Part shown: positions 1 to 29,486 of the stretch, one piece after another | How the letters are laid out: the number at the start of each line of letters is the position of its first letter | How positions within the stretch are numbered: the stretch's first letter is position 1 | IMG/VR virus record: IMGVR_UViG_3300032092_000172 | Span: 1-29,486 of that record | Reading direction: 5' to 3' (one strand) | DNA length: 29,486 nt | Origin: a virus | The notes under the pieces: generated by a model | The model's input: the letters and a program-made list of their open reading frames with translations, nothing else | Database searches by the model: none | What the model was told of the DNA's origin: nothing | Translations under genes and position numbers: made by a program

Positions 1-251
1 CCGGGGTTAGGCTTTCTCGGCGCCAGTCGAAGATCAGCCCGAAACGGTCGGACGTCGAAGTCTACGCTGGTGCGTCGCGGGTCATTCAAGCGACGCTTCA
101 AGAGTTCGGCACCATTGACGCCCCGCCGCAGCCCTTTGCCCGACCCGCCTGGGACGCTGGAAAAATGCAAGCTCTGGCGGACGTCAAGACCGGGCTTGCG
201 ACCGAGATTGAAAAAACAGCGGCCCGCGCTGCGAAGAGGGCCAAGAAATGA
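1..251 (+). CDS. HK97 gp10-like head-tail protein (3' part only)
   Basis: The 5' end is cut by the window edge; the first complete codon is at base 3 and the TGA stop is at 249-251. About 82 residues remain. They contain a Y-A-G-A-S segment followed by QEFGT and PFARPAWD, the pattern typical of the C-terminal half of HK97 gp10-like (minor tail / head-tail joining) proteins, where an EFGT turn precedes a 'PF-RPA' motif and a basic tail. In HK97-like siphophages this protein precedes the tail terminator and tube genes, which is exactly the order here. The stop overlaps the next gene's ATG (ATGA), suggesting translational coupling. The family call rests on motif and gene order. Confidence 0.72.
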   Translation, partial: GVRLSRRQSKISPKRSDVEVYAGASRVIQATLQEFGTIDAPPQPFARPAWDAGKMQALADVKTGLATEIEKTAARAAKRAKK

Positions 252-643
252 TAGCCGCCCTGATCGCCAAGCTGCTGGCCACCGCCGGCGTCTCTGCGCT
301 GGTCTCGACCCGCATCCGGCCCGTCCTCGCCCATCAGACCGACACCCTGCCGCTGATCGTGGTTCACCAGATCACGCACCGGCCTGAGTATAGCACCAGC
401 GCCACGGTCGCCCTGGCTGCGACGCGGGTGCAAATTGATTGCTGGGGCAAGACAATGGCCTCGGCCATCAGCGTCGGCGATGCGGTCAAGACAGCCCTTT
501 CAGGCCAGACCTTCACCCAAGGCGGCGTGACCTTTCAAGGCCTGTTCGTCGACGGCGAACGCCATTCATTCGAAGGTGATCAGCCGGAAGCCAGACGCTT
601 CCGCTGCGGCCTCGATTTTCAGGTCTGGCACACAGACCCCTAA
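248..643 (+). CDS. DUF3168-like tail completion (tail terminator) protein
   Basis: A 131-residue protein whose ATG overlaps the previous TGA. The N-terminal helix (IAALIAKLLATAGVSALV), the 'IRPVLAHQTDTLPLIVV' strand, the internal 'VQIDCWGKTMASAISVGDAV' and a C-terminal 'RRFRCGLDFQVWH' fit the DUF3168 family (short N-terminal helix, 'P.ivv..i' strand, 'vqIdcw' strand, long helix, final strand). DUF3168 proteins close the head-proximal end of the tail tube in siphophages. The position between a gp10-like gene and the tube gene agrees. No membrane segment or signal peptide is visible. Confidence 0.78.
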   Translation: MIAALIAKLLATAGVSALVSTRIRPVLAHQTDTLPLIVVHQITHRPEYSTSATVALAATRVQIDCWGKTMASAISVGDAVKTALSGQTFTQGGVTFQGLFVDGERHSFEGDQPEARRFRCGLDFQVWHTDP

Positions 644-679
644 GCGGCCCGACCTGGCCTTTTCAAAGGAGCTACCTCA

Positions 680-1096
680 ATGGCTGGAGCTATCGGCTAC
701 GGAGCCACCGTCTACCTCGACAATGCCTCGGGAACCCTGACCCTGATCGGCGAGCCCACCAGCATCGAGCCCTACGGCTATTCGGTGGACACTGTGGAAT
801 CGACCCACCTGACCTCGACCTCGGCCCACCGTGAATATATCGCGGGCCTGGCTGACGTGGGTGAAGCGACGGTCGAACTGAACCACGACCAGCACAGCGC
901 CACGGACCAGCTTCTGCGGGCCGCGCTGCTTGACCGGGCTGTTCGGACGTTCAAAGTCGTCTGGGCCGATGCGGCGAACTTCAGCTGTGAATGCTTCGTC
1001 ACCGCCTACAATCCCGGCTCGGTTTCTCCCGGCGACAAGATGACGGCCAGCTTCACCGTCAAGTTCACCGGCGTCCCGACCTTTGCGGCCTCCTAA
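680..1096 (+). CDS. Major tail protein (tail tube subunit)
   Basis: A 138-residue protein preceded by a strong ribosome-binding site (AAAGGAG, 665-671, 8 nt before the ATG), as expected for an abundant structural product. The sequence is beta-rich with 'YGATVYLDNASGTLTLIGEPTSI', a polar middle loop and a C-terminal 'TASFTVKFTGVP', matching small tail-tube proteins of the lambda gpV / TP901-1 type. Each subunit would polymerise into stacked rings around the tape measure. Its TAA stop overlaps the next ATG (TAATG). The call rests on length, fold-like pattern and position. Confidence 0.75.
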   Translation: MAGAIGYGATVYLDNASGTLTLIGEPTSIEPYGYSVDTVESTHLTSTSAHREYIAGLADVGEATVELNHDQHSATDQLLRAALLDRAVRTFKVVWADAANFSCECFVTAYNPGSVSPGDKMTASFTVKFTGVPTFAAS

Positions 1097-1416
1097 TGAG
1101 GGGTGAAGTCGTTTTCGAGGTCGAGGGCGTCCAGTATCGGATGGTCCTCGACTTCAACGCCCTTTGTGACGTCGAAACCGTCCTGGGCGAGGGCGTGAAG
1201 ATGACCGGCCCAACGGCAACGCGGGCGGTGATCTGGGCGGGTCTCCAGCGTCACCACTCGGTCACCATCGCCGAGGCGGGCGACCTGATCGGCGCGATGG
1301 GTATGGCCAGGGCTGCGGCTCTGGTCTCCGAGGCCATGGCTGCAAGCGGTATGTTGGGAGGGGAGGAATCTGCGGACCCTCCCCGTCCGAAGGCAAGGGC
1401 CTCGAAGGCGCGCTGA
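1096..1416 (+). CDS. Tail assembly chaperone, GTA gp10-like (first frame)
   Basis: A 106-residue product. I chose the ATG at 1096, which overlaps the tube gene's stop, over an upstream in-frame start that would lie deep inside the tube gene. The N-terminal 'GEVVFEVEGVQYRMVLDFNALCDVETVLGEG', then 'RAVIWAGLQRHH' and 'AGDLIGAMGM', follow the gene-transfer-agent family tail chaperone pattern: a short beta-hairpin, 'lnalce.E..lG', 'r.llwagL..hhp', 'eag.lid.lG'. Such proteins hold the tape measure during tube assembly and are not in the finished tail. The downstream frame at 1413-1700 is the likely partner, and a -1 frameshift could join the two (see findings). Confidence 0.72.
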   Translation: MRGEVVFEVEGVQYRMVLDFNALCDVETVLGEGVKMTGPTATRAVIWAGLQRHHSVTIAEAGDLIGAMGMARAAALVSEAMAASGMLGGEESADPPRPKARASKAR

Positions 1417-1460
1417 GCGTCTGGTGTGAACTGGGCGGCGACCCGGAGCAGTTCTGGCGG

Positions 1461-1700
1461 ATGACGCCCGGCCTGTTTCGCATCTGGGTCGAAGCCCGCA
1501 TGAAGGCCGAACAGACCGCCCACAAGCAGCGGGCCTGGCTGGCGTTCAACACGGCGGCGCTGGGCAGGGTCAAGACCTTCCCGCGCTGGCGGCAGTTTGT
1601 CGGCGAAGCGGCGAACCAGTCCCCGGATGAAATGAAAGCCACCCTGAAGGCCTTCGCGGGCGCTGTGGGGGCTGTCGTCGAAAGGAGCGAGCATGAATAG
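1461..1700 (+). CDS. Tail assembly chaperone, second frame (GT-like; true 5' end uncertain)
   Basis: The first ATG (1461) gives 79 residues, but the conserved-looking part starts earlier. In the same open frame upstream of 1461 the bases encode WCELGGDPEQFWR before MTPGLFRIWVEARM, matching the 'lG.sPeeFWrlTp.El' start of the small chaperone that follows GTA gp10. No ATG, GTG or TTG in this frame covers that part; a CTG at 1413 overlaps the previous stop. The previous gene would have to slip back one base to enter this frame, the same direction as lambda G/GT. ATG 1461 is therefore probably not the natural start. The stop overlaps the tape-measure ATG. Confidence 0.62.
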   Translation: MTPGLFRIWVEARMKAEQTAHKQRAWLAFNTAALGRVKTFPRWRQFVGEAANQSPDEMKATLKAFAGAVGAVVERSEHE

Positions 1701-4074
1701 CGTTATCGGCGCGCTCCGCGTTTCCCTCGGTCTGGATTCGGCGTCTTTCGAAGGCGGCGTGACCGGCGCGCAACGGACCATGAAAAAGTTCGAGCGCGAC
1801 ATGAACAAGATGTCGGCCAACCTCCAGGGGATCGGCGGGGCCTTGACCCTCGGCCTGACCGCTCCCCTGGCGGCGGTCGGCGGCTCGATGGCCAAGCTGG
1901 CGATTGACGCCGAAGAAATGAACAGCGCCTTTGCGGTGTCGTTTGGCAAGATGGCCAAGGAAACCGAGGCTTGGGCCGAAACGACCGGCGACGCGCTGGG
2001 CCGTTCGACGCAAGAGCTTCAGAAAGGCGCGCTGGCCTTTAATGGCCTGTTCAAGGCGGGCGGCCCAGCAACGGCCCAGGCCACGGCGATGTCGAAGCAG
2101 TTCGCAATCTTGGCCCAGGATCTCTCCAGCTTCTTCAACGTCTCGGGCGATGAGGCCCTGCAAAGCCTGATCTCTGGCCTGTCGGGCGAAGCCGAGCCCC
2201 TGCGGAAGTTCAACGTCTTCCTGACCGAGTCAGCCGTCCGCCTGAAGGCCGTCGAGATGGGCCTTGGCACGATGAAGGGCGAACTGTCAGAAACGGCAAA
2301 GATCCAGGCCCGGGCCGCGCTGATCATGAAGGCGACGACCGAGGCCCAGGGCGATGTCGCGCGAACGGCGGACAGCACGGCGAACCAGATCAGGAAGTTG
2401 CAATCGGAATGGGCGGAGATGGCCGTCACGCTTGGGACGGTCCTGACGCCTCTGTTGAAGCCAGTCGTCACGGGCCTGACGGACATGCTGAAGTCTTTCA
2501 GCCAGCTGTCGCCGGAAATGCAGAAATTTACCCTGATCGGCGCTGGAGTCGCGGCGGCCATTGGCCCGATCCTGATCGGCGCTGGGGCGCTGGTGTCTGC
2601 TCTGGGAACCCTCAGCGCAGCCTTGGTGACGGCTGGCGTATCGGCCACCCTCATGACCGGGCCAATCGGGCTGGCAGCCGCCGCTGTCGCGGCCCTGACC
2701 GTGGGGCTGGGCTATTACCTTCTCACCAACAATCAAGCCGGAATTGCTGCCGCCGCCAACCGACAGGCCCATGAAAAACTCGACCCGATCCTGAAGACGG
2801 TTCGCGAGAGCATGGCCCTTGCGGCGGGCGCATCCGGCCAGCTGCGCGACCAACACCTTCGCACGGCCCATGCGGCCTGGGCGGCCGGCGAGGCAGAGCT
2901 GGAATCAGCGAAGAAGACCCTTGCCGCAGCCCGCGCACGACTTGCCGCGACCCAGACTAACGAAGACGCCCTGATGCGAATGGGCGTCGGCGGCATGCCT
3001 GGATATGCCAGTGGCATGGAAGAACAGCGGGTCTCCAAGGCTGCGGCGGCGCTAAAGGCGGCCGAGGACGTGCTGATTTCAAACGGCTTCGGTCGCCGCC
3101 GGCCGCGCGGTCAGGGCTTTATCGTCATCAAGCCGTCAGAGGCCAAGGCGGAGGCGGACGCCATCGCAGGGCTGACCGGCGGCGTGACCGCCCTTGGGGC
3201 TGCGGCTCAAGGGGCCGGGGCCCGTGCTGCCAAGGCCGAGAAGCCCGTCCGCGACTTCGCTGCCGAACTCAAATCCCTGAACGAAAGCCTGATGGGGCCA
3301 GCCGAGCGCGCGGCCTATGACCAGGCGCAACAGTTCAAGCTGCTGTCCGACGCCCTGGAGGCGGGCAAGATCAACGCCGAGGGCCTGGCCAAGGCCCTGC
3401 GGCAGATCGATGCGAACGCCGCTCGCAACGACTTCGCCGGCACGGTCAAGGCCGGCCCTGACCAGAACCCCCAGCTGGTCGACATGAACCTCCCGACCGC
3501 CACCTTCGGCGGGGCCATCATGAGCGACGAAGCGGCCAAGGCCCTGCGCGAACAGATGGCCGGCACCTTCCGGGGCGCGCTGGACAGCCTGAAAAGCGGC
3601 GGGACCAAGGGCCTGTTCCAGTGGATGGCCGACCAGCTTTCCGACCGGCTGATGGACCGCCTGGCCGACATCCTGACCAACCTGATGGATCAGCTGCTAA
3701 AGGCCATGTCCAGCAGCGGCGGCGGGAGTGGCATTTTCTCAACCATCGGCGCCGCCCTAACCTCGATGTTCGGCGGCGGATCGACTCCCGGCTTCGCGAC
3801 CGGCGGCTCTTTCACGGTCGGCGGCAGTGGCGGCATCGACAGCCAGCTGATGCAGTTCAGAGCGACGCCCGGCGAGATGGTCAACATCCGCCACGGCAAT
3901 GACAACGGCGGCGGCGGGGCGGTGGTCTTCGATCTGCGCGGCGCGGTGATGACCTCCGATCTGCTCAACCAGATGAACGCCATCAGCGCCCGGACGGGTG
4001 GTCAGGTCTATGGCCAGATCAAGTCCGAACAGGCCCGCGCCATGAAGGCCCAGCAATACAGGGTTGCCCGATGA
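1693..4074 (+). CDS. Phage tail tape measure protein
   Basis: A 793-residue protein, the longest in the window, with a Shine-Dalgarno AAAGGAG just before its ATG. The N terminus (LRVSLGLDSASFEGGVTGAQ, then a coiled-coil-like helix with M/K repeats) is typical of tape measures. Hydrophobic stretches near residues 50-70 and 280-345 are candidate membrane-inserting segments used during DNA delivery. An Ala-rich helical middle follows, then a C terminus with FATGGSFTVGGSGGIDSQL and 'ATPGEMV', a well-known lambda gpH-type ending. It sets tail length, is bound by the chaperones encoded just upstream, and sits inside the tube. If the usual rise of about 1.5 angstrom per residue applies, the tail would be roughly 120 nm (inference). 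Confidence 0.93.
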   Translation: MNSVIGALRVSLGLDSASFEGGVTGAQRTMKKFERDMNKMSANLQGIGGALTLGLTAPLAAVGGSMAKLAIDAEEMNSAFAVSFGKMAKETEAWAETTGDALGRSTQELQKGALAFNGLFKAGGPATAQATAMSKQFAILAQDLSSFFNVSGDEALQSLISGLSGEAEPLRKFNVFLTESAVRLKAVEMGLGTMKGELSETAKIQARAALIMKATTEAQGDVARTADSTANQIRKLQSEWAEMAVTLGTVLTPLLKPVVTGLTDMLKSFSQLSPEMQKFTLIGAGVAAAIGPILIGAGALVSALGTLSAALVTAGVSATLMTGPIGLAAAAVAALTVGLGYYLLTNNQAGIAAAANRQAHEKLDPILKTVRESMALAAGASGQLRDQHLRTAHAAWAAGEAELESAKKTLAAARARLAATQTNEDALMRMGVGGMPGYASGMEEQRVSKAAAALKAAEDVLISNGFGRRRPRGQGFIVIKPSEAKAEADAIAGLTGGVTALGAAAQGAGARAAKAEKPVRDFAAELKSLNESLMGPAERAAYDQAQQFKLLSDALEAGKINAEGLAKALRQIDANAARNDFAGTVKAGPDQNPQLVDMNLPTATFGGAIMSDEAAKALREQMAGTFRGALDSLKSGGTKGLFQWMADQLSDRLMDRLADILTNLMDQLLKAMSSSGGGSGIFSTIGAALTSMFGGGSTPGFATGGSFTVGGSGGIDSQLMQFRATPGEMVNIRHGNDNGGGGAVVFDLRGAVMTSDLLNQMNAISARTGGQVYGQIKSEQARAMKAQQYRVAR

Positions 4075-4661
4075 GCGTGACCTTGCCGACCTCCCCGTCT
4101 CCCCGATCGTTGACGCCCCGGCTGGTGACGGCCCGCGCTGAACTGCGGTCGGCCTTCGGCGGATCGACCCAGCGGATCAACCGGTTGGGGTCGCGCTGGG
4201 CGTTCGAGGTCGAACTGCCACCCATGACGGCGGCCAATGCCTTGGCCTGGACCGACCTCCTGACCGAGGCCGACACCGGCATTCTGGAATTGCCAGAGCC
4301 CGGCATCACAATCGGCTCGCCGGGGACACCGTTGGTCAATGGGGCGACCCAGACCGGGGCCAGCCTGATTACGGACGGCTGGACGGCGGGGTATGTCATT
4401 CCCAAGGGGAAATGGTTCTCGGTCTCGGTGTCGAGCCTGCTTTATCTGTATCAGACCACGGCCTCGACCACGGCGAGCGGCGCTGGCGCGGCCACCCTGC
4501 CAATCCGGCCCCTGCTGCGGGCCAGCCCCGCTGACAATGCGGCTCTGAACGTCAATCCGGCGAAGGTCGAGGGGTTTGTCACCGTCCCTGACGGCGCAAT
4601 GGGTATCAGCGTGGCCCGGCTGGTCGAAGGCCTGTCCTTTACCATCGAAGAGCGGCGCTGA
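4071..4661 (+). CDS. Putative distal tail protein
   Basis: A 196-residue protein starting in a 4-nt overlap with the tape measure gene. Features are a polar N-terminal arm, a 'FGGSTQRINRLGSRWAFEV' segment, 'LPPMTAANALAWTDLL' and a beta-rich C-terminal half. Proteins with a 'GG..q.i.r.GsrW..e..lPpm' start directly after the tape measure occur in many siphophages and occupy the place of the distal tail (Dit/gpM-like) protein that connects tube and tip. I recognise the layout, not a named Pfam family. The next gene abuts with a 1-nt overlap (TGATG). Confidence 0.55.
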   Translation: MSVTLPTSPSPRSLTPRLVTARAELRSAFGGSTQRINRLGSRWAFEVELPPMTAANALAWTDLLTEADTGILELPEPGITIGSPGTPLVNGATQTGASLITDGWTAGYVIPKGKWFSVSVSSLLYLYQTTASTTASGAGAATLPIRPLLRASPADNAALNVNPAKVEGFVTVPDGAMGISVARLVEGLSFTIEERR

Positions 4662-5281
4662 TGGATTCGGCGCTTAAAACCGCCTTAGAGGGCGCGGCCC
4701 CGGTCACGTTCACGGCGGTCTCGATCGCCCTGAACGGCGGCGCAACGATCCGGCTGGTCAGTGGCGGTTTGGTGACCATCGACGGCAACGCCTACGCGGC
4801 GGAAGATTCCACATACGGAACCCTGGGCTCGGTGGAGACCATCGGCGACGGCGCGGACGGTCAGGCCACGCGGGCGACCATCACCCTGCTGCCGCCCTCG
4901 GCTGCGGCTATAGCGGCCATTGCAGCGGCCACGGCGCAGGGGTCTCCTGTGTATGTCTATCAAGGAGCCGTTGACCCTTCCACCGGCGCCCTGATCGCGA
5001 CCGAGACGCTGTTTAGGGGTGAGCTGGACTTCGGGCGGCTTCAGGTCGGGTCCAGCTATGCCCTGATCATGGAATGCGGCACCGAGGAGGGCCGCCTCCT
5101 GGAGGAAAACGCCGAGCGCAAACTGTCGGACAGCTTCCACCAGGCGGTCTGGCCCGGCGAACTGGGCCTTGAGTTTGTCACCACGGTGACCCGGAAAATC
5201 TACTGGCGCGCCAACGACCCCGCCGGGCCGGGCGTGGTGCGGGTCAGCAGTTTCCCCGACTATCAGGGCGGGCGGGTATGA
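4661..5281 (+). CDS. Putative tail hub/tip protein
   Basis: 206 residues in the tail-tip operon. The N-terminal half reads 'ALKTALEGAAPVTFTAVSIA', then an immunoglobulin-like strand pattern (GGATIRLVSGGLVTIDG). The middle includes 'VYVYQGAVD' and 'ETLFRGELD', and the C terminus has 'ERKLSDSFHQAVWPGELGLE' and 'KIYWR'. Its place (after the distal tail protein, before the NlpC/P60-like gene) equals that of lambda gpL or GTA gp13/14 hub proteins, which cap the tube and bind the tip peptidase. No catalytic motif is seen. The function is inferred mainly from position. Confidence 0.5.
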   Translation: MDSALKTALEGAAPVTFTAVSIALNGGATIRLVSGGLVTIDGNAYAAEDSTYGTLGSVETIGDGADGQATRATITLLPPSAAAIAAIAAATAQGSPVYVYQGAVDPSTGALIATETLFRGELDFGRLQVGSSYALIMECGTEEGRLLEENAERKLSDSFHQAVWPGELGLEFVTTVTRKIYWRANDPAGPGVVRVSSFPDYQGGRV

Positions 5282-5709
5282 GCCTGGTTATTCGGCGCGA
5301 GGCTGTCGAGGCGACGATTCAACGCTTCAACGGCAAGGCCATGAAATGGGGCCGGGTCGATTGCGCCCAGATCGCCGCTCACAATCTGCGCCAGCTGGGG
5401 ATCAAGACCAGCCTGATGAAGGGCCAGCGATACGCCTCCGAACACGCCGCTTTGAAGGCCCTGCGGGACGAAGGCTTCACCGGCCTGGCCGAAGCGGTTG
5501 ACGCCATGCTGCCGCGCATCGCCCCGGCAATGGCCATCCAGGGCGACCTGATCGGCATGGCGACCGAGGGCGACGTCTGGGACGTGGCGCTGTGTGTCGC
5601 GGTCGGAAATGGCCGGGTGCTGGGGATCAAGGAGGGCGTTGTGATGATCCTACAGCCTGACCTGAACCACGCCCTGACCGCATGGAGGGCCAGCCCATGC
5701 CGGAAGTAG
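5278..5709 (+). CDS. DUF6950-like tail-tip protein (NlpC/P60-related fold)
   Basis: 143 residues starting with ATGA overlap. The key segment 'MKWGRVDCAQIAAHNLRQLG' carries the W-G-x-x-D-C signature of NlpC/P60-related tail proteins (the DUF6950 group), with Cys at about residue 29 in the nucleophile position. The second half has 'AIQGDLIGMATEGDVWDVALCVAVGNG', where active peptidases usually carry a catalytic His (a 'GHVGI'-like motif). That His is not obvious here, so hydrolytic activity on host peptidoglycan is uncertain. By position it corresponds to lambda gpK, which works at the tail tip during entry. The gene overlaps the following tip-protein gene by 13 nt. Confidence 0.62.
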   Translation: MSLVIRREAVEATIQRFNGKAMKWGRVDCAQIAAHNLRQLGIKTSLMKGQRYASEHAALKALRDEGFTGLAEAVDAMLPRIAPAMAIQGDLIGMATEGDVWDVALCVAVGNGRVLGIKEGVVMILQPDLNHALTAWRASPCRK

Positions 5710-7949
5710 CTGCCGTCGCCATTGTCAACTCTCTGGGCCTCACCGGAACAACGGCGGTGGTTGCAACGGCGGTCATCGAGGCGGCGCTAATCGTGGCGAC
5801 GACTGCGGCCATCGCCGCCGTAACCGCTCCCGATGTTCCAGGCGCAGAGGGGCGCGCAACAGACTGGTCAGCCGATCCCAACGCGCCGATCCCCTTTGTG
5901 ATGGGCCGCCGGGCGCTGGGTGGTCAAATTGTCTACCGCGACACCTTCGGCCCCGACAATCGCTATCAAGGCATCGTGACGGTCTACAGCGGCGCGGGTC
6001 CGGTCAACGCGATGGGCGCGCTGTTGCTCGACGGCGTGGCCCAGACCTTCACCGGCGAGACGATGGACTCGACGCCCATCAACAAGCTGTTCCGCAAGAC
6101 GCGGCTTGGCGCTCAACCCGACACGGTCCTGACGACCCCATCTGTTCCGGGCAGCTATACGCTTTCGACCTGGACGGCGAACCACAAGCTGTCGGGCAAG
6201 GCCTGCTCGATGATTGTGCTATTTCAGGATGGCGAACTGCGGCGGTGGCCGACGGGCGAGCCCGCTGCGCTTCAGGTGGTCGAGGGGATTCTGCTCTGGG
6301 ATCCGCGACTGGACAGCACCTGGCCGGGCGGGTCTGGAGCCTGCCGCCTCGCGACCAGATCGACATGGGTTTATTCGACCAACCCGATCCTGCACGCCCT
6401 GAACTGGTCGCTGGGCCTGAAAGAGAACGGCAAGCTGGTGGGCGGCATCGGGTCGTCGGTCGATGGCATCGACGTGGCGTCTTTCATCTCTGCCGCCAAC
6501 GTCGCCGACGCGAACGGCTGGACGGTCTCGGCGGTCGCCTACAGCCTCGAGGACAAATACCAAGTCCTTCAGGGGCTGCTTCAGGCCGGCGGGGCCTTGG
6601 CCGCGCGCAACGCCGGCAAGATCAGCGTTGTGTCGCGGGCGGCGGCCCCGTCTTCGATCGTCACCATCTCGGCAGCCGATACCGCCGGCCCCTGCGAGTT
6701 TCAGGTCGGCGCACCGCGCGAGGGCCGGGTCAATACCATTACGCCCCGCTGCGTTCAGGAAGACCAAGCGTGGCAGCTGGTGGACCTCGACCCGCAGACC
6801 AGCGCCACATATGTGACCGAAGACGGCGGCGAGCGGCAGCGCGGGGTGACCTATCCCTATGTCAGCAGCAAGGACCAGGCGGCGCAGCTTGCCCGGTACG
6901 ACATCGCCGACAGCCGCGAATCCATCACCGGGACTATTCCGCTCAAGCCCTATCTGCGAGACCTGGAACCGGGCGACTGTTTCACGATTACCGAAGACGG
7001 CTTCGCGATGAGCGGCCAGAAGTGCATGGTCCTTTCGCGGACCTATGACCCAGCGAGCGATGTTGTTCAGGTCACCTTCCGGTCGGAAACCAACGCCAAG
7101 CACGCCTGGGCGCTTTCCGGCACGGGATCGGCTCCCGCCACGCCAACCCTGCTCGGCACGGACCCGACTGTCGTCCCGACACCCAGCGCCACCAACTGGA
7201 CGCTGGCGGCGGGCGCGGCGGGCGTTCCGTCCGTCACCCTCACCGGGGCCGTTCCCAGCACGGTCAACGTCGCGCGGGTCGTGGTCGAATATCGCGTCAA
7301 CGGCGGCACGGACTGGACCGTCTGGACTGAAGGCAGTTCCGACACCGTTGCGGCAGAGGTCCAGGGCCTGACCGCCAACACCGCCTATCAAGTCGCGGTC
7401 AGCTATCGGTCGGTCAACGGAACGCTGGGAAGCCGTTTGACGCTCGGCCCGGTGACGACGGCCTACGTCGATGGCCAAGGGGTCGAGGTCGACACCATCG
7501 ACACGCCCCAGCTTAACACCGGCGCGGCCTCGGCGGTTTCGGTCGGAACAGCAGCCGGGCCTGTTGACAGTGTGAACAAGAACAGCGGCTCGCCGCGCTA
7601 TGTGACCCTGATCAGCCACAGCTTTACCGTCAGCGAGGGCGAGGCCCTGTTGTTTCGCCTGACTGCCAAGGTGGATTTCGGATCGAACAACGGCCTCTAT
7701 TGGTGGGCCAAGCTGTCGGATGCGTCCCCGTCCTGGGACGGGTCATACAACATGACTAACGCGGACGGCGACGCCCGGTTCCAGCACGATTCCTCAACCT
7801 TCAACTGCCCGGTCCTGACCTTTGTCATCCGCAACGTGACGCCCGGCAGCTACACCCTGGACTGGTTCATCAATGAAGCGGGCTCGATCGGCCACACCCA
7901 CACCGACGCGGTCGTCGAGGTGGTCGAACTGAAGAAGGCCGGCGGCTGA
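5697..7949 (+). CDS. Tail tip / host-specificity protein (J-like)
   Basis: I chose the ATG at 5697 (750 residues) because GGAGG lies at 5684-5688, 8 nt ahead; an in-frame ATG at 5682 has no ribosome-binding site. The N terminus has a hydrophobic helix-rich stretch (residues 10-45), followed by 'DPNAPIPFVMGRRALGGQIVY', a hallmark of phage tail-tip attachment proteins. A long central-fibre body follows. Around residues 490-590 there is a fibronectin type III-like module ('VARVVVEYRVNGG', 'VQGLTANTAYQVAVSYR'), and the C terminus is a beta-rich receptor-end domain. Lambda gpJ and related proteins have the same order: tube-binding N terminus, Fn3, distal receptor part. This product likely forms the central tip trimer. 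Confidence 0.78.
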   Translation: MPEVAAVAIVNSLGLTGTTAVVATAVIEAALIVATTAAIAAVTAPDVPGAEGRATDWSADPNAPIPFVMGRRALGGQIVYRDTFGPDNRYQGIVTVYSGAGPVNAMGALLLDGVAQTFTGETMDSTPINKLFRKTRLGAQPDTVLTTPSVPGSYTLSTWTANHKLSGKACSMIVLFQDGELRRWPTGEPAALQVVEGILLWDPRLDSTWPGGSGACRLATRSTWVYSTNPILHALNWSLGLKENGKLVGGIGSSVDGIDVASFISAANVADANGWTVSAVAYSLEDKYQVLQGLLQAGGALAARNAGKISVVSRAAAPSSIVTISAADTAGPCEFQVGAPREGRVNTITPRCVQEDQAWQLVDLDPQTSATYVTEDGGERQRGVTYPYVSSKDQAAQLARYDIADSRESITGTIPLKPYLRDLEPGDCFTITEDGFAMSGQKCMVLSRTYDPASDVVQVTFRSETNAKHAWALSGTGSAPATPTLLGTDPTVVPTPSATNWTLAAGAAGVPSVTLTGAVPSTVNVARVVVEYRVNGGTDWTVWTEGSSDTVAAEVQGLTANTAYQVAVSYRSVNGTLGSRLTLGPVTTAYVDGQGVEVDTIDTPQLNTGAASAVSVGTAAGPVDSVNKNSGSPRYVTLISHSFTVSEGEALLFRLTAKVDFGSNNGLYWWAKLSDASPSWDGSYNMTNADGDARFQHDSSTFNCPVLTFVIRNVTPGSYTLDWFINEAGSIGHTHTDAVVEVVELKKAGG

Positions 7950-8338
7950 TGGCGATCGTCTGGCGGTGGGTGTTCGTTCGCCCTGATGGCGCGATCGATG
8001 GCTTTTCGACGCAGGACCAAGCCAACGCCGAGGCCGACGCCCAGAAGCGCCAATGCGCCCTGATTTCCTGCCCGCCAGAGGTTCGCAAGGCCTCCGACTG
8101 GATATGGACCGGCGAGGCGTTTGAACCCTCTGAGCGGCCCGCTCCGGTCTGGGGCTGGCGGGAGCAAAGGGCGGAAAAATACCCGCCCGCGAAAGACCAG
8201 CTCGAAGGCCTGGTGAAGGCCGTCACCTTCATGGCCGCAGCACACCGGGACCAACCGGGCGCCGCTGAAGCCTTCGCCGATCTGGACGCTATCGCAGCCC
8301 AGATCGCCGCGCTGAAAACTGCACATCCGAAAGGCTGA
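7949..8338 (+). CDS. Tail-associated protein with YPP-x-x-DQL motif
   Basis: 129 residues; ATG overlaps the previous TGA. The N terminus 'VWRWVFVRPDGAIDGFST' looks like a short beta-domain. The middle contains 'EKYPPAKDQLEGLVKAV', reminiscent of the 'YPp..dQLdalwk' motif common in small proteins next to phage fibre genes, followed by an Ala-rich helix. Such proteins are often encoded between the tip and fibre genes and may act as assembly factors, but the biochemical role is unknown. No signal peptide or membrane segment. Confidence 0.5.
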   Translation: MAIVWRWVFVRPDGAIDGFSTQDQANAEADAQKRQCALISCPPEVRKASDWIWTGEAFEPSERPAPVWGWREQRAEKYPPAKDQLEGLVKAVTFMAAAHRDQPGAAEAFADLDAIAAQIAALKTAHPKG

Positions 8339-8340
8339 TC

Positions 8341-8727
8341 ATGGCTGATCCTGGACGTTGGGACATCACGGTCCGACGCAACAATGCCCCGTGGTTCGTG
8401 GTCATGACGGTCACCGACGACGACGGTGATGCGATAGACCTCACCGACTGCACCGCAGCCATGCAGGTGCGATATTATGAAGGTGCGCCTGGTGCGGCCC
8501 TGATCGACCTGGCCGACGTGGCCACGGACATCGAGGGCATCCGCTTCTCGGATCCCACTGCCGGCGAATTGACCGTGCGCATCAACATGGCCACGCTGGA
8601 GGCCTTGCCGAACATCACGCAGCGGGCGACGTCGCTGCGGTATGACCTTCTGGTCTATGACGCAGACGCCCTGCCTGTCCTTTGCCTCTATGGCGATTTC
8701 AAGGTATCGACGGGGGTCACGCGATGA
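8341..8727 (+). CDS. BppU-like baseplate/fibre adaptor protein
   Basis: 128 residues. The pattern 'WDITVRRNNAPWFVVMTVTD', 'IDLTDCTAAMQVR', 'GELTVRINMATLEALP' and 'LRYDLLVYDADALPVLCLYGDFKV' follows the N-terminal domain of BppU-type upper baseplate proteins, in which an Ig-like sandwich carries 'DLTg..a.mqvR' and a terminal 'YDl.v....g...rll.G...v'. In lactococcal phages this domain links receptor-binding proteins to the tail; here it likely links the following glycine-rich fibre. The stop overlaps the fibre start by 4 nt. Confidence 0.62.
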   Translation: MADPGRWDITVRRNNAPWFVVMTVTDDDGDAIDLTDCTAAMQVRYYEGAPGAALIDLADVATDIEGIRFSDPTAGELTVRINMATLEALPNITQRATSLRYDLLVYDADALPVLCLYGDFKVSTGVTR

Positions 8728-10427
8728 CTGCGGTCACCGTCCAGCCGAACACCACCACTGTCGATCCGCACGTCACCCAGGTCACGGTGACGGTCACCGG
8801 CGCCAGGGGTCGCCAGGGCGAGCCTGGCACATCGGCCGATCCAACAGACACGACCCTGCCGACCCGGTCCCTGGCGGATGAGAATCTGTGGTTCCTGGTC
8901 GGCAATATCGGCATGGCCAACGCCGGGGAACTGCGGGCCGAGCGTATGCCGTTCAGCGCCCTGAAGGTCGACGGCTCAAATCTGGACATCCAGGCCGACG
9001 CCGAGACCTGGCAGATCGTCGAGCCCTCCAAGAACTGCCGAAGCGGTCACTATTATTGGAACCTGTCAGGCGGGGCCAAGACCTACGACGCCAGCAACGT
9101 CGCGTTCGGCGAAATCTATGAGTTTTGCACATCGGCGACCTCGACCTCGACGATCTTCCTGGGGACGGAGGCTTACGTCTATGGCCTGTCTGACGCCGGC
9201 CAGACCATCCAGCTGCCGGCGTCTTCGCGGATTGCCCTTCGCCGGCAGTCGTCGGGCATTTTCCAGCTGATCGACTACACGCCGACGAGCGACGGGGCCT
9301 TTCGCTACGCCTCAATCGTCCTGACGGTCGCGCTAAACGACACGCCAGCGGCCAACATGTTTTGTATCAACCGGTTGGACAGTTCCGCCGGCGCGGGAAC
9401 GCGGATCCGGACGCCCAGCCCTGACATCGAGGGCGGCTGGGTCACCTATGAGAAATCATCGACTGACACTAACTACATTCAGGTCGAGATTTACGGATCA
9501 GGCACAGACGTCGCCTGGCTGACCTCACAAAAAGACCGCGTCACCCTGCGGGTCAGGAACGGGGCCTGGGAGGTTGACAGCTGGGCCATCGCCCCTCGGT
9601 TCGATCTTTACACCTCGACCGGCGCGAACACATGGACGAAACCGCCGCTGGCCTCGCACATTCATGGCCAACTGATTCCCGGCGGGGCTGGGGGCGGTTC
9701 TGGTCGCTGCGGCAACGCGGGGGGCATTCGCACCGGCGGCAACGGCGGCAACGGGGCGTCCCTGGTTGAGTTCACGCGCAAGGCCTCGGACCTTGACAGC
9801 AGCGTCACGGTCACGGTCGGCACTGGCGGGACGGGTGGGGCCTCTACCTCTACCGACGGCACGTCCAATGCGGGCGCGGCTGGTGGCGCGACCCTGTTTG
9901 GGTCTTCCTCGGCCATCTATTACGCCTACACCGTCGCCCCCACGGGCGGTCTGGGCGGATCAACCACGACCAACACGCAGACCACCTCCAGCCCCATCGG
10001 CTACACGGCTGCAACGGGCGCTAGCGCCTCGGCAACTGGCGCGGCGGGGTCAAACGGGGGAACGGCCTGGGGCATGGGCGGGGCCTCTGGCGGCGGCATT
10101 ACCTCGGGCAATGCCTACAGCGCCGGCGGAACCGGGCGGACCTCGATTAACGGCCTGTCGAACACTGGCGGCTCTGCCGGATCGGCGGGGGTTGCTGGCA
10201 CGGCTGGCGGTGACGCGGCGGCTGCAACGGCCCAGGTCGGCGGATTCCACCCGGCCCCATCAGGCGGCGGCGGTGGTTCCGGCGAGGGCGGCGGACGTGG
10301 CGGCAACGGCGGCGGCTATGGCGGCGCGGGTGGCGGTGGCGGGGCCTCCCTGACCGGCACAGCGAGCGGCAAGGGCGGCGACGGGGCCAACGGGGCTGCG
10401 CTCATCATCACCTATTTCGGGGGCTGA
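8724..10427 (+). CDS. Glycine-rich tail fibre / adhesin
   Basis: ATG 8724 overlaps the previous stop (ATGA); an earlier in-frame ATG (8682) would run 40 nt into the upstream gene and is less likely. 567 residues. Near the N terminus a short collagen-like run (GARGRQGEPG) occurs. The middle is beta-rich. From about residue 310 to the end the protein is extremely Gly-rich, beginning with 'TWTKPPLASHIHGQLIPGGA', then 'KASDLDSSVTVTVGTGGTGG', and ending in poly-Gly blocks with Ser/Ala/Asn. This is the Gly-rich domain seen at the distal end of phage fibres, structurally analogous to polyglycine-sandwich adhesins (as in T-even gp38). It is the prime receptor-binding candidate. Confidence 0.76.
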   Translation: MTAVTVQPNTTTVDPHVTQVTVTVTGARGRQGEPGTSADPTDTTLPTRSLADENLWFLVGNIGMANAGELRAERMPFSALKVDGSNLDIQADAETWQIVEPSKNCRSGHYYWNLSGGAKTYDASNVAFGEIYEFCTSATSTSTIFLGTEAYVYGLSDAGQTIQLPASSRIALRRQSSGIFQLIDYTPTSDGAFRYASIVLTVALNDTPAANMFCINRLDSSAGAGTRIRTPSPDIEGGWVTYEKSSTDTNYIQVEIYGSGTDVAWLTSQKDRVTLRVRNGAWEVDSWAIAPRFDLYTSTGANTWTKPPLASHIHGQLIPGGAGGGSGRCGNAGGIRTGGNGGNGASLVEFTRKASDLDSSVTVTVGTGGTGGASTSTDGTSNAGAAGGATLFGSSSAIYYAYTVAPTGGLGGSTTTNTQTTSSPIGYTAATGASASATGAAGSNGGTAWGMGGASGGGITSGNAYSAGGTGRTSINGLSNTGGSAGSAGVAGTAGGDAAAATAQVGGFHPAPSGGGGGSGEGGGRGGNGGGYGGAGGGGGASLTGTASGKGGDGANGAALIITYFGG

Positions 10428-10428
10428 T

Positions 10429-11583
10429 ATGGCCATTCCTAACGTATCAACGCTGGGGAGCTATCCCACGGCCAGGTTCGGGGCGATCGGCCAGTCCCTG
10501 GCGGCGTTCCTGTATTATTCGCACGCCGGCTACGCCTTCAAAACCAAGTTCGCCGAGATCATGCGGGCGGCGGGTGGCGCCAATCCCGCCATTGTAAACG
10601 GCGGAATCGAGATCGCGCCCTATGCGACGGGCGGAAGCTGGGCCAGCCAAGCCAATCGCGACGCGGCCGGCTCGACCTCATCATCCTATCACTACGACGA
10701 CACCGTGACCGCGACTGGATACACAGGACCGGACAGCGTGTGCGATAGCGCCCGCGACCGGATGTATGCGCGGAATGCCTCAAACAAGGTCTTTCACCTT
10801 CTGGCCGACCAAGGCCAGGCCGACAGCGCGGCGACATCCGGCGAGATCAGCCAAGGCACGCTGACAGTCGTTCAGGGCGCGACCAACTGGCTGAACGCCT
10901 GGACCGCCCTCATCACCGGCTATCGGGAATATCTCGACAACCCGACCACCGGCCAGATTGCCTGGGTGATGCTGGGCCGGTCGCTGTCGAACACCGATAC
11001 GATGGCCTATGAGCGCATCCGGCAGAAGCAACTCCAGCTGATCACCGACAATTCCACCAAGATGTTCAAGGCCGCCGAGGCCTGGGATTTAGAGCTGGGC
11101 GACAGCGTTCACCCCTCGATCGTCGGTCAGACCGTTTACGGCGAGCGGCTGGCCGAGATGGTGGCGAAAACCTGCTACGGCGTGACCAGCTACAGCGGGA
11201 CCACGATCTACGCCGGCCCGACCATCGCCTCGGTTAGCAAGGCGGCGAACAATCTCACCGTGACGGTCACCCTCACCCAGGAGGGCAGCGATACCATCTA
11301 CATGCCGTCGCGCTCTGGCCCGGCGCCCTGCGGGTTCGCCTTCTGGGACGCCAGCGCCAACATGGACGCGGTTTTCTCGACCTCAAGCCCGCCGCCGATC
11401 CAACGACCAACCAGCAGCTGGTCGTGGAACAGCACGTCGAAGGTCATCACCTTTACGCTGCCGACTGCAATCACCGGGACGCTGGCGATGGCCTATCCGT
11501 TCGACAACGTGGCGGACTTCGACCCTGACACGGTCATCAAGGGTTCGGTCTCAAACAAGCCCCTTCAGAGCTGGAAACGCTGA
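10429..11583 (+). CDS. SGNH hydrolase-like tail protein (possible carbohydrate esterase)
   Basis: 384 residues directly after the fibre. Although divergent, the three blocks of a sialate-O-acetylesterase-like SGNH hydrolase can be read: GAIGQSLAAF (Ser23, equivalent of the 'GQSN' nucleophile block), LLADQGQADS (residues 125-133, block III 'GE.D'-like), and ELGDSVHPSIVGQTVYGERLA (Asp225 and His228, block V 'D..H'). A C-terminal beta domain (from about 255) may bind tail or sugar. If active it would remove acyl groups from surface polysaccharide during adsorption. The replacement of Asn/Glu by Gln in block III leaves catalysis uncertain. The ATG comes 1 nt after the fibre stop. Confidence 0.55.
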   Translation: MAIPNVSTLGSYPTARFGAIGQSLAAFLYYSHAGYAFKTKFAEIMRAAGGANPAIVNGGIEIAPYATGGSWASQANRDAAGSTSSSYHYDDTVTATGYTGPDSVCDSARDRMYARNASNKVFHLLADQGQADSAATSGEISQGTLTVVQGATNWLNAWTALITGYREYLDNPTTGQIAWVMLGRSLSNTDTMAYERIRQKQLQLITDNSTKMFKAAEAWDLELGDSVHPSIVGQTVYGERLAEMVAKTCYGVTSYSGTTIYAGPTIASVSKAANNLTVTVTLTQEGSDTIYMPSRSGPAPCGFAFWDASANMDAVFSTSSPPPIQRPTSSWSWNSTSKVITFTLPTAITGTLAMAYPFDNVADFDPDTVIKGSVSNKPLQSWKR

Positions 11584-11864
11584 TGCAGCTTGACCCTGAA
11601 ATCATCGCCCTCGGCGTGACAATCATTCCCGCTGTCGTCTGGCTGGTCAGGCTGGAGGGCCGGGTGAACGCTGCCGACAAGGTTGACCAGTCCATCCAGG
11701 CTGATCTGATCGCCGTGAAGGTCCGGGCTGAATCCGAAAGTGCAGAACACCGGCGCACGGCGGAAGCTTTGATCCGGCTGGAAGAGCAGATGAAATACGT
11801 TCGGGAACTCCTTGAGCGGCATTTCGTCGAACCTGAGAAGCCCCGCCGGCGAACCCCGCCATGA
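11583..11864 (+). CDS. Small membrane protein with coiled coil (lysis cassette)
   Basis: 93 residues starting in a TGATG overlap. One N-terminal hydrophobic segment (residues 7-22, IALGVTIIPAVVWLV) is followed by a charged helical region with heptad-like spacing and a basic Pro-rich end (EKPRRRTPP). A single transmembrane helix with a cytoplasmic or periplasmic coiled coil fits a holin, an antiholin or another envelope protein. It is the first gene of the lysis block and overlaps the two-TM gene by 4 nt. I do not recognise a family. Confidence 0.6.
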   Translation: MQLDPEIIALGVTIIPAVVWLVRLEGRVNAADKVDQSIQADLIAVKVRAESESAEHRRTAEALIRLEEQMKYVRELLERHFVEPEKPRRRTPP

Positions 11865-12196
11865 AGCTATGGGCGGCGATGCTCGCAGCCGGGTCGCTCC
11901 GGTTCTGGGCGCAGATCGGCGCGGGGATGGCACTGACGCTGGTCTTCGTCGGTTATGGGGTCGTCATCTGGCGCGGGCCGTGGGCTGTCACCCGGCAACA
12001 ACAGCAGCTTGACCTCCTCGGGCAGGGCCAGATCGGCGCGGGCCTGATGGTCATGCTCTGCCTGGTCTGCATCACCGGGATGAAGCTGGGCCTGAGCGCC
12101 GGCAAGGACGGCGTCAAGATGGACGCCGAGCGGGACGACGAGCCCACCCAGCAGGCGGTCACAACGACGACGACAACGACAGAGGTGAAAGCATGA
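11861..12196 (+). CDS. Two-TM protein, candidate holin
   Basis: 111 residues. Two hydrophobic helices are visible: about residues 18-38 (QIGAGMALTLVFVGYGVVIW) and 56-76 (GQIGAGLMVMLCLVCITGMK), each starting with Q-I-G-A-G, which suggests an internal duplication. The C-terminal tail is polar and ends in a run of Thr (encoded by an ACA/ACG repeat, about 12160-12181) and EVKA. Position immediately before the endolysin gene, two TMs and small size fit a class II-like holin that permeabilises the inner membrane at lysis. The assignment is contextual. Confidence 0.58.
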   Translation: MKLWAAMLAAGSLRFWAQIGAGMALTLVFVGYGVVIWRGPWAVTRQQQQLDLLGQGQIGAGLMVMLCLVCITGMKLGLSAGKDGVKMDAERDDEPTQQAVTTTTTTTEVKA

Positions 12197-12579
12197 GTTT
12201 CACACTAGGCGCGCGCTCCCTCCAACGGCTTGAAGGCGTCCACCCCGACCTTGTGCGGGTGGTTAAGCGGGCCATCACCCTGACGGATCTCGACTTCACG
12301 GTCCTCGAGGGCCTGCGCAGCCGCGAGCGGCAGACCGTCCTTTATGCCAAGGGCGCCACGCGGACCATGAACAGCCGCCACCTGACGGGCCACGCGGTCG
12401 ATCTGGCGCCGGTCATTGCCGGTCAAGTCTCATGGGACTGGCCGCTGTATCACAAGCTGGCGCTGGTCGTGTTTGAGGCGGCCAAGTCTGAAAACGTCCC
12501 GATCACCTGGGGCGGCAACTGGACCACTTTCAAAGACGGCCCGCACTGGGAATTGCCTTGGGAGAAATACCCCAAATGA
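12193..12579 (+). CDS. M15-family peptidase (endolysin, L-Ala-D-Glu type)
   Basis: 128 residues. Visible motifs are 'FTVLEGLRSRERQTVLYAKG', 'SRHLTGHAVDL' (residues 61-71, providing the His-x6-Asp zinc pair) and 'DGPHWEL' (His118, third ligand), matching phage VanY/Peptidase_M15 endolysins such as the T5 L-alanyl-D-glutamate peptidase. It cuts the stem peptide of peptidoglycan. There is no signal peptide, so release through a holin is expected, in line with the upstream two-TM gene. The ATG overlaps the previous stop by 4 nt. Confidence 0.88.
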   Translation: MSFTLGARSLQRLEGVHPDLVRVVKRAITLTDLDFTVLEGLRSRERQTVLYAKGATRTMNSRHLTGHAVDLAPVIAGQVSWDWPLYHKLALVVFEAAKSENVPITWGGNWTTFKDGPHWELPWEKYPK

Positions 12580-12764
12580 AACCCTCGGAAGACACCCTCC
12601 TGATCCTGGCCGACGCTATCCAGCGCGTTGCCGGGGTGACCCTGAACCAGACCGACGTTGCGGCAGAGCTGGAGCGCATCGGGGAGACATACCGCCCTCG
12701 GGTCCAGACCCCGGCCCAGATTCCGCGCAACGTGTGGGTGGGCTCCAAGGCGGTGGGCAAGTGA
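12576..12764 (+). CDS. Small hypothetical protein in lysis cassette
   Basis: 62 residues from the ATG at 12576, which overlaps the endolysin stop; a further in-frame ATG at 12558 lies inside the endolysin gene and is less likely. The sequence starts 'MKPSEDTLLILADAIQRVAG' and looks helical and soluble, with a Pro-rich end. I recognise no family. Tight overlap on both sides supports it being translated. Confidence 0.5.
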   Translation: MKPSEDTLLILADAIQRVAGVTLNQTDVAAELERIGETYRPRVQTPAQIPRNVWVGSKAVGK

Positions 12765-12862
12765 CCGCCGGTGAGTTTTTCGCCCTGTCGGTCTGGGGCG
12801 TGATGATTATCGCCATCGGCACGATCTGCGGCACCCTCCTGCACGACTGGTTCGACCTATGA
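12761..12862 (+). CDS. 33-residue single-TM micro-protein
   Basis: GTG start at 12761 overlapping the previous TGA, stop at 12860-12862 overlapping the next ATG. The product has 33 residues, nearly all forming one transmembrane helix (FFALSVWGVMIIAIGTICG) with a short LLHDWFDL tail. It fills the space between two coupled lysis genes exactly, with 4-nt overlaps on both sides, which argues for a real gene. Likely an antiholin-like or accessory lysis peptide (inference). Confidence 0.5.
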   Translation: MTAGEFFALSVWGVMIIAIGTICGTLLHDWFDL

Positions 12863-13248
12863 CCCTCGCCCTCCTGCTGCGCTTCTGGTGGGCGCCGGTC
12901 ATCGCGGCCTGCCTCGCCCTCGCCGGCGTCCAGACCCTGCGCCTGAAGGCCTCGGACGCCAGCCTTTACGCCTCCCGCCTCGAAACCCGCGCCGAAAAGG
13001 CCAGGGCAGCCGCCTGGGAGGCCTCCTACCGCCAAGCCGACGCTCTACGCCGGGAAGAGCAGGGCAGGGCTCTGAGGGCCGTTTCTGAGGCCGGGGCGCA
13101 ATGTGACGCTAGGGTCCAGGCCGCCCGCAAATCCGCTAACGCCATCCAGACAATCGTCAAAACGGAGACCCGCTATGATCCGACTGGTTGCCCTGTCCGC
13201 GAGCGTGTTTCTGACAGCCTGCTGCACGACGCCCTCCGGCCCCGCTGA
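12859..13248 (+). CDS. Rz-like inner-membrane spanin
   Basis: 129 residues with one N-terminal transmembrane helix (about residues 9-25, FWWAPVIAACLALAGVQ) with no cleavage site, then a long charged helix rich in Arg, Glu and Ala with coiled-coil spacing, and two Cys residues in the C-terminal half. This is the layout of Rz inner spanins. The outer-spanin gene begins out of frame inside the last 74 nt of this gene, the typical Rz/Rz1 overlap. It would join inner and outer membranes and complete lysis. Confidence 0.7.
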   Translation: MTLALLLRFWWAPVIAACLALAGVQTLRLKASDASLYASRLETRAEKARAAAWEASYRQADALRREEQGRALRAVSEAGAQCDARVQAARKSANAIQTIVKTETRYDPTGCPVRERVSDSLLHDALRPR

Positions 13249-13444
13249 AGTGCCGAAGCCGACGATTGATCCCCGCCTCTGCCAGCCCATCAAGGCCGAG
13301 CCTCCCGTTCAAGGGGGATTGGTCGCACCCGTCACCGATCAGGAGCGGGCCGATCTGGCGGCGTTCCTGAGCGGGGAAGCGGCTGCTAGAGACTGGGGCC
13401 GGCAGGGCTGGGACCGCGCTGCTATTGCCAGGGCGGGGTGCTGA
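13175..13444 (+). CDS. Rz1-like outer-membrane lipoprotein spanin
   Basis: 89 residues from the ATG at 13175, preceded by a CGGAG ribosome-binding site; a start further upstream would destroy the signal peptide. The N terminus (MIRLVALSASVFLTAC) is a lipoprotein signal with lipobox L-T-A-C and lipidated Cys16, followed by Pro-containing sequence (TTPSGPAEVPKPT). Its 5' end overlaps the Rz-like gene in a different frame. It is longer than lambda Rz1 and carries an extra helical C terminus. It likely partners with the inner spanin. Confidence 0.68.
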   Translation: MIRLVALSASVFLTACCTTPSGPAEVPKPTIDPRLCQPIKAEPPVQGGLVAPVTDQERADLAAFLSGEAAARDWGRQGWDRAAIARAGC

Positions 13445-13445
13445 A

Positions 13446-14555
13446 GTGGCCGCCCCGCCGCTGCCTGGGCAGGATGCTCAAGAGTGTGTAGCGCGTGTTG
13501 AACAGAAACTCCTAGAAGGATACCGCCCCGCCGGCAGGCCGGGCAACGGGCCGGGGGCCATCGCAGCCGCTGCGCAACAGGCCATTGACGACGGGTGGAT
13601 CCAGTCGGTTCAAGCCTTCGTTTCCCGCCTGAGCATCGCCAAGACCCGGCACGGCCTGGAGCCTGACTGGACCCTCTACCGGGCGCCCAGGTATCAGCAG
13701 CCCATCGCCCGGCTGCGGATGGTTCCGGCCCCGGCCCCAGACCCTCGGGTCATCGAGCCGTCAGGACCGATTCGGCGTCATCTATTCATCCCCGACGAAC
13801 ACAACGACCCCAGGCACCCGCACCGGCTACAGGTGCAGACGTGGATCGCCCGATACGGCTCCGACCGGCGGCATGATGTCGTCATCAAGGCCGGCGATTC
13901 CGGAACCTTTGACAGCGTCAGCCGCCACGACAAGGACGACACGCTCAAGGGCAGGCTCAAGCCCCCGATCAAGGACGACCTGTCGAACCACCTAGCCAGC
14001 CTCCAGGCCTTTGAGCGGGGCCGGGCCAAGGACTGGAAGCCAATCAAGAAAAAGGCTCAAGGCAACCACGAACGGCGGCTATACGATTTCGAAAACGCCA
14101 ATCCCGCATCCGCCCAGACGCACACGCTGGCCTATGAAGAACACCTCGTTCAATTCGGCTGGAGCGAAAGGCCGTTCGGGGAAGTCTTCTATGTCGATGG
14201 CATCGGATACACCCACGCCCCGATGAACGGCATGGGCAAAGCTATGGGCGGCAAGACGGCAACCCACCGCGCCGGGGCCATGCTGACCGCGCCGCTGGTC
14301 TACGGCCATACGCACAAGTTCCAGATTTTCAACGATGCCAAGATCGGCCTGACCGACCGGATCACCGTCATCGAGGGCGGGTGCTGCCTGCCCTATGGCG
14401 AGATTGAACACTACGCGCTCCACAATCCAACCGGCTGGTCTCATGGCGTGGTCGATCTGACGGTCCAGGGCGGGCAGATCACCGATGTGGCGTTCGTGTC
14501 CCTGCTGACCCTGCGGCGGCTCTACAGCGACGACGGGGCTGACGTGGCGGCGTGA
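13446..14555 (+). CDS. Phage metallophosphoesterase with N-terminal helical domain
   Basis: A calcineurin-like phosphoesterase. I prefer the GTG at 13446, one base after the previous stop (369 residues); a TTG at 13425 is possible. Motifs with residue numbers from the GTG: D117-x-H119 (FIPDEHND), G150-D151, G206-N-H-E209, H258 and G287-H-T-H290, the full set of metal ligands. The N-terminal 80 residues form a separate helical unit (ECVARVEQKLLEGY, then 'GPGAIAAAAQQAIDDGW') that looks DNA-binding and ends in 'GLEPDW'. Substrate unknown: nucleic acid 3'-ends or nucleotides are usual options. It closes the late operon and converges on the minus-strand gene at 14633. The 77-nt gap holds no clear terminator. 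Confidence 0.85.
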   Translation: MAAPPLPGQDAQECVARVEQKLLEGYRPAGRPGNGPGAIAAAAQQAIDDGWIQSVQAFVSRLSIAKTRHGLEPDWTLYRAPRYQQPIARLRMVPAPAPDPRVIEPSGPIRRHLFIPDEHNDPRHPHRLQVQTWIARYGSDRRHDVVIKAGDSGTFDSVSRHDKDDTLKGRLKPPIKDDLSNHLASLQAFERGRAKDWKPIKKKAQGNHERRLYDFENANPASAQTHTLAYEEHLVQFGWSERPFGEVFYVDGIGYTHAPMNGMGKAMGGKTATHRAGAMLTAPLVYGHTHKFQIFNDAKIGLTDRITVIEGGCCLPYGEIEHYALHNPTGWSHGVVDLTVQGGQITDVAFVSLLTLRRLYSDDGADVAA

Positions 14556-14632
14556 TCGGTGGGACACTCGCGCCGGGAACCCAAGCGGGGCAATGGGTCC
14601 GAAAACACGGTGGGACGATGCACAGCGTTGAT

Positions 14633-15190
14633 TTAGGCGGCCGGGCGCTTTTCGGCCTGGTGCTTCAGCAGTAGGCGCTCATAGACCTCCTCCACATCGC
14701 AGCCCGGTTCGGTCATGCGATGGAAAACGCTCGAGCACCAAATGGCATAGGCCTGATCGTGCGCCATGGCATTGTGTCGGATGAAGTCCGTCAGGCGCCG
14801 GATCGGACTGAACCATTCGCCATGGTGGCGCGCCCGTCGAAACTGGGCGTGAAGGTCGCGCTCGAGCGTCACCGGGTCTCTGGTCCGAATGACCCCCATG
14901 ACCTTGAGCGTGTCGGGCGACCCGACCCGCAAGGCCTTCATCCGCTTGGCAACGTCGATCGCCATACCGATCTTGATGAGCCCCAAGGTCTCGGCGCGGA
15001 CGAAATAGACCCACCCAGGGGTGGTGGATGCGACAGGGATTGAACCTGTGACCCCCACGGTGTGAACGTGGTGCTCTGCCGCTGAGCTACGCATCCCCGG
15101 TTCAGTTGAACCAGTCTCTACCCGGCAACCTGTTGACTCAATAAGATCATCCCACTCCGTGTGAACGAGGTGGGCGGGTCGCAAATCCAT
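14633..15190 (-). CDS. GIY-YIG (T5orf172/MUG113-like) nuclease ORF, reading through a tRNA gene
   Basis: 185 residues if the ATG at 15190 is used. The recognisable domain spans residues about 58-145: GWVYFVRAE (GIY-equivalent Tyr), LIKIGMAIDVAKRMKAL (YIG-equivalent KIG and catalytic Arg), ERDLHAQF and GEWF (Glu), the T5orf172 version of GIY-YIG endonucleases. The preceding 25 codons are the tRNA-Val gene on the same strand, and no ATG/GTG lies between the tRNA and the domain. A ribosome-binding site (AAAGG, about 15201-15205 on the minus strand) fits the 15190 start. Either the ORF is expressed through the tRNA, or starts inside it (ATG 15094), or an unusual start is used. Residues that look like 'VTGSIPVAST' are translated tRNA and should not be treated as a protein motif. 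Confidence 0.6.
   Translation of the reverse strand: MDLRPAHLVHTEWDDLIESTGCRVETGSTEPGMRSSAAEHHVHTVGVTGSIPVASTTPGWVYFVRAETLGLIKIGMAIDVAKRMKALRVGSPDTLKVMGVIRTRDPVTLERDLHAQFRRARHHGEWFSPIRRLTDFIRHNAMAHDQAYAIWCSSVFHRMTEPGCDVEEVYERLLLKHQAEKRPAA
15022..15096 (-). tRNA. tRNA-Val (anticodon CAC)
   Basis: On the minus strand a full cloverleaf can be drawn. Acceptor stem GGATGCG pairs with CGCATCC. D stem GCTC/GAGC has a 7-nt loop. Anticodon stem CCACG/CGTGG has loop TTCACAC, giving anticodon CAC (reads GTG). The variable loop is GGGTC, T stem ACAGG/CCTGT with loop TTCAATC. The discriminator is A and CCA is encoded (15022-15024). Length is 75 nt with CCA. It lies between the integrase and the GIY-YIG domain, so it is either a phage tRNA or the attachment site. 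Confidence 0.93.
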
Positions 15191-15294
15191 GTAAAAGCTA
15201 CCTTTCTGCGGCGCGGCCTGCGTGAACAGGCGACGAACACGACAAGAACGTAAAGGGATGATGGTTCAAAGCGACCCAAAGAGCAACTAGGGTT
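15191..15294. other. Non-coding gap between integrase stop and GIY-YIG ORF start
   Basis: About 104 bases downstream of the integrase gene. Besides the likely ribosome-binding site of the minus-strand ORF (AAAGG near 15201-15205) I see no gene. Together with the tRNA it is the most probable place for attP and integrase arm sites. No duplicated core sequence can be shown, because both attL and attR would be needed. Confidence 0.35.
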
Positions 15295-16260
15295 TTACCA
15301 GTCCAGAGCGGCGGCGGCCTGTCTAAGGTGATCCGGGTGCAAATGGGCGTATCGCTTCTCTGTCACCCTCATGTCGGAATGACCGGCAAACCGGCTGATC
15401 TCGAACAGGGGAACGCCAGCCTGGGCCATCCATGAAATAGCGGTGTGCCTCAAGACGTGCGGGCTGATGTCGTCGATCCCAGCCCGAAGGCAGGCCCCCG
15501 CGAATCCTTTCTTGATCGACAGCACCCGGTGACCGCCCCACTCAATGACGTGGTTGCAGGTCGCGGCCAGCTTCAGGACGCGGAGATAGCGATAGGCCCG
15601 GCGGTTCATGGGAACCCTTGCCCGGCCCTTCATCTGGTCGTCGCCAGCTTCGCCCCTGGCAAGGTGGATGATCCGCCGCTCCATATCGACCCGATCCCAT
15701 GTCAACTCCAGCAGCGCGCTCTGGCGGGCCGCTGTGGCCAGCGAGAGCGCGATGAAGGCGCGGACGTGGGGAAACCTGCGGCAGGCCTTCAGGAGCCTCC
15801 TGGCCTCGTCTCTGGACAGATACCGCTCCTTGGCCGGCGGTGGCGCCGGGAGTTCGAAGACGGCCCCTGTGACCTTGTGGAAGTTCACGGCGGCGCGGAC
15901 GGTCTCTAACTCCTTGCGGACGGTGTTCGGCTTGCGGCCGGCGGCGTATCGCTGGTCTCGATAGGCCCGGCAGACCTCGCGGGTGATCTGGTCCGGTCTC
16001 AAATGGGCGAAGGTCTCGGCGGCCTGTTTCCATGAGCCCCGCAGATCGACGGCGCGGATGGCGGTCTTGTCCTTGTCGGCGAGGTAGGCCTCGACCAGAT
16101 CGCCGACGGTGGATCCGACAGGCCGGGCGGTCCAGTCGGCTAGGCGCCGCTTTGCCTCGGGAAGATCGGCGGTGCGGAGCGAGACCCGCTCTGTCTTCCC
16201 ATTGACCGACCTGACGGCGGCGTATTTTCCGCGCCACAGGCGGACTCGCCACTCTGACAT
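15295..16260 (-). CDS. int: Tyrosine-recombinase integrase
   Basis: 321 residues with a strong ribosome-binding site (GGAGG, 7 nt before the ATG). The N-terminal arm-binding part (WRGKYAAVRSVNGKTERVSL) is followed by a SAM-like core-binding domain (residues 50-135) and a catalytic domain with Arg179 (TAARQSALLELTW), Lys211, His268 and Arg271 (HVLRHT), His294 (GHSD) and nucleophile Tyr304 (EKRYAH). All active-site residues are present. It catalyses site-specific integration and excision. It is the last gene of the leftward operon, so expression likely follows the leftward promoter. The excisionase-like gene overlaps its 5' end. Confidence 0.95.
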   Translation of the reverse strand: MSEWRVRLWRGKYAAVRSVNGKTERVSLRTADLPEAKRRLADWTARPVGSTVGDLVEAYLADKDKTAIRAVDLRGSWKQAAETFAHLRPDQITREVCRAYRDQRYAAGRKPNTVRKELETVRAAVNFHKVTGAVFELPAPPPAKERYLSRDEARRLLKACRRFPHVRAFIALSLATAARQSALLELTWDRVDMERRIIHLARGEAGDDQMKGRARVPMNRRAYRYLRVLKLAATCNHVIEWGGHRVLSIKKGFAGACLRAGIDDISPHVLRHTAISWMAQAGVPLFEISRFAGHSDMRVTEKRYAHLHPDHLRQAAAALDW

Positions 16261-16412
16261 TCATATTCCTCCACGGCCTCGGGCCGGATTCTGATTTGCC
16301 GACCAACCTTGAAGGCGCGCAAGGCCCCATCCCGCACCAGGTTGCGGACGGTGGCGGCGCTGACCCCCCAATGGTCGCCAAGGGTCTCGGGCGTGAACGC
16401 GGCGCGGGTCAT
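16140..16412 (-). CDS. Excisionase-like HTH DNA-binding protein
   Basis: 90 residues; ribosome-binding sites GGAGG and AGGG precede ATG 16412. Residues 6-52 (FTPETLGDHWGVSAATVRNL, then 'DGALRAFKVGRQIRIRPEAV') match the MerR-like HTH_17 'excisionase family' domain: first helix, turn, recognition helix, then the wing with 'kvGr..ri'. The C-terminal 40 residues are low in order and encoded in a second frame over the start of the integrase gene (121-nt overlap). In lambdoid phages a protein here directs excision; regulation of int is an alternative. Confidence 0.75.
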   Translation of the reverse strand: MTRAAFTPETLGDHWGVSAATVRNLVRDGALRAFKVGRQIRIRPEAVEEYECQSGESACGAENTPPSGRSMGRQSGSRSAPPIFPRQSGA

Positions 16413-16654
16413 GGTCCCTTCACCTCCACAGGAGGGTCATCGGCGGCCAAATAGCTGCATTCGTGCTCAAACTTTGTGGCAAAGAAGGCCAGTTGAGCCT
16501 GCCGAATAAAAGGCGGGCAGCGTTCCGCAGCTGCGTCGCTGATTACCCACTGTCGCGCCAGAACGCCACCGTCTGGAAAATGCGCCTCAACGCAGACCGA
16601 GGTAGTTTCGGGCACTGGGCCGGGTTGCGCCCACCAGGTTGTTTTCGCGGTCAT
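16409..16654 (-). CDS. Hypothetical protein, leftward operon
   Basis: 81 residues from ATG 16654, preceded by GGAG at 8 nt; a longer form from 16693 would overlap the upstream gene by more than 40 nt. Sequence 'TAKTTWWAQPGPVPETTSVC' then a beta-like stretch and 'AAERCPPFIRQAQLAFFATK'. Three Cys are visible. No recognisable domain. Both ends overlap neighbouring genes by 4 nt. Confidence 0.55.
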   Translation of the reverse strand: MTAKTTWWAQPGPVPETTSVCVEAHFPDGGVLARQWVISDAAAERCPPFIRQAQLAFFATKFEHECSYLAADDPPVEVKGP

Positions 16655-16860
16655 GTGTCTTTCTCCACAGGAGGGGCGGGGAGGGGGCGCCATGCATGGG
16701 CTCCGTCAAACAGTAGGAAGCCATTGCGGCCCGAAAAGCACTCGCTGATCTCGTTCCACCGCGCCTCGTAAACCGTCGGCCCTTCGCCGCGCACGTTGAT
16801 GGCAATGAGGATAATGGTCCCATCCCTTGGCGCGGTTTCAATCGGTTGCCAGTCACTCAC
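16651..16860 (-). CDS. DUF551-like small phage protein
   Basis: 69 residues beginning 'MSDWQPIETAPRDGTIILIA' and ending 'AWRPLPAPPVEKDT'. The 'W.pIetaPrDGt.ili' opening and 'W.plP.pP' close are the signature of the DUF551 family, common in phage early regions. Function unknown. Overlaps both neighbours by 4 nt. Confidence 0.7.
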   Translation of the reverse strand: MSDWQPIETAPRDGTIILIAINVRGEGPTVYEARWNEISECFSGRNGFLLFDGAHAWRPLPAPPVEKDT

Positions 16861-17078
16861 TCTCCACCCCCTTCCTTGAGGGCGGCGCGGAGGGTGTCGA
16901 TGGCTACAGCCAGAGCCGGATCATCCCATTTCGTGTCGGCCTCCACCACAGCCTGCCCCGCCACCCTCAGCCGTGCGTTCTCGGCACGGAGGCGGGCTAT
17001 CTCGGCGGCGTCTCCCTTGGCGGCTGCATAGACGCGGGCGCGGCGGGCATATTCGGCTGGGGTCAAGGACGTCGCCAT
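16857..17078 (-). CDS. Small coiled-coil protein
   Basis: 73 residues from ATG 17078, which shares one base with the preceding TGA; a GTG three bases upstream is an equally placed alternative. The middle (AAEIARLRAENARLRVAGQA) has leucine/isoleucine heptads typical of a short coiled coil, often a dimerisation unit. Family not recognised. Confidence 0.55.
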   Translation of the reverse strand: MATSLTPAEYARRARVYAAAKGDAAEIARLRAENARLRVAGQAVVEADTKWDDPALAVAIDTLRAALKEGGGE

Positions 17079-17659
17079 CACGCACCCCCTTTCGGAGGGG
17101 AGAGGTCGGAGAGGGTCGCCTCATATTCGTTACGGTAACGGTCCTCAACCATCGCCATTTCGCGCCCGATGAAAAGCACGGTGACGTCGTTGTTCTGATA
17201 GGTCGCACCCTTCCCGATCTCCGGCTCCCATGGTGGGAGCGGTGGGGGGGACCAGTCTACGTCGGAAAAGCACGCAACAGGCACTTCCTCGCTCAGGCCA
17301 TTCGGGAACTCAACGGTGTGACAGAACTCGCCGGGCTCGACCATCTTGATCGTCACCGTAGCCACCCACCCCGGCTGGGGGGCGGGGGGCTGGGATGGGG
17401 CTGCCTTGGTGACGCGGTAGAACTGGACGGCCTCCCATGGCCATACCTGTGACGGATAATCACAGACGTTGAATCTGGCCCCATAGACCTGACACCGCGC
17501 CCCCGGAACCGGGTTAACGGACGAGCCGCCGTGCTCGACCCAGCCGGGTCCTTTCGCAACCATTTCAAGCAGGCCCGGACCCGCCCCAGGTTCGGAAACA
17601 TATAGCTTGCCACTTAGCCTGCCCCTCACGAGGTCCCCCGGCTCTATGGTGTCATTCAT
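17078..17659 (-). CDS. Hypothetical protein (SH3-like start, beta-rich)
   Basis: 193 residues from ATG 17659, which overlaps the NinB-like gene stop. A longer frame (to 17926) runs antiparallel to protein sense inside ninB and is rejected. The N-terminal part 'TIEPGDLVRGRLSGKLYVSE' suggests a small barrel. A Pro-rich linker (QPPAPQPG, about residue 95) separates a second module that contains 'YQNNDVTVLFIGREMAMVED' and ends with 'LSDLSPPKGGA'. I do not recognise a family. Confidence 0.55.
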   Translation of the reverse strand: MNDTIEPGDLVRGRLSGKLYVSEPGAGPGLLEMVAKGPGWVEHGGSSVNPVPGARCQVYGARFNVCDYPSQVWPWEAVQFYRVTKAAPSQPPAPQPGWVATVTIKMVEPGEFCHTVEFPNGLSEEVPVACFSDVDWSPPPLPPWEPEIGKGATYQNNDVTVLFIGREMAMVEDRYRNEYEATLSDLSPPKGGA

Positions 17660-18057
17660 GCTGCTTGCCTTTCGTCGAAGTGCTGGACCGTCAGGCCTTC
17701 CTTGGCCGTCCAGGCGAGGATCATCTCGATCAGCGAGGTCATCTCGCCGATGGTCAGGTGCGAGGAGCGATGGCCGGCGGGGAACATGCCGTCGCCTTCC
17801 AGCTTTGGCAGGAACGTCACCTCGGCGCCCCACGCATCCATGAAGACGGCCTTCCACAGTTCGGGGCTCATCTTCACGCCGTTGTGGATCGGCCGCTGGC
17901 GGGTCACCTGAGTGAGCAGAGACCACAAGGCTGCATTTTGTTCGGTGGATCTGGTCGGCTCCCGGATTTCCAGAAGCCAGCCGTCCTTGGCATTACGGAC
18001 GCCCTGGTGCGCCAGGTCGCGGTTGTGCGGGGTCAGCTTCAGACAGTGCCGGGTCAT
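17656..18057 (-). CDS. ninB: NinB-like recombination protein (Orf family)
   Basis: 133 residues, near the length of lambda NinB/Orf (146). Matching features are 'RSTEQNAALWSLLTQVTRQR', 'MSPELWKAVFMDAWG', 'FLPKLEG', 'RSSHLTIGEMTSLIEMILAW' and the C-terminal 'KEGLTVQHF'. NinB binds ssDNA/SSB and can replace RecFOR in loading the annealase or RecA. It lies directly downstream of the Bet gene and overlaps it by 4 nt, so the two act in the same recombination pathway. Confidence 0.88.
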   Translation of the reverse strand: MTRHCLKLTPHNRDLAHQGVRNAKDGWLLEIREPTRSTEQNAALWSLLTQVTRQRPIHNGVKMSPELWKAVFMDAWGAEVTFLPKLEGDGMFPAGHRSSHLTIGEMTSLIEMILAWTAKEGLTVQHFDERQAA

Positions 18058-19052
18058 TGCGCCTCCAGCCGCGCCTTGGCCTCTTCCATGTGCTTCTTCA
18101 GGGCCAGGGCGTCGGTCGGGGACTGGGCCCAGAACTCCCGAAGCGGGTGGGTATTGGCGTCGGCAAACCAGCGGGCCTGCTGCAGGCTGCTGAATCCGTC
18201 CACGGTTTCCATGATCCGGTCAGCCACTTGGCCCAGAGGGATAGGCTCTAGCGGGCCGTTGGGGAAAAGCTGGAAGGTGATCGACCGGCCGGATCCGATC
18301 CGGGTCAGGCGGTCGTTGATGGCGCTGGCCTCAATCATCTCTGATGGGGACAGGTCGGACGCCTGCGCCCGGTCCAGCTCGGCGCCTTCATAGAGGGCCG
18401 AGAGGTCTTCGGGAAAAGCCTTGCGCAGGGCCTGGGCCTCGGCACACTTGGACAGCATGACGCGGGGCATCTTCCCCCACTGGCCGGACGTGTCCAGCCT
18501 GCGGATGGCGGCGCCGGAGCCGGAGCGCAGAACCTTTTTCATCTTCGGCTTGCCGCTGTCGGGCCAGGTCTCGCCGGTCGGAATCAGGTCGAAGTCACCT
18601 TCGACGTCATCCTTGATAGGGGCATACTCGTCCCAGTAGGCCACGCCAGAGACAGGCCTCCAGCCGCCGTCTCGGGCCACGTCTGCAATCCATATGCGGA
18701 CGGATGCCTTGACCAGTCCAAGCGGGTTGGCCGGGCCTTTCAGGTCCGCATCATATTCAAAGCGGGGCTCGTCCTCGTCGGGGCGATAGCGGCCGGACCT
18801 GGCGGCGATGGTGCGCAGCCCGTCGATGCCGGTGATGATCGACATCCGGCGCTTGGCGGCGTCACCCTTGGAAAACACCAGGGCGCTGATCTGGCGCCGA
18901 AAGGGGTCGAGCCCGGCGTTGCGGGCGACTGTGACGAACAGGTCGAACTCTGCCGGATTCGTATCGGCGGCGACCGTGCGCTTGATCAGGTCAAGTTGGG
19001 CGGCGCTGAACATATGGGCGGAAGGGTGGGCGACAACATTGTTGGACATCAT
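18054..19052 (-). CDS. bet: Bet/RecT-family single-strand annealing protein
   Basis: 332 residues; ATG at 19052 or 19049 (adjacent Met codons). The segment 'PAEFDLFVTVARNAGLDPFRRQISALVF', abbreviated, corresponds to the Bet hallmark 'eF...akr.gLdPf.rqI', followed by 'MSIITGIDGLRTIAARSG', 'VRIWIADVARDGG', 'MPRVMLSKCAEAQALRKAFP'. The core covers residues 10-230; the extra 100 residues at the C terminus include a helical tail. The protein anneals complementary ssDNA during phage recombination. No lambda-exo-like gene accompanies it (see findings). Confidence 0.92.
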   Translation of the reverse strand: MMSNNVVAHPSAHMFSAAQLDLIKRTVAADTNPAEFDLFVTVARNAGLDPFRRQISALVFSKGDAAKRRMSIITGIDGLRTIAARSGRYRPDEDEPRFEYDADLKGPANPLGLVKASVRIWIADVARDGGWRPVSGVAYWDEYAPIKDDVEGDFDLIPTGETWPDSGKPKMKKVLRSGSGAAIRRLDTSGQWGKMPRVMLSKCAEAQALRKAFPEDLSALYEGAELDRAQASDLSPSEMIEASAINDRLTRIGSGRSITFQLFPNGPLEPIPLGQVADRIMETVDGFSSLQQARWFADANTHPLREFWAQSPTDALALKKHMEEAKARLEAQ

Positions 19053-19549
19053 GCAATCCTGATGGTGAGGGATGGGGCGGCGTTGGACAGGGTGGCGCCG
19101 GGAACGTCGCGACCGTCTTTCAGCGCGGCGAGCAGGGCCTTCTTGTCCAAGGCGGGGGCGGGGGTTTTCCAGAACTCGGCCGGAATATCCGCCTCGGTGT
19201 CGATGATGGCGGACGGCTGGCGCTTGGTCAGGGACAGGGTGGCAGTCGGCCGCTCCAGCTTGGGCAGGTCAGCGATCATCATGGCCTGCTCGATCAGGGA
19301 TCGGTCGTCCTGGACGCGCTTCTCATACCGGCGCCGACGCTCGCCAAGACGGGCCTCCTCGGCGGCGATGCCCTCGACCACGGCGCGGTTGTCGGCGATG
19401 CGCCGGAGCAGGCGGTCTAGCGCCTCGAACAGCTGCGTCTCACCCTCAACCATGTCGGCCAGCAGGGTGTCGTCACCATCCAGGGCGGCGATGCTTTCGC
19501 GCAGAGCCTTCGCGGCCTGCGCCTCGCGGAGGGGGTCAATCCGGCTCAT
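19049..19549 (-). CDS. Gp157-like siphovirus protein
   Basis: 166 residues from ATG 19549, which overlaps the small membrane gene stop. A long N-terminal helical/coiled-coil segment (residues 5-105) with 'ERRRRYEKRVQDDRSLIEQA' precedes a C-terminal part with 'LSLTKRQPSAIIDTEADIPA', 'EFWKT' and 'DKKALLAALKDGRDVPGA', matching the Siphovirus Gp157 family. These proteins commonly sit next to phage ssDNA-annealing genes and are thought to aid recombination/replication. Next gene is bet. Confidence 0.82.
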   Translation of the reverse strand: MSRIDPLREAQAAKALRESIAALDGDDTLLADMVEGETQLFEALDRLLRRIADNRAVVEGIAAEEARLGERRRRYEKRVQDDRSLIEQAMMIADLPKLERPTATLSLTKRQPSAIIDTEADIPAEFWKTPAPALDKKALLAALKDGRDVPGATLSNAAPSLTIRIA

Positions 19550-19707
19550 CCCGCCACCATCCAGACAGCCACGCACAGCCCGGCAATGGCCAGCGTGTAG
19601 ACGGTGAAAGCGGCCATCGCCTTCAGGATGGGGAGGGGCTGAACCCAGTCTTTCGAGGGCGGGCCGTCAGCCTTGAAACCGGGGACTCCGGTCAGGTCGA
19701 TGTTCAT
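19546..19707 (-). CDS. 53-residue single-TM protein
   Basis: From ATG 19707. A hydrophilic N terminus (NIDLTGVPGFKADGPPSKDW) is followed by one hydrophobic helix near the C terminus (MAAFTVYTLAIAGLCVAVWM). No family recognised. A role at the host membrane (for example superinfection exclusion) is possible but not shown. The stop overlaps the Gp157-like start by 4 nt. Confidence 0.5.
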   Translation of the reverse strand: MNIDLTGVPGFKADGPPSKDWVQPLPILKAMAAFTVYTLAIAGLCVAVWMVAG

Positions 19708-19709
19708 GT

Positions 19710-19877
19710 CTAGGCGTCCCAATCTGCGGAAACCTTCCCGGCTTCCAATTCGGCGCAGTCGCGACAGACGCGGCGCCCGGTTTGTTTCTTCAGGGGCTTG
19801 AAGGCCCGGATGATCTGGACCCCGCAGCCGTCGCAACGCTTGCGGGGCTGGGGGCGTTCTGGAAGGGCCGGGGTCAT
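19710..19877 (-). CDS. Small zinc-ribbon protein
   Basis: 55 residues from ATG 19877. Two CxxC pairs (CDGC and CRDC) spaced about 22 residues apart, with basic residues between, form a zinc ribbon of the kind seen in small phage nucleic-acid-binding proteins. The start overlaps the upstream stop; a 2-nt gap follows before the next gene. Confidence 0.6.
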   Translation of the reverse strand: MTPALPERPQPRKRCDGCGVQIIRAFKPLKKQTGRRVCRDCAELEAGKVSADWDA

Positions 19878-20038
19878 TCTTCCGGCTCCCATCCAGCCAT
19901 GAACAACTGCCGGCGGATTTCGTGGATCTCCTCGCGGCAGTCGTTGATGACCACGGCGTCACCATCAAGCTGAGCCTCGGCGAGGTCGTTGCGGGCGTCG
20001 TCCAACGCCTTGAGCAGCCCTGCGATGCGCCAGTTCAT
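19874..20038 (-). CDS. Small helical hypothetical protein
   Basis: 54 residues from ATG 20038, which overlaps the preceding stop. Sequence is mostly helical and acidic (LLKALDDARNDLAEAQLDGD, EEIHEIRRQLF). Start chosen because longer forms run into the upstream gene. No family recognised. Confidence 0.5.
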   Translation of the reverse strand: MNWRIAGLLKALDDARNDLAEAQLDGDAVVINDCREEIHEIRRQLFMAGWEPEE

Positions 20039-20346
20039 CGGATCACCCCGTCGGTCATTGCCGAAATGGCCGCAACCAACTGGCGGGCATTGTCGATGCT
20101 GTAAGACCGGTCCTGAGCCGCACACATCCGGTCGGCGGCGGTCAGGCTGACCTGATTGAGTGCCGCCTGAAGGTCGTTCGCCTTGTTCCAGGCATCGTCG
20201 GCGAGGTTGCCGATCTGGGCGTAGGCGGTCGGCGTGATGGCGGCCTGATGGTCCAGATCGGTCATCAGGCGCTGCAGATCGTTCGCAAGGATGCGAACAC
20301 GCGCCATGTCGCGGGCGATCCCTTGGGGAAAGGGGATGGGGCTCAT
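20035..20346 (-). CDS. Helical hypothetical protein
   Basis: 103 residues from ATG 20346, overlapping the upstream stop by 4 nt. The whole protein appears alpha-helical (MARVRILANDLQRLMTDLDH, AYAQIGNLADDAWNKANDLQ, IDNARQLVAAISAMTDG). No signal or membrane segment. Function unknown. Confidence 0.55.
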   Translation of the reverse strand: MSPIPFPQGIARDMARVRILANDLQRLMTDLDHQAAITPTAYAQIGNLADDAWNKANDLQAALNQVSLTAADRMCAAQDRSYSIDNARQLVAAISAMTDGVIR

Positions 20347-20522
20347 GCGCGCCCCCTGCAGTCCCAAGTCGTCAGCGCAGCCTTTTCAGCCGCCTCTTTG
20401 CTGCTGAAGCGGCGAACCGCGTTGCGCGCATCACGAAGCGCCAAGCCGCCCACCAGGGCGACCCACGGCTTCGGGCAGGTTCCTTGCGGCCAAAACGCCG
20501 CGTAGGTGGCCGGGGCGCTCAT
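20343..20522 (-). CDS. Small hypothetical protein
   Basis: 59 residues from ATG 20522, overlapping the upstream stop by 4 nt. Longer in-frame extensions cross the upstream gene and the operator region, so they are rejected. The C-terminal 'RRFSSKEAAEKAALTTWDC' looks like a helix typical of small phage proteins that have a 'f.s..eA...A' pattern. No known domain. Confidence 0.5.
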   Translation of the reverse strand: MSAPATYAAFWPQGTCPKPWVALVGGLALRDARNAVRRFSSKEAAEKAALTTWDCRGRA

Positions 20523-20779
20523 GCGGCCACCCGGCACAGGCTGGCAGCTGCAGATCGCAGATCGCCGGCGGCGCAGATGAGGTCGATCGCCGTCAGCCCA
20601 ACCAAATGAACCGGCGGTTCGCGGTCGTGCAGGGCGCTTGCGTGCAAATCGGCCAGATAGCCGTCGATCCGATCGGCGTGGACGTTTAGCAGAGCCGCCC
20701 CGCGTTGATGGGTGCGGCCCTCGTCGATCCAGCGCGCAACTGCGGCTGTCAGCTTCTGGTAGTTTAGGCTCTCGGCCAT
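20519..20779 (-). CDS. First gene of leftward early operon, unknown function
   Basis: 86 residues with a clear Shine-Dalgarno (GGGAG, 20791-20787 on the minus strand, 7 nt before the ATG). Sequence is helical: 'NYQKLTAAVARWIDEGRTHQ', 'HADRIDGYLADLHASALHD', 'TAIDLICAAGDLRSAAASL'. In many temperate phages the first leftward gene encodes a kil/anti-host or regulatory function, but no motif supports one here. It starts the chain of 4-nt overlaps that runs to the integrase. Confidence 0.58.
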   Translation of the reverse strand: MAESLNYQKLTAAVARWIDEGRTHQRGAALLNVHADRIDGYLADLHASALHDREPPVHLVGLTAIDLICAAGDLRSAAASLCRVAA

Positions 20780-20784
20780 TGGGT

Positions 20785-20806
20785 GTCTCCCGTGTGACAG
20801 GGAGAC
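20785..20806 (-). promoter_or_regulatory. Inverted repeat over the ribosome-binding site of the leftward operon
   Basis: GTCTCCC (20800-20806 read on the minus strand) and GGGAGAC (20785-20791) form a perfect 7-bp inverted repeat with an 8-nt loop. The 3' arm contains the Shine-Dalgarno of the first leftward gene. If the transcript begins upstream of 20806 this hairpin would hide the site; if it begins near 20799 it would not form. Confidence 0.4.
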
Positions 20807-20834
20807 TACAGCATAAATGCTGATATACGGTCAA
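20805..20834 (-). promoter_or_regulatory. Candidate leftward early promoter
   Basis: On the minus strand TTGACC (20834-20829) lies between O2 and O1. About 16 nt later GCTGTAGT (20812-20805) resembles the Caulobacter vegetative -10 (GCTANAWC), overlapping O1. The -10 assignment is uncertain; the -35 position relative to the two operators is convincing. Confidence 0.5.
20809..20822. promoter_or_regulatory. Operator O1 (leftward control region)
   Basis: CAGCATAAATGCTG: perfect 6-bp half-sites CAGCAT/ATGCTG around an AA centre. It overlaps the predicted -10 area of the leftward promoter. Same motif as four other sites near the repressor gene. Confidence 0.8.
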
Positions 20835-20848
20835 CAGCATTTATGCTG
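20835..20848. promoter_or_regulatory. Operator O2 (leftward control region)
   Basis: CAGCATTTATGCTG, the exact reverse complement of O1, 26 bp centre to centre. It sits directly upstream of the candidate -35 of the leftward promoter. Confidence 0.8.
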
Positions 20849-20880
20849 TGAAAAGGGCCTGCGGTGTGGCCGTGGTTGAG

Positions 20881-20896
20881 GCGGCTTTCAAGCCGC
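20881..20896 (-). terminator. Hairpin at the repressor 3' end
   Basis: GCGGCTT/AAGCCGC form a perfect 7-bp stem with a 2-base centre, overlapping the repressor stop codon. No T-tract follows on the minus strand, so it is a weak terminator candidate or mRNA 3'-end stabiliser. Confidence 0.35.
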
Positions 20897-21591
20897 TACG
20901 CAAAGGATGAATAAGAACCTATCACCAGGCCGACAATGGCGACCTCTATGTCGGCATCATTGGCGCCCAGCAACACGTCCAACGGCTTAGACCATGCCGG
21001 GTTTGACGAGCGAGGCCACAGCTGGACGCGACCGCGAGGCTTGAGGGCAATCTGCTTGATTGATCTTTCCCGCAGCTGGCCACCATCGCGCCTGCGCTCG
21101 ATCACGACATAGTCGCCATCCCTGGGCGCATATCCCATCGCTATGGCATCAACGACGTGGGCAAAGCCGCCGGGCGGAATCTTTAGGTCGATGCTGTCGC
21201 CGACGACTTCCTCGAGCCACTGCGGCCATTCTGCAAAGCTGGGGTGAGGCGCGACCGGATGCGGTGGCGCGACCCATGTCTGCGCGTAGTCGTCGGACTC
21301 GATCCAATGCCCAGCCTGGACACGATAACGGACGGGCAGGAAATGCGGAACCAGCTGCGCCTCGCCAGCCTGACGAAATTCTGGGCTAGATTCGTTCGCC
21401 GCCGCCGCCAGCTTTGCCAACGTGCGGCTGCTGGTGACAAATTGATAGGTCGGCTTTATGGCCCGCTGAACGGTGCTACCGGCCACGCCGGCCTTCTTTG
21501 CCCAGGATGCGGCGGACAGCTCCGGGTGCCGGTCCAGAACCCCGAGCAGCCACGCCCTTACTTCGGCGGCAATTTTAGAGCCCTCGGACAT
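20896..21591 (-). CDS. CI/LexA-type self-cleaving prophage repressor
   Basis: 231 residues from ATG 21591; an in-frame ATG at 21618 is an alternative (240 residues). N-terminal HTH: residues about 26-50 (SAASWAKKAGVAGSTVQRAI). The C-terminal S24 peptidase domain has cleavage site Ala93-Gly94 (RVQAGHW), nucleophile Ser133 (VVGDSIDL) and Lys179 (ERSIKQIAL). SOS induction by RecA-stimulated self-cleavage is therefore expected. The gene is flanked by operator pairs on both sides and has no Shine-Dalgarno upstream of either ATG, suggesting a leaderless message, as for lambda cI. It likely maintains lysogeny by blocking the leftward and rightward promoters. Confidence 0.9.
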   Translation of the reverse strand: MSEGSKIAAEVRAWLLGVLDRHPELSAASWAKKAGVAGSTVQRAIKPTYQFVTSSRTLAKLAAAANESSPEFRQAGEAQLVPHFLPVRYRVQAGHWIESDDYAQTWVAPPHPVAPHPSFAEWPQWLEEVVGDSIDLKIPPGGFAHVVDAIAMGYAPRDGDYVVIERRRDGGQLRERSIKQIALKPRGRVQLWPRSSNPAWSKPLDVLLGANDADIEVAIVGLVIGSYSSFA

Positions 21592-21592
21592 G

Positions 21593-21606
21593 CAGCAAAT
21601 ATGCTG
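21593..21606. promoter_or_regulatory. Operator O3
   Basis: CAGCAAATATGCTG, half-sites CAGCA/TGCTG. It ends 2 nt upstream of repressor ATG 21591 (inside the coding sequence if ATG 21618 is used). A bound repressor would block its own gene. Confidence 0.65.
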
Positions 21607-21628
21607 TGTTGGGGCCATCTGACAAGGG

Positions 21629-21642
21629 CAGCATAAAAGCTG
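21629..21642. promoter_or_regulatory. Operator O4
   Basis: CAGCATAAAAGCTG, one mismatch in the right half-site. On the minus strand it follows TTGACA (21649-21644) and overlaps the expected -10 of the repressor promoter. Confidence 0.7.
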
Positions 21643-21669
21643 TTGTCAACGCAGCATTTGTGCTGCATT
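21643..21669 (+). promoter_or_regulatory. Candidate rightward (cro) promoter, face to face with repressor promoter
   Basis: TTGTCA (21643-21648) followed 13 nt later by GCTGCATT (21662-21669), similar to the Caulobacter-type -10. The start point would be near 21676-21679, at or next to the cro ATG. The same bases read TTGACA on the other strand and serve the repressor. Confidence 0.5.
21652..21665. promoter_or_regulatory. Operator O5
   Basis: CAGCATTTGTGCTG, one mismatch. It lies between the -35 and -10 of the candidate rightward promoter, 23 bp from O4. Confidence 0.72.
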
Positions 21670-21678
21670 TTCGTCGCC

Positions 21679-21891
21679 ATGTCAGACCTCCTCTCCCAGT
21701 TCGAACAGGATTGCATCCTAGCAAACGTGGCCCCCACGGCTGCGCTGAAGGCGGGCGGGGTCCATCCGACCCTGTGGAAGAAGTGGAAGGAGGGCAAGGC
21801 GTCGCCGACCCTTCGAAACTTTGAATTGGCCCGGTCGGGCCTGCGCGGCCTGCTCAAGGATAAGTCGCCGGCCCAGACCGAGGCCGCCTGA
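21679..21891 (+). CDS. Cro-like HTH regulator
   Basis: 70 residues from ATG 21679; an earlier TTG would translate the operator. Residues 15-58 (ANVAPTAALKAGGVHPTLWK, then 'EGKASPTLRNFELARSGL') form a compact HTH like Cro/CI-family proteins, with recognition helix near 'HPTLWKKWKEG'. It is divergent from the repressor and directly downstream of O4/O5, the classic cro position. No Shine-Dalgarno precedes the ATG, and the predicted transcription start is at the ATG (leaderless). Its stop overlaps the next gene by 1 nt (TGATG). Confidence 0.75.
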   Translation: MSDLLSQFEQDCILANVAPTAALKAGGVHPTLWKKWKEGKASPTLRNFELARSGLRGLLKDKSPAQTEAA

Positions 21892-22532
21892 TGAACAGCG
21901 CCCTCGCCCTTTATGACCGCATGTGTAGCGCCATCGCTGAGTGCAGCCGGGTTGATGAGGCCAAGGACATTCGCGACAAGGCCCTCGCTCTGGAGGCCTA
22001 TTACCGGCAGGCCCGGAACCTAGACGCAGAGCGGGAAGCGGCGAACGTCCGCCTTCGAGCAGAGCGACGGGTTGGCGAACTGCTGAAGGACTTGGCGCGG
22101 GCGGAAACGTCGCGCGGCGGGGATGTAAAATCGGCGTCCGCCGATAGGACGCCGATTTCCCCCTACGCCACCGCCCTTGCAGAACAGGGCATGAGCCGCC
22201 AGGCGGCGCACAGGTTCCAATCGCTGGCGAGCATCCCCGAGCGGGACTTCGAGGCGGCACTGCGCGGCCCGGAAAAGCCGACGACGGCGGGCTTCCTCAA
22301 ACATGCAGAAGCGCGAAAGGCGGCTCAAGCGCCAGCGACGCCGCGCGTCAGTGACGCCGCGCTGTGGCTCTGGGGGCGTCTGCGGGACTTCGAAAACGAA
22401 GGCTACCTGACCCGAGGCGGCGATCGGTTTTTCGACGGGATGACCGAGGCCATGCGGGCGGATGTGCGCCGGCTGGCGCCGCTGGTTGCGAACTTCCTAA
22501 ACGACCTGGAGTGCTGCCTTGAACCTGCATGA
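21891..22532 (+). CDS. Hypothetical early protein with N-terminal helical domain
   Basis: 213 residues. The first half (ALALYDRMCSAIAECSRVDE, 'IRDKALALEAYYRQARNLDA', 'RLRAERRVGELLKDL') resembles a helical region widespread in phage and plasmid proteins next to ParB-like or replication genes. The middle 'TALAEQGMSRQAAHRFQSLA' looks like an HTH. The C-terminal half has 'DAALWLWGRLRDFENEGYL'. DNA binding is plausible; function unknown. Confidence 0.6.
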   Translation: MNSALALYDRMCSAIAECSRVDEAKDIRDKALALEAYYRQARNLDAEREAANVRLRAERRVGELLKDLARAETSRGGDVKSASADRTPISPYATALAEQGMSRQAAHRFQSLASIPERDFEAALRGPEKPTTAGFLKHAEARKAAQAPATPRVSDAALWLWGRLRDFENEGYLTRGGDRFFDGMTEAMRADVRRLAPLVANFLNDLECCLEPA

Positions 22533-22953
22533 AACCATAACCCGTGACCTTCAGGAGGTCATAGATCGGCTGGGTGGCGCCGACACCATGTCGCCCACCT
22601 ATTTGGCGGACACGCTGCTGGCCGATTACGGCGGCGAGGATACAGACCCGCGCCTTCGCTACACGGGTCGGGAACACCTGAAGCAGATGGCCCGCAAGGT
22701 GCTGGCCGGGCGCTACGGTCACGAAGGTGACGACAACGAGGCCCATCAGGGCGAACTGTTCTCGGGCCACCTCCAGCCCCGCTATCCGATCCCGCGCGCC
22801 GCAGGTGAAGAGCCGGTCTACAAGCTGCTCGGAGCCCTGACGCCGGAAGAGCTGGCGTGGAATGTCCGCAGCCTGCGCGCTTCCGCCAAGGCCCGATTGC
22901 TTCATGCCGACGCCCTTGAGGCCTGGGCTCAATCGCACCGCGACGCCGAATGA
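22519..22953 (+). CDS. Hypothetical early protein
   Basis: 144 residues from a TTG start at 22519 with GGAG at 7 nt, overlapping the previous gene by 14 nt; no better ATG exists at this end. Sequence: helical N terminus, 'LRYTGREHLKQMARKVLAGR', acidic middle, then a helical C terminus (TPEELAWNVRSLRASAKARL). No family recognised. Confidence 0.58.
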   Translation: MNLHETITRDLQEVIDRLGGADTMSPTYLADTLLADYGGEDTDPRLRYTGREHLKQMARKVLAGRYGHEGDDNEAHQGELFSGHLQPRYPIPRAAGEEPVYKLLGALTPEELAWNVRSLRASAKARLLHADALEAWAQSHRDAE

Positions 22954-23132
22954 CACAGAACCCCGCACAGCCAGCAGAAGCGGCGACTGCGGCGCGCCCC
23001 GGCCACAATGGACCGGTCGGGGCGCAACCTTTCGGCAGCAATGCCGTCACCGAGCCCGATGGGCGTTCCTCCCTCAACTGGCGGGGGCTTCGGTCCCCGC
23101 CGTTTTTGGAACCTGAACGCTCCCGGCCATAA
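22950..23132 (+). CDS. Doubtful 60-residue ORF overlapping a terminator
   Basis: ATG 22950 overlaps the previous stop by 4 nt, but the product is low in order (Ala/Pro/Gly-rich, no domain), and bases 23080-23107 inside it form a strong intrinsic terminator. A coding role is therefore uncertain; the region may be an untranslated 3' end. Confidence 0.25.
   Translation: MTQNPAQPAEAATAARPGHNGPVGAQPFGSNAVTEPDGRSSLNWRGLRSPPFLEPERSRP
23080..23107 (+). terminator. Intrinsic terminator with UUCG tetraloop
   Basis: Stem GGCGGGGGC (23080-23088) pairs with GTCCCCGCC (23093-23101), a 9-bp stem with one G-U pair, loop TTCG, followed by GTTTTT (23102-23107). This is a textbook rho-independent terminator ending the first rightward transcript after the Cro operon. 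Confidence 0.85.
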
Positions 23133-23145
23133 CCAGGGGTAATTT

Positions 23146-23424
23146 GTGACCCGCTTCCCATCCCTTCACGCCCTGCTGACGGGCGACCCTATCCCCGCCG
23201 CCATTCCTGCCAGCAGACAGCCGAGCGCTGCTGTGAAGCCTGATCAGATCGTCTCCCCGTCGGGGCGGATCACGGGGGTTTCTTCCGACGATGATCAGGA
23301 AGCTCGGCACATCGCCCAACAGCGGGCGGCGCTTCTTTGCCGACAGATCGGGCGACCCGACAACCGGCGGCGGATGCGCGACCTGACCATCCAGCAACTG
23401 AGGGCCGAAACATGCGCCCAGTGA
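23146..23424 (+). CDS. Hypothetical protein downstream of terminator
   Basis: 92 residues from GTG 23146 with AGGGGT about 7 nt upstream. N terminus has 'RFPSLHALLTGDPIPAAIPA'; C terminus is basic and helical (RQIGRPDNRRRMRDLTIQQL). No family recognised. It is the first gene after the terminator, overlapping the nuclease gene by 13 nt. Confidence 0.5.
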   Translation: MTRFPSLHALLTGDPIPAAIPASRQPSAAVKPDQIVSPSGRITGVSSDDDQEARHIAQQRAALLCRQIGRPDNRRRMRDLTIQQLRAETCAQ

Positions 23425-23909
23425 TGGAAGGGGAGTTCCAAGTCACCTGTGACCGCTGCGGCGCGCGGGTGTTCTGGGAAGGCAAGGGCAAGAAGGCTGT
23501 CCAGGTCTGCGACTGCGAGCGGGCTGTGACCTTCGTCAGCCCCGGCGCCAAGAAAAGCCGATGCTCCAAGAAGGGGGCCAAGGCCAAGGGCGACGGCGGC
23601 GAACGTGAACTGGTCAAGGCCGCTGAAGGCTGGGGCTGGACGGCGCACCGCACGGCTGGCTCTGGCGCCCACGGATCGCGGACCAACGAACAGGCCTTCG
23701 CCACCGACGTTCGGCTGAAGCTGGGCGATCTGGTCATCCGGGTCGAGTGCAAGCGCCACGCCTCAATCGCCGGGGTCAAGACCCTGAACAAGCTGCGCGA
23801 CAACAGCGACGTGCTGTGGCTGCGCGAGGACCACCAAGAGGCTTACGTCTTCATGCCCGCGTCCGTCTGGGCGCTGGCCATGAGCCTAGCCGCAGAGGGA
23901 AACAAATGA
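23412..23909 (+). CDS. PDDEXK nuclease (Holliday-junction-resolvase-like) with zinc ribbon
   Basis: 165 residues from ATG 23412. N-terminal zinc-ribbon Cys residues C13, C16, C33, C35 are followed by a restriction-endonuclease-like core: 'GDGGERELVKAAEGWGW' (E64/E66), 'HRTAGSGAHG', a D (D99 or D106) and 'VIRVECKRH' (E112-x-K114). This is the E...D...ExK set of archaeal-Hjc-like/VRR-type nucleases. It may resolve recombination or replication intermediates before packaging, or be the nuclease partner of the leftward Bet protein. Substrate not established. Stop overlaps the GcrA-like ATG. Confidence 0.78.
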   Translation: MRPVMEGEFQVTCDRCGARVFWEGKGKKAVQVCDCERAVTFVSPGAKKSRCSKKGAKAKGDGGERELVKAAEGWGWTAHRTAGSGAHGSRTNEQAFATDVRLKLGDLVIRVECKRHASIAGVKTLNKLRDNSDVLWLREDHQEAYVFMPASVWALAMSLAAEGNK

Positions 23910-24547
23910 CCAACCCAATGCCCTGGACACCCCAGAGGACCGAACAGGCCCTGAAGCTCTGGACTAACGGATGCTCTGCTACCGAGATTATGCGCATCCT
24001 CGGCGGCGGTCTGACCCGCAACGCCGTGATTGGAAAGCTGAACCGGATCGGCGCGCCCAAGCGAGCCCCGATTGCCCGCGACTCTGCGGCCTGGATCAAC
24101 CGGCCCAAGAGCCCAGCCTATAACGCATGGCCCCAGGACAAGGCCGAGGAACTGCGTCGGCTCTATGTCGAGGAGGAACTGACCCCGACCGTCATCGCCG
24201 AGCGCTTCGGCATGGGCCGCACCGCCATTACCTCCAAGCTGATCAGGATGGGCGTCCCCATGCGCCCCACCGTGACGGCCATCAAAGCGATGAAGGCCGA
24301 GGCGGTAAAGCGCCAGCGCGAGAATCGTTCCGTCCGACCAATCCCTGTGGACATATGGGCGCCCATTGGCCCGACCGTCGGCCTGCTGGAGCTGCATAGC
24401 CATTCCTGCCGGTGGCCCATCGGTGACCAGTATTGCGGGGCGACCAAAGAGCGGGGCTCCTACTGCGGATTGCACGGCGCGATTGCCTATAGCGGTATCC
24501 CGGCCATCAAGGCCACGCGCCCGCATGGGATGGAGCGGCGCGGATGA
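23906..24547 (+). CDS. gcrA: GcrA-like transcription regulator with two HTH units
   Basis: 213 residues; ATG 23906 follows GAGGGA by 5 nt; a longer frame upstream is spurious. Residues 7-49 (WTPQRTEQALKLWTNGCSAT, then 'LTRNAVIGKLNRIG') match the GcrA N-terminal HTH. Residues 75-117 (WPQDKAEELRRLYVEEELTP, 'GRTAITSKLIRMG') read as a second, similar HTH. The C terminus has 'SCRWPIGDQYCG', 'GSYCGLHGAIAY' (Cys/His positions as in the GcrA sigma-70-binding zinc module). Host GcrA activates sigma70 promoters bearing methylated GANTC. The phage protein probably redirects host cell-cycle transcription. Confidence 0.85.
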   Translation: MTNPMPWTPQRTEQALKLWTNGCSATEIMRILGGGLTRNAVIGKLNRIGAPKRAPIARDSAAWINRPKSPAYNAWPQDKAEELRRLYVEEELTPTVIAERFGMGRTAITSKLIRMGVPMRPTVTAIKAMKAEAVKRQRENRSVRPIPVDIWAPIGPTVGLLELHSHSCRWPIGDQYCGATKERGSYCGLHGAIAYSGIPAIKATRPHGMERRG

Positions 24548-24750
24548 GGCCGCTCATCACCCACGTCAGCGAGGCCATTGACGACGAGCTGATCGCCCAG
24601 GGCCTGACGAGCGACATCCGCGAACTGCCCGACGGTGAGGCCATGTCAGTGCGCGCCATCAAGGCCGTTGCTGACTGGCTGGACCAGCCGGGACGCTATC
24701 GCATGGCCGCTGTCGGCCTGCGTGAAGCCTTGAAGAGGGCCGGCGCATGA
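24544..24750 (+). CDS. Small hypothetical protein
   Basis: 68 residues, ATG in a 4-nt overlap with gcrA. Helical sequence 'THVSEAIDDELIAQGLTSD', 'VRAIKAVADWLDQPGRYRM'. No domain recognised. Overlaps next gene by 4 nt. Confidence 0.52.
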   Translation: MRPLITHVSEAIDDELIAQGLTSDIRELPDGEAMSVRAIKAVADWLDQPGRYRMAAVGLREALKRAGA

Positions 24751-25097
24751 AGGTTCTCAGCCTTTGGAAAGGCGAGATGCTCGCCCCGCCTCGCACCATG
24801 AACCAGATCGGCCAGGAGGTCGCAGAGCGGCACAAGCTGACCGTGGCGGACCTGAAGCGCCAGCCGGGAACACACCGCCAGACGCCGAGGGCCATCGCCT
24901 ATCCGCGTCAGGAGGCCATGTGGCTGATGGCATCGGAAACCAACGCTGACGGCTCGGCGCGCTGGTCCTACGCCATGATCGGCGGCTGGTTCGGCATGGA
25001 TCATACCAGCGTCTACACCGGCTCCCGCTCTCATGCCCGGCGCAACGGCCTGAGCCTGCTGCCGCGCATCATCGGCGGATGGAAGGTGGCGGCATGA
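24747..25097 (+). CDS. Stand-alone DnaA domain-IV-like protein
   Basis: 116 residues. Segments 'VAERHKLTVADLKRQPGTHR', 'TPRAIAYPRQEAMWLMASET', 'WSYAMIGGWFGMDHTSVYTG' and 'SRSHARRNG' reproduce the DnaA C-terminal DNA-binding domain (HTH with the DHT-S-V box), with no AAA+ domain. It could bind DnaA-box-like sites in the host or phage origin, and competes with or assists DnaA. It lies directly upstream of the O-like initiator. Confidence 0.82.
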   Translation: MKVLSLWKGEMLAPPRTMNQIGQEVAERHKLTVADLKRQPGTHRQTPRAIAYPRQEAMWLMASETNADGSARWSYAMIGGWFGMDHTSVYTGSRSHARRNGLSLLPRIIGGWKVAA

Positions 25098-25852
25098 GCG
25101 TTCAGCAGATCACCCTTGCCCTGGCCCTTCGTAACGTCTCGCAGGCCGAAAAGCTGCTGCTGATCGTGCTGGCCAACTATGCCGACGAAGACGGGCGCTG
25201 CTGGCCCTCCCAGAAGCGCCTGGGCGAAGACGCGGGCATGTCTGACAGGTCGGTCAGGACCGCACTTGTGAAGCTGGAAGAGGCCGGCCTGATCGTCCGC
25301 GAAAGGCGCAATCGCCGGGACGGTTCACGCGGAACCGACATGATCGAATTGCACCTTGAGCGGGCAAGCGATCAGCGGAAAAATCTTCCAGCGGAAAAAT
25401 CTTCCAGCGGAAAATCCTGCACTGATTACCGGAAAAATCTGCACGAATTACCGGAAAATATTTCCGGACTCACTACGTTTGAACCAACCATAGAACCGTC
25501 AATAGAACCGTCAGAGAAAGCGCGCGCGCTCGATGCCGAGTTTGACGTGTTCTGGTCAGCCTATCCGTCGAAGGTGGACAAGGCGAAGGCCCGGAAGACT
25601 TTCCCGAAGGCCAGAAGGCGCGCCAGCCTGGAGCGGATGCTTGAGGCGATCGAATACGCCCGACAGCGAAGTCCGATGTGGCGCGACAACGTGTTTTGCA
25701 ACCCGACAACTTGGCTGAACAACGAAAGATGGAACGATGAATTCCCAGCGAACGAGCCTTTCAGCGCCAAGGGCCGCCAACGTCTCGACAACTTTGGACG
25801 GGCTTTCGCAGGAGCTTCGGCTGCTTTTGACGCACCAGACTTCGACCGCTGA
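25094..25852 (+). CDS. Replication initiator (lambda O-like, winged helix)
   Basis: 252 residues from ATG 25094 overlapping the previous stop; an upstream start inside the DnaA-like gene is less likely. N-terminal winged helix (residues 15-72: VSQAEKLLLIVLANYADEDG, RCWPSQKRLGEDAGMSDRSV, 'LEEAGLIVRERR') binds origin iterons in related proteins. A polar linker (residues 90-145) overlies the DNA repeats, and the C-terminal module (FDVFWSAYPSKVDKAKARK, 'FCNPTTWLNNERW') matches helicase-recruiting domains. As in lambda, origin and initiator coincide. Confidence 0.78.
   Translation: MSVQQITLALALRNVSQAEKLLLIVLANYADEDGRCWPSQKRLGEDAGMSDRSVRTALVKLEEAGLIVRERRNRRDGSRGTDMIELHLERASDQRKNLPAEKSSSGKSCTDYRKNLHELPENISGLTTFEPTIEPSIEPSEKARALDAEFDVFWSAYPSKVDKAKARKTFPKARRRASLERMLEAIEYARQRSPMWRDNVFCNPTTWLNNERWNDEFPANEPFSAKGRQRLDNFGRAFAGASAAFDAPDFDR
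25374..25467. repeat. Iteron-like repeats, candidate phage replication origin
   Basis: Five copies of a CGGAAAA-type core: two tandem AGCGGAAAAATCTTCC (25374-25389, 25390-25405; period 16), then AGCGGAAAATCCTGCA (25406), ACCGGAAAAATCTGCA (25428) and ACCGGAAAATATTTCC (25450), period 22. They lie in the middle of the O-like gene, as the lambda ori iterons do. Confidence 0.75.
25490..25513. repeat. Tandem 12-bp repeat beside the candidate origin
   Basis: ATAGAACCGTCA occurs twice back to back (25490-25501 and 25502-25513), directly after the iteron block. It could be part of the origin or a simple coding repeat (EPxI). Confidence 0.7.
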
Positions 25853-26306
25853 CGCCGTGGCCGGGATCGTCGCCAACCCCGCCCTGCACTCGGAGGTCAT
25901 CGCAGCCCTGCCGGCGCTGATGGCGGATCGGGACCGGGCGCTGGCCAAGACCGGGACCGACGACCTTCAGCGCATCCTTGCCAAGGCGCTGGTCATCTAT
26001 CCCGTTCCTGACCGCACCCCGGAGGAATGGAAGACCTGGTGGCGGGTCTATCACGATGTCCTGGCGGACGTTCCCCGGCGAGCGGTGGCCCAGGCGCTGG
26101 ATCAGTGGATCCGATCACCGGCGGGATTCTTTCCGAAACCGGGCGAACTGCGCGATCTGGCCCTGAAAATCCCCTGTCCCGAATATGCCATCGCATACCG
26201 CGCCAAGCTGGCTGCTGAGGCTCCCAAGGCCGTTTCCATGCTGGATGCGGCGGAACGTCGGGCGCAGATCGCGGAGGCTCTGGCGGGCCTGAGGAAGGCC
26301 CTGTGA
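25737..26306 (+). CDS. Putative helicase-loader/replication protein (P-like position)
   Basis: 189 residues from ATG 25737 if correct, overlapping the O-like gene by 116 nt; TTG 25827 or GTG 25857 are shorter alternatives. The core 'LVIYPVPDRTPEEWKTWWRV', 'QALDQWIRSPAGFFPKPGEL' resembles N-terminal parts of phage helicase loaders and DnaT-like proteins. Position after an O-like gene supports it. No AAA+ motif is present, so it would be a non-ATPase adaptor. Confidence 0.5.
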   Translation: MNSQRTSLSAPRAANVSTTLDGLSQELRLLLTHQTSTADAVAGIVANPALHSEVIAALPALMADRDRALAKTGTDDLQRILAKALVIYPVPDRTPEEWKTWWRVYHDVLADVPRRAVAQALDQWIRSPAGFFPKPGELRDLALKIPCPEYAIAYRAKLAAEAPKAVSMLDAAERRAQIAEALAGLRKAL

Positions 26307-26563
26307 CCCGCACCGCCCAAGTCGCCCAGACCATTGCCAACCTCGCCGGGACTGCTACCGGATTCGCAGACGGGGCCGTTCGCTACGCCGCTGTCATCAA
26401 GGCCGACAGCCCGCCCGACGAGATCCGCGATCTGCTGACCCGGTTCTTTGAGGCCGAGGCCCAGCTTCACGATCTGGCCGAGGCCATGCGCCGACTGGCG
26501 CCGAACGCAGCCAAGGCCGGGGAAGAGCGCGCCGCCACGATGCGAGAGGGGTTGAAGCTGTGA
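26303..26563 (+). CDS. Small hypothetical protein
   Basis: 86 residues from GTG 26303 overlapping the previous TGA. Helical, with 'TAQVAQTIANLAGTATGFAD' and 'DLLTRFFEAEAQLHDLAEAM'. No family recognised. Stop overlaps the methyltransferase GTG by 4 nt. Confidence 0.52.
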   Translation: MTRTAQVAQTIANLAGTATGFADGAVRYAAVIKADSPPDEIRDLLTRFFEAEAQLHDLAEAMRRLAPNAAKAGEERAATMREGLKL

Positions 26564-27720
26564 GGCTGCTTGACCTGTTTTCCGGTATCGGCGGCTTCAG
26601 CCTCGGCCTGGAGCGGGCCGGGTTTGAGACGGTCGCCTTCTGCGAGATCGACCCCGTTTGCAGGGGATTGCTCGCCCATCATTGGCCCGAGGTGCCATGC
26701 TATGACGACATCACAACTCTCACCGCAGAGCGACTGGCCGCAGACGGTATTGTCGTTGACGCCATGTGCGGCGGCTTCCCCTGCCAGGATTTGTCCTTCG
26801 CCGGAAAGGGCGCCGGGCTTGCCGGGGAACGATCCGGCCTGTGGCGTGAATACGCACGACTCATTCGCGAGCTACGACCCCGCGTCGTCATCGTGGAAAA
26901 TGTCTCAGCGCTCCTTGGTCGAGGACTTGGAGACGTTCTCGGAGACCTGGCCTCGCTCGGGTATGATGCTGTCTGGGAGTGCATTCCAGCAAGTGCCGTT
27001 GGCGCCCCTCACCGCCGCGACCGGCTCTGGATTGTTGCCTACGCCGGAAGCGAGCAACACCAAGGCCGTGGCCCTGCGATCAGGCGGGCGCTCGCCGCGC
27101 AACTATCTGGGGCCGTTGTGGCCGACGCCGCGCAGCTCCCCGAACGAGAACCGGCAGACCAAGCCGACGCCATCGCAACTGGCGGGCAAGCATGGCTGGA
27201 GCCTTGGGGCGGCTGTAACGATGGCCCAGACCAACGCCTTCAAGCTGGGCATGACCCAGAAGCCCAGCCACTCAATCCCGACCCCGACTGCATCCGATCA
27301 CATAGAGCGGGAATGCACATCGACCGAGGCGCTGAACTTCGAAACGAACAAGAGTGTGACTCTGGATCGGTGGGTGAAGATGTGGCCGACGCCGGCAGCG
27401 AGGGACTTTCGCGGAGCCAATGGCAAGCCGTTCAAGGACCGGGGCGGCGGCAAGAAGGGGGAGCAACTTCCGAATGCTGTTCGGCACGACCCGGAGACAC
27501 CGGACGGGGGCCAGCTAAATCCCGAGTGGGTCACTTGGCTCATGGGCTTTCCGCCAGGCTGGACCGAACCCATGAAGGCTGGGAAGCCGAGCCGGAAGAC
27601 ACGCCCCGAGTAGCAACCGGCGTGCCGGCGCGGGCTGCGCGGCTCAAGGGGCTGGGCAATGCGGTCGTGCCGCAGATCCCCGAACTGATCGGACGGGCCA
27701 TCATGGAGGCAATGGCATGA
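26560..27720 (+). CDS. C5 cytosine DNA methyltransferase (Dcm-type)
   Basis: 386 residues from GTG 26560. Motif I DLFSGIGGFSLG (5-16), motif IV GGFPCQDLS with catalytic Cys75, motif VI ENV (113-115), motif VIII RRDRLWIV (152-159), motif X LGNAVVP (365-371): all essential C5-MTase motifs are present in order. The variable target region (about 170-350) is unusually free of hydrophobic core and shares its DNA with a second conserved frame. It methylates cytosine in an unknown target, probably to protect phage DNA from restriction. The stop overlaps the next gene by 4 nt. Confidence 0.9.
   Translation: MRLLDLFSGIGGFSLGLERAGFETVAFCEIDPVCRGLLAHHWPEVPCYDDITTLTAERLAADGIVVDAMCGGFPCQDLSFAGKGAGLAGERSGLWREYARLIRELRPRVVIVENVSALLGRGLGDVLGDLASLGYDAVWECIPASAVGAPHRRDRLWIVAYAGSEQHQGRGPAIRRALAAQLSGAVVADAAQLPEREPADQADAIATGGQAWLEPWGGCNDGPDQRLQAGHDPEAQPLNPDPDCIRSHRAGMHIDRGAELRNEQECDSGSVGEDVADAGSEGLSRSQWQAVQGPGRRQEGGATSECCSARPGDTGRGPAKSRVGHLAHGLSARLDRTHEGWEAEPEDTPRVATGVPARAARLKGLGNAVVPQIPELIGRAIMEAMA
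26702..27613 (+). CDS. Overlapping-frame protein inside the methyltransferase gene (WPTP-repeat family)
   Basis: An open frame of 304 codons from ATG 26702 (earlier TTG at 26570 possible), shifted +1 relative to the methyltransferase and stopping at 27613. The product contains 'SYDPASSSWKMSQRSL', 'FSETWPRSGMM', four P-T-P elements (LPTPEAS, WPTPRSS, IPTPTAS, WPTPAAR at about residues 112, 140, 192 and 228) and 'LNPEWVTWLMGFPPGWTE'. I know this combination from phage proteins annotated as methyltransferase-associated. Coding of both frames is not proven, but motif conservation is unlikely by chance. Confidence 0.55.
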   Translation: MTTSQLSPQSDWPQTVLSLTPCAAASPARICPSPERAPGLPGNDPACGVNTHDSFASYDPASSSWKMSQRSLVEDLETFSETWPRSGMMLSGSAFQQVPLAPLTAATGSGLLPTPEASNTKAVALRSGGRSPRNYLGPLWPTPRSSPNENRQTKPTPSQLAGKHGWSLGAAVTMAQTNAFKLGMTQKPSHSIPTPTASDHIERECTSTEALNFETNKSVTLDRWVKMWPTPAARDFRGANGKPFKDRGGGKKGEQLPNAVRHDPETPDGGQLNPEWVTWLMGFPPGWTEPMKAGKPSRKTRPE

Positions 27721-28439
27721 ACCTGCCCAGAGACATCGAAATTCGCCTCGACAAGGCCGACAAGGCATCCGCCAAGGCCAAGACCGACACCGACCGGGAA
27801 CGGGCTCTGGAGGCCCGGAAATCGGCCCTGGACGAACTCTCCAAGCGAGAAGCCGACCACTGGACCACGAAGGCCATGATCGAGCGCGACAGGCTGGAGC
27901 GGCTGAGAGATGGCGGCCTTGTCGTGGAAGAGCTTGTGACCACGGTTCCGGTCACGAAGGACGGCAACCCCGTTTGGAAGCGCGGTCGGCTGGTCATGAA
28001 ACAGGAGCGGGTCAAGCGGTCGCGGATCACCAACAGCGACGGCCTGGAAACGCTGCTACAGGCCGGAACCATCACCGCCAAGCAGTTTGCCCACGGCATG
28101 ACCTACCGCACCCTCTACGAAGCCGCAGACCACGGACACGGCCTGACCCCGCCACAGATCGGCGCGGCCAGAGGAGGGGCCAAGCGCCAGCCGATCAACG
28201 ACCTAGGCGAGGTGGACTGGGAGGCGCTTGAACGGGCCGTCAAGTCAGCGCACCACCTGTTTAACCTACAGGAAACCGAGCGGGACGTTCTCGCCATCTG
28301 TGGCGCCGAGCCCCTGACAACGCTGCGCCTAGTGGCTGGGGAAGGGCGGACCATCTTCAGCTTGACCGGACGCGGAGGCAGGAGACGGGCCATCAACTTG
28401 ACGAAGGGGCTGTTGAAGGCATTGGATGCGATGGGTTGA
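27717..28439 (+). CDS. Hypothetical protein, candidate late-gene regulator
   Basis: 240 residues, ATG overlapping the methyltransferase stop. N-terminal charged coiled coil (residues 5-60). The middle has 'LVVEELVTTVPVTKDGNPVW' and 'NSDGLETLLQAGTITAKQFA', then 'ERDVLAICGAEPLTTLRLV' and a basic C-terminal helix. The second half resembles DUF6456-like phage/host proteins with an HTH-like arrangement. It precedes a promoter-like region and HNH, the place of Q/RinA-type late activators. Role inferred from context only. Confidence 0.5.
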   Translation: MNLPRDIEIRLDKADKASAKAKTDTDRERALEARKSALDELSKREADHWTTKAMIERDRLERLRDGGLVVEELVTTVPVTKDGNPVWKRGRLVMKQERVKRSRITNSDGLETLLQAGTITAKQFAHGMTYRTLYEAADHGHGLTPPQIGAARGGAKRQPINDLGEVDWEALERAVKSAHHLFNLQETERDVLAICGAEPLTTLRLVAGEGRTIFSLTGRGGRRRAINLTKGLLKALDAMG

Positions 28440-28476
28440 TACAAGCGAGATACGGAAAAAGGAGGGGTGAAAGCCG

Positions 28477-28521
28477 TATAATCCGCAAATAGCCGTTGAC
28501 GTTACATATAATCCCTGTAGT
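28477..28521 (+). promoter_or_regulatory. Promoter-like region upstream of the HNH gene cluster
   Basis: TATAATCC occurs twice, 30 bp apart (28477-28484 and 28507-28514), with TTGACG at 28496-28501 between them and CTGTAGTC at 28515-28522. The latter element also occurs at the leftward promoter. This 128-nt gap (28440-28567) is the only larger one on the right-hand side, fitting a late promoter. Confidence 0.5.
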
Positions 28522-28567
28522 CTCTCCTCATCGGGCCAGCGGGTCCGGCCTAACGGGAGATAGACAG

Positions 28568-28771
28568 ATGACCAACATTGCAGCCATTACCCGCCTTAAC
28601 TTGGCTGATGCGCTTGCGGGGCTTGACGATGACGCCCTGCTGTCGCTGGCATACGGCGAGTTCGCGCCGACGCCACTGTTGGCCGACGTGCCTCAGTGGC
28701 TGGCCGACGCCGCCTACAATGAACACCACCGGCGCCAGTTCGGCGTCCAAATCGGGACGTTCGACGCATGA
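28568..28771 (+). CDS. Small hypothetical protein
   Basis: 67 residues from ATG 28568 with GGGAG 8 nt upstream; a longer TTG form would include the promoter. Sequence 'LNLADALAGLDDDALLSLAY', 'VPQWLADAAYNEHHRRQFGV'. Function unknown. Overlaps next gene by 4 nt. Confidence 0.55.
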   Translation: MTNIAAITRLNLADALAGLDDDALLSLAYGEFAPTPLLADVPQWLADAAYNEHHRRQFGVQIGTFDA

Positions 28772-29007
28772 CCGGCCCCGATCTAACCGCAGCCCGCGCG
28801 ACCCTCGGCCAGATGTGGGGCCTTGGAAGACCCCTGCGCCTGTCGGAACTCGGTCGCGCGCTTCGCCTTGGAGGCAGAGACCCAGGGCAATCAATAGCCG
28901 CCTATGAGGCCGGCAAGACCAAGATTCCCGGCCCGGCTCAAGTGGCTGTTGCCATGATGCTCAACGGATCGCTGCCGCCTGACGGGCTGGACTCAATCAC
29001 CCCTTGA
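28768..29007 (+). CDS. Small HTH (XRE-like) protein
   Basis: 79 residues from ATG 28768. 'RLSELGRALRLGG', 'SIAAYEAGKTKIPGPAQVAV' follow the phage Xre-type HTH pattern 'l.elg.aLgl....i..yE.G...ipgp...al'. Likely DNA-binding, placed just before HNH/terminase. May regulate late genes or aid packaging. Confidence 0.6.
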   Translation: MTGPDLTAARATLGQMWGLGRPLRLSELGRALRLGGRDPGQSIAAYEAGKTKIPGPAQVAVAMMLNGSLPPDGLDSITP

Positions 29008-29042
29008 CAGGCGGACGCTTATATCGGATGAAAAGGTATAAA
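29004..29042 (+). promoter_or_regulatory. Weak promoter candidate before the HNH gene
   Basis: A perfect TTGACA (29004-29009) lies ahead of TATAAA (29037-29042), but the 27-nt gap is too long for a standard -10. A GANTC (28990-28994) lies close upstream. Recorded because it could be GcrA-influenced; confidence is low. Confidence 0.25.
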
Positions 29043-29106
29043 CCGCGATTTGCGCGTGGGGCTACGGTTCCCCGGAAGCGGTCTTCCCAGACATTGAGGC
29101 CAATCC

Positions 29107-29442
29107 ATGCGCAGCAACCAGCGCAGCGCGGAGGCCAAGTCCTGGCGAGGCTTCTACGCCACGGGACTATGGAAGAAGGGCCGCAAGGCTTTCCTGCAAT
29201 CAAACCCGCTCTGCAAGCGATGTCAGGCTAGAGGCCAGATCGTCACCGCATCGGTCGTCAATCACATCAAGCCCCATAAGGGCGACTGGGCCATCTTCAG
29301 CGACCCGGGCAACTGGGAAGCACTCTGCCCGCCATGCCATGACGCAGGCGCACAGAAGGCAGAAGGCGCGGGATACAGTGCAGAGGCTGGCCTGGACGGC
29401 TGGCCGACCGATCCGAACCATCCGGCCAACCGTCCTCGATGA
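29107..29442 (+). CDS. HNH endonuclease (packaging-associated)
   Basis: 111 residues with zinc Cys pairs C36-x2-C39 and C74-x2-C77 and the HNH core: VVNHIKPHKGD (H53, H57), GNWEALC (N69), CHD (H78). This is the compact HNH of HK97-like phages, which assists terminase at the cos site and is normally encoded directly before the terminase small subunit. The start ATG has TGAGG about 10 nt upstream. The window ends shortly after. Confidence 0.9.
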   Translation: MRSNQRSAEAKSWRGFYATGLWKKGRKAFLQSNPLCKRCQARGQIVTASVVNHIKPHKGDWAIFSDPGNWEALCPPCHDAGAQKAEGAGYSAEAGLDGWPTDPNHPANRPR

Positions 29443-29486
29443 GGGGGAGGGGGAGGTCGAATCCCTGAGGCGATCGGCTAGGAAAC
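29443..29486. other. Window end, G-rich tail after HNH
   Basis: 44 bases with GGGGGAGGGGGAGG-type purine runs. In HK97-like phages the cos site or terminase gene would follow. No gene or clear site is visible here. Confidence 0.3.

Follow-up and report, generated by a model that had tools for sequence, protein, structure and literature searches.

The window, by which we mean the whole stretch of DNA analysed, is an IMG/VR virus record of 29,486 bases, and every position given here is counted along its full length. A gene for a replication initiation protein (25079-25852, phrog_270) precedes a locus in which two reading frames share the same DNA, namely a C5 cytosine methyltransferase frame, here called alpha, and a second open frame at +1 to it, here called beta (Table 1). 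As an earlier, sequence-only reading had stated, the methyltransferase frame is open from its GTG to its TGA, with the catalytic motifs at the N terminus and motif X at the C terminus. In particular, motifs I-VIII fall on residues 1-166 and motif X on residues 361-385; the matches to PF00145 (2.5e-41, confined to residues 2-166) and to TIGR00675 (residues 4-163) both stop at motif VIII, even though alpha ends in a motif X. The structure model of alpha was confident for approximately residues 1-190 and for the motif X helix, and in a Foldseek comparison approximately 170 columns of it matched the large domain of M.HaeIII and M.HhaI. With regard to the features that define a C5 methyltransferase, alpha holds motifs I-VIII, with PCQ, ENV and RxR, plus motif X; the feature absent from the same chain is motif IX, and a motif-IX-like element was found in the +1 frame instead. 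A two-chain enzyme taken as a whole would still possess this motif.

The +1 frame is free of stops for 349 codons from 26564. Beta matched PHROG_1008 ('DNA methyltransferase') with 1.3e-29 over residues 24-155, while no Pfam family, no NCBIfam family and no solved structure was matched, and AlphaFold2 returned a poor model of beta alone (pLDDT 57, pTM 0.27). All the elements that had been quoted from this frame by the sequence-only reading (LPTPEAS, WPTPRSS, IPTPTAS, WPTPAAR and LNPEWVTWLMGFPPGWTE) were located in it, and WKMSQRSL...FSETWPRSGMM indeed lies opposite ENV...RRDRLWIV of alpha. When beta was aligned with motif IX of ordinary C5 methyltransferases (RRLTPRECARLMGFPDTF), LNPEWVTWLMGFPPGWTEP gave the best profile match (E 0.0047), with a probability of 7% that is low because the element is short.

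Our best guess for the start of beta is the ATG at 26702, with the GTG at 26846 as the alternative. The evidence on this point is discordant, in that constraint begins near alpha residue 97 and the best ATG preceded by a Shine-Dalgarno-like sequence lies at alpha residue 48. Among 158 loci, 41% harbored an ATG or GTG with such a sequence upstream of the beta core, compared with 21% (sd 2.8%) in codon shuffles, an enrichment in the beta frame which supports internal initiation; a start codon near the core showed just a slight excess (82% versus 76%, sd 2.6%). In six loci (L098, L100, L064, L066, L084, L088), the betas must start near the core because their frame opens just 7-9 codons before it.

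With respect to the surroundings of the locus, the alpha GTG is overlapped by the stop of the preceding ORF (26303-26563) and the alpha stop overlaps the ATG of the next one (27717-28439, 240 aa, without a PHROG match). Since alpha is flanked by such start/stop overlaps at either end, it may be translationally coupled to the neighbouring ORFs.

Table 1. Features of the alpha/beta locus, in positions of the window
Feature	Position	Strand	Evidence or remark
Alpha, C5 cytosine methyltransferase catalytic subunit, GTG start	26560..27720	+	Frame 0, 386 aa; PF00145, TIGR00675, Foldseek
Catalytic Pro-Cys-Gln, motif IV (alpha 74-76)	26779..26787	+	G72, F73, C75 and Q76 invariant in 53 alphas
Glu-Asn-Val, motif VI (alpha 113-115)	26896..26904	+	E113, N114 and V115 invariant in 53 alphas; in the beta frame, part of WKMSQRS
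Alpha residues 200-362, predicted disordered spacer where a recognition domain is expected	27157..27645	+	pLDDT <50 at 200-356 and 358-362
Alpha motif X (RLKGLGNAVVPQIPELIGRAI), downstream of the beta stop	27640..27702	+	High-confidence helix 372-385 in the alpha model
Shine-Dalgarno-like GAGGT, 8 nt 5' of ATG 26702	26689..26693	+	Sequence; enrichment test, 158 loci
Beta, +1-frame ORF, 303 aa from ATG 26702	26702..27613	+	Open-frame test, Shine-Dalgarno-like sequence, PHROG_1008
Conserved beta core, start of beta-frame constraint (approximately alpha residue 97)	26849..27610	+	Alpha silent positions freeze from alpha 97
Beta N-terminal segment (YDPxTSSWKTSQ...FSETWPRSGMM), opposite alpha motifs VI-VIII	26849..27046	+	HMM 119 bits versus <=71 in 100 alpha codon shuffles; window included in the profile
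PTP module 1 (LPTPEASNTKAVALRSGGRSPRNYLGPL)	27035..27118	+	Module cluster C7
PTP module 2 (WPTPRSSPNENRQTKPTPSQLAGKHGWSLGAAV...)	27119..27274	+	Cluster C1: 17 loci, 13 bacterial
PTP module 3 (IPTPTASDHIERECTSTEALNFETNKSVTLDRWVKM)	27275..27382	+	Direct neighbours in L010, L011, L019, L028, L053, L056
PTP module 4 (WPTPAARDFRGANGKPFKDRGGGKKGEQLPNAV...)	27383..27514	+	Direct neighbours in L041, L070, L071, L079-L081
Motif-IX-like element of beta, LNPEWVTWLMGFPPGWTE	27515..27568	+	Profile alignment to RRLTPRECARLMGFPDTF; both frames constrained

Length and constraint of the two frames

As a null for open frames, the synonymous codons of alpha were shuffled, with the protein and the codon usage kept. 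The longest +1 run in the window spans 349 codons against 179 expected (p 0.007), in agreement with the earlier claim of an open frame at 26702-27613 (303 aa and a stop), and the +2 frame was unremarkable (83 codons versus 95 expected). Across 103 loci, a significantly open frame (p<0.05) was found at +1 in 87 and at +2 in 3, and this included loci of 38-47% G+C. Since most of these loci had been retrieved with beta as the query, an unbiased control of ordinary enzymes was added. A control built through the locus L103 gave too few relatives devoid of beta, and therefore PF00145 matches centred on Pseudomonas were employed; this list comprised 38 entries, from which four (L209-L212) were excluded because they are alpha/beta seed loci. 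In none of the remaining 34 ordinary enzymes, which are full-length PF00145 matches drawn for the most part from genomes related to one Pseudomonas genome, was the +1 frame significantly open (p<0.05), and the median +1 run for the whole control list was 72 codons compared to 81 expected. On the basis of the codon shuffles and the ordinary-enzyme controls, a chance ORF was rejected. A long +1 frame (p<0.05) was also present in 10 of 15 PF00145 matches truncated near motif VIII; four truncated matches without one, from genomes of the Pseudomonas relatives (L246, L251, L255, L256), represent a different sort of C5 methyltransferase, either partial or diverged.

Silent sites of alpha provide a test of beta because a change that leaves alpha unaltered hits the second position of a beta codon. 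Codon-position ratios were calculated from disjoint pairs of relatives, with 95% bootstrap intervals. Over alpha residues 97-160, viral loci gave a ratio of third- to first-position differences of 1.59 (1.42-1.82) and bacterial loci one of 1.54 (1.42-1.68), in contrast to 3.52 (2.71-5.05) in the same region of ordinary C5 methyltransferases and to 2.2-2.9 upstream of the conserved part of beta within the same alpha/beta genes. The silent positions of alpha freeze from approximately residue 97, and over LGDLASLG of alpha, which reads FSETWPRSG in beta, differences affect just 4% of third positions but 21% of first positions. Conservation of beta over its whole length was considered and rejected, as alpha residues 47-96 behave as single-coding.

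Further downstream, in the well-aligned blocks of the PTP module region, alpha positions 1, 2 and 3 differ at frequencies of 0.405, 0.163 and 0.161, respectively, which is the pattern of a gene read in the beta frame. Here, dSN (alpha-silent, beta-replacing) was 0.19 and dNS 0.78, indicating that beta is the constrained frame, and both values were nearly unchanged with an alpha-anchored alignment (0.24 and 0.74). Over the last 30 residues of beta, which include motif IX, dSN and dNS were both low (0.30 and 0.33), and both frames are constrained around 'LNPEWVTWLMGFPPGWT'. The substitution patterns show that both frames are read, with the constraint divided by region. The sequence-only reading would have been contradicted by purifying selection in a single frame; instead, alpha dominates over motifs I-VIII, beta dominates over the modules and both are constrained at motif IX.

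The profile of the beta N-terminal segment scored above all 100 shuffles in 67 of 79 bacterial loci outside its training set. Several loci with a diverged segment failed to beat the codon shuffles. Opposite motifs VI-VIII, a second, diverged type of this segment occurs in L001, L060, L077 and L180 (e.g., PLGSLAKMLLESSIW...LTWK in L180); under the main profile, L001 and L180 did not beat their codon shuffles.

Gene layouts and modules among the relatives

A genome scan with beta retrieved 418 stretches encoding relatives from many phyla, of which 80 were kept. In 151 of approximately 180 loci, the beta N terminus and motif IX lie in the +1 frame, nested in an alpha frame that bears motif X. This nesting, along with codon-position constraint in both frames, supports the overprinted gene pair that had been suggested, and homologues with a stop-broken frame, which would have spoken against it, were not the rule, given that the beta frame is generally intact. 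Beta was accompanied by an alpha gene in all classified loci but one, whose contig is cut at the end.

Several variants of this layout were also observed, with motif IX or motif X found in either frame across loci. Motif IX belongs to the catalytic frame mostly in Streptomyces and actinobacteriophage loci, while motifs IX and X are both in the +1 frame in L107, L149, L180 and also L002. The two halves are annotated as nested CDSs, both as methyltransferases, in Leyra, as partly overlapping genes in Andrew and NiebruSaylor, and as tandem genes in Wile, HortumSL17 and McKinley. In a further four loci (L118, at 2658-3623, L176, L177 and L179), alpha ends between motifs VIII and X, beta is intact, and motif X is encoded further downstream by an ORF of its own in the alpha frame; these are either three-piece enzymes or sequencing or assembly errors.

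The catalytic motifs, the PTP modules and motif IX-X are all encoded in one frame in Shauna1, Akhila and the IMG/VR locus L098. The target-recognition position of C5 methyltransferases lies between motifs VIII and IX, and these one-frame relatives place the PTP modules there. They are not simply fused versions, because all three retain, in +1, a short ORF that encodes the beta N-terminal segment. In Mycobacterium phage Shauna1 (L184, 1187-2211), this short ORF carries two modules and the catalytic frame three further ones along with motif IX-X, so that the modules span two frames.

Between 0 and 6 PTP modules were detected per beta, mostly 2-4, with a median length of 36 aa. Modules that resemble one another turn up in varying positions and beside varying neighbours, both in phages and in bacteria, and this recurrence fits shuffled recognition cassettes. 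Single-linkage clustering of the modules chained a group of 103 (C0), which is not one family.

With regard to annotation, the beta frame of Acidovorax phage Alfacinha3 gp46 (L005:2218-3421) is recorded as 'cytosine-specific methyltransferase' and the catalytic alpha frame (2218-3402) is unannotated; in Shinella sp. PSBB067 (NZ_CP069303.1:3214247-3214438), a beta-like match falls where nothing is annotated. When plasmids were searched for an enterobacterial homologue close to M.EcoHK31I, matches came from Shinella, Halotia, Leptospira and Nostoc only.

A proposed two-chain methyltransferase

We consider it very likely that a C5 cytosine DNA methyltransferase made of two chains is encoded here, and the best-supported assignment gives catalysis to alpha and both recognition and motif IX to beta. 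Alpha would bind AdoMet and do the chemistry through motifs I-VIII, with the motif X helix as the closing element, and would hold a disordered stretch in the place of the recognition domain. Translation of beta would begin inside the alpha gene and yield a separate chain, the N-terminal segment of which probably docks on alpha, while its four PTP modules would form the DNA-target-recognition region and its C-terminal part would supply motif IX. The two chains would then come together as a single enzyme for the methylation of phage DNA, most likely as a shield against host restriction; such a protective role appears the likeliest because none of the six neighbouring ORFs tested was recognisable as a restriction enzyme. 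Of the two roles previously offered for beta, the motif-IX-like element and the position of the modules favour that of a target-recognition partner. Counting against the two-chain enzyme are the poor model of beta alone, the shortness of the motif IX match, the discordant evidence on the beta start, the short +1 ORF retained by the one-frame relatives, the loci whose diverged N-terminal segment does not outscore the shuffles, and the prediction that M.EcoHK31I has its recognition domain in the large subunit.

Programmed frameshifting could fuse both frames into a single chain with motifs I-VIII, the modules and motif IX, which would restore the canonical motif order that some relatives carry in one frame. 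We nevertheless deem this improbable because the constrained beta segment overlaps motifs VI-VIII: the constraint starts approximately 60 codons before the end of motif VIII, and a shift near this motif would leave the segment untranslated. Moreover, reaching motif X would take a second shift, as beta terminates ahead of it, tandem and partly overlapping genes with separate annotated starts exist, and Shine-Dalgarno-preceded ATG or GTG codons inside alpha are enriched in the beta frame. Even less probable is the second role that had been offered, in which beta is an unrelated regulator, or an anti-restriction protein, sharing the locus. This would be in line with the missing Pfam, NCBIfam and structural matches; however, the best family, PHROG_1008, is annotated as DNA methyltransferase, the motif-IX-like element and the modules appear in the catalytic frame of relatives, alpha is devoid of motif IX and of a folded recognition domain, and beta goes with an alpha gene almost throughout. 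Finally, it is hardly credible that alpha is the sole gene, with a +1 frame that merely looks open and conserved through alpha conservation and high G+C, for although high G+C lengthens chance ORFs and the conservation of a gene carries over in part to its +1 translation (under the beta N-terminal profile, shuffles of viral loci still had a median score near 50 bits), the +1 runs exceed the shuffles also at 38-47% G+C, most loci outscore every shuffle, the silent positions of LGDLASLG are frozen, and the module region evolves as a beta-frame gene, none of these signals being shown by ordinary enzymes.

Multispecific phage C5 methyltransferases contain several recognition modules, each for one target. 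By extension of the two-chain enzyme, beta might be a cassette-built recognition subunit in which each PTP module of approximately 36 aa has its own target and phages and bacteria alter methylation specificity by module swapping, a reading that we put forward as possible rather than probable. The swapped DNA is also alpha-coding, and swaps would be tolerated because the alpha product there is a disordered spacer that need only stay open to motif X.

Known systems and significance

Two-subunit enzymes of this class are known: M.EcoHK31I is an alpha/beta C5 methyltransferase with the target YGGCCR, and M.AquI, which recognises CYCGRG, consists of two polypeptides. The beta of M.EcoHK31I is translated in a different frame that lies within the gene for alpha, just as the putative second polypeptide of the window is encoded in another frame of the same gene. 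The large subunit of M.EcoHK31I, an enzyme termed 'naturally split' (PMC3439449), comprises motifs I-VIII and X and its small subunit motif IX (PMC3404938), and the window shares this layout, the two being likened by their described motif layout. In contrast, the recognition domain of M.EcoHK31I is predicted in the large subunit (PMC3404938), whereas the modules of the window are coded in the beta frame and the middle of alpha is predicted to be disordered; the pattern of sequence evolution suggests that the recognition modules of the alpha/beta family of the window are read in the beta frame. In M.AquI, motifs I-VIII are on one chain and motifs IX and X on the small subunit (PMC3404938); the distribution of the catalytic motifs and motif IX is as in the window, but motif X of the latter is on alpha, in frame 0 past the beta stop. 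The loci L002, L107, L149 and L180 are nearer to the M.AquI layout than the window is.

Among phages, the Fernvirus pairs of Paenibacillus larvae (e.g., Leyra_61/Leyra_62) are likewise nested CDSs in different frames, both annotated as DNA-cytosine methyltransferase, but they differ in a diverged beta N-terminal segment, two modules and a lower G+C. The actinobacteriophage methylases (Shauna1 gp67, Wile gp75/gp74, Andrew gp43/gp44) share the catalytic domain, the PTP modules and motif IX-X, and are arranged as one ORF or as tandem or partly overlapping genes instead of being fully nested. In ShiLan, a phage methylase gene contains an insertion with an out-of-frame HNH endonuclease (PMC11855218); a protein is thus encoded out of frame within the gene in both cases, but there it is an inserted homing endonuclease, whereas beta of the window is part of the methyltransferase and involves no insertion.

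By its motif layout, the locus in all likelihood belongs to the M.EcoHK31I kind of two-subunit C5 methyltransferase, a kind known before and now found to be widespread in phages and bacteria. The design in which a second chain of a C5 methyltransferase carries motif IX, described in the papers cited here from one enzyme (M.EcoHK31I), appears to define a large family, as beta or module sequences were matched by at least 418 stretches of a single genome collection and by hundreds of records from phages. Beta is often unannotated, called hypothetical or annotated in place of the catalytic frame, so that such enzymes may be taken for truncated ones and their specificity overlooked. The locus is also a well-replicated case of gene overlap, backed by internal as well as external controls, in which constraint passes between the frames along the gene, and its natural unnested relatives offer a route to testing which half carries specificity.
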